Assembly: GCA_029582155.1 (NCBI GenBank)
Contig: CM055905.1
Coordinates: 65,335,356 to 65,399,355 of the forward strand
Length of the DNA: 64,000 nucleotides
Direction: 5' to 3'
Source: Panopea generosa
Taxonomy: Eukaryota; Mollusca; Bivalvia; Adapedonta; Hiatellidae
The position numbers and the translations under genes were made by a program. How positions within the stretch are numbered: position 1 is the first letter of the stretch; every line of letters begins with the position of its first letter. Shown piece after piece: positions 1 to 64,000 of this stretch. The notes below the pieces were generated by a model. The model was not told where the DNA came from. It searched no databases and worked only from the letters and a program-made list of their open reading frames with translations.

Positions 1-149
1 TATCCCCTAATGTAAGAAAAAAACAAACAAAAAACAAGTAAGTGTCACATGCCCCAAAAATGGTTCGTGAACATAACGATATATTTTATAATAGGTAGCA
101 ATTTAAATGCATCTATGAATATCAAGAGTAATGGACTGATGTTTCAGAC

Positions 150-1215
150 TAGATATGCAGTTTCATGTGTTTTCTTTACATTAAAATGTGACCTTGACCT
201 TTGTGTAACCTTGACATCTGATGTAAAGGTCTGGGTATTTCTACGGGTAAATGCAGGTGACACATCATCATGAAATGTTGATCACTTGTGTAAAGCTATT
301 TTAAAATCCCTCAATATAAGACAAAGTTACAGACCAGACATGAAATATCAAACTAAAAGTGTGACCCTGACTTTTGAGGTAAGGTTCTGGGTCTAACATG
401 TCATCATGTCATGTTGATCAATCGATCAATTGAGCCAAGTGTTTCTGAAATCCATCCATGTATGATAAAGTTGCAGACCAGACTCACAAACTCAAAGTAT
501 GACCTTGACCTTTGAGGTACGGCTCTGGGTCTTACATGTGACACATCATCACATCATCTTGAAAAGTTAAAGACAAAGTTACAGACCAGACATGAAATAA
601 AAAACAAACTGAAAGTGTGACCTTGACCTTTGAGGAGAGCTGAATCTTACATGTGACACTTCATCATGTCATGCTGATCAACTGAGCCAAGTGTTTTTGA
701 AATCAATCCATGCATGACAAAGTCAAGGACCAGACACAAAATCTCACACAGATTCAAAAGTGTTATCAAACAAACTCAAAGTGTGACCTTGACCTTTAAG
801 GTATGGGTGTGGGTCTTACCGCCACATGTCATTTGTCATGCTGATGACTTGAGTCAAGTTTTTTTTAAAATTCATCCATAGATGACAAAGTTACAGACTT
901 AAAGTGTTGTCAAAGTTAAATTGCGACCTTGACCGTTGAAATGGGAGTCTAGGTGTTACGAGCAACACATCGTCATGTTATGTTAATCATTTATAGCAAG
1001 TATTTATAAAATCCATTTATACATAACAAAGTTACAAACCAGACACGAAATTTCAAACAGACTGAAAGTGTTGTCAAACAATTTAAATTGTGACCTTGAC
1101 CTTTGAGGTACAGATCTAAGTCTAAGTCATTTGTAGCAAGTATTACTAAAATCCATCTATGCATGACAAAGTTATAGGCCAGACACAAAATATCAGATGG
1201 ACAGACAGACACTGC
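150..1215 (+). repeat. Diverged tandem repeat block (TGACCTTGACCTTTGAGG type)
   Basis: Six or seven diverged copies of a roughly 100-200 bp unit. Each carries TGACCTTGACCTTTGAGG, followed by a 'gggtcttacatgtgacacatcatcatgt' type stretch and 'gacaaagttacagaccagacac'. This is a repeat type common in bivalve non-coding DNA. Open frames here are short and show no protein character. The block ends at ACAGACAGAC, just before the Tc1-like insertion. Confidence 0.75.
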
Positions 1216-1223
1216 AATTACTA

Positions 1224-1248
1224 CACTGAAGAGATATGAAAACGCAAC
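1224..1248. repeat. Left TIR of Tc1-like element
   Basis: 25-bp terminal inverted repeat, a perfect match to the reverse complement of 2697-2721. The next bases do not match, so the inverted repeat stops exactly at 25 bp. Confidence 0.95.
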
Positions 1249-1415
1249 ACTGGACTTAGAGGTGTATATCTGCGGATTGAAAACAGTGACAGAAATATCA
1301 AAGGTGCCAAATTATTTAGTAATATCTCAATGAAACAGCCAATAACAAAACAAGTGGCAATTTAGTTGATAATGTTATCTAATTGTCCTTCGACTGACAT
1401 CAGACATCAAAAGTC

Positions 1416-2425
1416 TTAGTACCGGGTAAGGCCACCGTGCTTGGTAATGACTTCCTGTATCCTAGATCGCATTGATCGGCAAAGTGTTCTGTACACCTGA
1501 CGTGGAATGCGATTCCACTCTTCAACGAGTGCAACAGTGAGCTCTTGTACGCTGGTAGCAGTGTTAGGACGTCGACGTATTCTACGTCCCAACTTGTCCC
1601 ACATGTGCTCTATAGGATTAAGATCTGGAGACAATGACGGCCATGCTAACACGGGAATGCCATGTACGTTAAGGAAGTTCATGGTAACTCTTGCCCGATG
1701 AGGGGGCGCATTATCCTGTTGAAACGTCAACCCGTTACGTGCATGAAACATGGGCAATACACTGGGTGTAAGAATCTGGGTGATATACTGGTTGGCATTT
1801 AAATTCCCATAGCAAATTACCAGTTCTGACTTAGAGTCCCAGTTGATAGCCCCCCAAACCATCACACCGCCACCACCGTAATGTTAATGTTCCTGTACGC
1901 AAACATCGGCGTAACGTTTGTTGCGCCTATGGTATATTCTTATCCTGCTGTCGGCATTGAACAAATTGAACCAGGACTTATCGAAAACACAACACTGTTC
2001 CAATTAGGACGTTGTGCGTTATTACGTGCCCATTGTAGTCGCGCACGTCGATGTTGGGCGCTTAAAACGGGTACTTTCACAGGCCTCCAACAATGTATCC
2101 CATAATCCCGCAAACGTTTGGTCACTGTGGTACGGTGAATTGGCCGACCCCTTCTACCGACGACTAAGTTGGCTGTCGATGATGCCGTCAGAAATTGATT
2201 ACGAAGATGACGTTGACGGATATAAATGTCCTGATGTCTCGTGGTTGCACGCATTGCACCCGGTCGGGGTTGGTCTGAAACGGATCCGGTAGCGTTGAAG
2301 TGTTGAACAAGCTGAGATATCGTCGAACGGTTGACGTTAAAACGTCTAGCAAAAACAGTTTGTGTTAATCCACCTTGCAAAAGTCCCAAAATTCGGTTTC
2401 GATTGTCATTATTTAACCTTGGCAT
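1416..2425 (-). pseudogene. Tc1-like transposase, DD34E, broken
   Basis: The likely start is the ATG at 2425 (MPRLNNDNRNRILGLLQGG), typical of this transposase group. The N-terminal part has a paired-type helix-turn-helix (TQTVFARRFNVNRSTISQLV) and a second DNA-binding segment (RTTVTKRLRDYGI). The C-terminal part has QQDNAPPHRA and WPSLSPDLNPIEHMW: the second catalytic Asp and the Glu are separated by 34 residues, the DD34E signature. The gene is interrupted by a one-base loss at about 1981-1983, beside the first catalytic Asp (FSDKSWF in the shifted frame), and by an in-frame TAA at 1884-1886. It ends with KHGGLTRY at 1416. In a living copy this enzyme would cut and paste the element at TA sites. 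Confidence 0.93.
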
Positions 2426-2696
2426 GTTGCACATTAAAAGTATCCAATATTTCAAACGATTTTCACATTCGCAATCGGAGAATACATGTGTTGATGCAAA
2501 AATTACATCCAACAGACCACGTGGTTAAGCATGCACGGAGCGCAAGTGAAAATGGACCGGATGTAGCCTATTCGACTTGCGGTAAATCGTGATCAATAAT
2601 TTTATTCACGATTAGTGCAAGATATAGCTATAAATAGGTGTGTTAAATTGTAAGGTTGTACCATTTCAATTAAGAAAAAAAATTAATAGATTTCTT

Positions 2697-2721
2697 GTTG
2701 CGTTTTCATATCTCTTCAGTG
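2697..2721. repeat. Right TIR of Tc1-like element
   Basis: Exact inverted copy of 1224-1248, followed by the TA target duplication at 2722-2723. Confidence 0.95.
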
Positions 2722-2723
2722 TA

Positions 2724-3084
2724 TATGCCACCCAATAAATGGGGAGGTATAAAAAAATTATGGGAACTTTTAGACTTCAATTGGGAAAAAACATGATTTT
2801 TTCATTTAGAAGCCACCGAATTTCGGCCTCTGTTGAATAAGGTAAAAACGCCCTGTAACGTATCGTAATTACCTTTACTATATAAGTTTTGAATTTCACC
2901 GAGTACACTGGATCATAATTATTTTCTATATAAAATGTGTGTTATTTATATGTAAATCATGACTGATATCGGTAGAGATATACATAATGCACATGCTATA
3001 TAATCGTTATCAGCAGACGTAAGCCGAATGGGAAATCCCAGCAGATGTGTTTTGTGAAAGTTATCCCGCTGTGAGAGACAGTTT
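2724..3084. other. Intergenic or intronic, no gene seen
   Basis: AT-rich unique sequence with no coding signal, splice-bounded exon or RNA gene that I can support. Confidence 0.5.
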
Positions 3085-3370
3085 ACTTAGATGCTCATGT
3101 ATGGGAACTTAGACGCTCATGTACGGGAACTTAGATGCTCATGTATTGGAACTGAGACGCTTACGTACAGTTACTTCTACGCTTACCTAGACGCTTATGT
3201 ACGGGGACTTAGACGCTTATGTACGGGAACTTCGACGCTTACGATGGGAACCTATACGCTTACGTACAGGAATTTCGACGCTTACCTATGGGAACTTAGA
3301 CGCTTATGTACGAGAACCTAGATGCTTGCGTACAAGAGCTTCGACGCTTACGTAAGGGAACTTGAACAGG
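3085..3370. repeat. Minisatellite, about 24-bp units (GGGAACTTAGACGCTTATGTAC)
   Basis: About 12 imperfect tandem copies of a unit built on 'gggaacttagacgct' plus 'tatgtac', with unit length varying between about 20 and 25 bp. Not coding. Confidence 0.8.
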
Positions 3371-3964
3371 CTTGAACAAATCAGAGAGAATATCATTAAA
3401 ATATTACAAGCAAAATATAAGAAGATTTTTTTGAATTTCATAAGAAAACAACTAACATGCCTCTATGGCAGGGTCATGATTTTATCAAAGCTCAGCATAT
3501 GACCAAATTTGATGAAAATCTTTCCAGAGAAAAAAAAGTTGTTTGGAGCAAAAGTTATATAGGACAACCAACACAAAAAGATCACAAAGGCTCAACTTTG
3601 ACCCTTAAGTTCAGGTGATCTTCAAACACAATCTTAAAGAAGTTGCCAAATACAGCACAGTTAGTGTTCTTATACTAAGTGTTCTGCTATAAATTTAAAT
3701 GACAGTTCAATAACTTATTCACAAGCTTCACTCAAACACATTTTTTTTGCAAAACCAAAATGTGAAGAAACATCCATAACCTTATAAAAACAACAGGGGA
3801 GATAAATATGTCATTATTCAAGATGGAGTTGTTTTTTCACACACACACTTCCTATACCTGTTTCATGTTATGTCATGTTTGATTCTTTTTGATATTTTTG
3901 AACATTCCTTGACCTTGAAATGTGTAAATTCTTCAGGCTTTTCTCTAACCTGTAGGAAGCTTAC
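3371..3964. other. No gene seen; diverged bivalve repeat
   Basis: This lies downstream of the last visible exon of the HEPN-Death gene. It carries a diverged bivalve repeat ('caagtttgatgaaaatc' type). No exon on the minus strand with a phase-1 acceptor was found here, so the next exon of that gene, if any, probably lies beyond the left edge. Confidence 0.5.
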
Positions 3965-4369
3965 CTGATGAACTAAATGACTGCTGAATAGGAACAGTGC
4001 TACCACTACCATCCACACACATGGACCCACCAATATTCAGCTCTCCGCCGAACACATTTATGGCCCCAGCGGCACCCGCCTTCAAAACACCATGGTTGGC
4101 AGTAATAGAAACTTGTTGGTTTGCAGTTGTCTGTTGGTTTGCACCCACCTGGTGGTTTGCAGCCATCTGTTGGTTTGCACCCATCTGTTGGTTTGCAGCC
4201 ACCTGATGGTTTGAAGACATCACTGCTGGAGGTGCTGGATACATAACTCCTTGCAGGTACCTATGACCGTATTGCGGTATATGTAGATACTGCAGCGGTT
4301 GGACTATGTCGAAGTTGATGCTCTGGATAGCTGCAACCGTAGATGGCTTAATTCGATATCTACTGGCAA
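3965..4369 (-). CDS. HEPN-Death gene, tail exon with ANQQ hexapeptide repeats
   Basis: Acceptor TTATTCACAG|TTGCC, 134 codons plus one base, strong donor TCAG|GTAAGC. It encodes VASRYRIKPSTVAAIQSINF, then a segment with five or six hexapeptides (ANQQMG, ANQQMA, ANHQVG, ANQQTT, ANQQVS) and a Gly-rich end (GAAGAINVFGGELNIGGS). If the donor is not used, translation stops six residues later (GKLPTG, stop at 3945-3947), so this could be the terminal exon of one isoform. No poly(A) signal is evident close behind, so I favour splicing to an exon beyond the left edge. Confidence 0.75.
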
Positions 4370-7300
4370 CTGTGAATAAAAGAAAAGAAGAGACTAAAGT
4401 AAAGATATCACTTTTGAGGTTTACAGACTAAGCATCACTTTACTAAAGCTTTGATCCTTAAATCTCATTGGTATATTCAATTTAACTTGTATTGTTCACA
4501 AACCATGGTAAACTTTGTAAATGTAAAATACAGACAAACCTGTCTTAAGCAGCCAGTCAAGGGAAGGAACAAAAGTGGCCTTTTAAGACAGGTGGTTGCT
4601 TAATACAGGTTAATTTACTTTGAAAGCATAGAAATGGGAAATAGAAAATGTGGTTGCTTTAGACATGTGGCTTCTTAATAAAGGTGGCCACTTACACAGG
4701 TTTGACTGTACGCTATAACATATCATAAAAATATCAAAACAGTAAAGATTAGAGAGCAGTTAGAACAGCCAGAGAATAAGAAGATGCAGGTTCTTTCGCA
4801 AGCCGGGTCAAATGTCTGCCCCAAGTGCCTGAACCGGTTAACTGCCCTTTCATACCATATCAAAGAAAACAATAAAAGGGTGAAACCAATGGGTGCCCCC
4901 CAACCCCCACCCCGCTAAGCAAAACTAACCATGTGATAAAAAAGGGGAGACAATGCTGTCATTATCAATATACAGTTATGGCACAATGCCCTTTATACAT
5001 ATTCCAAGTTTGATTTTCTTCAAAATTATGAAGATATACCCCGGACAAACAAATATGAATAAACAAAAAAGGAGATAATTCTGTCATTATTCAACATGTT
5101 ATGTGTTGTTTTGTTCTGCACTTCCACTCATTGTCACACTCAAGACAAGCATAACAATAACTAACAATGAAGTTCAAAAGGGAGATAATTATGTTAGTAT
5201 TATAAAAATAACTAACAATAAAGTTCAAAAGGGAGGTAATTATGTTACTATTATAACAATAACAATAACAATAACTAACAATAAAGTTCAAAAGGGAGGT
5301 AATTATGTTAGTATTCAAAATAGAGTTATATTTTTCTCCCAAAACAAAATATTACAAGTCCAAGATATTATTGTTTTATAACTACTGCATACCTTGTGAA
5401 GATCAAATGAATAATGCGAGTGCTAGAGTGTACACAATGTCCAATAGTGTATTTTCTTATGCTCCAAAGGTCGTAATTCCAACATTAATCACTCAATTTT
5501 GCCAGTCCAACATCATATACAAGTTACTTTTGTGATATAACTTCTGTGCAAGTTTGATGAGGATCAAATGAAAATTATGGGTGCTAGCACGCTCACATGG
5601 TCAATTATTGTATTTTTTATGCTTCTCTAATATCAACTTATTGATTTAGCCAATTCTTGAACTTGTTGAAGGTATTTTGGTTATATAACTTAGGCAGTTC
5701 AAGAATTTGATGAAGATATTTTTGGTATTAACTACCTTGTACATTTGGTAAAGATTCAATGAATAATGAGGGAGATAGAGTGCCCCTAACAAAACTTTAA
5801 AGAAGGTAGATAACTGCAGACAAACAAAGGGTGATCAGAATAGCTCGCCTTGAGCTTTGCTCTAATGAGCTAAAATAGGAATGGTTGATACTGTAAACCA
5901 ATTAATTGAAAAATCTTGCCAAATTATTTATATGGGATATCACAATAATCCAATTTTTTAACATTTCTTCATGTTCTAAATTTTATTGCAATTACAGCAA
6001 ACCTGTGTAAATGATCACCTCTCTTGAACAGCCACTTCTCTTAAGCAGCCACATTTACCATTTCTAAGCTTTCAGAGCAAAATAACTTGTATTAAGCAAC
6101 AACCTGTCTTAAAAGACCACTTTTGATCCTTCCCTCGACTGGTTGCTTATGACAGGTTTGACTGCATATGCAATAACACAAGGCATTCGCATATTATTCC
6201 ATACACTGCAAGTCAACCTGTCGTCATCGATTATTTCATATTCTTTAAAGGCGGTATATTAGTAAAAACACTATCAATGCCATAAAAAATAAAATTATTT
6301 TTAAAATGGATAAATAGCATCTCATTATCATTAATAGATAAAATTCAAATTGTTTAGCATATCTTATCCTACAAAATGTGACAAAATTGATATTAAAATT
6401 GGAATAGTAAACTTGAAACAAAATCCCCATTCTAAAAATCGACAGCACTTAAATACTGCTTGCCAACCTTTGCATTGTCATTCCGACTCTTTCCAAGATG
6501 AAACAAATTATTACTACGTGTAAAACTGTATAACGGACCAAATTGAAAATCCAATGATATCACACGACTCATTTAATACATCACAAATATGTTGCAATTT
6601 TAAGTGGAAAAAGTATTTTAATCTAACCTAGATGCATAGCACAAGTTAGGAAATCTCTTTTCAATATATTATTTTGGTATGTTTAAATAAATATGGCAAT
6701 ATATACAGGCATACTAAAATGGAGAAAAATATTTTAACCAATTTTAAAATTTTAAAAAACTTTGATATATTCCCTTTAAAACATTAAAAACAATAAACAA
6801 AAGTGTAATCAGGAAATCTCCTTGAAAAAACCATAAGTTAAACATGAAATAGTTATAATAGAAACAATGACATTGAGAACAGTCAAACACCATTTTCAGC
6901 TGGGCGCGGTTAGCTCAGCCAGTCCGACTATCAATCCAGGTATAGAAAGTTCCAGGGGTTTGAGGAATCCCAGCCCGGCCACAGTCTCCGTGATGATTGA
7001 TATACATGTACAAGACATTGCATCTCATTGTCATTTGTCTCAGGAAAAAGTGGTAAGTCTGCTGTAGTCCTAGATGGCATAAAAATGACACTTACTATTC
7101 AAACAATAAAACATTTCCAACAAATTACAAGTTCTATAAATTAGATTTTAATCAGATTTATTGGTAGAGATATATGTATATATACTCTGAATACAACAAC
7201 CACTCTTCCGCAAGTAACTGGCCAACGTTCTCACATGAATTGTTTGGACAGAGTAAGACTTGCACCCACAACCTGAGTAAGAGGTAACCAATATTGAGAC

Positions 7301-10300
7301 AGCAAATGATCCAAGAGAACCATCAAGATGTTGTAGAGTTTGTGGTTTATTTAATTTCTTACCATCCAATAAATCTCTAGAAACAATTTTTGAAGCCAAT
7401 TGTCGGTTTTTCAATTCTATAAACACGCCAGCCAGCAACAGCCTGGGATCTTCACCAAAACAGGCTGCCACCACATCATGCCATTTCTGTAACATGGTGA
7501 AAATACAACCCTGTACCTGAAAAATTGATAAAATTAATGTACAAAAATTATGACATAATTATCCTTTAAGACCCCAATCTGTTACATAATGTCTCGGAGT
7601 ATAAGCATTCACACTTATGCCAAGTTCCATGTATATAATGCAAAGTTTAAGACAAAATATGACCTTTTCACCCTGTAATATGACCTTGACCTTCAAGCTA
7701 GACACCCAATATGTTACGTACTGCCACAAAAGATAATCATGCGCATTTATGCCAAGTTCCATGCATATAAATGCAAGCAATGCACACTTACAAAACTTTA
7801 ATGCAAAGTTTAAGACAAAATATGACCTTTTTACCCTGTAATATGACCTTGACCTTCAAGCTAGAAGCCTGATCTGTTACATACTGCCACAGAGTATAAG
7901 CATGCACATTTATGTCAAATTCCATGCATATAGCTGCAAGCACTGCACATTGATAAACAACTTACACCAACACTTTTACGCAAATTAAGTTTAAGACAAA
8001 CTAGCAAGTTTGATAATAATCAGTTCAGAAGTTTAAGCGGAGCCAAGCTGACAAGAAGAATTATAATTGTAATAAGTAAAGGGCTGTAACTCTGCAGTAA
8101 GTCAATGGATCAGAAAGTGATGATAGTAAGAGTAACTGAACTTTATTCATACACCCTGACAAGTTTGGTCAAAATCAGTTGAAGTTTAAGTGAAAAACTG
8201 ACAATATCAGCCTTAGGTAGTATTAGGAGTAATATTTGTTATATTCATTGGATGATCACATGTTCAAAGATGACCTTCATTTATTTTACATCAATTATGA
8301 CAATCATATATCTCCTTCTCTACCAATCAGGGAAGTATCCAAAGTTGAAATAAGTATCACTCATAATTGATAATTATAAAACAAAATAGAATTTTAAACA
8401 AGAGTGTCACACTGGCCCGAATTTGCTCATGTGTGGAAGGGGAGACAAATTTTACAAAGCAAGAGCAATACTTCAGACATTTAAATTTGGTCAGTTGAGT
8501 AATTATAGATATATAAAACTGCTGTGTAAGTTTGGTGACTATCAACTGAAAACTTCAGTTGGTAGATTGCACATAATTTCAAATAACATAATTTTTTTAC
8601 AATTCAAGGGTTGTACTTCAATATTAATTATCCAATTTGACCTAAAATTTGTACAACAACTGTGCAAGTTTGGTGAGGATAAACATAAAACTGTATGTGG
8701 TAGAGTTGCACAAAAGGTCAAATGATGCACTATTTTGACAATTCAAGGGCCATTACTTCATAATATTATATGATTTGACCAGTTGAAGAACTTGTGAGGA
8801 CTAGAGTGAACATAATTTTTGATGATTTAAGGGACATAGCTACGGATAAAAATGATTCTATTTGGCCAGTTCAAGATCTTGTCCAAGATATTATGGTTAT
8901 ATAATTATATAACTGTAAGTTTAACAAAGATCAAAGAAAAACTATGATTTCTAGAGAGTACACAACATCAAATGACCCATGATTCAAGGGCCGTACTCCA
9001 ACAATATTTAACTGATTCAGCCTGAAAGAGTTATTTTAGTTTTACATGACATATAACTACTGAGTAAATGAAAACTGTGAGCTGAACATCAGAAATGAAT
9101 TATATTTTAACACAGTTTTCAACACGTGACAGGTTATATATATATATATATGGCATATCCATTTCTATCCACAAGGCTCGAACTCATGACCTCAGTGGTG
9201 AGAGGCAAGTGGTCGTCAGATGACACTGCCTTATACCACTCAGCCGGGCCGAAACCGTAGACATAATTATGACTTTTCATGGACATAAAAATGTTTGAAA
9301 ATTGTGCTACAGTGTTTACAAGAGAGGTTGATGGATGGGCAATGGACAAATTACCATGGCATAAGCCCTTTTGGCCTTTTGCCAGTGGAGCTTAAAAGAG
9401 CCAGTTATTCCAATACCTGGTGGGGATATATCAACTTCAGTCGTTCTATCTGCTTACGTTTGAAGTCCAAGAACGTGCCCACTTCTTCCCACTCAAGGCC
9501 TACAAAATCAATTTATAACAAAATTTATTAAATAATTCTAGCTAGTTATTCCAATACCTGGTGTGGATACATTTCTTTCAGTTGCTCTAACTGTTTATGT
9601 CTGAATTCCAGACACATGCCTACTGCCTCCGATTCATGGCCTATAAAATTAATTTATAACAAAACTTTTAATACAATTCTACCGCAGCGGTGGTCTATTG
9701 GTAGAACATCTGCCAAGCATACAGAAGGTTGTGGTTCGATCCTTGGCCAGGTCATATCAAAGACTTAGAAAAAGGTAATAGAAGCTTCTGCAGTTGGTGC
9801 TCAGCATTTAGAGGATAATTCTAGGTCTAGCTGGCCTGGTGTCAATATAATATGGCTGGGTGGGGTATCATACTCCAGCGTGACAGTGTTCAGAATACCA
9901 TCTAAATTAAACTCCTAATGATTGAAAAAATGTTGAAAGTTATATTAAACACCATACAATCAAATACTATTGATCTGGCCATTTGTTTCAGTGTGAAGAT
10001 TTTTTATATTTTAAAGAATGAAACTTAAGTTCAAAATTGAAAGATGAAGCACAATTATATATTTTGCTTAGATCTTTCTCGAGTTCTGAAACTTGAAAAT
10101 GAAAACTCCCTCATAACAACTATACTAGACCACTAGGTCGGAAACAGAAAATTTTGTAATTTTGGCTATTTGTTTCCATGGTAACAGAAACAACATTGTA
10201 AATGATAAACACACTTATGGCAAAAGGCACTACTGGACCACTAAGCACGTGTCCAAAGTTTATCTTAAATGGTATTGGAGTTTAAAGCAGAAAATGCATC

Positions 10301-13300
10301 AGACACACAAACGAACACATAGAATCCCATATGATATACGCCGCAAGATTATGTTGGAGCAGATAATAGTTATTCTAATCAAGGAGTAAATTTTATTTGT
10401 TGAACAGACACACAAAATAACATGTACAATGTGCAAGATAAGTCAATCATGTAAATTTGCTCAATATATGGACGTTTAGATCTTATGAATGTTTGTTGAA
10501 ATAAAAGTTACTCTGTTTGTATTTATATTTTAATATTTACGTTTCAACTGCAATCTGTCTATATGGCCTACAAATCAACTACACTTCATTTCCCAATCTG
10601 TCTAAATGGCATACAAATCAACTACACTTTATTTCCCAATCTGTCTAAATGGCCTATAAATCAACTACACTTCATTTCCCAATCTGTCTAAATGGCATAC
10701 AAATCAACTACACTTTATTTCCAAATCAGTCTAAATGACCTACAAATCAACAACACTACATTTCCCAATCTGTCTAAATGGCCTACAAATCAACTACACT
10801 TCATTTCCCAATGAAACACATCTGCATCAGGGCAAAGCTAAATATAAGTATGCATTGCATTGACTCCATTGGAAAATGATATGTCACAAGATTTCGTAGA
10901 TTATTAAAAAATACTGTTCTCTTATTCAGCACGCTGACAAAGTCGATGTTCCAACATTAACATTGATTTTACAATTTAATGTCTAGTATCCATATTATAG
11001 AATTGACATGATATTAAATAGTTTTATACTATGAAGTATCAGCTTTCTGTTAAGCTTTGAATTTTTATTTTAATATTGTACTGCATTTCTCGTTAACAGA
11101 ACCCCCTTGTAGTACTTTTTTTTTTTTCGGAAGATTTTTTGTAATTTTCCCGTATAAATTAGTCAATATCAATTGAAAGTTGTTTTTTATAACATTTTTA
11201 AATCATTTAAAATGCAACACTTAAAAAACCACTTTGTTTGCTGTTGGGGACGACTTCGTATTTAATGTAAGTATCATTGGGACGTTCACTTGACGTTGTC
11301 TAAAATCACAAGCAAATGGTGTATGTTTTTTTAGTGTTAGATTTCAATGTTAATCTGAATTTATGAAAAAACTAATGAGAACACCCCCTCTTTTTATTCA
11401 GTTATATTATAGTCAAATGAATGAAGTTTAACATACGTAAAATTCAAGAACTAGTACCAAGGCTTTTTTGCACAATCAGGAGTGAATCATCTAAATGTGT
11501 TATTTCGATCAACCCCGCCGTAATGATTAGCTATAACGGAAACACAATTTGCGTTTTATCTGAATCAAAATTATAATCGCATCACAGGAAATGTAATAAA
11601 TAAAATAAAAATGTTATTAAAAACAATTTTCAATTTATACCGGTATTGACCATCTTATAAGGGAAAATAATGTAGAAAACCGTTCGAAAAATATGTACCA
11701 CTATCTTACTATATTTAAAAAAGAAGCGTATGGATTATTGATAATTTAAACCTATATATTAAAAATCTGGTAGGAATGCTGCGAACCACCTTAAAGTAGC
11801 TTGTGACGTTCCCACCTGATTGTTTTACATTTGATGTAAATTATCAATAATCTGTACACTTAAACTATGAAGAATCAGTTTTCATTTCATACTAAGAAGT
11901 CTCAGCTTTTGTTTTGGGTTTTTTTTTTAATATAGTACAACAGTTTCTCGAAAATGTTTGGTAACACAATTTGCGTTTTTATCTTTACAAGTCTTATCCC
12001 AAGAAATGTATTAAGTAATTGAAAAATAATATTTAAAACATTTTTCAATTAATATTGACCCTTTTATAAACAGAGTGAAAACCAAACCGTCCGTAAATAC
12101 GTACCTTAAGGGGGCATTGTTAACGAAAAACTGCACAGCTAAAACAAAAGCTGAGATTTCATAGTATAAGTGTACAGATTATTGCAAGCTACCTTAATAT
12201 TACTGACAAGCAATTTTGACCCCTGCGTGGGGGAGACATATTGACAATAGCGATGCCATCAAAACCAATATTAGTAAAATCAAGGTGGTGCCAGTGGCAA
12301 TAACTCTCCTTTTTCTTTAAATTGAAACAGAATTGTTGTCTAATTGTTGTCCATAAAGAGCCTACATAAGCGCTGTATTGTCATTTTTTGGTGGATTTGA
12401 CATACCAAACTATTCGAGTTTATTAATGACACTTTGTATCCATCTTAAAGGGAGTATATCAGGAAACAAGTATTCCGCGGAATGATATGTCTCGCCGTGT
12501 CCACTTTGACTGTTAATACACACATGGGAGAGAAAAAAATTAAAATACAATGACAAAAATGGCCGCATGTATCTGTATTGCTCAAAAAATATTGTTTTAA
12601 TCCAGTAGTAACAGAGAAATGACATAACAACTTCCATAATATATTAAAGAGTGGTTATTTACAATAGTTATTTGATTTGATGAATTTAGTAACAGCCACG
12701 ATTTATCTAGCCTTATCTAACTTGGTTAATGTAGTAGGTTTAATGACTAAGAAATATTGTAGGAAGAACTGTGTGAAGTTTTGATCAAATACATCAAGTG
12801 ATTTTCGAGATATGAACTTGATGGTAGTTGCACACAAAACTTTAACAAGTATTTCTATGTAAAACATATTTTAAAAAAAAAACTTTAACCAGTATTTCTA
12901 AGTAAAACATATTAAAAAAAAAAAAAATTAAAAATAATAATAAAAAAAAAAAATTAAAAAGAAAAAGAGAATTTTTTTTTTTAAATTAATTAAAAAACAA
13001 AAAAGGACTCAGCATCTGCATTATATAATGTAATGCAGGGTGTTAGTTGTAACTATGATCCAAGTATGAGTGTCCTAGCACCAGTACTTATAGAGAAATA
13101 GTGTAAAAATGAAAACTTAACGTTGAAGGTAAACGCAAAATTCAGCATCAAACAATGTCAATGGACCAAGAAATGTAGGTCACACTCTGCATTTGCAATA
13201 TATAATGTGATGCAGGGTGTTAGTTGTAACTATGATCCAAGTATGAGTGTCCTAGCACTTGTACTTGTTGAGAAATAGTGTAAAAATGAAAACTTAATGT

Positions 13301-16220
13301 AGGAGCTAAATATATATGTTTGACGCTGCTGCCGCCAATGGAAAAGCAACACCTTAATCTCGCTTTCACTCCTTCGTCGCGGCGAGACAAAAACTCTTTA
13401 AATGTCTTAAATAATAAACTCATTTTTAAAATGGATAAAAAGCATCTCATTATCATTTATAAATAAAATCTGAATGGTTTGGTATGTCAAATCGACCCAA
13501 ATGTGACAAATTCAATATCTTAATTAGAGTGGTCAACTTGAGATGAAATCCTCAATCTAAAAATAGACAGCACTTAAATACTGCTTAATAACCTTTACGC
13601 TGTCATTCAGACTTTTTCTAAAATGAAACAATTTTTTTAACGTGTAAACCTGTAAAACACATTAAATCAAAATCAAAATGAAACAACGCGACCCATTTAA
13701 TAGTAACATTATACGTCAAAAAATATGTGGCAATTTTAAGTGGGAAATCTATTTTAGTCTTACCTAGGTGCATAGCCCAAGTTAGAAAATCCCATTTCAA
13801 TATATTGTTTTGGCTTGTTGAATTAGATATCCTTTAGGCAATATGGGATCAGTGATTATATAAAGGCATGATACATTGCGAAAATGTTTAAAGCCAATTT
13901 TAAAATTTTGAAAAATCCCGATAAATTCACTTTAAAACTAATTTTATTTGTTTTTTTCTTATATACGACTTTGAACATGTAACATCTACTTATTTATGAG
14001 CTTCTAAATAAATATTTATACCTATCTCTCCGCTTAACGTTCGTAATTCCTTCTCACTCATTTCATTTGTTTGCCTTGGGCTGATAGGCTGGACATGCTG
14101 GGAACTCATTGGCTGAATAGCTGATAACTGAGCACTCACTGGTTGAATACCAGTGTACCCTGAATACTGACCACTCATTGGTTGAATACCGGTAAACTGG
14201 CCACTCATTAGCGGAATACCATTATACGGGTTACCTAATGATTGGTCATGCTGGGCACCAATTGGTTGGTAACCATTCCAAGGTCCTTGTTGTTGGGGAT
14301 ATCCACGGGCACTATCAGTCTGTAACGTTGACCCCTGACCGCCTAAAATAAATAACATTATGCATTATAATCTTTATCAACCTCCAATACTGAAGAGTTA
14401 CAAATAAAACACATGGAAAAAAAGCAACATTCAATTATACAAAACAAATATACAATACAGTACAATAAATACATAAAGTAGCACATGCATGCATGCTTTC
14501 ATGCCCAAACACACATGCGCGCACATGTGCGTTTGTACACAGATCCGTTCATACACGCTGAAAATTTATTCATTTATTTTACATTTTATATGAATTACAC
14601 TGCAATAAATATTACATACATATTATATTACGTAAATGTTATCAAATTCTCTCCTAAGAAGGCCATGTAGGAGAAAACATAGAGAACATATATTGTGTAT
14701 GTACCACAATCAAATTGAGGCCAAAACAATTAATCAAAAGCAGAAAACCTTCCAACGAAAAAAAAAGCATGAATAAATTTGGCTGGTCATTGCACGAAAC
14801 TTTTTTGAAAACTTCCCATTTTATTTCTTTTTGGCCTCTGTTGCTCCTAATAGATAGAAGATCCCCTTTAAAGGACCCAATCTAAACTATTATGACTTAA
14901 CATTGTTGCGGTAGACAAGAGAATGAGAATGTTTCACACAGTATTCTTATATAAAAATCAAAGTCCCTTTATTGAGCCCCAATTGACCCTGTCCCCTTCA
15001 TTTGAACACACTTGTAACCTCTCCTCATTTATACCCAATATATTTTTTTGAATACAGTAAAACCTGTATAAACAGTCACCTCCATTAAGCAGCCACTTGT
15101 CTTAAGCAGCCACATTTGTTATTTCCAATCAGCAAATTAACCTGCATTAAACAACAACCTGTCTTAAAATGCCACTTTTACTCCTTCCCTTGACTCGTTG
15201 CTTAACAATCGTGAAACATCGGGTATTTCCGTATCCTCCGTAGAATACACCTCGTGTATAGCTCTAGAATACACCAACGCGAATCGCCTGTGTTACAAGT
15301 CTGTGTTCATTCGCGTGAAAGTAACAAATAATGTATCCGTCATTAAATTGATTATATATGGCGTTGTTATATCGATTTTTTTATTTATACACTCGACATG
15401 GGTCATATTTATAGGGGAATTTAAAATATCAGTCTTGATTAACAAACGTTTATATTTTCAACGTACATGTATATAAACAGGTTGCATAAGGGGGCCGCCA
15501 TTTTACTTTATCATGTGACTGAAAGTATTTCCAAAATGGCGCCTTATTATGTCAGAGGTCTATTGCGTAGCATAAAGGCCGAGGTGATCAGATTGGTTGC
15601 TTAAGACAGGTTTGACTGTATTAACAATTCTATTCACCACATATTCAGGGTTGGGAGAATCATGGTTGATGAAATTTTTTATGGTCAATCATTACAGTGC
15701 CTTCAAGTTCACTGTAGATGCCAAGAGATTTAAACTTGCAACCCCTGGATTGACTATCTATCCACTGCAATACCGCCTCATTAAACATTTATATATTCAT
15801 TACGTATTTAAAGTCATAAAGAGTACATTCCATAATGGCAGATAATATAGGGTTAAATATAATATAATTTTGAAATTTGCGATCATATATATAATCTATG
15901 AGGTTTTAAAGGACACATTTTTCTAAACCGCGACACCAAAGGTGAAGTTTTTTAAACAAATCTGCGATCATTAAAGTTACTTGAGCAAATATTGTTAAAA
16001 ATGAACTTACCGTTTAGACGAAAGCTGCATATCAGCAAATGATGAGCTATAAAAGTAGTTTCTAATGAATCTCAAACTAAACCACAAAATTGTTCAAAAT
16101 ATCTAGTACACTTTTTTTACCGACAGTATAATAATGCAGTTTTTGATACCAACATATCTAAGAGCACCCACCAACCAATAAAATCACAGGAAATTTCTGA
16201 AGGCCATTGGAATGGGTTAG

Positions 16221-16256
<36 letters not shown>

Positions 16257-18839
16257 TGGTACATTTCTATTTCAGAACATGAAAACCAAATAATTACTGT
16301 ATCAAATGTACAACACTATCAACCAACCATGTTGTTTGGCAAAGAAATCTCCGAGTAGCTTCTTGATTTCCTGTATTTCCTTATGAAAGGTCTCCATCTT
16401 TTTCATAATCTTCCCCTGAACATCTTCACCATTCTTTATATGAGCACATACCTAGAGTTAACAGTTAAAAACAATTCACATTTGGCTAATGAAAAAATTC
16501 AAATGATTTCATATATATCTTTTTTTCATTGTATACTTTATTAATACATCGTTATATATCCACCTCTTCTTATCCACTTCTTATAACAAACCTTTTCAAC
16601 TGTTTACTTATTTTTATTCTACATTTAATTTTTTAGGTGATGAAAAACATAATATTGTCTTACAAGAACATTATAATATCAGCCTAATGGTTTTCAACAC
16701 CTGATTGGATCTCAAATCTTTAGTAATGAAATATACAACACCCCTCATACCCCTCCTGTTGCTAAATATTCAATCATGACTCCAAAGGACCATAAACAAA
16801 CTACTTTTTTTATGGCAGCTAGACACTTAAAATGGCGGAATGGGCATATTAAAGATTAGACATGGTATATATACTACCATAGCATTGATAGAGAGTCTGC
16901 CTCACATGTAGAAGGTCGTGGGTTTGATCTCTGGCCACGTCATACCAAACACTTCAAAATCATCGCATACCAAATTTGAAAGGATAGTTTTAGGTTTGGT
17001 CAGCCGGATGTCTATAATATGACTGGGTTTGGTATCATATCATATGTCTACGGCGTGATACTCCAGTGTTGTAGATTACTGTCTCGCTATGTCTAAAAAT
17101 ATGACTAAAAAGGGAACTCCATGACCAACTGCTCTAAGATTCGAGTTTTGCTCGCTCCAAATACGCTATGTGAGAAAGTTTGCCATTTACTTGCTTAAGG
17201 ACGGTGTTTCTACTCAGATTCATTCTGATGTCTTCTTCCACCAATAAAACTGGATAGCAATATATTACCAGAAATGTGTTGAAAACGGCATTAAACCCCA
17301 TTCAAAAAAAAGAAAAGAAAGCGACGCTAGACACTATACAACAATATTGTATATAAACAAACCTCCTCCACAGACTCTTGGGTTGCAATGGTCCTCAAAT
17401 CATTCTCAATTCTCGATACCTGCTCTTGAATCGAGTGTATATCTGGGTTATTTGTGTCCCCGTGTGCTGCGTCAGGTGCATCTTTGGCATCAACCTACAA
17501 AACATTGAACATTTCTGCGGTCAATTGTAGTGTATTTTAAAATTGTGCATTGGCTTCCTTAATAGGTGCTTGATTAATAATTTTACAGAGGGCTTCATGC
17601 CTGCTTCAGTAATAGGGGTATCCTCTATATATGTGTTTTGCTTCGTGTAACAATCCTAAAATTGCTTCAAAACAAATTTGATGAAAATCTATCGAGGAGT
17701 TTCAGAGACAAAATTGTTTATAGAAATTGTTGATGAATTGATGGACAGGATGGACATGAATGACGGATAGATGGGATGGACATAGATGGACAGGATGGGA
17801 ATTTATTACTTGTGTAGCTAAATTTTAGGCACTCAACATATTTTAGCCACAAAAAGGCCATTTTTAAGTGTCTAAAAATAGCCACATTATTTTTAATCAA
17901 TTGTTTTTCAACCGTCAAAAAAATTGCTAATCCTTAACCCTAGATGCTTAATTACCCATTTGTGACATAATTGAGTATTGTTGGGTTAATGTTTATACCC
18001 AACAATACTGTACTGTCATACAAATAACACCTTAAAGTACTATAGGCATGTACAGAGAGACGGAAGATGGATATAAAGCAATTCACAATAGCTTACAGTC
18101 ATGTGCCTTTGGCTTTGATAAAATTATATGGCAGCAATTATGATAAAATAGATGTTCTAGGCGATACCTTTAGGTGTAAGCTTTGCAGGGATTCCTGTAT
18201 ACTTGTCAAGTCTTCTTTAAGCTGTTCTTTCAAACCCTCCTTTTCATCTTCTTGCCATTTTTTGAACAAGGCTAGCATCCGTTTTTCGCAATCTCCTTGA
18301 GGTTCTAATTGTCCCAGTTTTAAGTCACTTATTTTTTTCTTGACCTTATCTGCATAACTTGGACTTATATTTCCAGCAATGCTCAACAATATACGCTCGA
18401 TATCCATCCAAAATTCTTGAAATTCCTCTCGTCCCATCTGAGCCTTTGTTCCATGTGCTGTTACACGATTTCGAATATCTTTTAAGCGAAGAAGTTCCGC
18501 TCCTAGCGTTGTGTCAGAAGAGTCAGGCGGGGGCTTTTCCCATGTGCATAGCGGTGGCTCAACATCTGGACAAATATTTCGCAATAGGGTGATGAGTAAA
18601 GATATATCAAATAAATTTGGATCAGGGTTTGAAGCAGTCACCAGTTCAAACTGTGCTGGATTTAAAATCTTTCTCTGTTTTAAAAGATTAAATGTTGGAT
18701 GACGACTTATAAAGAAAGGCTGTACATCAGCGCGAGGAATTTTTTGATAGAATGTCTCTATCAGAGTTTCTGTTCCTACATCGACAACTAATGAAATGAT
18801 TCGATAGAAATGTGACGAGTCCTGCAGGTTGTCAGACAT
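3965..18839 (-). CDS. HEPN (DZIP3-type)-coiled-coil-Death domain protein, multi-exon, 3' end off window
   Basis: Seven coding exons (18168-18839, 17363-17494, 16328-16451, 14022-14342, one of 9558-9640 or 9417-9499, 7363-7516, 3965-4369) join in frame through GT-AG introns for 630 codons plus one base. Residues 1-155 form a DZIP3-type HEPN domain (FDISLLITLLRNICP and LLRLKDIRNRVTAHG, with R123 and H129 as the R-x5-H ribonuclease-type motif). Residues 160-309 are charged and coiled-coil, 310-400 a Gln/Pro/Ser-rich linker, about 405-485 a Death domain, and 520-560 hexapeptide ANQQ repeats. No signal peptide or membrane segment is present, so it is probably cytosolic. HEPN folds of this family occur with Death or NACHT domains in invertebrate immune proteins. 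An adaptor or effector role in immunity or cell death is inferred. Transcription is divergent from the MEGF9-like gene. Confidence 0.82.
4532..4715. mobile_element. MITE family 1 (CAGTCAAACCTGT ends)
   Basis: About 185 bp with inverted ends ACAGACAAACCTGTC... and ...ACACAGGTTTGACTGT, and a body rich in 'ttaagcagccagtcaagg' and 'aagacaggtggttgctt'. It is one of at least seven copies in the window. It sits 163 bp upstream (minus-strand sense) of the tail exon of the HEPN-Death gene. Confidence 0.8.
4960..5880. repeat. Diverged bivalve repeat block with a 60-bp tandem array
   Basis: Diverged units of the 'caagtttgatgaagatcaaatgaa...gtgctagagtgcacac' type. Within it, 5145-5320 holds three tandem copies of a roughly 60-bp unit (AACAATAAAGTTCAAAAGGG core). 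All lie in an intron of the HEPN-Death gene and are not coding. Confidence 0.65.
5990..6168. mobile_element. MITE family 1, inverted copy
   Basis: Same family as 4532-4715 but in the opposite orientation. It starts at AGCAAACCTGTGTAAATGATC and ends at GACAGGTTTGACTG. Confidence 0.78.
6248..6790. repeat. Dispersed repeat family R5 (about 550-650 bp)
   Basis: Shares long stretches with 13390-13940, 54120-54365 and 42890-43040, such as TAAATACTGCTTGCCAACCT and the 'gacagcacttaaatactg' core. Type not determined; possibly a non-autonomous DNA element. Confidence 0.65.
6895..7100 (+). mobile_element. tRNA-derived SINE, family 3, diverged
   Basis: Begins with a tRNA-like head (GCGGTTAGCTCAGCCAGTCC), followed by the family body 'ccggccacagtctccgtgatgattgatatac...cattgcatctcattgtcatttgtctc'. 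A degraded copy in an intron. Confidence 0.7.
7363..7516 (-). CDS. HEPN-Death gene, second half of Death domain
   Basis: Acceptor TTTTTCAG|GTACAG, 51 codons plus one base, donor GATG|GTAAGA. It encodes VQGCIFTMLQKWHDVVAACF, then GEDPRLLLAGVFIELKNRQL and ASKIVSRDLLD. The pattern MLQKW...DPRLLLAGVFIELKNRQLASKI matches helices 4-6 of Death domains, including the conserved Trp. Phase 0 in and 1 out fit both neighbours. Confidence 0.85.
7560..7980 (-). repeat. Bivalve tandem repeat, three copies
   Basis: Three copies of a roughly 180-bp unit with 'atatgaccttgaccttcaagctag' and 'gccaagttccatgcatata'. Related in style to the block at 150-1215. Confidence 0.7.
8400..9090 (+). repeat. Diverged bivalve repeat units
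   Basis: About four units with 'gtgcaagtttggtgaggat', 'attcaagggccgtac' and 'tggttatataactac'. Intron of the HEPN-Death gene; no coding signal. Confidence 0.65.
9095..9262 (-). mobile_element. tRNA-derived SINE, family 2, with (TA)n
   Basis: Reverse-strand copy: the tRNA B-box-like GGTCATGAGTTCGAGCC and the family tail (GTGTTGAAAAC at the far end) are present. A short (TA)9 tract lies at 9135-9152. Confidence 0.65.
9417..9499 (-). CDS. HEPN-Death gene, alternative Death-domain exon copy 2
   Basis: 83-nt exon (acceptor TTTTGTAG|GCCTTG, donor CACCAG|GTATTG) encoding LEWEEVGTFLDFKRKQIERL then KLIYPHQ. It is entered in phase 1 and left in phase 0, as required by its neighbours (14022-14342 and 7363-7516). 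The W-E-E-V-G-x-x-L-x-F pattern is the usual start of a Death domain, so this looks like the canonical copy. Confidence 0.8.
9558..9640 (-). CDS. HEPN-Death gene, alternative Death-domain exon copy 1
   Basis: 83-nt exon (acceptor TTTATAG|GCCATG, donor CACCAG|GTATTG) encoding HESEAVGMCLEFRHKQLEQL then KEMYPHQ. It is a tandem duplicate of 9417-9499 with the same length, phases and splice flanks; 15 of 27 residues are identical. Using both copies would shift the frame (166 nt), so the two are expected to be mutually exclusive. This copy lacks the Trp of copy 2 and may have altered surface contacts in helices 2-3. Confidence 0.75.
9681..9965 (+). mobile_element. tRNA-derived SINE, family 1, diverged
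   Basis: tRNA-like head with A box (TGGTCTATTGGTAGAAC) and B box (GGTTCGATCC), family body (GCTCAGCATTTAGAGGA, GGGTGGGGTATCATAC) and tail AACACCATACAATCAAA. It lies 40 bp upstream (minus sense) of alternative exon copy 1 of the HEPN-Death gene. Confidence 0.85.
9966..10551. other. Intron, no gene seen
   Basis: AT-rich intron sequence with only short open frames of no protein character. Confidence 0.5.
10552..10812. repeat. Minisatellite, 43-bp unit x 6
   Basis: Six head-to-tail copies with core AATCTGTCTAAATGGCCTAC, in an intron of the HEPN-Death gene. Confidence 0.9.
11020..12185. repeat. Region with inverted-repeat elements (about 335-bp fold-back at 11848-12182)
   Basis: The segment starting CAATAATCTGTACACTTA at 11848 is matched in inverted orientation by the segment ending at 12182, with 40 or more aligned bases at each end. 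A related copy of the 'actatgaagtatcagcttt' part lies at 11037. This is consistent with MITE-like elements. Between them there is unique AT-rich intron. Confidence 0.55.
12186..13000. other. Intron; A-rich low complexity at 12840-12990
   Basis: No gene is seen. Two copies of 'actttaacaagtatttctatgtaaaacatatt' precede a long A-rich tract. Confidence 0.55.
13003..13305. repeat. Tandem duplication, about 178-bp period
   Basis: Two copies of a segment containing AATGCAGGGTGTTAGTTG and CAAGTATGAGTGTCCTAGCA, at about 13011 and 13189. Confidence 0.8.
13390..13940. repeat. Dispersed repeat family R5, second copy
   Basis: Aligns by eye with 6248-6790 over most of its length, including GACAGCACTTAAATACTGCT. 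Confidence 0.65.
14022..14342 (-). CDS. HEPN-Death gene, Gln/Pro/Ser linker exon and start of Death domain
   Basis: Acceptor TTTTAG|GCGGTC, donor ATAG|GTATAA, phase 1 in and out. It encodes a low-complexity linker with imperfect repeats of the type TGIQPMSGQ / GIQPVSAQ / AIQPMSSQ. This is followed by TNEMSEKELRTLSGEIG, which fits the first helix of a Death domain completed by the next exons. The linker is probably disordered. Confidence 0.85.
14360..15050. other. Intron, no gene seen
   Basis: AT-rich intron with a short run of alternating purine/pyrimidine (GCATGCATGC, 14488-14497). No exon signal. Confidence 0.5.
15056..15620. mobile_element. MITE family 1 copy split by a 390-bp insertion
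   Basis: The two MITE halves (15056-15205 and 15605-15620) are separated by 15206-15595. The host MITE's own 9 bases GTTGCTTAA are duplicated on both sides of the insert. Confidence 0.85.
15206..15595. mobile_element. 390-bp element nested in MITE, 9-bp target duplication
   Basis: Flanked by GTTGCTTAA at 15197-15205 and 15596-15604. Its ends are short inverted repeats (CAATC... and ...GATTG). A 9-bp duplication is typical of Mutator-like or Merlin elements and lies near the 8 bp of hAT; the family is not determined. No transposase is encoded, so it is non-autonomous. Its base composition is less AT-rich than the surroundings. Confidence 0.75.
15622..16220. other. Intron, no gene seen
   Basis: No exon or RNA gene supported. 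Contains a partial repeat ('gttgatgaa...ggattgactatctatcc'). Confidence 0.45.
16223..16254. repeat. (TA)n microsatellite
   Basis: About 16 TA dinucleotides, about 75 bp below the coiled-coil exon at 16328-16451. Confidence 0.95.
16328..16451 (-). CDS. HEPN-Death gene, second coiled-coil exon
   Basis: Acceptor AACTCTAG|GTATGTG, 41 codons plus one base, donor CATG|GTTGGT (a weak donor, the least certain junction). It encodes VQGKIMKKMETFHKEIQEIK and KLLGDFFAKQH, an amphipathic helix with Leu/Ile/Met heptads that likely mediates oligomerisation. Phase 0 in and 1 out agree with both neighbours. Confidence 0.75.
16866..17310 (+). mobile_element. Two fused SINE copies (family 1 then family 2)
   Basis: 16866-17098 is a diverged family 1 SINE (tRNA head, GGTCGTGGGTTTGATC B box, GGTATCATA body). 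17110-17310 is a family 2 SINE 3' part (GCTCGCTCCAAATACG, CTCAGATTCATTCTGA, ACGGCATTAAACCCCATT) with an A-rich tail. It lies directly before the coiled-coil exon 17363-17494. Confidence 0.75.
17363..17494 (-). CDS. HEPN-Death gene, coiled-coil exon
   Basis: 44 codons, phase 0 on both sides: acceptor TTTTGTAG|GTTGAT and donor GAG|GTTTGT. It encodes VDAKDAPDAAHGDTN..., then IHSIQEQVSRIENDLRTIA, a heptad-patterned helix. It was found by following splice signals and frame; there is no start codon of its own. Confidence 0.78.
17500..18160. other. Intron with GATGGACAGGATGG low-complexity tract
   Basis: Intron between the HEPN exon and the first coiled-coil exon. 17738-17805 is a short imperfect repeat of GATGGACAGGATGG. 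No gene seen. Confidence 0.55.
18168..18839 (-). CDS. HEPN-Death gene, first coding exon (HEPN domain)
   Basis: 224 codons from ATG at 18839 to the donor AAG|GTATCG. The HEPN_DZIP3 family features are visible: HPTFNLLKQRKILNPAQFEL, FDISLLITLLRNICP, TWEKPPP and LLRLKDIRNRVTAHG, then EEFQEFWMDIERILLSIAG. R123-N124 and H129 give the R-x5-H motif shared by HEPN ribonucleases. Residues 160-224 are strongly charged and helical. An upstream in-frame TTG at 18851 is not a likely start. The phase-0 end matches the next exon. Confidence 0.9.
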
Positions 18840-18957
18840 GGTGAATGTCAAGTATAAACGTGATTTTGGATCAAGTATGCCGTTGGAGTTTGTGTCAATC
18901 TTCCATATCTATCTTTCATACCACCATGCACTGTTCCACGCAAGTGTATTATTCAAT
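18840..18957 (-). other. HEPN-Death gene 5' UTR (second exon) with upstream ORFs
   Basis: The acceptor TTGTTTCAG|ATTGAA lies at 18958-18960, followed by 118 nt of leader to the ATG at 18839. The leader holds three upstream ATGs, one opening a frame of about 23 codons that ends just before the start. This could lower basal translation (inference). Confidence 0.6.
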
Positions 18958-18960
18958 CTG

Positions 18961-20320
18961 AAACAAGATCAATTGAATAAAATTAAACCAAATTAGGATG
19001 TCATGAGGTATATTGTGTTATACTATATACTGAAAGGACATAAGAAACACCGGGTGAGTTTCAGAGCAACATCATCAAACTATTGTACAAGTGATTTTTG
19101 ATGTGTTATATGTGTTAAGAATATGTGTGTAAATTTAGTTATTTCATTAATGATCTCGTCAATATGATTATTATTATCTAACAAAATTATTTAACAAAAG
19201 TGATCAATTACTAAAGTAAAAACCTAATTTAAGCTTAAATACTGGGGTACCATTATTTTATGATGCTTACAGTTAAAGCGACTTATGAGCATTTGGATCA
19301 ATTTTTACCTACCCGGTAACACTTTTTAATTTTCTGAAAACTATAATATATAAATGCACAACATTTGTGAATTAATTATCCCAATATGTATGCAAACATT
19401 TCATTCTTTTTCTATTATGGAAGTGTTCTTCTTAGATTTAATTTTATTTCCCAAATAGGTTCAATAAATACATATATTTTTTTTAATTTGGTTTATCTTA
19501 GAAATAGTCCAAATGATGAACTGAAGGTCTTCAAGCATGATATATCTATCTTAGAATTTGTAATGAACTATTCTGTTTACCTCCCAACACTCCGATTTAA
19601 ATAACAGTTTCATCAATTTCTACTGTATTTTTTATTATTAAAATTTAATTTTCATCGAACATACAATTCATAATAAAATATAGTAGTAATTTTAATTCAT
19701 ACAAATTATACAATTTAAATTATAATTCTGTATAATTATATGAATTAAAAAAATCTAAAAATTTATAAATAAAACTATGATATTTATAACCACTATAACA
19801 GATCAATCCCATCTATGTTTGTTTTACTTTAAAAAACAAAAATATCACATGACAATGGGCCAACGTGATTGGTGTTGAGATTATAACTCGTACTGATTTA
19901 ACCTGGGACTAATTAAACCAAGTAGACCGTAAGACATCTGAATCTGTTTGTTTGAATATTTAGCATCATTTTCATGCCATTTAGGGCTAACCCTATCAGA
20001 CAATCAGTTGGATCCTGTGGCTAGTCAAGGATTCAAACTCATGACCCATGGATTGAATGTCAGTTACCGCGAGTCTAAAATTGTCAACCATGTAAATAAT
20101 GGCATCAATAATAAACAGTAATAAAGTTACTTAAGTGTGCTGAGTAATAAACTGTTACCGGTACAAAATGTAAACACTAACGGAAGTTGGAGCTTTGCAC
20201 ATGTCTTGGGATATTGTTATTAGACGGACATTCACGGTAAAATGTATATCGTGGTATTATGTATACAATATATATATATATATATATATATAGGCTACAT
20301 TACCAACATAACGCAGAACC
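18961..20320. other. First intron of HEPN-Death gene; SINE remnant at 19940-20062
   Basis: AT-rich. 19940-20062 carries a reverse-strand family 3 SINE fragment (AAACTCATGACCCATGGATTG). 20268-20292 is a (TA)n tract. Otherwise I see nothing. Confidence 0.55.
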
Positions 20321-20324
20321 AATA

Positions 20325-20515
20325 CCATAAACTATGGTCGTATTAACCATAAACTGTGGTCGTATTAACCATATATTGTGGTGATATTAACCATAAACTA
20401 TGGTCATAAACTGTGGTCGTATTAACCATAAACTGTGGTTGTATTAACCATAAACTGTGGTCGTATTAACCATAAACTATGGTCGTATTAACCATAAACT
20501 GTGGTCATATTACAG
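20325..20515. repeat. Minisatellite, 22-bp unit x about 9
   Basis: Tandem copies of ATTAACCATAAACTGTGGTC plus GT, with an internal short palindrome (ACCATAAACTGTGGT type). It lies about 500 bp upstream of the MEGF9-like start. Confidence 0.9.
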
Positions 20516-20537
20516 ATAAAAAAGTCAATGTCAGGTT

Positions 20538-20741
20538 ATGAACAGCCTCTTCAAGTATATTTTTAAAAAGGAAGATGACATTTTACAGCTTGATGTAGAA
20601 GACGAGTTTTTCAGAACTCATGATATTCAACTACACTACAGGTTCAGGTCGTTGAAAACGAAAGTAGATCAATTGAATCGCTATTGTCAGCTACTTAATC
20701 ATTTTATAATCAAGTTTAAACCCTCATTCAATATAACATAA
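20538..20741 (+). CDS. Small hypothetical ORF, 67 aa
   Basis: An ATG-initiated frame of 67 codons (MNSLFKYIFKKEDDILQLDV...; YRFRSLKTKVDQLNRYCQLL) whose composition is more protein-like than the surrounding AT-rich sequence. It lies in the first intron of the HEPN-Death gene, on the opposite strand, just after a 22-bp tandem array. I do not recognise it. It could be a remnant exon, a short gene or chance. Confidence 0.22.
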   Translation: MNSLFKYIFKKEDDILQLDVEDEFFRTHDIQLHYRFRSLKTKVDQLNRYCQLLNHFIIKFKPSFNIT

Positions 20742-20841
20742 AAACAACAATCATAAACCAAGAACTGTTACACGAATATTCAAATCAATCGAAGGAAATA
20801 TGAAAAAATATGAAAAGTAATTTCCGACAAAAGTAACTTAC

Positions 20842-20890
20842 TGCTACACGGAAGTGCTCACCCGGAAATGAAATTAAGAATGCGGAATAC
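20842..20890 (-). other. Putative non-coding first exon of HEPN-Death gene
   Basis: On the minus strand the sequence CACTTCCGTGTAGCA|GTAAGT gives a consensus donor at 20840-20841. Joined to the acceptor at 18958 it would form an untranslated first exon; the upstream end is not defined by the sequence alone. It lies next to ETS-like CCGGAA motifs and about 190 bp from the start codon of the divergent MEGF9-like gene. Confidence 0.45.
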
Positions 20891-21027
20891 TTCGGTTTTT
20901 ATGCCCAGCACATTTGTATTACCTGTGTCATAAAATTAGTCACAAAACAATTCTATTGTGGATCTGCGATGCAGAGATTCTAAACTCTTTTAATGCAATT
21001 GAGGAGAACAATTAAGTTACAATCAAT
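20842..21027. promoter_or_regulatory. Candidate bidirectional promoter
   Basis: 186 bp between the putative first donor of the HEPN-Death gene (minus) and the ATG of the MEGF9-like gene (plus). It contains CGGAAGT and CCGGAAAT (ETS-type motifs, both orientations) and locally higher GC than the flanks. There is no clear TATA box. The call rests on gene positions and motifs only. Confidence 0.45.
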
Positions 21028-21106
21028 ATGAACAGCCACGTCAATAAACTGCTGTTGGTATTCGTGCTTGTCTTCGTGGAAAGTTCGTCTTTGACATATT
21101 CCACAG
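21028..21106 (+). CDS. MEGF9: MEGF9-like exon 1, signal peptide
   Basis: MNSHVNKLLLVFVLVFVESS..., a basic n-region and a hydrophobic core, with donor ACAG|GTAAGT and phase 1 out. A 12-codon upstream ORF (ATG 20993) has its TGA at 21029-21031, overlapping this start codon. Confidence 0.85.
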
Positions 21107-24100
21107 GTAAGTCTTAAAAATCTTCTTTTTTTTCATATTTTACACTTTCGTTCAAACAGCTGTTTAGTATGGATCATAAAGTTGACGTTTAAACCGTTAT
21201 GTGAACGACTTCTATTGAAGGTTTAGTTGAAAACAGTTGAATTGGATTGAAAACCATGAAAGAAATTTAAACTTATTTATTTTAGCAGTTTAGTTTCAAT
21301 TGTGAAACAAGTTATTTATTATTCAGTGTACCAGGTTACAACTTCAACAAAATTTAATCTTGCTCAAAGTATTCATGGGTAGAACTGGAACTCAGCATAT
21401 ATTGATAAAATGTCTTGCTCTTGAAAAGACACCACACATAGCTGTGGCGGACGATCAAACTTGCTATCCAGGACACAATGATCTATCACTGGACAGTGCA
21501 CTCCAGAAAACAAGTTGGCTGCTTTTAAAAAGCATCCAATGCAGTGGGGTTTTTTGGCCATTTTTATAGCCGTTATTGGGTCATATTCCCAATGGCAAAT
21601 AGTATCTTTTTTTCCCAATTGAATGGTAAAAATTCCCAATTGAAAGCTTCAAAAATGTAAATTGAAACTTGCCATACTTCCTTGATAAAATAAAGAAAGT
21701 TTTCCCCATTCTGAATTTAGAATGACATTGATTATTTAATTAAATGGCCTGATAAGCAAGTGTACACTTTTTATAAATATATAAATATATTTAATGCAAA
21801 AAAATTTCCCAATGTTAATGAAAATGCCGCTAAAATTCCCAATTCCAAGGGTATGGGTCATCTTCCCAAAATAGTGAAAAAAAACACTGCAATGGTAAGG
21901 TCTTATTAAAGTGGTGGTAAATGGATTTAATGAATGTATATGTTTGAGTTTGTACTAAATAGGCTTGTTTATTGATGTAAAGATGCAAAATTTGAGTGAA
22001 ACAACATATTTAATTCAAAAAAAAAATAAAAACAACCGTGCACAGGGTACTAAATACACTTGTGATACCAAATCTTGACCCGGTTCTAGCTGACATGGCC
22101 AAATTCTGGATGCAGGGAAAGGCAAAAGTAGGGTGCTTAATAGTAATTTTGATGTTTAAATGTACTAATCTCAATCAGTATGCATTTCCATTTGCATATT
22201 TAAAAAAAATGTCTTGAAACTTACCATATTTATTTTCTAACGTGCTTAATGTTATGTTATTTACTACTGTGATCATATATATTTCAAAATAATGTGTGGA
22301 TATATAATTTAAACAAAAAAACTAAAAAAAAAACTTGTGCATGTTAGGGGATATGTTTTATTCTTGCAACATTCTGTATATACACCACACCGATAAACTC
22401 ACCTTGTTTTTCAATCGTGTTTTTAAGAAAATATATTTCTGTTGTATCAAGTAAAATAAACAAATGAAGCTGCTTGATTTTGTTATTATTACCGTTGTTA
22501 TGAGTTCAGCATATCATAATAGATTAAATAGGTAAAACCCATTCAATGCTGCTAAATGTAAGGTACTACATATTGACTCTAAGAATGAGACCTATCGCTA
22601 TTCAACGATTGATTCTTTCGGAAATCACATTTTCATTTGGGAGTTACTTTTGGTTGAATTTTGATATTCCGAAACATTGTTGTTGTCTTGACAATGGTGT
22701 GTAATACATGCTTTACATGACCTGGTACTGATACAGGGCTCTTGTTTTGGGAAAGGGGTCGGGCCCCTGACTTTGGGAAAATAAGCGTTATTTTTAAAGA
22801 AATTGGGAAAGTACATAGGTTCCTTCAGTATATGTGTGACGTATTTTAATGTATAAAAAATGTGATGTTCTTGTAGAAGTCTACATCAAAATAATAATAT
22901 TAAAAAATCACCAAAATTTTCCTTTTCTTTTCTTCTGGTTTCTTTGCATTTTGAAATTGGGAATTTTGTTACTCTTGATTTAGAAAAAAATATACAATTT
23001 GCCATTGGGACGGGGCAGAATAACAGCCCCAAAAATGGGCAAACTAGAGCCCTGTGAAGATTAATTTTGTTTTCTTCTCTGTTACAGACACGTGTAGCAA
23101 GCGTCCTGACAGTGGTGTGTGTTATATGCTATACATGGCCTGGTACTATGACAGTAATGTCCATCAATGCCGGGAGTTTGTGTACGGCGGATGTGGTGGA
23201 AACAATAACCGCTTCAAAACGGAAAAAGACTGTTATGATAAATGTGGAGGTATACTGTTAATAATTAGTGATATAAATGTGGATGTGTATACAATCACAC
23301 CTGTCATAAGCAGCCAGCCAGGGGAAAAAGTGGTCTTTTAAGACAGGTTGTTGCTTAATACAGGCCTGTAAATTTGTTCTGAAAGTATATAATTCAGAAA
23401 ATCTATATCAAATGTGGCTGCTTAAGACAGGTGACTGCTAAATAAAGGTGACCGTTTACACAGGTTTGACTGTTTCTGTTTAAATACTATCAGTAATTAA
23501 ATAAATAAGATCCAAGACTACAGGTCATAAAAACTTAAACTAAGAAATATCACCCTTTATGTGATACATGACCACCAATATGTGAAATATGATGCATTTG
23601 AACCATTTACAAGAGTTATATCCCTTTGCAAAATATTAAATGAGTTTGCATGTTTGCTGTTGTATTCTAATTTCATCTCTGCATCATGTTGATATTTATT
23701 TATAACTTTAATTTTGTTGATAATAATTGCCATAGCTTGTTTGTTTGATGTTTGAATATTTATCATCATTTTTATGCCATCGATGATCAATTAACATAAC
23801 CACTCTTTCCTTGGATCCTTAACGGTTTGCTCCAGAACATCCATCTCCACAGGAAACTGATCATTTTCCCACTTAAATCAGCGGTGAGACACAAATGACC
23901 TCGAGATGCAATGTTGTGTATCAGTTATTACAGAATCTGAAGCCGGGCAGGGATTTAAATTCAGGACACCTGAGTTGATAGACAGATGTGCTACCGATTG
24001 AGCTAACCAGAACCGGCTGCCATGGCATACATGTGTCATTTAAATGAATTGAAACCTTTCTGTTGCAATTGTTGTTGATATCTTGAAATGACGCTAAATA

Positions 24101-27100
24101 TTCAAACAAACAAACACCCTAGTGACAGCATTTGTATATTTTTATAATCATCACAGCAGGAATATTAGTTAAAGAACTGCGTCTTTAAACAAAACCCTCG
24201 CATAAATATCCTAAACAAACGTGATATTCAATACATTTTAGAATGGCAGCAGATTTTTTTATCTTGATCGTCTAAAACTGAAATACCGTAGTCACATGTT
24301 TATTTCTAATGTTCATGAATTTTAGGCTATAATAAATTAATTACTAGATTATCATCCCCGCCCTTCCCCTAATTTTCATGCCGCCCTGACCCTTTTTATT
24401 TTAATAAAAACAAAGCACAAAAAAGACATCAAAAAAATTAAAAATTAAAATAAAAATTAAAATCCTCCCACCCTTCCCGTTTTTAAGAAAAAAATTGGAT
24501 GATAATCTAGCAATTAATTCATAATGGCCTAAACTGTATTATCACATAAATTACAGTGGGGGACTGTAAGGCCATTATAAATTAATTGCTAAATTAATTG
24601 CTAGATTATCATCCACAATTTTTCTTAAAAAGTGGGAGATGAGGGGATTTTTATTCTTACACCCCCGCAAAATTTTTAGGGTGGCATATAGTAATAGCAG
24701 TGTCCGTCCAGTATTTGCGTGTCCGACCTGTAACTATGTCATGCATAGATAGATTTTGTTAATACCTGGTACAAATGATCAACATAACATGTTGGTGTTA
24801 CATGAGTAAGACCCCCAACCTGTGTGCCTGTAAGTGGCATATTGATATAGTACATCGGACTTGAATCAAGTTCAACCCTTTATTCCATAGATACGCGTTT
24901 TCCCGCACCAATCACAGAAGATGTTTGAAAACAGTGCAGAAAGAGTTCAGATTGCTCGTAACGAGCAATCAGAACTATTGCTGCACTGTTTTCCACTCTG
25001 TCACTTAATATAAACATAATTCACCCATTGCTGATATGTGGTGAATTAATGCAGAGTCCAAGAAAATGTTGATGGAGCAAAGGGAAATAAGCTTGTAACA
25101 AGGCCATCCTTAAAAAAATGTTTACCTACTCAAAATTGCAGCTTCAAAGTGTTTTGGTGGGTTTTTTTTGATGATTTTTGTCCTTTTTCCTTTTAAATGA
25201 CCATGCAAAATCAAAATTTAGCCAAAACAATTATCTACCTACCCCACATGAAAAATACTGGGTCGGAGCACAGGAAACAAATAATTTTTTAAGGATGGTC
25301 CAAACATCTTGTGATTAGCCTGACAAAACATCTACCTGGTGATGGCAAATTAATGAGTTGTTATCATACAGTAGCTGATGGCAATGGAAGTGTTGTTGTA
25401 TGTGTGTAGGTAAGAATGTTTTATGCTGAATTTTGTACTCTAAATCAAAGACTTATATAGAAGGATAGGAAACTAACATCTCCTGACTAAATGTTGATAA
25501 AATAGCACACAAAGCAGTAATTATTTGGCAAATTAATCATTCTGAATTCGCAGGCAACTGAATTCTTGTGTATATAAAGTGTTAGTTGTATGTAATTTTA
25601 GATATTTTAAATGTTTCGATCATGAAAAATGATTTTGAATTAAAGGTATTGAGGTTTGAAGTAAAATTTATCATAACTTGTTATTTTAGCTGCAATATAC
25701 AAATTTTGTAATCAGATGTACTTTAACAATTTAACACACAAATTGCTGGGAATGGTATTGTTTTGATGAGAATTTCATTCATGCAGTGTAAGAATGTTGA
25801 TTTGTGTTCCTGAGATGCATAGAAGTTAAGCTAATTGAAAACGAGATATTACGAGACTTTGTGTGAATATGTGACATCAGTCAGTTGCTTTTCTTTCTCT
25901 ATAATTCTTTGACTTGTTTAACAAAGAACCGTAATTCATATTTATGTATATATCAACTTGGGCGAGGGATACAAAAAAACGAAAAAAACGAAATAACACC
26001 ACAAAAATACTACAAATATCAAATGCAATAAAAAATCTCAAAAGGTGACAAAACAGCAAACAACATGACTTTATTAAAAGCAATTTGGTCACTTCACACA
26101 ATTTTAACCAATTGCCACAAAACTTATCTGACCAAAGCTCATGGTTGGTGAGCTACTCTGATTGTCCGTTGTCCTTCCTTCCATAAACTAAATGTAAGAC
26201 AGAGTTATGGCACTTGAAACATCAAAAATTGCTTGATTTGATATTGCATGCACTCTAAGCAAAATCATGCAGTTTTCATTTTGTAAGTAGACTGGTAAGT
26301 GACTGGTTTGTAGACTGGTAAGTGACTGTTTTGTAGACTGGCAACTGGTTTGTAGACTGGATAGTGACTAGTATGTAGACTGGTAAGTGACTGTTTTGTA
26401 GACTGGCAACTGGTTTGTAGACTGGATAGTGACTGTTTTGTAGACTGGTAAGTGACTGTTTTGTAGACTGCTGACTGGTTTGTAGACTGGTAAGTGACTG
26501 GTTTGTAGACTGGTAAGTTAAGTGACTGTTTTGTAGACTGGTAAGTGTTCATCTGAGAGTATTCCATAATTCATGATTATTTAAATTTATGAACTAGTAA
26601 ATACTTTATAAATATAATATTTTGGAAAAAAATTAACTGGCCAAAGTAGATTTTATGTTATTGTAAAATGAATGTCAAAAATGTGTCATTTGATGTTGTG
26701 TTCACTCTAACACTGACATAGTTTTTATTTGATCTTCTTCAATCTTGAACAGTAGTTATTGAAACCAAATACCTTGGACATGTTTTTTAACTGGCCTAAT
26801 CAAATAGTTTATGTTAGAGTTATGGCCCTTAAATCGTCAGAAATTACATGTTTCGGCATTGTGTTCACTCTAGCACTCCAAGGTTTTATATTGGATTCTC
26901 ACTAAACTTACACAGTAATATCTCATACAAGTTCTTAAACTGATTAAATAAGATAATTAATATTGAAGTTCTGGCCTTGGAATTGTCACAAATTATGATA
27001 TTTACCCTTGTATGTTCTCTAGTACATTATGATATTTACACTTGTATGTTCTCTAGTACATTATGATATTTACACTTGTATGTTCTCTAGTACATGATGA

Positions 27101-30100
27101 TATTAACCCTTGTATGTTCTCTAGTACATTATTATATTTACCCTTGTATGTTCTCTAGTACATTATGATATTTACACTTGTATGTTCTCTAGTACATGAT
27201 GATATTTACCCTTGTATGTTCTCTAGTACATGATGATATTTACCCTTGTATGTTCTCTACTCTAGTACATGATGATATTTACCCTTGTATGTTCTCTAGT
27301 ACATTATTATATTTACCCTTGTATGTTCTCTAGTACATTATGATATTTACACTTGTATGTTCTCTAGTACATTATGATATTTACCCTTGTATGTTCTCTA
27401 GTACATTATTATATTTACCCTTGTATGTTCTCTAGTACATTATGATATTTACCCTTGTATGTTCTCTAGTACATGATGATATTTACCCTTGTATGTTCTC
27501 TAGTACATTATTATATTTACCCTTGTATGTTCTCTAGTACATTATGATATTTACACTTGTATGTTCTCTAGTACATTATGATATTTACACTTGTATGTTC
27601 TCTAGTACATTATGATATTTACCCTTGTATGTTCTCTAGTACATGATGATATTTACCCTTGTATGTTCTCTAGTACATTATTATATTTACCCTTGTATGT
27701 TCTCTAGTACATTATGATATTTACACTTGTATGTTCTCTAGTACATTATGATATTTACACTTGTATGTTCTCTAGTACATGGTGATATTTACCCTTGTAT
27801 GTTCTCTAGTACATAATGATATTTACCCTTGTATGTTCTCTAGTACATTATGATATTTACCCTTGTATGTTCTGTAGTACATGATGATATTAACCCTTGT
27901 ATGTTCTCTAGTACATGATGATATTTACCCTTGTATGTTCTCTAGTACATGCAGTTTTTATCTGATTTTTACCAAACTTGCAAAGTTGTAATAAAACCCA
28001 AAATATCTGTAATCTATTAATCCCTGTCCAGCCACAGTCTCCATGATAATTGATATACAACATTGCGTCTCAGTGTCATTTGTCTCTCTCTCTTCTGATT
28101 CAAGTAGGAAAGATATCATTACTTGTGGAGATGGGTATACTCTTATACTGGATGACCTTCCACGATACCAGGAAAGAGTGGTTAACTGATTATCTATTAG
28201 CTCTCAATGGCATAAAAAGTAACTAAATATTCAATCCACCTATCAAGTTAATGTCCTTGAAAATATTTTACTCAGGTAACATATATGTTACAAAATTGAT
28301 GTTGACCGCAATTAATTTGTTAAATTTAAAAACAAGGTAAGAAAATTTTTTCTTGGTTGATCATTCCTGTCATATCAGGATTTAACACAATACCAATAAT
28401 TACTTTTTTAAAGTTGTTTAGTATATAAATATATATATATATATATATAATTATGTATGGAGATAATTATTTGTGATATATGTAATATATATAAAATATA
28501 TGTCTAATGTTTATAGGAAAGTCACGTTTTATATTGTGCAATAAAAAAAATATTATTGCAGATCAATTGATAGAACTACACCCACCCACGGGCTTGAAGG
28601 TTGCCGTTGCCACAGAAAAAATAGTGTACATATACTGGTACAGACCCAGAAACTTCCAACTTCACTCTCCAGAAATCACAGCTTATAACAGCACTAACAC
28701 CACTTCAGAAAGTTCCCAATATACTGTGGTGAATAACACACAGACGTCTGCAGTGAAAGGCACAGGTGTAACCCATGTGGTGTTACACAATGTCAATGTC
28801 ACTCCCCAAACTCATGTTGATAACAAAACTACCATCAGTTCTACCAATGGGTCAGCACCTTCAACACCTGATGGAAAAAATAGTGTGCAGTTTAACAGTT
28901 CAGATTCTAAGCCTGATTCATCAAGCCAAGGTTTGGCAAGTGATGATAAAAATAAGACGATGGATAATGCTACAGATACGGGAAATGGTGATAACACTGG
29001 AGTGCAGCAAACAACAAAATCTGTTGATGAGAAAACAAAGGTGGCCAATGATACAAATACAGGGAATGGTGATAACCCGGGAGTGCAGCAAACAACAAAA
29101 TCTGTTGATGAGAAAACAACAGCAAAACCAGTTGTTATAAAACCGCTTGGCGAACATAATATAGCAGGCATTAATATGAACATCAGTGACTTCATTGGAA
29201 AAAAGAGAGTGCCTTTTTATTTTGCAAAATTTACCAAAATGCAGCACTATGTCATAGCATACAAGAAAACATCTGGTAAGTGATATGTTTACAAGATATG
29301 TGGACCACATGGTCCTGTGGTAGAGCATCTTCCCCATGATCGGCGGGTCCTGAGTTTGATACTCCACCATGACTGTATGTGGTGTCCTTTAGTGAGACAT
29401 TTTTTCAGATATGCTTAGTACTGGTTCTACTCAGGAAGATTTCAAGTGTAAATTGTATGAGCTGTAACTACTTGTTTTATAATCAAAGTTAAATGAAACA
29501 TTTTAAACTGTTTACAGTATGCTCAAATTATTCATAATTGTCATCTCAAACAAATCATGACAGATGTGTATAATAATCATATTTTGAGAAAGTTATATAA
29601 TTCCTGATTATTGTAAGTAGACTGGTGAGTGACTGGTTTATCAGATATTGTCACATAATTCATGATTATTGTAAGTAGTCTGGTGAGTGACTGGTTTATC
29701 AGATATTGTCACATAATTCATGGTTATTGTAAGTAGACTGGTGAGTCATGACTGGTTTATTGAATATTGTCACATAATTTATGGTTATTGTAAGTTGACT
29801 GGTGAGTGACTGGTTTATCGGATATTGTCACATAATTCATGGTTATTGTAAGTAGACTGGTGAGTGACTGGTTTACCGGATATTGTCACATAATTCATGA
29901 TTATTGTAAGTAGACTGGTGAGTGACTGGTTTATCGGATATTGTCACATAATTCATGGTTATATTAAGTAGACTGGTGAGTGTCTGGTTTATCGGATATT
30001 GTCACATAATTCATGGTTATTGTAAGTAGTTTGGTGAGTGACTGGTTTATCAGATATTGTCACATAATTCATGGTTATTGTAAGTAGACTGGTGAGTGAC

Positions 30101-33100
30101 TGGTTTATCAGATATTGTCACATAATTCATGGTTATTGTAAGTAGACTGGTGAGTGACTGGTTTATCAGATATTGTCACATAATTCATGATTATTGTAAG
30201 TACGCTAGTGAGTGATGGTTTTAAGACATTTGTACTGGTAACATGGTATATCTGTTTGGAAATAACTACCTTTTTTCTTCTTCAGAGAAATCTTGGCATA
30301 ATATCACAGTGGGTGGGAACCTGACAGACTACAAGGTCACAGGGTTAAGTCCTGCCACAGACTACATGATACAGATATCCGCTGTATATCTCACCAACTC
30401 CTCCATACCATCACGTATTGTCAAATTCAAAACCAAAGAGGATCCGTCGAAAGCCAGTGAGTATTCATGTGTCATAAGGGTGTAATATATAGATTATGTA
30501 GCTTTAAGGAAATAGAGTTCAGTTAGTTTTAGTTACTTTATTACTTCCCTTTAGTTCTATGTTCTTAAAATAACCAACACAGTGCAGTGAGCTCGACATA
30601 GTCGTCACAATGGCAGTTCAGCGCATGCACGTGCCTCCGTTTTGAGATTCAGCGTCATACACAATCATCATGGAGACTTCGCGGATTGGAACTCAAGCTC
30701 AAACCCATGGATTTAACATCAAACTGGCTACAGACTGAGCTAACCAGGTACGGCAGCTCTATTATGAAGAAAATTCAAAGTCTATAGGAATCACTTTAAA
30801 ATCCCCTTCCTGGGTAGAACCAGTAATGAGTGTTATTTCAAGAAGACATTGGGTCAAGCGGGCATCGAACCCATGGGCACTGCCATGAGCGGCCAACACT
30901 TTATCCGCTACACTACCACTACATAGTGTTCCTCACCTACATAGAACTTATTGTATTGTAAATTGTAATGTATTTAAAATGTTGTTAAATAGAATTTAGA
31001 AAAGAATATACTGATAAATGGAAATAGAATGGGGTTTTACACCATTTTCAACACATTTCAGGTTATATATGACTTATCCAGTTTTATATGTGGAGGAACA
31101 CCTCAGTATGATTCTGAGTAGAGCCACTGTCCTTCCACAAGTAACTGGCAATCTTTCTCACATAAAGTTTTTGGAGTAAGTAGGACTTGAACCTAGGACC
31201 TTAGCAGTGATAGGTAAGTGATCTTGAGACAGCACCTTAGAACTCCCGGCCACAGAGGACCCTTCCCCTACCAACCCCCGAGAAAAGATGATCAGTATAA
31301 GGTATTGCCAGTTACTAGTACTCATGTACTTGCTGAAGGACGACTGGCTCTAGTCTTGATTTACATGTGCATCTGACATCTTCCTCCACCAGTAAATCTG
31401 GTTTGAATCTCAATTAAAAACACATCTAACTGAAAGTGGACATACATATAGTTTATGGACCAGGACAAGGGTCATTCCTAGGCATACTCCAGTCCTATAT
31501 GCCAGCGTGTATAACTCATAGTTAAATGTGGAAAATAAAATAAAAAATTGAAATGCTGAAAAAGCAATAAAAATGAAGACGAAGGGAAGTATGGGGTAAG
31601 AGGTTTGTGCTTTAGGAAATAGAAAACCTGTGTAATTTTGGGCGATTTGAATGATTTCACAGTCCTTGTCACTGTCACTGAAAACTATTTATTTGCAGTT
31701 TTATTAAAACAAATCTCAGGGGAGGATCCCCAGTCCCCTGCAAATAAGAGGACAACCCTCCTCCCCCTGGTGTATACTAAAAAATCATCTAAGAACGCCC
31801 CTGAGGATACCTGAAACCACTGTCCAGTTAAGAAAATGATTATACACACATACAGTCAAACCTGTCTTAAGCAGCCAGTCAAGGGAAGGAACAAAAGTGG
31901 CCTTTTAATACAAGTGATTGCTTAATACAGGTTAATTTACTCTGAAAGCATAGAAATGGGAAATAGAAAATACAGTTGCTTAAGACAGGTGGTTGCTTAA
32001 TAAAAGTGACCACTTACACAGGTTTGACTGTATTTTAATTTCTCTTTTTTTTTTGTTTTATGGAGAACATTTTATTTTTTCAGCAAATTGTTTTTGCGAT
32101 CCACATGGAACAATCGGCGGATTCAAGACATGTAAGTTGTCCCTGCAGCATCTGCCATGGTGTCATTGCAAGCCGGGCATCACAGGGTTATTCTGTGAGA
32201 TCTGTGCCCGGGGCTACTACAGGACCGGCCCTAGTCTACCGTGCCACAAGTGTCCCTGTTCCGAAACGTCGTCAACTGGTGCATGTCATTTTAGTAAGTT
32301 GTACTATTAAATATTGGAAACCATTATGTAACTGTTACCAGACAATTACATGTTGTTACAGTCAAACCTGTCTAAAAGAGAGTATATCAGGAAAAAACGC
32401 TATAAATGTCTTGAAACAATTAAATTATTTTTCTTCTTTTTTTAAAAAAATGTTAGGGTGTCACTGCACCCACTTTAAAAAAAACAAACCTGAACAATGT
32501 ACCAGTTATTGTGCATTTAAATGTGGATGTACATTCCTGCTATGAAAAAAAAAATACTTGATAATAATTTGATTTGAAATTTTTTTTACCATGGAAATCC
32601 TAGACCTTATTTTAAATAGAACAAAGAACAACATTCAGCTGTGTAGTGAGACCTTTTAAAGAACCTATTTTCTCAGTGGCGAAACTCCTCTAAGTTGGGT
32701 AAAAAGAGGACAGTCTGACAAGTTTAATGTACAAAAAAATGTTCTCTTTACATCTGAAATGCATTATTACATTTCCAGTTGGTGGGTACCTTCACTGTAC
32801 ACGCTGTCTAGAAGAATATACAGGAAATCTTTGTCAGCGCTGTGGAAATGGTTACTATAGAGACACAGTGACAAAACCATCTCTGTGTAAAAAATGTGAT
32901 GGGTGTCATAACATCAAACCGGGACTCATCTGTGACCCGCATTCAGGTATGTCAAATAAAAGGTTTGGCCTTTTTTTGCCTACTCTTTAACTTGATGTGA
33001 TTTTATTTTGTTTAGGTCATAATAAATGTATTGCCTGATTGCCATCCTCACCTGTCTACTAATTTTCATGTCACCCGACTCATTTTAATAAATTTTTTCT

Positions 33101-36100
33101 TAAAAAAAAAAAAATTTAAAAAAAAGGAAAAATCTTCTCCCACCCTCCCCCTTTTTAAGAAAAAATTGGATGATAATTTAGCAATTAATTCATAATGGCG
33201 TATGTGTGAAAAATATTTTACTAAAATATTATCGGATATAATTCTCTTTCATAGGTTATGAGGTGCAGATGGAAAATTCTGATGGTAATGAAGCTCATGA
33301 AAAACCAATGAAAGATACTATTTCTTGTATACTACACTGTGTGATTTATTTAACAATTATATTCTGTTTTATTTTATTATAGTAGTGCAAGGATACCATA
33401 GTATTAATGAATGATTATGTCACAGTATGAGGAATATAGCCCAAGAGTTTTATGAATGTCGTTATGTGCTCTCTACACCACATTGGTCTCTACACCCCTG
33501 TGGTCTCTACATTATCATGGTTTCTAACAACGCCATGGTCTCTACATTACCCTGCTTTCTAACAACACCATGGTCTCTAACAACACCTTGATCTCTTCAC
33601 CACCATGGTCTCTACACCACCATGGTCTCTAACACTACCATGATCTCAACACCCCTGTGGTCTCTAACACCACCTTGGTCTCTACACCACCATGGTCTCT
33701 ACACCACCACGGTCTCTACTCCACCATGGTTTCTACACCACCATGTTCTCTAACACCACCATGTTCTCTTACACCACCATGGTCTTTAACACCACCATGT
33801 TTTCTAACACCACCATGGTATCTACACCACTATGGTCTCTATTACCACCATGTTCTCTAACACCACCATGGTCTCTAATACCATCATGGTATCTACATCC
33901 TGTGGTCTTTACACCACCATGACTTCTAACACCACCATGGTCTCTACACCACCGTGGTCTCTACACCACTGTGGTTCTACACCACAGTGACTCTACACCA
34001 CCATGGTCTCTACACCCTGTGGTCTCTACACCACCATGACCTCTAACATCACCATGTTCTCTACACCACCATGGTCTCTACACCAACATGGTCTCTACAC
34101 CATCATGGTATCTACACCACCATGGTCTCTAACACCACCATAGTCTCTACACCACAATGACCTCTAACACCACCATGGTCTCTACACCATCATGGTATCT
34201 ACACCACCATGGTCTCTAACACCACCATGATCTCTACACCACCATGGTCTCTACACCAACATGGTCTCTACACCATCATGGTATCTACACCACCATGGTC
34301 TCTAACACCACCATAGTCTCTACACCACAATGACCTCTAACACCACCATGGTCTCTACACCACCATGGTCTCTACACTACCATGGTCTATACACCCTTGT
34401 GGTCTCTAACACCACCATGACCTCTTACACCACCATGTTCTCTAACACCACCATGACCTCCAACACCACCATGACCTCTAACACCACTATGGTCTCTACA
34501 CCACTGTGGTCTCTACTTCACCATGGTGTCTACAACACTGGTCGCTACACCACCAGTCTCCAACACTACCATTGTCTCTAACACCATCTTGGTCTCTACA
34601 CAACCATGGTCTCTACATCACCATGGTCTCTAACACCACCATGGTGTCTACATCACTGTGGTCTCTACACCACCATTGTCTCTACACCCATGTTCTCTAC
34701 ACCACCATGGTCTCTACACCACCATGGTCTCTACACCACCATGTCCTCTAACACCACCATGGTCTCTAACACCACCATGACCTCTAACACCACCATGGTC
34801 TCTAACACCACCATGACCTCTAACACCATCATGTTCTCTAACACCACATGAACTCTAACACCACCATGTTTTCTAACACCACCATGGTCTCTACACCACC
34901 ATGGTCTCTACACCACCATGGTCTCTACATCACCATGGTCTCTAACACCACCATGGTCTCTACACCACCATGGTATCTACACCCATGTTCTCTACACCAC
35001 CATGGTCTCTACACCACCATGGTCTCTACACCACCATGTCCTCTAACACCACCATGGTCTCTAACACCACCATGACCTCTAACACCACCATGACCTCTAA
35101 CACCACCATGGTCTCTACACCACCATGGTCTCTACACCACCATGGTCTCTACATCACCATGGTCTCTAACACCACCATGGTCTCTACACCACCATGGTCT
35201 CTACACCCATGTTCTCTACACCACCATGGTCTCTGCACCACCATGGTCTCTACACCACCATGTCCTCTAACACCACCATGACCTCTAACACCACCATGAC
35301 CTCTAACACCACCATGGTCTCTACACCACCACGGTCTCTACACCACCACGGTCTCTACACCACCACGGTCTCTACACCACCATGGTTTCTATATGATGTA
35401 GTTTAGTCACCAGTTTCCTGTGGAAGGACAGAACATCCGCTCAGATTCATGCTGAGAACCCTCAAAACTGTGTTTTACTCGACTCTATTCCTTTCCATTA
35501 TATCTTCTGTTATAACTTCACTCACTTTATGTATTATAACGTACTAATGCTTAGAGTCATTGAAGTGATGAAATTTAACTGATATTTTCACTGTGAGTCA
35601 TCAAGGTGATGAAATATATCTGATATTTTCACTGTGAGTTGTTGGAGTAATGTAATATATCTGCTATTTTCACTGTGAGTTGTTGGAGTGATATATATAT
35701 CTAATATTTTCACTGTGAGTTGTTGGAGTGATATATATTACTGATATTTTCACTGTGAGTTGTTGGAGTGATGAAATATATCTGATATTTTCACTGTTAG
35801 TTGTTGGAGTGATAAATTTATCTGATATTTTCACTGTTAGTTGTTGGAGTTATATATGTAACTGATAATTTCACTGTGAGTTGAAATATAACTGATATTA
35901 TTACTGTTAGTTGTGCAGTGATGAAATATAACTGATATTTTCACTGTGACTTGTTGCAGTGATAAATAACTGATATTTTCACTGTTAGTTGTTGGAGTGA
36001 TGAAATATAACTGATATTTTCACATATTTCAGGGTCATGCTTGAACTGTCATTTTAACACAACTGGCCACAGATGTGACAGATGTCTGCCTGGTTTTGTA

Positions 36101-37560
36101 GGAGACCCTCTAAAAAATATCTCGTGTACTTCGTCAGGTAAAATTTGTGTTGAAATATAGTCTGGAGACTCTTTAATTGATTTCAAAAGACAACCATCGA
36201 GGGCTAGCAGATGATCAGTTAACATAACCACTCTTTCCAGGAATCCTCGAGGGTTATCCAGTATTCAAGCACACCCATCTTCGCAAGTAACTGATAACTT
36301 TCCCACTAAACCAGCGGTGAGAGATGAATGACAATGAGATGAAATGAGCTACGTACGTTCTTTCAAGAACCCAGCTCAGTATATGGAAGAAGAAGAAGAA
36401 ATGTTGTATTTCAATCGTCATGGAGACTTTGGCTAGGTGGGGATTCAAACTCATGACTCCTGGATAGCAAGTGAAACACACTGACAGGGCCCGGCTCAAA
36501 TGTGAAAATATCACATAATCTTTTGATAATTCTATTTTGTTTAAATGAAATTTGGTTTTAAATGGGATGATGGCCAACAGAAATGTCATGCCAGGCCCGA
36601 TTAGCTCAGTCGGTAGTGCATCTGATTATTAATATCTTGTTAACACACAATTCGCTTTGATTACATTTTTTTGTATACCAATATCTGCATTTTTACTGTA
36701 GTTGGGTAAATTTCTAACTCACCTTAGGGCCGATATAAAATTCTCATACTGCGATGTCGTAGTTAAACCATGATGTGCCGTATATAGACAAATGACATAA
36801 ATTATTTTATTTGAGATTGAAAAATGATCCTGGTAAAAATGCAATCATTAATTAAAACTATAAGACATAGTTGTCATTATACCCCACCATGGGGTTTTCA
36901 CCTTAGATGTTCTGAGTTTGGCAATATGGTCATCCTTCGGAACGGAATTTCCTATTTAAACCTTAAGCCCATGTACCGGTAAGATTCTTATAATCTCAAC
37001 CTTTTTTTATATTCAGAAGAGTACGACTTTGAGTTGAGCATGAAGAATGTTTTATAATCTCAGGGTCAGGATTTGGTCAAACCTGAGTAAGGGGTCACCT
37101 CTATTAAGCAGTCGTATTTTCTATTTACCATTATTATGGTTTCAGAGTAAATCACCTGTATTAAGTAACAACCTGTCTTAAAAGGCCACTTTTGTTTCTT
37201 CCCTTGACTGGCTGTTTAAGACAGGTTTGACTGTACTTAATTTTGTCCACATTTTCATCTTCAGAAGAACATACTGGTTTTAGGCCGCCAGCAACAGGCG
37301 TCATCGCTGCAGTGGTAGTCGGCACGATCGTTCTGCTGTCCGGGATTGTCGGCATCATCATATACAGGCGGATTCAATTCTCGCCGACAAACCGTCCGTT
37401 CTGGACCGTGGAACTGCAAGAGGATCACGAAGGGGTGAACTTCAGTTCGGTCCCTGATGACGAGTTTGACAATAACCACGAAGATATGAAATTTTACGAG
37501 AAACAGCAAAGAAATCAGACCAAGACGCAACCCTATTCCAGGCTGGATGAAGATATTTAG
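21028..37560 (+). CDS. MEGF9: MEGF9-like transmembrane protein with Kunitz and FN3 domains
   Basis: Eight exons (21028-21106, 23088-23249, 28562-29275, 30286-30456, 32084-32293, 32779-32946, 36033-36137, 37265-37560), all introns phase 1, give 634 aa. The order is signal peptide (1-26), Kunitz (29-79), FN3 split by a Ser/Thr/Asn-rich insert (88-375), laminin-EGF modules (377-536), TM helix (548-570) and cytoplasmic tail (571-634). The tail motif PFWTVELQED and the EGF segments (CPCSETSSTGAC, CLNCHFNTTGHRC) correspond to vertebrate MEGF9 (PFWTIELKED; CLRCPCSAVTSTGSC; CINCLHNTTGFWC, from memory). Vertebrate MEGF9 lacks Kunitz and FN3. A tyrosine sorting-type motif YSRL lies at 627-630. The ligand and function of MEGF9 are poorly known; a cell-surface receptor or adhesion role is inferred. 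Confidence 0.9.
21107..23087. other. Intron 1 of MEGF9-like gene
   Basis: Carries a reverse-strand family 4 SINE fragment (21305-21515; TCTTGAAAAGACACCACACA). Two stretches rich in TTCCCAATTG/CCAAAATAGTG words lie at 21560-21880 and 22740-23050, probably another diverged repeat. No exon seen. Confidence 0.5.
23088..23249 (+). CDS. MEGF9: MEGF9-like exon 2, Kunitz/BPTI domain
   Basis: Acceptor TCTGTTACAG|ACACG, donor GGAG|GTATAC. Six cysteines at residues 29, 38, 54, 62, 75 and 79 have exactly the BPTI spacing (9-16-8-13-4). The family core FVYGGCGGNNNRF is present. The P1 position (first residue after the second Cys) is Tyr39 and P1' is Met, so trypsin inhibition is not expected; chymotrypsin-like targets or no inhibition are possible. 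A single Kunitz domain on one symmetric phase-1 exon is a classic shuffled module. Confidence 0.95.
23287..23474. mobile_element. MITE family 1, in MEGF9-like intron
   Basis: Begins AATCACACCTGTCATAAGCA and ends CACAGGTTTGACTG. It starts only 37 bp after the Kunitz exon donor. Confidence 0.8.
23740..24112 (-). mobile_element. tRNA-derived SINE, family 3
   Basis: Reverse-strand copy. The tRNA-like end is near 24010 (GCTACCGATTGAGCTAACC), the body contains ACCACTCTTTCC and CCACTTAAATCAGCGG, and the tail TTTGAATATTTATCATC ends at 23740. Confidence 0.82.
24322..24530. mobile_element. MITE family 3 (long fold-back ends, TA flanks)
   Basis: The ends TAGGCTATAATAAATTAATT... and ...AATTAATTCATAATGGCCTA form an inverted repeat of about 34 bp (TAGATTATCATCC inside). 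The A/T- and C-rich core contains CCCTTCCC. Related copies lie at 24563, 33015 and 46763. Confidence 0.8.
24563..24685. mobile_element. MITE family 3, one-ended fragment
   Basis: Starts AGGCCATTATAAATTAATTG and runs to about 24685, missing the opposite inverted end. It lies 30 bp from another copy. Confidence 0.7.
24876..25050. mobile_element. piggyBac-like MITE family 2, truncated
   Basis: Starts CCCTTTATTCCATAGATACG after a degenerate TTAA (TCAA). It contains the internal hairpin (decayed arms) and TAATATAAACATAATTCACC. The right TIR is missing. Confidence 0.75.
25051..26280. other. Intron 2 of MEGF9-like gene, no exon seen
   Basis: AT-rich. 25120-25330 shows a pair of related short segments ('aaaatgtttacctactcaaaa' and 'ttatctacctaccccac'). 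Diverged bivalve repeats begin near 26100. Confidence 0.5.
26284..26548. repeat. Minisatellite, 19-23-bp units (TAGACTGGTAAGTGACTG)
   Basis: About 12 tandem units of TAGACTGGTAAGTGACTG followed by TTTTG or GTTTG, with shorter TAGACTGGCAACTGGTTTG variants. The same words occur in the array at 29604-30215. Confidence 0.9.
26640..26990 (+). repeat. Diverged bivalve repeat units
   Basis: 'gttttatttgatcttcttcaatcttgaacagtagttattg' and 'atggcccttaaatcgtcagaaatt' style units. They end at the start of the 34-bp array. Confidence 0.6.
26992..27955. repeat. Minisatellite, 34-bp unit x about 28
   Basis: Highly regular head-to-tail copies with the word ACCCTTGTATGTTCTCTAGT. Variants alternate ACCC/ACAC and ATTATGAT/ATGATGAT/ATTATTAT. 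It lies in intron 2 of the MEGF9-like gene. Confidence 0.97.
28015..28240 (+). mobile_element. tRNA-derived SINE, family 3, 5' truncated
   Basis: Body and 3' part only: CCACAGTCTCCATGATAATT, TCATTTGTCTCTCTC, GAAAGAGTGGTTAACTGAT and AATGGCATAAAAAGTAACTA. Confidence 0.8.
28427..28451. repeat. (TA)n microsatellite
   Basis: Short TA tract upstream of exon 3 of the MEGF9-like gene. Confidence 0.9.
28562..29275 (+). CDS. MEGF9: MEGF9-like exon 3, FN3 start plus Ser/Thr/Asn-rich insert
   Basis: 237 codons, acceptor TTATTGCAG|ATCAA, donor TCTG|GTAAGT. It begins with FN3 strands A-B (LHPPTGLKVAVATEKIVYIY, WYRP) and ends with strand C (MQHYVIAYKKTS). Between them are about 190 residues, low complexity, with many N-x-S/T sequons. 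Two copies of a 27-aa repeat (GVQQTTKSVDEKT core, 81-nt period at 29002 and 29083) lie inside. A second in-frame acceptor at 28516 (TTTATAG|GAAAG) would add 15 residues; the one at 28561 has the better CAG. Confidence 0.88.
29604..30215. repeat. Minisatellite, 58-bp unit x about 10
   Basis: Units of GTAAGTAGACTGGTGAGTGA plus CTGGTTTATCAGATATTGTCACATAATTCATGGTTATT. It fills most of the intron between the two FN3 exons. Each unit contains GTAAGT and GTGAGT, both donor-like hexamers. Confidence 0.95.
30286..30456 (+). CDS. MEGF9: MEGF9-like exon 4, end of FN3 domain
   Basis: Acceptor TTCTTCAG|AGAAA, donor AGCCA|GTGAGT. It encodes EKSWHNITVGGNLTDYKVTG, then LSPATDYMIQISAVYLTNSS and RIVKFKTKED, the FN3 strands C' to G with the typical G-L-x-P-x-T-x-Y core. 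Confidence 0.92.
30600..30945 (-). mobile_element. Two SINE fragments (family 3 then family 5)
   Basis: 30600-30740 is a reverse-strand family 3 head (ACTGAGCTAACCAGG). 30800-30935 is a reverse-strand family 5 copy (CTGGGTAGAACCAGTAATGA, CGGGCATCGAACCCATGG). Confidence 0.65.
31040..31420 (-). mobile_element. tRNA-derived SINE, family 2
   Basis: Reverse-strand copy starting ATGGGGTTTTACACCATTTT. It includes CTCAGTATGATTCTGAGTAG and a B-box-like GGACTTGAACCTAGGACC. Confidence 0.75.
31853..32033. mobile_element. MITE family 1, in MEGF9-like intron
   Basis: TACAGTCAAACCTGTCTTAA to ACACAGGTTTGACTGTA, a near-complete copy ending 50 bp before exon 5. A 23-bp fragment (ACAGTCAAACCTGTCT) recurs at 32358. 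Confidence 0.9.
32084..32293 (+). CDS. MEGF9: MEGF9-like exon 5, laminin EGF-like module
   Basis: Acceptor TTTTTTCAG|CAAATTG, donor TTTTA|GTAAGT. It encodes CFCDPHGTIGGFKTCKL, CHCKPGITGLFCEICARGYY and CPCSETSSTGACHF. This is the laminin-EGF pattern C-x-C-x-P-x-G-T...G-x-x-C-x-x-C-x-x-G-Y-Y. Confidence 0.93.
32779..32946 (+). CDS. MEGF9: MEGF9-like exon 6, laminin EGF-like module
   Basis: Acceptor CATTTCCAG|TTGGTG, donor TTCAG|GTATGT. It encodes CTRCLEEYTGNLCQRCGNGY and CKKCDGCHNIKPGLICDPHS, aligning with the penultimate EGF repeat of vertebrate MEGF9. Confidence 0.92.
33015..33202. mobile_element. MITE family 3
   Basis: Inverted ends AGGTCATAATAAATGTATTG and GCAATTAATTCATAATGGC, with a C-rich and A-rich core. 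It lies between exon 6 and the optional exon. Confidence 0.8.
33255..33382 (+). CDS. Possible optional/terminal exon of MEGF9-like gene with hydrophobic tail
   Basis: The acceptor CTCTTTCATAG|GTTATG is in the right phase after exon 6. Read through, it encodes GYEVQMENSDGNEAHEKPMK, then DTISCILHCVIYLTIIFCFI and LL, stop at 33380-33382: a hydrophobic end that could anchor a shortened isoform. Alternatively a donor at 33285 (GATG|GTAATG) would make a 30-nt in-frame microexon. Direct joining of exon 6 to exon 7 matches vertebrate MEGF9 best, so this exon is optional or spurious. Confidence 0.3.
33470..35390. repeat. Large minisatellite, 17/18-bp units (GTCTCTACACCACCATG)
   Basis: About 1.9 kb, roughly 110 units of GTCTCTACACCACCATG and GTCTCTAACACCACCATG, with ACCTC/TTCTC variants. 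CCATGG occurs dozens of times. Open frames through it are repeat artefacts. It lies in the intron before exon 7 of the MEGF9-like gene. Confidence 0.97.
35551..36028. repeat. Minisatellite, about 41-bp unit x 11-12, reaching the exon 7 acceptor
   Basis: Units of AACTGATATTTTCACTGTGA plus GTTGTTGGAGTGATGAAATAT. The last unit changes to TTTTCACATATTTCAG and provides the pyrimidine tract and acceptor of exon 7. Confidence 0.93.
36033..36137 (+). CDS. MEGF9: MEGF9-like exon 7, last laminin EGF-like half-module
   Basis: Acceptor CATATTTCAG|GGTCA, donor GTCAG|GTAAAA. It encodes GSCLNCHFNTTGHRCDRCLP and GFVGDPLKNISC, matching MEGF9 CLHNTTGFWCENCLEGYV. The acceptor is built from the last unit of a 41-bp tandem array. 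Confidence 0.93.
36165..36632 (-). mobile_element. tRNA-derived SINE, family 3 (reverse), with a second head fragment
   Basis: 36165-36510 is a reverse-strand copy (CACTCTTTCCAGGAATCCTC, GGTGGGGATTCAAACTCATG). 36593-36632 is a plus-strand head (CCGATTAGCTCAGTCGGTAG). Confidence 0.78.
37076..37238. mobile_element. MITE family 1, inverted copy, in MEGF9-like intron
   Basis: Opposite orientation to the copy at 31853. It ends GACAGGTTTGACTGTA 26 bp before exon 8. Confidence 0.85.
37265..37560 (+). CDS. MEGF9: MEGF9-like exon 8, transmembrane helix and cytoplasmic tail
   Basis: Acceptor TTCATCTTCAG|AAGAAC, 97 codons and TAG. It encodes the helix GVIAAVVVGTIVLLSGIVGI (to IIIY), the stop-transfer RR, then PFWTVELQED, acidic stretches and QPYSRLDEDI at the C-terminus. 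PFWT[IV]EL is shared with vertebrate MEGF9 and is the strongest sign of orthology outside the EGF modules. Confidence 0.95.
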
Positions 37561-38530
37561 TAGATAGTTATTGGTTACCAATTGTGTTGACAGTCTTTAT
37601 TATAAATTTTTTTCGACAACTAGTTTGTCTAGTTTGTATCTTTGTTTTACACATTTATTGTCAATTTTTATAATCCATACCTTGCAGATGGATTCTTTAG
37701 TGCTGTAGAGGTTGGGCTGGTAGTCGCAAAATTTCCGGGGACGGTTTTACAAGCTGAGATTTCCTCAACTAAACTAAGAAATCTCAATTTCCTTAAATGA
37801 TAACTTGAAACTCTTACACATTAACTTACCAAACAGAATGGAAGTTGTAACAAATCTTTAATCGTTGGTGAGGAATAACATATAAAATGATCAATGTAAA
37901 TTGATTATAAAATTTAAAACATTTCGTCCCATAATACAATAAGGTATGCAGTGTTATTCAATAATTATTAAGAATGCATTTGGTACTTTTTTGCCCCAAT
38001 GAGGGAAAATTTTGAATTCAGGAAAATCTCAAGTTGAGATCTTTAGTGAAACTGGAACCTTAACTCAAAATTCATCACTTTTGGGCAAAACCTCACACGA
38101 TTGTATTACAAATGCAGTTCCAGGGTCATTTTCTTATTGTTTTTTTATTTGAAATTTTACGATTTTAAATTTCTATTCAGTTTTTGTAGCTTTGTACTTT
38201 GTAATATTGTATTTAAGCATCAAAATCATTTTAAAAGACAGTTCAGATTAAAAAAAATCATATTTCAGTCAAATTTATCAAATACGTTGAATTATTATAA
38301 TATAAATTTTGGCCAATATTTGTTTATGTTTCTCATACATTGGAAGTCTTAACGAGTTCTGTTAATTAGAAGAAATGTTGGTATTTTTTGGAATTTTATG
38401 ATTGATTCCCATGATGAATATAAAGGTCACCAATAACCAAGATTTTCATAAATATTATATAACACATTCAAGACAAATATTCACATTCGTTGAATCTATA
38501 TAGATTTTTTAAAATCCGTTTTAGCATTGA
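37561..38530 (+). other. MEGF9-like 3' UTR and downstream sequence
   Basis: No frame of interest. The AT-rich stretch after the TAG is presumably the 3' UTR. I could not fix a poly(A) site. Part of 37980-38340 ('tttttgtagctttgtact', 'atttcagtcaaatttat') is repeated at 42480-42740, so it includes a dispersed repeat. Confidence 0.5.
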
Positions 38531-38720
38531 ATTACATTTGACCCAACGCGAGGTCAATTATCGCTCCCCCTCATTTTTTGTCATATCGCTGGACACGTGG
38601 CTTTGTTCGTCGTAAATACAATGTAGTGTTTGCTTAGAGACAGTTCACTTGTCAAGGCGGGGTAGCAACAGATATCAATCGCACAATCTATTAAACTCCT
38701 AAGCAAAACTGATAAAACGC
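38530..38720. repeat. Dispersed repeat, inverted partner at 48570-48770
   Basis: The segment around 38590-38650 (TACAATGTAGTGTTTGCTTAGA) matches 48670-48730 in reverse complement (CACTACATTGTATTTAC, GCCACGTG). Type unknown. Confidence 0.55.
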
Positions 38721-38837
38721 TAGGCAGAGCCTTGCATAATATTTTTTTCCCAATTTAATTAGTAAATTCATGGGCATTCATGTAAGATCCTCGATATATT
38801 CTGTGAAGTTTTAAAAAAATTAATGAAATTCTGTTAA

Positions 38838-39059
38838 CCCTTTACTTCATAGATACGCATTTTCCCGCACCAATCACAGAAGGCCTATGAAAACAGTGCA
38901 GGAAGAGTTCAGATTGCTCGTGACGAGCAATCTGAACACTTCCTGCACTGTTTTCCACTCTGTCAGTTAATATAAACATAATTCACCCATGACTGATATG
39001 TGGTGAATTATTGCTTTCTATATTAGAGGTGTCCAAAGGCGTCTATATGAAGTAAAGGG
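38838..39059. mobile_element. piggyBac-like MITE family 2, complete copy
   Basis: 222 bp flanked by TTAA on both sides (38834-38837, 39060-39063), with TIRs CCCTTTACTTCATA and TATGAAGTAAAGGG. TTAA duplication plus CCC-starting ends is the piggyBac signature. 38889-38955 is a 67-nt palindrome with two 33-nt arms and one mismatch. Confidence 0.88.
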
Positions 39060-39224
39060 TTAAATGAATGTTCTTTCTCTGACTTGCCAATATCTAAATA
39101 GATCATATTGTGCATTCTTAGTTGATTAATGTGAAGATGATTACATTCAAGGAAAGCAGTATAATATGGTATTGGAGAGACAGTTGGTGTTTGGTTACAT
39201 TTGTCTTGTTTATTATCTTCACCA

Positions 39225-39560
39225 TTATCGTCATCTATTTGAGCATCTTCATCGTCATCACCATCGTTATCATCATCTGTTTGAGCATCTTCATCATCAT
39301 CACCACCATTATCATCATCTGTTTGAGCATCTTCATCATCATCACCACCATTATCATCGTCTGTTTGAGCATCTTCATCATCATCACCACCGTTATCATT
39401 GTCTGTTTGAGCATCTTCATCATCATCACCAGCATTATCATCATCTATTTGAGAATCTTCGCCTTCACCTCTTGCATCATTATAGATTTGGTCATTATCA
39501 TCCTCTTCCCCATTTTCCCCACCACCACCACCACCATCATCATCATCACCAATTTACTAA
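39225..39560. repeat. 42-bp minisatellite x 5 and (CAT/CAC)n
   Basis: Units with GAGCATCTTCATCATCATCA and CCACCATTATCATCATCTGT, followed by CCACCACCACCACCATCATC. Open frames are repeat artefacts. Confidence 0.92.
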
Positions 39561-39639
39561 TCATCGTCTTTCATTTCATCATGACATAACCTTGTTTGTA
39601 ACAGGGTTTCACACCAACAACCATTAACTTGAATATATC

Positions 39640-40460
39640 ATTGAATCATTAGGAATGTCTATATATGTTGTATCATTAGGAATGTCTATATATGTTGAAT
39701 CATTAGGAATGTCTATATATGTTGTATCATTAGGAATGTCTATATATGTTGTATCATTAGGAATGTCTATATATGTTGTATCATTAGGAATGTCTATATA
39801 TGTTGAATCATTAGGAATGTCTATATATGTTGAATCATTAGGAATGTCTATATATGTTGTATCATTAGGAATGTCTGTATATGTTGTATCATTAGGAATG
39901 TCTGTATATGTTGAATCATTAGGAATGTCTATATATGTTGTATCATTAGGAATGTCTATATATGTTGTATCATTAGGAATGTCTATATATGTTGAATCAT
40001 TAGGAATGTCTATATATGTTGAATCATTAGGAATGTCTATATATGTTGTATCATTAGGAATGTCTATATATGTTGTATCATTAGGAATGTCTATATATGT
40101 TGTATCGTTAGGAACGTCTATATATGTTGAATCGTTAGGAACGTCTATATATGTTGTATCGTTAGGAACGTCTATATATGTTGAATCGTTAGGAACGTCT
40201 ATATATGTTGTATCGTTAGGAACGTCTATATATGTTGTATCGTTAGGAACGTCTATATATGTTGTATCATTAGGAACGTCTATATATGTTGTATCATTAG
40301 GAATGTCTATATATGTTGTATCATTAGGAATGTCTATATATGTTGTATCATTAGGAATGTCTATTTATGTTGTATCATTAGGAATGTCTATATATGTTGT
40401 ATCATTAGGAATGTCTATATATGTTGTATCATTAGGAATGTCTATATATGTTGTATCATT
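39640..40460. repeat. Minisatellite, 27-bp unit x about 30, open reading frame through all units
   Basis: Unit ATGTCTATATATGTTGTATC plus ATTAGGA. Because 27 is divisible by 3, one frame reads MSIYVVSLG about 30 times (39655-40632, 325 codons). A block at 40105-40270 carries CG variants (ATCGTTAGGAACG), showing local homogenisation. No promoter, splice or homology evidence for a gene. Confidence 0.95.
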
Positions 40461-41640
40461 GCTTTATTATCTGATGCTTATTTTACATTTTGTTGTCTCT
40501 GACAATCAGCTGCTCTTTGAGATTGCAACGAAAGGTGAAATCAGTTTGATTTTAAGCTCAGAAGATCTAAAGATCAGCAGAGTTTATGATCTCTCAGTCT
40601 GTAAACGTCATAGGGCGACTGTCTGTCAGTAAACATTGTTCAGAGTCCATCTTCTGTCTGTAAACATTTCATTGTGAGTTCAACTCCTTCAAAACTTATG
40701 CTTATTTTCTCCAAAAATTTACAGAAATCTTGTACTTTATTTCATTGGAAAGAAAATCAGCTTAAGTCTGAAATCCAAGATGGCCACTACAGCTAAAAAT
40801 AGATTTGAAATGTCATTATGCTTCTACGGTTATTCTGTAAAAAATATTCATAAAAAGTGACAGAAATATTGCCTCTAATGTTAAGTTGGCTTTCGATTAA
40901 AATTGAGTTAGATTCAACTCTAAAAAGACAGGCACAGTTCTTTAATTAATCAAAATCAAGCAGTTTTATACAGCCTTTGGTAATATGGTAATGTATTAGT
41001 GCAAAACCTCTTAAAGTTTGTGAATGTGTTGTTTGTGACTATACTTTAGAAATTTTTAAATTTTTCTGGTAAATTTTTCGGTAATTAAGCTTTGAGGTTC
41101 TGTTTCTGTATATTTAAATACTTAAAAGCAACTAAGAAAAGCAGCCAGATAATCATGATTTTAGACTGGTTCCAGTAAAACTGCATATTTCATTTATATT
41201 GATTATATACTATATAGATAACCAGTCAAAGTTTAAGTTAAGTTTTTATGTATTAAACTAAATGTTAGTGCAACAGAATTCTGACTTGATACACTTTTTC
41301 ATTTTTTTTTTTTTTTTCTCAACTTTTATTGGTTTGTATGAAAAAAGTGCTTTATCGGTGTGTTTTTTATATATTAAATACATGTAATTAGTTGGGCTAG
41401 TGCTAATTTAATGGTAGTTAAATTTGTTCATTGAAGTTAAGAAGTATACAATAAAAAATATGATTGTAAGATATATTTTGACTTCGCTACAAAGATTCAT
41501 ATCTAGGTTACGTTAATACCGGGCCAATTCTGAATCATTCTTACAAAAATACAGACCAAAGTTAAAGAAAAATGGGGTGGATGTCTTTATGTATTTGGTG
41601 TTTAAATATCTTATTTGCTTTAATTAAAAGTTTCAAAATT
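40461..41640. other. Intergenic; diverged relative of the 192-bp satellite near 40620-40790
   Basis: 40620-40790 resembles the 192-bp unit further right (GTCTGTAAACATTTCATTG, GTCTGAAATCCAAGATGG). No gene seen. Confidence 0.5.
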
Positions 41641-42080
41641 TCAAGCTCGTGTGATTCCGGCTAAGAATAGAATCACTGTTGATCTCTGCAGAGGGGTAGG
41701 AATCCTCTGAATGGGTGTCATGTTCATTTTATCATTTTTTGTCATGTTCACTTTTGTGGTTAAATTATCAACCCCTGTGTGGTTCCACGGAGCCATGAGT
41801 GATGGCAAGAATAGGGTCACTGTGGCTTATGCATGTCGTAAGAAGCGACAAATTGAGTAATACTATAGAATTTGCTGAAATTCTGCAGTTCTGCAGGTAT
41901 CAAGGTTCTACGTTCATTCTGCATATTCATTTGTTGATGTATTTTTTTTAATCTTTATGTTAATTTGTTGTTTTTGTACATGTAGACTGACCCTGGAATC
42001 TTCCTTTCTGTTGGCATCAAATAACCTATAATGTGTTGGTACGCCGTATAACTCTATTCATTCATTCAAATACAGTCCTG
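41640..42080 (+). mobile_element. Retroposon-like repeat with (ATTC)n tail, copy 1
   Basis: Aligns with 47815-48220: CCGGCTAAGAATAGAATCAC, ATCAACCCCTGTGTGGTTCC, GAGCCAT..GTGATGGCAAGAATAG and AACCTATAATGTGTTGGTAC, ending in ATTCATTCATTCA. A tail of short repeats suggests a SINE or LINE 3' end. Confidence 0.7.
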
Positions 42081-42889
42081 TAATCCGTGTTAAACAACAC
42101 AATTTTACATTTATCACGTAACTTGGCTCCCACATCAACTGTGCACATGTATATTCAATTTTGCGCAAATATTGTAATATTATGTGAAGAATAAAACTAT
42201 TGAAACAGGAATGGATTTTATGAATGAAGTGTTTAACGTATCTTTGTTTTGAAAAAATACTTACCAGAAACTAGAAGTTCGCTTTATGTTGCAAACTGTG
42301 GTGTGACCAGTAAGCAGGAATTTTTTCCCTTAAGTCAAAAAATCTTATCTTGCCTGTTATTTGTGCATTTGTAAAATTTGTTTTCTGAGTGTCAACTGTT
42401 ACTGTTGGGCAAAATCTCAATAATGGGTTATTGTACATATGCAGTTACAGGGTAATTTGCTCCTGTATTTTAGGAATTATAGATTTTTGATTTGAAATTT
42501 TTTTTAAGTTTTTGTAGCTTTGTACTTGTAATATTGTATTTATACCTCGAAATCATTTTGAAAAAAAACTTTCAGAAAACAAACTTTATATTTCAGTCAA
42601 ATTTATTAGGTATCACGTAAGTTGAATTATGGTAATATCAATTGGATTTTAATTTGAAATTATACGATTTGAAATTTTTATTAAATTTTTGTACTTGTAA
42701 TATTGTATTCCTTAGATATTTTTAAAGACAGTTAAGAAAACAAACATTTTACTTGAGTCAGAACCCATTAGATGTCACTCAGTTATGTAACCTTAATTTG
42801 ATATCAGTTTTGGTTATTTATGAACATGTGTGTAACATATGTGTTCTAGACCACGCCCCAAAAGTAACAAGCTTCTATACTGGGTGTAA
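42081..42889. other. Intergenic, no gene seen
   Basis: Contains a repeat shared with 37980-38340 ('gtagctttgtacttgtaatattgtat'). No coding signal. Confidence 0.5.
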
Positions 42890-43040
42890 ACCTGAATAAC
42901 GGTTCAAATTGAAATCTAAATGAAATAACACGACTCATTTAATATGTCACAAAATATGTTGCAACTTTACAGAGGAAATTTGTTTTAGTCAAACCTAGGA
43001 GCAAATCAAATTTTAAAATGTTGAAAAATCCTAATACCCA
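42890..43040. repeat. Dispersed repeat family R5, fragment
   Basis: 'aacacgactcatttaatatgtcacaaaatatgttgcaac' aligns with 6550-6600 and 13680-13740. Confidence 0.55.
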
Positions 43041-43091
43041 TACAAAAGAAAAAATTGAAGATACCTTAATAAATTAATTTTTTAAGATCTT

Positions 43092-43322
43092 AGTTTGTTT
43101 AAACTTATTTATTTTACTTCGATTTTGAAACAAGTTCTTACAACTGAGGCAAATAAAGCTCCAAGTGATTCCGGATTAGAACAAGTACTAAGCATATGCA
43201 GAAAAAGTGTCTTGTGCAAGGACACCACACATACATATAGCTGTGGTAGAGGATTGAGCCCACGACCCTCCGATCATGGGTTCCGTGCTTTACCACTAGA
43301 CAACGCGCTCCACTTAGAATAA
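43092..43322 (-). mobile_element. tRNA-derived SINE, family 4
   Basis: Reverse-strand copy. The tRNA-like head, read on the minus strand, contains TGGTAAAGCACGGAACCC and a B box GGTCGTGGGCTCAATCC. The body includes CTTGCACAAGACAC. The same family occurs at 63700-63885 and 21305-21515. Confidence 0.78.
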
Positions 43323-43631
43323 ATTTCTTTTCAGATATGCCGCACACCAGTATATATGTTTTTGTGTGTATGGATATTTTAGTGTTACTTTTTATTTGCA
43401 TTTTTATTGTTATTTCAATTTCTTTTTATGTATACTTTGCATTCCATTATAGTATTTTAACATAGATCATGGCAAATACTATGAAATAGTCAAAAAAATT
43501 GCCTTGTGTGTAATCATATGATGTTTGTATGTGTATTTTAATATTTGATATAAAATATTGATAAATTTGGTATAAACTTAAGTACACATATGTTGTTAAA
43601 AACAACTACATGTATATGTAAATATAGTTTA

Positions 43632-43911
43632 CTTTTACTCCATAGATATGCATTTTCCCGCAACAATCGTAGAAGGCCTTTAAAAACAGTGCAGGAAGAG
43701 TTCAGATTGCTCATAACGAGCAATCTGAACACTTCCTGCACTGTTTTACACTCTGTCAGTTAATGTAAACATAATTCACCAAATAATTCAAAAGCCTTTT
43801 ATATTACGTGTCCAAAGGTGTCTCTAGTAGGTGTCCAACGGCGTCTATATTAGAGGTGTCAAAAGGCTTCTATATTAGAGGTATCCAAAGGTGTCTATAT
43901 GAAGTAAAGAG
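43632..43911. mobile_element. piggyBac-like MITE family 2, expanded copy
   Basis: The right end GAAGTAAAGAGTTAA (TTAA at 43912-43915) is near intact; the left end is mutated (TTACTTTTACTCCATAG). The internal hairpin is present (AAAACAGTGCAGGAAG). The 'agaggtgtccaaaggcgtctatatt' segment is expanded to about four copies. Confidence 0.82.
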
Positions 43912-43948
43912 TTAAGAGAGATACTTGAAGTTGTATCTCAACAACATA

Positions 43949-44585
43949 CAGTCGAAACTCATTATCTCAATACTGGAGGGGATGCCAAAAACATGGCAAT
44001 ATCAGAATATTGACAAAAATAAGTATTTATTTTCACCATCTGATAATTGTCGGACATCAATTGTACTTTCATTTTCATATTGCGGTTTGTGCAGTAGAAC
44101 TACACAGTCATGATAAATGCTCATATCCGGGTCCTTTGAGTCCTGTCATATTGACAATGGGACTGATTGATTGAATCAAAGGATATCTATAAAATTTACA
44201 TGTGATCACTCAATACAATAACATGATGTTTGCAATACTATTTCAGTCATTCAAACTGACACCTTTATCATAGAATGATAAATAGCGTCTCGGCTTAAAA
44301 GAATTGTGAAAAATAGCAAGCGCAGATTTTTAGTCGACGTGGAACACAAAAGCAATATCATGACAACAATTATAATATTGAGACAAATATTCGATTAAAG
44401 GTGTAAAATGCTCAATCGGAAACTTGAATGGAGATTGGGATATCCATAAAATGGACACAGACAATATTGAGAAAAAAGGAATATATTTACATACACAAAG
44501 AAGGGGGAAAGTTGGGAACGGCCAAAAAATAACGACACTACCGGAATATAGTCTTAAGCCGTATTGACATAATGAGTTTCTTCTG
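43949..44585. mobile_element. Non-autonomous DNA element with 25-bp inverted ends
   Basis: The left end CAGTCGAAACTCATTATCTC and the right end (reverse complement CAGAAGAAACTCATTATGTC) form an imperfect TIR of about 25 bp. 637 bp; no transposase. Family not determined. Confidence 0.6.
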
Positions 44586-45360
44586 TTTTTTACTCTTGTA
44601 TTCCTACGTGACAAAAGTAAGATTTTAAGATTTTGATCAACTTTTCAACTTAAGGTTAGCGAAACGCATCCTTGGTCCATGGATCAGGACTGAGTAACAT
44701 TATAGTAACTGAGTAACATTATAGTAACTAAGTAACAGTAAATAAGTTACATTATAGTAATAGTAACAATTTTTTTTTCATCATTGGGGAGTAATATGGC
44801 ATCAACTATTCCGAAAAACAGTATCACTTAAATGACTTAATTAGTTTATATTAATTTATTTTAGCTCGAGTAAAAAGAAAAGTCAGAGCTTATCTGACTG
44901 CTTTCGAGTCTGCTTCCTGGGTAGAACCAGAACTGATTGTTATATTTTGAGAAACCATCTGGTCATATTGGGAATCGAATCAGCAATCTCTAGCAAGAGT
45001 AGACAAAACTCTATCCACTGCACCACCACTCCGCTTTTAAAGACAAATTCCATTGTTTGACATATACAGTCAAAAGTAGTTATATAAAATCAAATCAACA
45101 TAACTAAGAAGAATTTTCTATTACATGCTTGAATCTTGCCATAAAACACGTTATCTTCCTCAGGAAATCTTTTGCTTCTGCACCTATAATGTGCTCCAAA
45201 TATGCAGATCTCTGCCCACATGGGTAAACTTATTTCTTAAATTTCTTCTTCATCAATTATCTTGATCACAAATGAAGATGTTAGCACATGGAATGGGGTA
45301 ACACAGCTGTGTGAACATATTTGTCAATCCACGTATTTCAACTGTCAGGGATGTTGTTTT
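44586..45360. other. Intergenic with SINE family 5 fragment
   Basis: 44690-44760 has short 'actgagtaacattatagta' repeats. 44900-45040 is a reverse-strand family 5 SINE (TTCCTGGGTAGAACCAGAAC, GGAATCGAATCAGCAATC). Confidence 0.55.
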
Positions 45361-45364
45361 GTGA

Positions 45365-45735
45365 CAGGATTGGATACCATTTTCTGTCATGGATGCCATA
45401 TCCTGTCATTGATGCCATGCCCTATCATGGATGTCATATGCTGTCATGGATGGCATACCCTGTTATGGATGCCATACCATTTCATGGATACCTTACCCTG
45501 TCATGGATGCCATACCCTGTCATGGATGTCATACCCTGTCATGGATGCCATACTCTGTCATGGATGTTATCATATATGTCATAACCTGTCATGGATGTCA
45601 TACCCTGTCATGGATGCCATACTCTGTCATGGGTATCATACCCTGTCATGGATGTCATACCCAGTCATGGATGCCATACTCTGTCATGAATGTCATACCC
45701 TGTCATGGATGTCATACCCTGTCATGGTTGTTATG
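45365..45735. repeat. Minisatellite, 19-bp unit x about 19
   Basis: Units CCCTGTCATGGATGCCATA / CCCTGTCATGGATGTCATA. The 19-bp period cycles through all three frames, which stay open and give a 19-aa repeat; this is an artefact of the unit. Confidence 0.95.
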
Positions 45736-45739
45736 ATGC

Positions 45740-46535
45740 TGTGCATGTTTCAGGCTTTGTACTTAAAGTACATGGTTGCATGCAGTTTTGATCATTTTCT
45801 CAAATTTGTTAGTCTTTCAGTGTTGTTTATACCTCTATTATTAATATGATTAAATGTTAGTAAAGTTGAGTGATACCATTTATTTATAATAATTTTATAC
45901 ACTTCTTCTGATGTATAAGTAAGAGGGTGTATATAGACAAAACTATATACACTTTGTGATGTATAAAATCTTTTATGAGTAAGACTAGTTGAGACTGATT
46001 AATTATAATTCAAAGAATTCCATGATCCACTTAATATTCAAGAAAATATCCCTAATTGCAATTTTTGCCAATTAGCAATGCAAGTCAAAATGGTTGTAGG
46101 GACTTTTTGTCCAGAGTCTATGCAGTACTGGAAATCTACAGAGCATAACAGGCAAAATAACTATGTACAAAATTTGTCTCATTAGAGCAATAAGGCACCA
46201 AATGTATATAAATTAAGAAGGCACTTGATACATTTTTGCACCAATGGGGCAAAATGGTCTTGTCACCCTTTGAGGTTACGCCTCTGACATAGCCTGTCAC
46301 CATTCATTGCAAACAACAAGCACCTTCAATTGTTGTATCAGGCCGTCTTGTATATATACCCAGTGTTTGTGATAGTACAAAATATTTGATACTTTACTTT
46401 CACAATGCTTTTGGGTATTATAATGTTGTATTTTTGTTCGCCGTATTACAAATGGATGTGACTGGGCAAATTGGTAATCAATTTATTTTATTTCTCAGTT
46501 CTGTAACAACATGTATGACCCTCAATATTGTTTAC
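45740..46535. other. Intergenic, no gene seen
   Basis: AT-rich with partial diverged repeats ('catcttgcaccaatggggcaaaatggtc'). No exon or RNA gene supported. Confidence 0.5.
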
Positions 46536-46700
46536 AGAGGTCCTCCATGGGCGAAAGCGCAGTCTCAAGATTACTGATCTCTCCCTGCTAAGGTTGTGGG
46601 TTTGGGTCCAGCTAGGTCCAAATGCATAATGTATGGAAGTTTGCCAGTTGCTCATGGATGGGCGATAATCAACTTGGATTTTTTTTGAGATATTAAATTA
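46536..46700 (+). mobile_element. tRNA-derived SINE, family 2, diverged
   Basis: Head GAGGTCCTCCATGGGCGAAAG, B-box-like GGTTGTGGGTTTGGGTCC, body GGAAGTTTGCCAGTTGCTCA. Confidence 0.55.
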
Positions 46701-46762
46701 ATAAAACTGGATGTCATGTGTTATAATGTGCAGTGTGGCAAAAATGGAGATAAAACCAATTA

Positions 46763-46970
46763 GGTCATTATGAATTAATTGCTAGATTATCATCCAAATA
46801 ATTTTTCTTAAAATCGGGAGGGCTGGAGGATTTTATTTTTTATTTTCATTTTTAAAAATTTTGATGTTTTTTTTGGTTGTTTTTTTGTTTATGAAAATAA
46901 AAAGGGTCGGCGTGGTATGAAAATTAGGGGGAGGGTGGGGATGATAATGTAGCGATTTATTCGTTTACTG
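46763..46970. mobile_element. MITE family 3
   Basis: Left end AGGTCATTATGAATTAATTG with TAGATTATCATCC, core GGAGGGCTGGAGG..., right end GATGATAATGTAGCGATTTATTC. A fragment of the same family lies at 47450-47585 with a long T tract. Confidence 0.78.
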
Positions 46971-47814
46971 TTTACTATCTCATTTTAAAATTTAGTTTAG
47001 CAATGTTTGATATGGTATATCGTAGCATACAAGCAAACTTGATATATATACTGGTTATAGTTATTATCGCGAGTCTAAAACTTTATCATTTATGTAAATG
47101 GTGATGCCAATAATAAACAGTAATAAAGTTTCTTTATTGTCCTGAATAATCTTTCTTAAAGATAATCTGGTAAATATACCTTTGGATATGATAAACTCAT
47201 GAAAAAACATTGGTTATTTATGATATGCAGTCATCCATTTTTATTTTTTCCTAGTATACATATTACTGCGAGCCAGCCAATAAGATGTCTAGAAATGGGG
47301 TCATTAGGAAAAATACAGGTACTGGACTAAACTTTCAAATAATATTAAACAAGTCCTGTATGAAAAATATAATTAAAGATTCAAATCAACATAAGCAGTG
47401 AATTTGTACACTTAAGAATTTTTTACTGATTCTTGTTTTGCTAGAAAGAGGATTTTATTTTTTATTTTTTTGCTGTCTAAAAAAATATATATTTTTTTTT
47501 TTTTTTTTTTTTTTACGAAAATAAAAAGGGTCAGAGAGGCATGAAAATTAAAAGATGATAATCTAGCAATTTATTTATTATGGCTTACCTATCACTGGGT
47601 ACAACTACCTAGATAACACTGTCTAAAATCAAACATCCTGGAAAGATATATTTTGCAATTAATTTGTTTTAGTTTTTAAACGTCATTGAATAGTCTTTCA
47701 TTTCAACATATAAAATGTCAGCAAAAATGTAAATACTTGTATATCTTATAATTACTTCATTGTGCCATTGTTTATTTTATGTATAAATGCATAGCTATGC
47801 TGTCACAAAGCCTG
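46971..47814. other. Intergenic; MITE family 3 fragment and poly-T
   Basis: 47484-47514 is a T run. 47520-47585 matches the right part of MITE family 3. No gene seen. Confidence 0.5.
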
Positions 47815-48220
47815 TGTGTTCCGGCTAAGAATAGAATACTGCCGATATCTGCAGAGGGTGTTGTGCTCATTTTATCATTTTTTTAGCATTTTCACTATTG
47901 TGATTAAATTATCAACCCCTGTGTGGTTCCAGGGAGCCATATGAGTGATGGCAAGAATAGAATCACTGTAGCTCATGCATGTCACAGGAAGCGACAATTT
48001 GAGTAATATGATGAAATTTGCTGAAACTCTGCAGTTCAGCAGGTATGAAGGTTCTAGGTTCATTCTGCATATTCATTGGTTGATGTATTTTTTTTATGTG
48101 TATGTAAATTTGTTGTTTTTTGTATATGTAGATTGAACCTGGAATCTTCCTTCCTGTTGGCGTCAAATAACCTATAATGTGTTGGTACACCATAAAACCC
48201 TATTCATAAATTCATTCATT
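47815..48220 (+). mobile_element. Retroposon-like repeat with (ATTC)n tail, copy 2
   Basis: Second copy of the element at 41640-42080, ending ATTCATAAATTCATTCATT. Confidence 0.7.
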
Positions 48221-48569
48221 ATTCTGTCACAAGACTAATTTATACATTCATTGTTGATTTTAATCACTTCTTGATGTATTTGTATCTTGGCTTGGTCGAT
48301 GTTTATTATCTGTGTACTTTATCCATTTTATTTACGCAAGCTGTGTTTAGTCTGCTGTCTTTTATAAACATATCTACTCAATCTTGGTACCTGTTTTTGT
48401 ACCTAATTATGTAATACACATTAATACACATATTACGTACGATTTGTATTTTTGTCAAGTAAAGCTGAAACTGTTATTTACGAATAATTAATTTTAATTA
48501 TTAAAAGTTCATATAAATGAATTATTTTACTTGTTTTTTATAGATTTTCTTGTTCTTGAGTCAGTCGGT

Positions 48570-48770
48570 CCAATCTAACAATTAGTCTGGCACGGACTGT
48601 CAATCAAACAAGTCGATTATCGATTCGGAGATCAATATTAGTTGCTATGTCGTCATTTTCCTTAGACAACCGAACGATGTCTAAGTAAGCACTACATTGT
48701 ATTTACTTGGACAAACAATGCCACGTGGCCAGTGGGCGAAGCTATACTCTGTCAGGTCAGTTATACAGCG
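48570..48770. repeat. Dispersed repeat, inverted partner of 38530-38720
   Basis: Contains AGCACTACATTGTATTTACT and AATGCCACGTGGCC, matching the other copy in reverse complement. Confidence 0.55.
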
Positions 48771-48890
48771 TGATGACCATGAATTCTTTATGACCTCTGA
48801 GGTCATAGGTTAAAAACCAGTTCAGTCCAAAATTTGTATAAAGTTTGCCAGTTACATGCAGGGGGACGGTTTAGAGGTCTTACTTTAGCA
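48771..48890 (+). mobile_element. SINE family 2 fragment
   Basis: 'gacctctgaggtcataggttaaaaacc' (decayed B box) and AAGTTTGCCAGTTACATGCA. A further 3' remnant lies at 49150-49205 (GTTGAATCCCATTC). Confidence 0.55.
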
Positions 48891-48896
48891 ATTGTA

Positions 48897-49142
48897 TAGG
48901 GGTCGTTTTCTCCAACAATTCTTAAGAATAGTCTTGGACCTGAACTCAAGAATGAATTTTGAAAAAAAAGCACTTAAAGAGACCATTTTTTTAGATCAAA
49001 ATTTGCAAGCATGTAGCAACACCTAATATAGAATCAAATAAACACTCACAATTACTCCATCTGTCGTGGTAAACTAGCTATCTAAGGTTGAAATTGGGAT
49101 TTTCAACTCTGAAATTATTTTTCAAGACTGGTTGGGTGAATA
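48897..49142. mobile_element. MITE family 4 (ATTCACC...GGTGAAT ends), decayed copy
   Basis: Aligns end to end with 52374-52612, including TTTGCAAGCATG, CACCTAATATA and GGTAAACTAG. Its inverted ends are decayed (CAACAATTCTTAAGAATAG and TCAAGACTGGTTGGGTGAAT). Confidence 0.75.
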
Positions 49143-49429
49143 CCACAGATGGATATGCCATATATGACCTGCCATATGTTGACGGTGGTGTTGAATCCCA
49201 TTCAAAAGTATCTGCTATAAAAAATGCAAGAAATTAGTTTGGTTGTAGGTGACAGCATATCTTCTAAGCTCAATGGCTAAACGTGAGCTATTTAAATCGA
49301 CATGTGTCCATGGCTACAAGAGGCGGACCTGGTTTCCTCTATTTAACTATATTGTGAAAACTTCAATTTAAATCTCACTCAGGTGAGCGATAAAGGGTCA
49401 TCCCAACCCTCTTGTTTCAAGTTTTGTTC

Positions 49430-51950
49430 ACTCTAGCAATCACAATTTTAGCTCTTTCTGTTGGAGAATCTGTCTGATTGTTTGTAAACCTTTCGATCTT
49501 GGCGATATACACTCCGTTCAGACTTGTGTTTAAATTCTCTTATAACTTTACAAACGTTTTGCATTTAGTTGGTTCAGAAGATCTTCCAACTTTATCTGAA
49601 ACCCAAGATGGCGGCCAATGTTGAACAGCGATCACAATTTTAGCTCTTTTTGTTGGAGAATCTGACTGAGTTTGTGTAAACCTTTCGTCCTGAGCGATAT
49701 ACACTCTGTCCAGACTTGTGTTTGAATTCTCTTATAACTTTACAAACATTTTGCATTTAGTTGGTTCAGAAGATCTTCCAGCTTTTTCTGAAACCCAAGA
49801 TGGCGGCCAATGTTGAACAGAGATCACAATTTTAGCTCTTTTTGTTGGAGAATCTGACTGAGTTTGTGTAAATCTTTCAATCTTGGCGATATACACTCCG
49901 TTCAGACTTGTGTTTGAATTCTCTTATAACTTTACAAACATTTTGCATTTTGTTGGTTCAGAAGATCTTCCAGCTTTATCTGAAACCCAAGATGGCGGCC
50001 AATGTTGAACAGAGATCACAATTTTAGCTCTTTTTGTTGGAGAATCTGACTGAGTTTGTGTAAATCTTTCAATCTTGGCGATATACACTCCGTACAGACT
50101 TGTGTTTGAATTCTCTTATAACTTTACAAACATTTTGCATTTAGTTGGTTCAGAAGATCTTCCAGCTTTTTCTGAAACCCAAGATGGCGGCCAATGTTGA
50201 ACAGAGATCACAATTTTAGCTCTTTTTGTTGGAGAATCTGACTGAGTTTGTGTAAATCTTTCAATCTTGGCGATATACACTCCGTTCAGACTTGTGTTTG
50301 AATTCTCTTATAACTTTACAAACATTTTGCATTTTGTTGGTTCAGAAGATCTTCCAGCTTTATCTGAAACCCAAGATGGCGGCCAATGTTGAACAGAGAT
50401 CACAATTTTAGCTCTTTTTGTTGGAGAATCTGACTGAGTTTGTGTAAATCTTTCAATCTTGGCGATATACACTCCGTACAGACTTGTGTTTGAATTCTCT
50501 TATAACTTTACAAACATTTTGCATTTAGTTGGTTCAGAAGATCTTCCAGCTTTTTCTGAAACCCAAGATGGCGGCCAATGTTGAACAGAGATCACAATTT
50601 TAGCTCTTTTTGTTGGAGAATCTGACTGAGTTTGTGTAAATCTTTCAATCTTGGCGATATACACTCCGTTCAGACTTGTGTTTGAATTCTCTTATAACTT
50701 TACAAACATTTTGCATTTTGTTGGTTCAGAAGATCTTCCAGCTTTATCTGAAACCCAAGATGGCGGCCAATGTTGAACAGAGATCACAATTTTAGCTCTT
50801 TTTGTTGGAGAATCTGACTGAGTTTGTGTAAACCTTTCGTCCTGAGCGATATACACTCTGTTCAGACTTGTGTTTGAATTCTCTTATAACTTTACAAACA
50901 TTTTGCATTTAGTTGGTTCAGAAGATCTTCCAGCTTTATCTGAAACCCAAGATGGCGGCTAATGTTGAACAGAGTTCACAATTTTAGCTCTTTTTGTTGG
51001 AGAATCTGACTGAGTTTGTGTAAACCTTTCGTCCTGAGCGATATACACTCCGTTCAGACTTGTGTTTGAATTCTCTTATAACTTTACAAACATTTTGCAT
51101 TTAGTTGGTTCAGAAGATCTTCCAGCTTTATCTGAAACCCAAGATGGCGGCCAATGTTGAACAGAGATCACAATTTTAGCTCTTTTTGTTGGAGAATCTG
51201 ACTGAGTTTGTGTAAACCTTTCATCCTGGGCGATATACACTCTGTTCAGACTTGTGTTTGAATTCTCTTATAACTTTACAAACATTTTGCATTTAGTTGG
51301 TTCAGAAGATCTTCCAGCTTTATCTGAAACCCAAGATGGCGGCAAATGTTGAACAGAGATCACAATTTTAGCTCTTTTTGTTGGAGAATCTGACTGAGTT
51401 TGTGTAAACCTTTTGTCCTGAGCGATATACACTCCGTTCAGACTTGTGTTTGAATTCTCTTATAACTTTACAAACATTTTGCATTTAGTTGGTTCAGAAG
51501 ATCTTCCAGCTTTATCTGAAACCCAAGATGGCGGCCAATGTTGAACAGAGATCACAATTTTAGCTCTTTTTGTTGGAGAATCTGACTGAGTTTGTGTAAA
51601 CCTTTCGATCTTGGCGATATACACTCCGTTCAGACTTGTGTTTGAATTCTCTTATAACTTTACAAACATTTTGCATTTAGTTGGTTCAGAAGATCTTCCA
51701 GCTTTATCAGAAACCCAAGATGGCGGCCAATGTTGAACAGAGATCACAATTTTAGCTCTTTTTGTTGGAGAATCTGACTGAGTTTGTGTAAACCTTTCGA
51801 TCTTGGCGATATACACTCCGTTCAGACTTGTGTTTGAATTCTCTTATAACTTTACAACATTTTGCATTTAGTTGGTTCAGCAGATCTTTCAGTTTTATTT
51901 GAAACCCAAGATGGCGACCAATGTTGATGAACAGAGATCACAATTCTAGG
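49430..51950. repeat. 192-bp satellite, about 13 tandem copies, with YY1-like motif
   Basis: Copies repeat every 192 bp. Each contains ATCACAATTTTAGCTCTTTT, GATATACACTCCGTTCAGAC, TCTCTTATAACTTTACAAAC and ACCCAAGATGGCGGCCAATG. AAGATGGCGGC occurs at 49605 and every 192 bp to 51717 (12 exact copies), with a thirteenth altered one near 51909. Copies in 49812-50772 alternate two variants, forming a 384-bp dimer. Confidence 0.97.
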
Positions 51951-52144
51951 ATAGACCGGTTAGATCTGTACTAATGAAGAAGTATATAACATAGTTCTGC
52001 ATGCAGCTCACAAGGCAATTATGATGGAAGGGAGGTAATTCAGTTGTCCATATTTAGATAAATCCATCTGGTTTGCTTCCCTTTGTAAAAACATCACCAT
52101 GCTACTGTCTTGTCACTAATTTGTTTTATTTTAATATTTAGCGT

Positions 52145-52665
52145 CAGCTTTTTTGACATCGTGGTGGCTAACAGACACTGTTAACTTAACCACTCTTTCC
52201 AGGAATCCTGTACGGTTAACCTGCATTCAGGTATACCCATCTCTGCAAGTAACTGAGAACTTCCCCACCGTACCCACTGGTGAGAGGTAAATGCCAATGA
52301 GAGGCAATGTCGTCTATTAATTATCACAAGAGACTGTGGTCGGGTGGGGATTCGAACCAACGATCTCTGGGGTGGTATTCACCAACCATTCTCAAGAATA
52401 TTCTTAGACTTGAACTCAAGATTGAGTTTTGAAAACCACATTTAGAGACCATTTCTTTAGGCCAAAATTTGCAAGCATGCAGAGGCACCTAATATATAGT
52501 CAGATAAACTCTTATAATTATTCTATATGTACTGGTAAACTAGATATCTAAGGTTTACATATGGATTTTCAAGCTCAAGTCTCGGACTATTCTCAAGAAT
52601 GGTTGGTGAATATGACTCCAGGACTGACAGTCAGACGCGGTACCGATAACACTGGGCCCCACACG
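52145..52665 (-). mobile_element. tRNA-derived SINE family 3, split by MITE family 4
   Basis: Reverse-strand SINE in two parts: 52145-52373 (CCACTCTTTCCAGGAATCCT, GGGGATTCGAACC) and 52613-52665 (CTCCAGGACTGACAGTCAGA, CGCGGTACCGATAAC). The MITE at 52374-52612 lies between them, inside what is one continuous stretch in other copies. Confidence 0.82.
52374..52612. mobile_element. MITE family 4, intact fold-back copy
   Basis: Ends ATTCACCAACCATTCTCAAG and CTCAAGAATGGTTGGTGAAT form an inverted repeat of about 24 bp. The body is as in 48897-49142. Inserted into a SINE. Confidence 0.88.
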
Positions 52666-52819
52666 TCACTAGCATACACAGAATATATTATGTGAAAATG
52701 TGACTGACGATGACTCGTCCACTGTACGTTAATATTGTATCTACAACGTACTCTAGGGTCCTCCTTGACTCGAGATGCCTAAAGCGCTGTCGTTTAATGA
52801 ACATTTTCTTTTCGCCGCA

Positions 52820-52995
52820 TCTTCGAGCCTCGCTCGCTCCAAAAACGTTATATGAGAAAATTTGCCAAGTTACTTGCGGAGCGACGGTGGTTCTACTCAG
52901 ATTCATTCTGAGGTCTTCCTCCACCAATAAAACTGGATATACCGTATATAACCTTTCTTGTGTTGAGAATGGCGTTAAACCCCATTAACCCCCCC
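52820..52995 (+). mobile_element. tRNA-derived SINE, family 2, 3' part
   Basis: GCCTCGCTCGCTCCAAAAAC, GAGAAAATTTGCCAAGTTAC, CTCAGATTCATTCTGAGGTC and GAATGGCGTTAAACCCCATT, followed by a C run at 52987. Confidence 0.78.
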
Positions 52996-53125
52996 CCCTC
53001 CCCCAACTTATTATGCTCGATAAATATTTACGCCATTCGGAACGAAAGCACCATGGACACTGAACCCAATATGTTTTTTGTGGAGACAGTGGTCTCGGAA
53101 ACATCCGACCCTTTTTCCGCCTTAA

Positions 53126-53377
53126 CCCTTTACTCCATAGATACGAGTTTTCCCGCACCAATCACAGAAGGCCTTTGACGAGCAATCTGAACACTTCCTG
53201 CACTGTTTTCCACTCTCTCAGTTAATATAAACATAATTCACCTAATAATTCAAAAGCCTTCTATATTAGAGGTGTCCAAAGGCATCTATAATAGAGGTGT
53301 CCAAAGGCGTCTATAATAGAGGTGTCCAAAGGCGTCTATAATAGAGGTGTCCAAAGGCGTATATATGAAGTAAAGGG
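53126..53377. mobile_element. piggyBac-like MITE family 2, hairpin arm deleted
   Basis: TTAA at 53122-53125 and 53378-53381, with TIRs CCCTTTACTCCATAGA and TATGAAGTAAAGGG. The left arm of the internal hairpin is missing (GCCTTTG joined to ACGAGCAATCTG). The 'agaggtgtccaaaggcgtctata' segment is present about four times. Confidence 0.87.
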
Positions 53378-53734
53378 TTAAGGATGTTGGCTCGCCACAT
53401 GAAAGTAGTTAGAATATTTTTTTCACTTCAGTTAAAACCCATATTAGTATTCATGATCTTTAATGGAAATGATCTCGTTTTAAAGTGTTCTTTTATTGTT
53501 TAAGATGATACTTACGCCAGACGAAATACAACTTTAATTAAGATGTAAAATTCATAATCATAAAATTCTGAAAACTTCTCAGCCAATATCCTTAATCTGC
53601 TTCCGGTTATGTTTATATATTAGCCAGTACGACATCGAGCGTCATTTGCATACTATGTAAGAACGTGTTTACCAATGTATTTAAAATAATTTGAAAATAT
53701 TTACTAAATGCGTTGACTGACTATGCATTCTCAT

Positions 53735-53985
53735 TAATATTCATAAAGTGAAGCAGTTCTCATTAATATTCATGAAGCTATGCTGTTCTCATTAATATTC
53801 ATAACGCCATGCATATGCAATTCTCGTTATATTCATGAAGCTATACAGTTCTCGTATTCGTGGTGCTATGCAGTTTTTATTAATATTCATGAAGCTATGC
53901 CGTTCTCATTAATATTCATAAAACTATGCAGTTCTCGTTATATATTCATGAAGCTATACAGTTCTAATTAATATTCATGACACCG
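53735..53985. repeat. Minisatellite, about 28-30-bp unit x 8
   Basis: Units of ATTAATATTCATGAAGCTAT plus GCAGTTCTC, with deletions in some copies. Each unit carries ATTCATGAA, a near-palindrome. Confidence 0.88.
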
Positions 53986-54119
53986 AAAGCGGCGTACCGT
54001 CACTTTTAGTATTTTCTTGAAAACTATTTAACGAAAACAGTTTGTACAGGTATTTAACATAATTTTCACCACACCGTACAAACCTCAGAATCTGAGCAGA
54101 ACTATAGTCTTAGATCAAA

Positions 54120-54365
54120 TGCTTTAAAGGGAGTGTGTCAGAATAAAGCTGTATAAATGTCTGAAAAATAAAAGAGTTATCAAATTGGATAAAAAGCTTC
54201 TCATAAACGTTAAAAAATAAAATACCGAATAGTTTCAGTATGTTAAATCTGCCAAAACGTGACAAAATCGGTATGTAAATTGGAGTGGTAAACGAAATTA
54301 TCATTCTAAAAATAGACAGCACTTAAATACTGTATAACGTCATTCTTATCTTTCTAAGATGAAAC
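54120..54365. repeat. Dispersed repeat family R5, fragment
   Basis: CTTTAAAGGGAGTGTGTCAG and AGACAGCACTTAAATACTGT align with the other copies. The repeat probably begins with TTTAAAGGGAGTATATCAGG; related starts also lie at 12440 and 32372. Confidence 0.6.
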
Positions 54366-54765
54366 GATTTACTCATGTATGTAACATATTTATATTGCTG
54401 CGTGTATGTATTGTATTGTTTGTGTAAATAACGATGAAATGTATATATTAAAGTTAACTGAATAAAATTCTGTTCTGTTCTTACAATATAAAGTATATGA
54501 ACTGAGCTTGACTCGAGCCAATGAGAACAAAAAAAAAGAAAATATTTGTCTGTAAAAATGCGTATCTTCAATGATTTATATAGATTTTTTATTAAGAATA
54601 ATAGACTCAAATCTTTCAAACAAGCAAACACATTTAACAGTACAGTAAAAACGTTGTACACGAGTGACAAACACGTGACCATGTATACATCTTTGTACAG
54701 AAATCGGTTCTCCTAATCTTATTAAAATATAAAAGAATATATAATCTTTTGTCACAATGTTTCAA

Positions 54766-55081
54766 ACGGCGTGGTCTAGTGGTAGAGCGTTCGCCTCGCA
54801 TGCGGAAGGTCGTGGGTTCAATCCCCGGCCGGGTCATACCAAAGACTTTAAAAATGGTACTAGAAGCTTCCTCGCTTGACGCTCAGCATTTAGAGGAGAG
54901 TTCTAGGTCTGGTCGGCCCGGTGTCAGTATAATGTGACTGGGTGGGGTATCATACCATGTGTCTGCGGTATGATACTCCAGTGTGACAGCGCTTAGAATA
55001 CTGTCTCAAGTAGACACCGTCGCAATATGACTGAAAAATTGTTGAAAGCGACGCTAAACACCATACAACAACAACAAACAG
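54766..55081 (+). mobile_element. tRNA-derived SINE, family 1, full length
   Basis: About 315 bp, colinear with 60016-60327: tRNA head (GTGGTCTAGTGGTAGAGCG, B box GGTTCAATCCC), body (GCTCAGCATTTAGAGGAGAG, GGGTGGGGTATCATACCATG) and tail (CGACGCTAAACACCATACAA, CAACAACAA). Confidence 0.92.
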
Positions 55082-56530
55082 AAATCGTGCTACATTGTCT
55101 ATGCTCCCCACCACCACTCGCCGAATATAAGCAGCAGGGCCATAATAATCCAATGTCGCTCTTAAAATATTTAATAAGGGTTAATTTGGGTAGGTCGGCA
55201 GACACTTTTTTCTTTTCTATTTTTTTTTTTTTTTTTCAATTTTTTATTTCATGGGGAAAATGATATAATAATAAACTATTATAAGCAAATTGATTTTAAC
55301 TTGTTTTTCTGTTCTCTAAAAAACTAATTATGAGAGTAAATCAATAAAGTACAATACAAATATAATTTTCTTGACATGTTAACCAAATTCGTCGCGGTTT
55401 TTCGGACTTCTACACAAAAATATCGATGAAAAAAAAACTGTTAGGGTCGGGACTGAATTTTAGGGTCGGTCAGGTAAATCTTAATACCTGTATTTTTGTC
55501 TGGCTCAACAAACTTAAATACTCATATCCAAATAAACGCAAATCCATCGCCCCAGGGGGAGGCGTTTATTCAGGGGTTAGGGTTGGGGGTGGGGGATACG
55601 GTAAATAGTTTCATATATAAACATAGATAGCGGTGGTTGCCCAGGAGTAGAACATCGGATCCATTATTGGAGGGTCGTGGGTTCGATCCACCGCCAAGGC
55701 TATGTATGGTGCCCTTGATCAAGACGCTTTATTGCCATATCCTTAATACAGACTCTACCCAGACACAATCCGAGAGTGATTTTAAATAACGTGTTTCACA
55801 GTCGATGTTTACAAAATAAATGAGTTGAAGCTAAACATATATACAATAGAGCACTATAAATCAGGTACATAAAAAAATCTTGGTTTGGTGCTTTAAATTC
55901 TTTTACACACCCCTTCTTAACCGTGATCTGGATTTATCAACATTCATACAAACCGAGTAATACAAACCTCTACAAAAGATTGATCTGCCTATACACCTTT
56001 ATATCGCTGTATATAAATATAAAACTGTTTTACACATATATATCCTATATCCGTATTAACCCGGTGTCTTGCCCGTAGAATTAAAGAGGTGTCAATACCG
56101 ACTGCCGGTTTATAATAGTGCCATACGTCGGCAGATCAGCCGTCATTACATTGGATACAATATGGCCGTCGTTAATCCAATGTCGCTCTTTAAATATTGA
56201 ATTAGTGTTAATTCTTTGGTGAAATAAATACGTTGTTCTGTTCGATAGAGCGGACAGATAACATTTCGTTCGGTGTTTCACTCTAGTTCATAGATATGGA
56301 GTAAAAAAAATAAAGAGATATTAATTATTAGAAAAATAGCAAAACAAGTAAGTTAAAATCTTTTCGTTTAATCAAATATAACATTGTAGTAAATGTATAT
56401 TTCTTTTATTTGTTTTCAACTGAGTTTGAAGTGTTTACTTTTGTTGCCGTGCCAGTAGCACGTTGATATTCATTGAGATGCCACCATTGTTTGTATCATT
56501 TATTCACAAACTCGCGAAACTCTGTATATA
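55082..56530. other. Intergenic; SINE family 5 at 55625-55850
   Basis: 55625-55850 is a plus-strand family 5 SINE (GCGGTGGTTGCCCAGGAGTA, B box GGGTTCGATCCACC). 55100-55190 and 56120-56215 share 'aatccaatgtcgctctt...aatattgaattagtgttaatt', a further repeat. 55550-55600 is G-rich. No gene seen. Confidence 0.6.
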
Positions 56531-56534
56531 TAAA

Positions 56535-56905
56535 CAAACATTTAGTTAATGAACATATACTCAGATATTTAAACAGAAATTTAATGAACACATAGTCAAA
56601 ATAAATAAACAGAAATTTAATGAACACATATTCTATATTAACAAACAGATATTTAATAAACGCATACTCTAAATTAACTAACAGATATTTAATGAACACA
56701 TACTCCAAATTAACAAACAGAAATTTAATGAACACATACTCTTAATTAACAAACAGAAATTTAATGAACGCATACTCTAAATTAACTAACAGATATTTAA
56801 TGAACACATACTCCAAATTAACAAACAGAAATTTAATGAACGCATACTCTAAATTAACAAACAGATATTTTATGATCACATACTCTAACTAAACAAACAT
56901 ATGTT
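56535..56905. repeat. Minisatellite, 36-bp unit x about 10
   Basis: Units of AACAAACAGATATTTAATGA plus ACACATACTCTAAATT. Confidence 0.93.
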
Positions 56906-57157
56906 TAACGTACATATACTCGTTACATCACACCACAAGAAGATACCCTTTTCTGTGTATACAGATACAACTTTGTAGTTCTTTAAATGTTTTCTGAGTT
57001 GGGTCACGGTTTGAACATGGTAACGTCCGTTTTACGTTAGGGGTTTTACGTTAGGGGTCAGGGTTCACTTTCGACACCGGAGACAAATGGGGAGGGGTTT
57101 TCATGGCAAACCTCTCTATTAATGACGATGCGATGCCGGGTTCAGTTTCATAGTAAT

Positions 57158-57985
57158 TGTGATGATGATGATGATGGTGATGATGATAATTGTGACAGTA
57201 ATAGTAATAATGGTGATAATGATGATAGTGATGATGGTGATAGTGATGATAGTGTTAGTGATGATGGTGATAGTGATGATGGTGATAGTGATGATGGTAA
57301 TAGTGATGATGGTGACAGTGATGATGGTGACAGTGATGATGGTGATAGTGATAGTGATGATGGTGACAGTGATGATGGTGACAGTGATGATGGTGACAGT
57401 GATGATGGTGATAGTAATGATAGTGTTAGTGATGATGGTGACAGTGATGATGGTGATAGTGATAGTGATGATGGTGACAGTGATGATGGTGACAGTGATG
57501 ATGGTGATAGTAATGATAGTGTTAGTGATGATGGTGACAGTGATAATGGTGACAGTGATGATGGTGACAGTGATGATGGTGATAGTGATGATAGTGTTAG
57601 TGATGATGGTGCCAGTGATGATGTTGATAGTAATGATAGTGTTAGTGATTATGGTGACAGTGATGATGGTGATAGTAATGATAGTGTTGTGATGATGGTG
57701 ACAGTGATGATGGTAATAGTGATGATGGTGTTAGTGATGATGGTGATAGTGATGATGGTGACAGTGATGATGTTGATAGTGATGATGGTGATAGTGATGA
57801 TAGTGTTAGTGATGATGGTGACAGTGATGATGGTGATAGTGATAGGGATGATGGTGACAGTGATGATGGTGATAGTGATGATAGTGTTAGTGATGATGTT
57901 GATAGTGATGATGGTGATAGTAATGATAGTGTTAGTGATGATGGTGACAGTGATGATGGTGATAGTGATGATTGTGATTATAATG
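57158..57985. repeat. GTGATGATGGTGATA minisatellite/microsatellite
   Basis: About 830 bp of GTGATGATG, GTGACA, GTGATA and GTGTTA words, open in more than one frame (Asp/Ser-rich or Met/Val-rich). Slippage-prone; coding is not supported. Confidence 0.95.
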
Positions 57986-58003
57986 ATATTGATATTTTAC
58001 GTA

Positions 58004-58004
58004 C

Positions 58005-58037
<33 letters not shown>
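58004..58037. repeat. (GA)n tract followed by G run
   Basis: (GA) about 11 followed by 9-10 G. A second G-rich run, almost pure G, lies at 58296-58318. Confidence 0.95.
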
Positions 58038-58039
58038 AG

Positions 58040-59580
58040 AGTGCGAAAGACGGACGGACGTACGGACACCAGACGGTGATAGTGTATAAATATGAATGAC
58101 TTTAAACTGAACACTATCGATACATATTACATACTCGATTCATGAAACGTTAAACATTCTGTATTCAATTTGATGATAAACTGTTTACAAGTTCTTGCAT
58201 TTAGTTTTACAGTTGATGTAAATAATTCAATAAGTTTAAAATAAATAACAGTCTTTTTATTTGTTTGATGTTTTTTGTGTTTTTGTTTGTTTTTTTGGGG
58301 GGTGGGGGGGGGGGGGGAGTGTAGGAGGGTGTTGTTGCTGTTGTGGGTGTGTTGTGTTTTATAAAAAAAAATATGAATTCACTCTCACGTAAACGCCAAT
58401 ACATATTGCAGTTGCATTGCTCGGTATTTAAAGACATAAAATAAAAACATATCTTTTTCGATAGCATGTCTGAAATCAATATATGGACATATTACATGCT
58501 AACCTTTAAAATATCTTACTAAACTTGTATATTTATGGATTTCACGTTCGGTTAAATGCGTGCGTCATTCTTAAACTAAAAAAAACACAAAATTTCATTA
58601 TTTGATATGATCATATTAAAACTGGGTAATTTTCTTCTCTCTCATTTTACCCTTCGACCTCATACGCCTATGTGGTTTGTGTATTTGAGACTTTTAAAAT
58701 CTTTTAAGCCTATCGGTTTTAAGTGTAAATGTATAGCAGGGCAAATTAATACCGTGTGTTCAACAATGTATTGATCCCGTCAATTGATAAATGTTTGGTA
58801 TATTGAAGATAGATATAAATAATTCTCATTATTCAATACTAAATGTTGGACTATTAGACCTTATGGTTTACTCTATAGAAGCAAGTCGGTATGTCGTTTT
58901 TCTCATTTAAACATGTAGTTTCTTTATTGGCTGCAGGTGTAAGTCCACCATTGATTTTTTTTGTTCTTTATTCTAAAGTAAATAAAAACAATTTGCCGGT
59001 TTGTCTTTCATAGAGAGACCCAAAATAAATAAGTTACACTTACATTTTATTGTGTGTCAACCTCTGCACTACCAAAATATAATGAGAAATGTAGGGGTCA
59101 TGTCATATAAGAGATTTTATTTCTGTTCAGTGTGTACACTGTTACTATGAAAGTAGACTTTCGAAAGCATACCCTAATTTCCAAGCACCATTTTTTTTCT
59201 AAATTCGCAGTTCAGGCATGACAATGCTTTCAAAAAGTTCAAAATACATCAATAACGACACTCAAATAAAAAAATAAACATTAAAATAAAGAAAAGAAAC
59301 ACGCACTATTTATAACCGCCATTATGCAACTACTACCCCACGGAAGCATTTCCTGTTGACACTGGTGGTACTTTGCCTAGTTTATCCCAGAACCGAATCG
59401 AGAGGGCTGGGTCCTACTACAGACTTTACTATGCCTATATATAATATTCTATATTCTATGTTCGGTTCCGAATATTCGTGAAAACGGGGCCACTGTTGGT
59501 CTTCGTAGCGATGTAGAATAATAGTATAATACTTGTAGCGATTAATTAGCGTCAGATTTTTGTCTTTATTGGAACGTTTA
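58040..59580. other. Intergenic, no gene seen
   Basis: AT-rich sequence. Apart from the poly-G tract at 58296-58318 I see no repeat family or coding signal. Confidence 0.5.
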
Positions 59581-59584
59581 TCAA

Positions 59585-59632
59585 TGTTGGGAATGGGGGT
59601 TGGGTTAGGGATAGGGTTGGGGAGAGGGGTAT
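59585..59632. other. G-quadruplex-capable, telomere-like G tract
   Basis: GGGGGTTGGGTTAGGGATAG continues with GGTTGGGGAGAGGGG: five or more G3+ runs with 2-3-nt loops. It contains one TTAGGG but is not a telomeric array. Confidence 0.75.
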
Positions 59633-59770
59633 CCATGCCCGAGCGGGCCGGACCCAGTCAGGTCAGACGGTAGCGTATCTGATTATCAATCTTGAGTTCA
59701 AATCCCATCCTTGCCCAGTCTCTGCGATGATCAGTAGGTTCTTAGTTATTGAAACATTAGGGGCCTTCCG

Positions 59771-59985
59771 TGGACCAGTGATTTGACCACCACTTACCTC
59801 TAACCTCTGAGGTCGTAGGTTCGAGTCCAGGGTTGTTCGGAGGAAAGTTGCCAATTACTTGCGGAATGACGGTAGTTCTTCTCAGATTCATTCTGAGGTA
59901 TTCATACACGAATAAAACCGAATGCTCGTATGTCATAAACCGTCGTATATTAAAAAATGGCTTTGAACCCCATTTTGTTTTTTAA
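59771..59985 (+). mobile_element. tRNA-derived SINE, family 2, full length
   Basis: Head CCTTCCGTGGACCAGTGATT, B box GTAGGTTCGAGTCCAGGG, body TTGCCAATTACTTGCGGAAT and CTCAGATTCATTCTGAGG, end ATGGCTTTGAACCCCATTTT. Confidence 0.85.
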
Positions 59986-60015
59986 ATAAAACATTACATT
60001 AATTATAGCCCTTAT

Positions 60016-60327
60016 AACCGCGGCGTGGTCTAGTGGTAGAGCGTCCGCCTCGCATGCGGAAGGTCGTGGGTTCGATCCCCGGCCAGGTCATACCAAAGAC
60101 TTTAAAAATGGTACTAGAAGCTTCCTCGCTTGACGCTCAGCATTTAGAGGAGAGTTCTAGGTCTGGTTGGCTCGGTGTCAGTATAATGTGACTGGATGGG
60201 GTATCATACCATGTGTCTTCGTCATGATACTCCAATGCGACAGCGCTCAGAATACTGTCTCATGTAGACACCGTCGGGATATGACTGAAAAATTGTTGAA
60301 AGCGACGCTAAATACCATACAACAACA
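60016..60327 (+). mobile_element. tRNA-derived SINE, family 1, young copy with 11-bp target duplication
   Basis: Flanked by ATAGCCCTTAT at 60005-60015 and 60328-60338. The tRNA head has near-perfect A (TGGTCTAGTGGTAGAG) and B (GGTTCGATCCC) boxes. The anticodon-loop position reads CGC (Ala-like). The tail ends in CAACAACAA. Confidence 0.93.
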
Positions 60328-60444
60328 ATAGCCCTTATCATAGCGTCACTCGGCGGATTTGGAAAGAAATGAAAATGTATAGCCAGTGATCTACGGCATG
60401 TCCGCCTGTAGGCCACCCGCATTACACATAGCCGTCACGCAGCT

Positions 60445-61440
60445 AGACCACTCAAACAAAAACCAGAATCGTGCAAAACCAGCTAAACACAACCCAGTAC
60501 TGTGTTAGACCATTCAAACAAACCCAGACTCGTGCTAAACCATTCAAACACAACTCAGTACTGTGCTAGAGCATTCAAGCACAATTAAGAACCTTGCTAG
60601 ACCATTCAAGTAAATTCACAAAACCGTGTTACACCGTTCAAGCACAACCCATTCAAGCACAAACAAATACCGTGCTAGACCATACAAGTACAACCTATAA
60701 CCGTGCTTAACCATCTAAACACAACCCAGTACTGTGCTAGACCATTAAAGTACAACCTAAAACCGTGCTACACCATTCAAGCACAACCCAGTACCGTCCT
60801 AAACCATTCAAGCACAAACAAATACCGTGCTAGACCATACAAGTACAACCTATAACCGTGCTTAACCATCTAAACACAACCCAGTACTGTGCTAGACCAT
60901 TAAAGTACAACCTAGAACCGTGCTACACCATTCAAGCACAACCCAGTACCGTCCTTAACCATTCAAGCACAAACAAATACCGTGCTAGACCATACAAGTA
61001 CAACCTATAACCGTGCTTAACCATCTAAACACAACCCAGTACTGTGCTAGACCATTAAAGTATAACCTAGAGCCGTGCTACACCATTCAAGCACAACCCA
61101 GTACCGTCCAAAACCATTCAAGCACAACCCAGTACCGTCCTAAACCATTCAAATACAACCTATAACCGTGCTTATCCATTTAAACACAACCCAGTACTGT
61201 GCTAGACCATTCAAGTACTACCTAGAACCGTGCTAGGGCACTGAAGCATAACCCAGTTCCGTGCTAGACCATTTAAATACAACCCAGTACCGTCATAAAC
61301 CATTCAAGTACAACCCATAACCGTGCTAGGGCATTGAAGCACAACCCAGTTACGTGCTGGACCATTTAAACACATCCCAGGACCGTGCTAGACAATTTAA
61401 ACACAACCCAGACCGTGCTAGACCATTCAAGCACAAAACA
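60445..61440. repeat. Minisatellite, 31-bp unit x about 32, with 155-bp higher-order unit
   Basis: Units of ACCGTGCTAGACCATTCAAG plus CACAACCCAGT. Between about 60650 and 61115 a block of five units (155 bp) repeats three times. Confidence 0.93.
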
Positions 61441-61850
61441 ATTTTGTAGGTTAACTATGCACAGCACTAAATAATGAATATAAAACACATTTCCCGTAAT
61501 TTAACACTTCGGTTATTTTATACTCCGTGTGGATCACATGAATATTTAACAAAAGAAATAGTTCTTAAATTGCGTTTCGCGTGCGTCTAAATAAAACCAA
61601 TGAGGCTTGTATGATGTTTTTAATTACAGATACAAGTGCAGCGCCCTATTTACTTGAAACGTTCTTTTCTAAAAGTACATTTACATATTTAATTTTAATT
61701 TAAATTAATATAAAAAATACGGAAAAACAGTATTGTGTATAAATCAAAGGCCATAAATAAACAACTATTGTCGATACACAATAGAAACAACCTGACTCGG
61801 GCGTGATCGGATACCCAGTGTGGTCGCAATACGACAAGTGTATACGCCCG
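61441..61850. other. Intergenic, no gene seen
   Basis: AT-rich, unique by eye. Confidence 0.5.
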
Positions 61851-61851
61851 G

Positions 61852-62115
61852 TCCCGGGTTGGCTCAGTCGGTAGCGCGTCTTATTATCAATACAGGGGCC
61901 GTGAGTTCGAATCTCCGCCCGGCCACACTCTCTGTGATGAGTGATTTATGACATTGCGTCTCAATGTCGTTCGTCTCTCATCGCTGTAAAAAGTTTGAAA
62001 ACTATCAGTTATTTGTGGAGATAGATTTGCTCGAGAACTGATTAACCTTACAGAATCCCAGGAAAGAGTGGCTAGGTTGAATGATTGTCGATTTGCACAC
62101 GATGTCTAAAAGTAC
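61852..62115 (+). mobile_element. tRNA-derived SINE, family 3, near full length
   Basis: tRNA-like head GGTTGGCTCAGTCGGTAGCG with B box GAGTTCGAATCTC, body CACTCTCTGTGATGAGTGAT and GTCTCAATGTCGTTCGTCTC, then CCAGGAAAGAGTGGCTAGGT. Confidence 0.87.
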
Positions 62116-62233
62116 GCTTAAGATTCAAAACAAAAAAACAAATGTTCGGATGCCCGTCGCATGGTCTGTCTGAAAAAAAAAAGTCCCCAACTCGGCGGTT
62201 GGAAGAACCGCTGGTGAAACTACGACAGATAAT

Positions 62234-62395
62234 TACAGTCAAACCTGTCTTATGCAGCCAGTCAGAAGAAGGAGCAAAAATGACCTTTTAAGACAGGCTG
62301 TTGCTTAACACAGATGAATTTGCTCTGAAAGCATGGCAACATAAAATAGCAGATGTGGCTGCTTAAGACAAGTGACTGCTTAATAGAGGTGACGC
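62234..62395. mobile_element. MITE family 1, right end missing
   Basis: Starts TTACAGTCAAACCTGTCTTA. Similarity stops at TAATAGAGGTGAC, before the right TIR. Confidence 0.8.
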
Positions 62396-62815
62396 TCGGA
62401 GAGAATTAACTATATTTGAATTCGTAGCAAGAATTAAACTTCGGTGCTGCTTCAGTTTCATTAACTGTTCAGGTGATAGGCTCGAGCCTGCGTTTGGTCG
62501 GAACAACTTGAAACCAACTTGCAGTAGACGGTCCTTTTGCTCACTTGCGTGTATGGTTCACTTATAAATTACTAAAGTAGCTTTTCTTCCACCTTCAGAA
62601 ACACACGCATTATGTTAAATACACTATTAAAGGTCGCCGGAAAAGCATTAAGTACCATTTACCAAATAAACAAGTTGCATATCTTTGATTGAATTGTATA
62701 TAAAATAACACACTCGAGGCGATTGAAAAATGTTGTTTTTTTATAAGAATTTTAATAGTGTAAGAGACGTTGTGAAAACATGTCCATTGAAATGTCACTT
62801 ACATAACTGGCGGCT
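62396..62815. other. Intergenic, no gene seen
   Basis: Unique sequence by eye; 62460-62600 may contain a decayed SINE ('ggctcgagcctgcgtttgg'). Confidence 0.4.
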
Positions 62816-63115
62816 TAAATTAGTGTTTGAATATTTAGCGTCATTTTAATGCCATCGAGGGCAAACAGACGATCAATTAACCTGACCACTCTTTCCTGCG
62901 ATCCTGGATGGTTAACCAGTACTCGAGTGCATCCATCTCTGCAAGTAATTGATAACTTTCCCACATCAATCAGCGGTAAGAGACGAATGGCAATGCGACT
63001 CAATGTAACATATCAATCGTCACAGAAACTGTGGCCGGAGTATGAATCGAACTAAAGACCCCTGGATTGGTAGTCAAACGCGCTACCGACTGGGCTCACC
63101 TGACCCGTAATAGAA
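62816..63115 (-). mobile_element. tRNA-derived SINE, family 3
   Basis: Reverse-strand, near full-length copy: tail TTTGAATATTTAGCGTCATT, CCACTCTTTCCTGCGATCC, then head GCGCTACCGACTGGGCTCAC. Confidence 0.87.
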
Positions 63116-63325
63116 GACTTACACAGACAGACATTTTATTAGTATCATATTCAGTATTGGCACCGCGTCATTAAACTTCTGGTTTACTTTTATGCATTTG
63201 TTTAATAAATAAATTAACGAGTGTTCGTGATAAGCGGTCCGTATTTGCATACCGAAAAATACGCCGTACTTGAACACATACACGTGTTTACAGAAGTGCC
63301 GCGGCACACAGCGTTGTGTTTGAAC

Positions 63326-63430
63326 ATGGCAGCCAATATATTTACATTACTGATTGTGATACAGCTAATATTGCCACAATATAAATGTTTTGATTTGAAT
63401 ATGTGCTACTTGTCAAGAATGCAAACGTAG
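63326..63430 (+). CDS. Possible first exon or short secreted peptide, 34 aa
   Basis: ATGGCAGCC gives a favourable start context and encodes MAANIFTLLIVIQLILPQYK then CFDLNMCYLSRMQT and a stop: a signal-peptide-like hydrophobic N-terminus followed by two Cys. The preceding 150 bp include an ATTTGCAT octamer (63244-63251). It could be the first exon of a gene to the right (possible donor AAAC|GTAGAA near 63427) or chance. Confidence 0.22.
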   Translation: MAANIFTLLIVIQLILPQYKCFDLNMCYLSRMQT

Positions 63431-63594
63431 AACAAGAATGATTGGACGAAAAGTGCTGAACATTGTGTTTTAAAGATATCCAATTACATACGAAATCTTA
63501 AGACAAGCTCGAAATTTTCACCGAAAAAGAGCATTTTTTTAAGTCACACTAGTTAAGATATGCCAAAGTTAATTGTGTTTGTTTTTAAATAACA

Positions 63595-64000
63595 CTGGGA
63601 TAGAGTGCCTGATTTTCAATCCAGAGTTCGTGAATTCAAATCCCTGTCAGACCACAGTCTCCATGGTAATTGACCGTTAAATTCATTCATTTTACATAGA
63701 TTGTGAAACAATTTATTAAAACTTAGACAAAAAAGCGCGAGTTTTTTTTCTATGTAGAGCAAGTACTAAGCATATGCGGATACAGTGTCATGTTCAAGGA
63801 CACACCACATCCGTGGCAGAGTATCGAACCCACGACCCTCCTCCTGGGTCTGACTCTGTCACTTTACCACGCGCTCCCCGCCACTAATTCAAGTGAGACA
63901 GTAATAAGTTATTTGCGCAGATAGGTGAGCTTGAGTATTGGTTAACCTTCCAGGATCCCAGGAAATTGCGGTTAAGTTAACTGATCGTCTGTTGGCCATC
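63595..64000 (+). mobile_element. SINE family 3 interrupted by reverse-strand SINE family 4, runs off edge
   Basis: The family 3 part at 63595-63680 (AATTCAAATCCCTGTCAGAC, CACAGTCTCCATGGTAATTG) resumes at about 63893 (TAATAAGTTATTTGCGCAGA, CCAGGATCCCAGGAAATTGC). Between them, 63700-63885 is a reverse-strand family 4 copy (GCAAGTACTAAGCATATGCG, GTATCGAACCCACGACCC). Confidence 0.75.

Follow-up and report, generated by a model that had tools for sequence, protein, structure and literature searches.

The exon arrays of arthropod Dscam are large, and RNA pairing is part of their control. The mutually exclusive homologous exons of this gene have been tied to immunity (PMC13428168), and control of the arrays has been described as partly RNA-pairing governed (PMC8042237), whereas the bivalve locus described here has a pair of exons for which no clear pairing was found. 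Another case is provided by exons 4a and 4b of OGDH, which are used exclusively and whose branch points are described as lying 25-41 nt from the donor (PMC7969005); the predicted distance in the present pair is likewise <50 nt. In vertebrates a donor-branch point distance under ~50 nt is held to hinder joint use (PMC7969005, PMC5740500), and human clusters of the steric-interference type have been put at 57, or 9% (PMC5740500). For OGDH and the human steric clusters exclusivity has been shown by RNA, whereas for the present pair it is argued from sequence, and the segment concerned lies in a Death domain.

Among bivalves, the duplicated exon 10 of the oyster alternative oxidase (PMC5589949) similarly provides two protein versions, of which one stays closer to relatives and the other is more derived, with exon copies that are reported as 63.5% and 65.9% identical in two oysters, compared with 61 of 84 positions here. 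That report calls it the first case in a mollusc giving a stress-adaptive variant (PMC5589949). The oxidase exon is described as terminal, carrying a stop codon of its own and involving an alternative 3′ splice site, whereas the exons considered here form an internal, frame-locked pair. An apparently exclusive, non-homologous-looking exon pair has also been found in an oyster sodium channel (PMC5295241). The present pair is of a known kind. Duplicated and alternatively used exons are already known in oysters (PMC5589949). The gene in which it lies recalls the bivalve expansions of DZIP3/hRUL138-like HEPN and NACHT/Death proteins (PMC9646362) in its HEPN type, with an Rx4-6H motif, and in its tandem copies. 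According to that account, DZIP3-type HEPN proteins (Rx4-6H), alone or with NACHT, are expanded in a pearl oyster and have been proposed to be innate-immunity RNases (PMC9646362); exon swapping is not mentioned in its main text, where the string 'splic' occurs 0 times. Among the open-access papers listed in literature searches, as represented by the starts of their abstracts, none described a Death domain swapped by exclusive exons, which is not proof of absence from print.

The window analysed here, a stretch of 64,000 nt from Panopea generosa, carries two similar exons, A and B, which probably constitute a real mutually exclusive pair derived from a 141-bp tandem duplication, one of the two being taken into each mRNA. 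The features concerned are as follows.

Exon A, 9640-9558, minus strand: 83 nt, Death-domain helices 2-3, version without Trp, HESEAVGMCLEFRHKQLEQLKEMYPHQ
Intervening intron, 9500..9557, minus strand: 58 nt
Exon B, 9499-9417, minus strand: 83 nt, Death-domain helices 2-3, standard version, LEWEEVGTFLDFKRKQIERLKLIYPHQ
First 141-bp repeat unit, 9541..9681, minus strand: 41 nt of intron, exon A and 17 nt of intron
Second 141-bp repeat unit, 9400..9540, minus strand: carries exon B

Both exons are of the GT-AG type, enter in phase 1 and leave in phase 0, and have identical acceptors (TAG/GCC) and donors (CACCAG/GTATTG), with GTATTGG found 3′ of each. The upstream exon ends at 14022 in phase 1, supplying one base of a split codon, and the downstream exon begins at 7516 in phase 0, at a codon boundary. 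An earlier note on this DNA had described two 83-nt exons 58 nt apart with the same phases and splice context, a description that is exact to the base, and had given the flanking junctions and their phases as they are found here. Its reasoning on the reading frame also holds: in translations of the joined exons, the frame stays open with either A or B by itself, and A plus B or the skipping of both leads to early stops, so that the frame is kept when exactly one exon is used and lost with both or neither. Retention of the 58-nt intron would join A and B in a 224-nt segment that restores the length modulo 3, and was rejected as a route to joint use because a stop is reached at the intron's fourth codon (GTA TTG GAA TAA).

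When the exons are set against the sequence features used to recognize such pairs (PMC3228551), they agree in length (83/83 nt), splice-site type and frame, contain no in-frame stop, and are alike at 61 of 84 nt and 15 of 27 residues, which makes them a well-formed candidate for mutually exclusive splicing. The same features are reported for only 90 of 16180 exons not exclusively spliced, in six genes, on the fruit-fly X chromosome (PMC3228551); this low background rate makes the prior favourable for an exclusive pair, although it comes from another phylum.

At an offset of 141 bp, 110 of 141 positions are alike; the mean over the whole window is 40 (sd 10). As many as 493 window positions score at least 100 at this offset, many of them inside other tandem repeats, and the similarity score alone is therefore not unique. 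Identity between the repeat units amounts to 34/41 in the upstream intron, 61/84 in the exon (shared G counted) and 16/17 in the downstream intron. Sequences that resemble short interspersed elements derived from tRNA, with putative A/B-box-like stretches, flank the exon pair at 9770-9683 and 9250-9170. In the alignment of the three gene copies, the former directly adjoins the beginning of the duplicated unit in each.

The genome searched was the 1.47-Gb assembly of 39 contigs. With the A version as query (E<=1), the six matches listed represent three A/B pairs. Each pair belongs to one of three gene copies (C12:65.01, 65.16 and 65.34 Mb), which share a contig at distances of ~144 and 188 kb and differ from each other by insertions and deletions. 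An open frame and the AG and GT have been kept in all six exons. The copies are 95-99% identical over most aligned stretches and 91-94% over some (off-register repeat matches at 74-82% were set aside); being near-identical, they are not independent witnesses. No third copy of the exon was seen among the six genome-wide matches listed, in a search that scores the best candidates only, and no retrocopy showing the spliced order among the genome matches listed. With the B version as query, the 34 other matches listed (43 minus the 9 belonging to the three genes) included no relative with the same split and a single exon: all 34 cross both exon boundaries in one open frame, and hence none shares the split. 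A relative with a single version of the exon, by which the duplication could be dated or polarised, was not found in this genome.

The remainder of the gene, as far as it could be followed within the window, consists of the following exons.

18168..18839, minus strand: first coding exon found (ATG start), HEPN_DZIP3, phase 0 out, donor AAAG/GTATCG
17363..17494, minus strand: predicted second coding exon, coiled coil by eye, phase 0-0, TAG/GTTGAT and GAG/GTTTGT
16328..16451, minus strand: predicted third coding exon, coiled coil by eye, phase 0-1, TAG/GTATGT and ATG/GTTGGT, phases fitting its neighbours
14022..14342, minus strand: Q-rich linker and Death-domain helix 1, phase 1-1
7363..7516, minus strand: Death-domain helices 4-6, phase 0-1, copies at C12:65154406 and C12:65010829
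3965..4249, minus strand: tentative next exon, Q/N-rich, with AINVFGGELN, phase 1-1, AAG/GAGTTA and CAG/GTAAGC, joined frame open

With either A or B included, the seven joined exons provide 1771 nt of open frame with 0 stops. Splice sites outside the Death domain were picked by eye; the reading frame of 17363..17494 aligns in both other gene copies. A Pfam search with the 4249-3965 exon gave no match, and further exons may lie beyond it. The HEPN exon matches Pfam PF18738 at 93.4 bits (cut-off 27) and contains the Rx5H motif RNRVTAH, which fits Rx4-6H; the HEPN protein is probably an RNase. The predicted order is thus HEPN domain, probable coiled coil, Q-rich linker and Death domain.

By Pfam alone, the Death-domain assignment is weak. 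Against Pfam Death (PF00531), the B form scores 19.0 bits, under the gathering cut-off of 22.6, and the A form has no match; with a longer construct the values are 16.8 bits for B and none for A. A genome search with the B version detected distant single-exon domains, and all four of those sent to Pfam pass the Death cut-off (37.9-46.2 bits). A profile of eight other Death domains of the genome gives 42.5 bits for B and 32.2 bits for A, figures biased toward B because the profile was built on relatives found by the B version. The eight were drawn from 15 translated loci, of 21 loci designated L019-L039; those left out were L024, L025, L033 and L037 (translated from the wrong strand), L035 (short), and L023 and L026 (close to L022 and L034). 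When residues 15-41 were shuffled, mean scores fell to 10.1 bits (B) and 11.5 bits (A), and none of 300 shuffles reached the real score for either form. Both exons thus contribute Death-domain sequence, with the better fit on the side of B. A profile with A and B included matches the Death domains of known structure in CRADD, ankyrin, FADD and PIDD. The best match of this combined profile is to the CRADD/RAIDD Death domain (PDB 2of5, 2o71; E 1.8e-17); the profile itself is made up mainly of other domains of this genome, the A and B forms being 2 of its 10 rows.

The earlier note placed the swap in helices 2-3 of a Death domain and quoted 12 residues; the placement stands, and the extent is wider, the swapped segment comprising domain residues 15-41, of which 12 of 27 differ between A and B. 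Helix limits were assigned from known Death domains, which we take to apply here. At the helix-2 Trp position, W is found in 6/8 relatives and Y in 2/8; B has W and A has Ser, and A could consequently be either specialised or in decay. The segment carries a net charge of 0 in B and -2 in A, and conserved columns are not spared by the differences between A and B (permutation p 0.36). Of the two forms, B is most likely standard and A derived.

In assembled Death domains, the type Ib surface is described as formed by helices 2 and 3, the IIIa surface by helix 3, and the Ia surface by helices 1 and 4 (PMC8403095, PMC7054835); the 2-3 and 1-2 loops, which lie within or next to the swapped segment here, are counted in type II (PMC8403095). 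Since the duplicated exon coincides nearly exactly with helices 2-3, the two forms should share the Ia surface and most of type II and differ in Ib and IIIa. It is proposed that the 141-bp tandem duplication gave rise to the exon pair and that each mRNA takes one exon, which would yield two HEPN/Death-domain proteins sharing helix 1 and helices 4-6 and differing in helices 2-3. The choice would alter the type Ib/IIIa face and, with it, the partners with which the probable RNase assembles. Redirected partner choice or a capping form may be regarded as natural readings of such a swap; alternatively, A may fold less stably for want of the Trp. A more speculative and rather unlikely idea is that the swap acts as a polarity switch in Death-domain assembly: B would extend an oligomer at both ends and A would join without passing on, or pass to another partner, so that splicing alone would decide between a clustered, active HEPN RNase and a capped, silent one. 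Should both exons be used, a single gene would provide two adaptor versions that differ on one Death-domain binding face only, a natural swap experiment on Death-domain partner choice coupled to a probable RNase, and a simple, testable case of splice choice in intracellular immune signalling outside arthropods and vertebrates.

How exclusivity might be imposed can be approached from the intervening intron. The earlier note suggested that this intron may be too short to splice. Its length is indeed below all of 69 intron estimates from the myosin and dynein genes of this genome (77-5931 nt; smallest 77, 77, 77, 146 and 166), which were taken as gaps between neighbouring profile matches, so that very short introns tend to be missed. 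The sample covered 62/81 myosin and 101/116 dynein rows; the 19 remaining myosin rows added one pair (1221 nt), and the 15 remaining dynein rows, checked by eye, showed none. Behind the three 77-nt estimates are repeated fragments of dynein, possibly not genes. Approximately three dozen matches to positions ~220-313 of the dynein heavy-chain N2 profile were observed over many contigs (e.g. C9, C16, C20, C26); they are alike in score and many have an internal stop, as if carried by a repeat.

Within the 58-nt intron, the sole suitably placed yUnAy match predicts a branch point at a distance of 29 nt from the donor and 28 nt from the acceptor. No adenine that keeps 15 nt or more clear of the acceptor is further than about 43 nt from the donor. 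The distance from donor to branch point is accordingly <50 nt, where the branch point is a predicted one and the limit, derived from vertebrates, may not be that of this animal. Joining of A to B would be inefficient because the short intron puts the donor of A too near any branch point for B (29 nt with the best match, and no more than about 43 nt with any adenine of the kind just described), and products that include both exons or neither would be frameshifted and would decay, loss of frame acting as a second safeguard.

Two other bases of exclusivity were considered. Incompatibility between U2- and U12-type splice sites was ruled out, the same GTATTG donor and TAG acceptor being present at both exons. 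Docking/selector pairing between the exon flanks and distant intron sites was examined for five elements in two introns, with 12 approximate shuffles each; one of the ten tests, the whole 58-nt intron against the downstream intron, barely beat its best shuffle (-23.2 vs -22.9) and the other nine did not, and this marginal result was not taken as evidence of RNA pairing as the cause.

The main alternative to a mutually exclusive pair is that B is constitutive and A a dead or rarely used duplicate that is open by chance. This we consider unlikely, though it has more in its favour than the other alternatives. In addition to the absence of the helix-2 Trp and the 10 bits by which A falls below B in the eight-relative profile, the branch-point region upstream of A is poor: in the 80 nt before the exon, yUnAy is matched only at distances of 3 and 8 nt from the acceptor, with an AG at -25. 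In simulations that ignored indels, a neutral A was still open, with AG and GT, in 12% of cases at 0.3 changes per site, 5% at 0.5 and 3% at 0.65, which is not negligible. Against these points, A and B are intact in all three gene copies found, the splice-site flanks of A and B are alike at 50 of 58 positions, and the exon A of the window differs from that of the third gene copy by two silent changes and one replacement change.

Substitutions between A and B bear on the same alternative, and the outcome depends upon the clock. Between the exons, 10 of 16.2 silent sites have changed, compared with 13 of 67.8 replacement sites (Fisher p 0.001), the per-site excess of silent over replacement changes arguing against a dead duplicate. 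If the A branch were neutral and received half of the silent divergence (point estimate), ~30 replacement changes would be expected upon it, compared with 13 on both branches together; at the lower 95% bound of silent divergence (0.35), the expectation drops to 13.9 (P 0.46), with which a neutral A is compatible. When the flanking intron is used as the clock (8 of 58 positions differ), 9.4 replacement changes are expected and 13 seen, a comparison that gives no sign that replacement changes were constrained. Silent sites have diverged far beyond the intron halves of the same 141-bp unit (p 0.0002; 9681-9400), a gap that we cannot explain fully: splicing signals or gene conversion may have kept the intron halves alike, or the exons may have been driven apart.

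It is decidedly improbable that both exons are real and that the pair serves mainly as an off switch, in which joint inclusion or skipping would produce stop-containing mRNA that is degraded, thereby tuning the amount of the RNase-type protein. The A+B and double-skip products do both stop early, and in human clusters of this kind joined reads have been reported for 83 of 377 (PMC5740500). Joint inclusion should be hard across a 58-nt intron, however, and an off switch would presumably need no two divergent coding versions.

The 98-99% likeness of window and second copy over most aligned stretches is within the range of different haplotypes of a variable animal. It might thus be supposed that the three copies are an assembly illusion, or that the locus is not an active gene, a suggestion we regard as very remote given that ~144 and 188 kb separate the copies along a single contig, that insertions and deletions distinguish them, that the seven predicted exons read through without a stop whichever of A and B is included, that the gene starts with a HEPN domain in which the motif is present, and that the tandem pair lies inside each copy, independent of copy number. 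A mutually exclusive pair, with one exon per mRNA, remains the reading to which we give most weight.

Several further features of the gene and its surroundings were observed. The HEPN frame at 18839-18141 differs from each of the other two copies (L010 and L008) by 11 replacement and 2 silent changes, a per-site rate higher at replacement than at silent sites on counts that are few. An AINVFxGxxN motif is common to the tentative exon at 4249-3965 (minus strand) and a same-strand open frame, L066, located ~1.36 kb past the window start, which has no Pfam match. To us the motif recalls short amyloid-type signalling motifs. Downstream of the last exon found, Tc1-like transposase frames occupy 2524-1416 on the minus strand, the frame at 2524-1943 containing a match to HTH_Tnp_Tc3_2 (51.2 bits).
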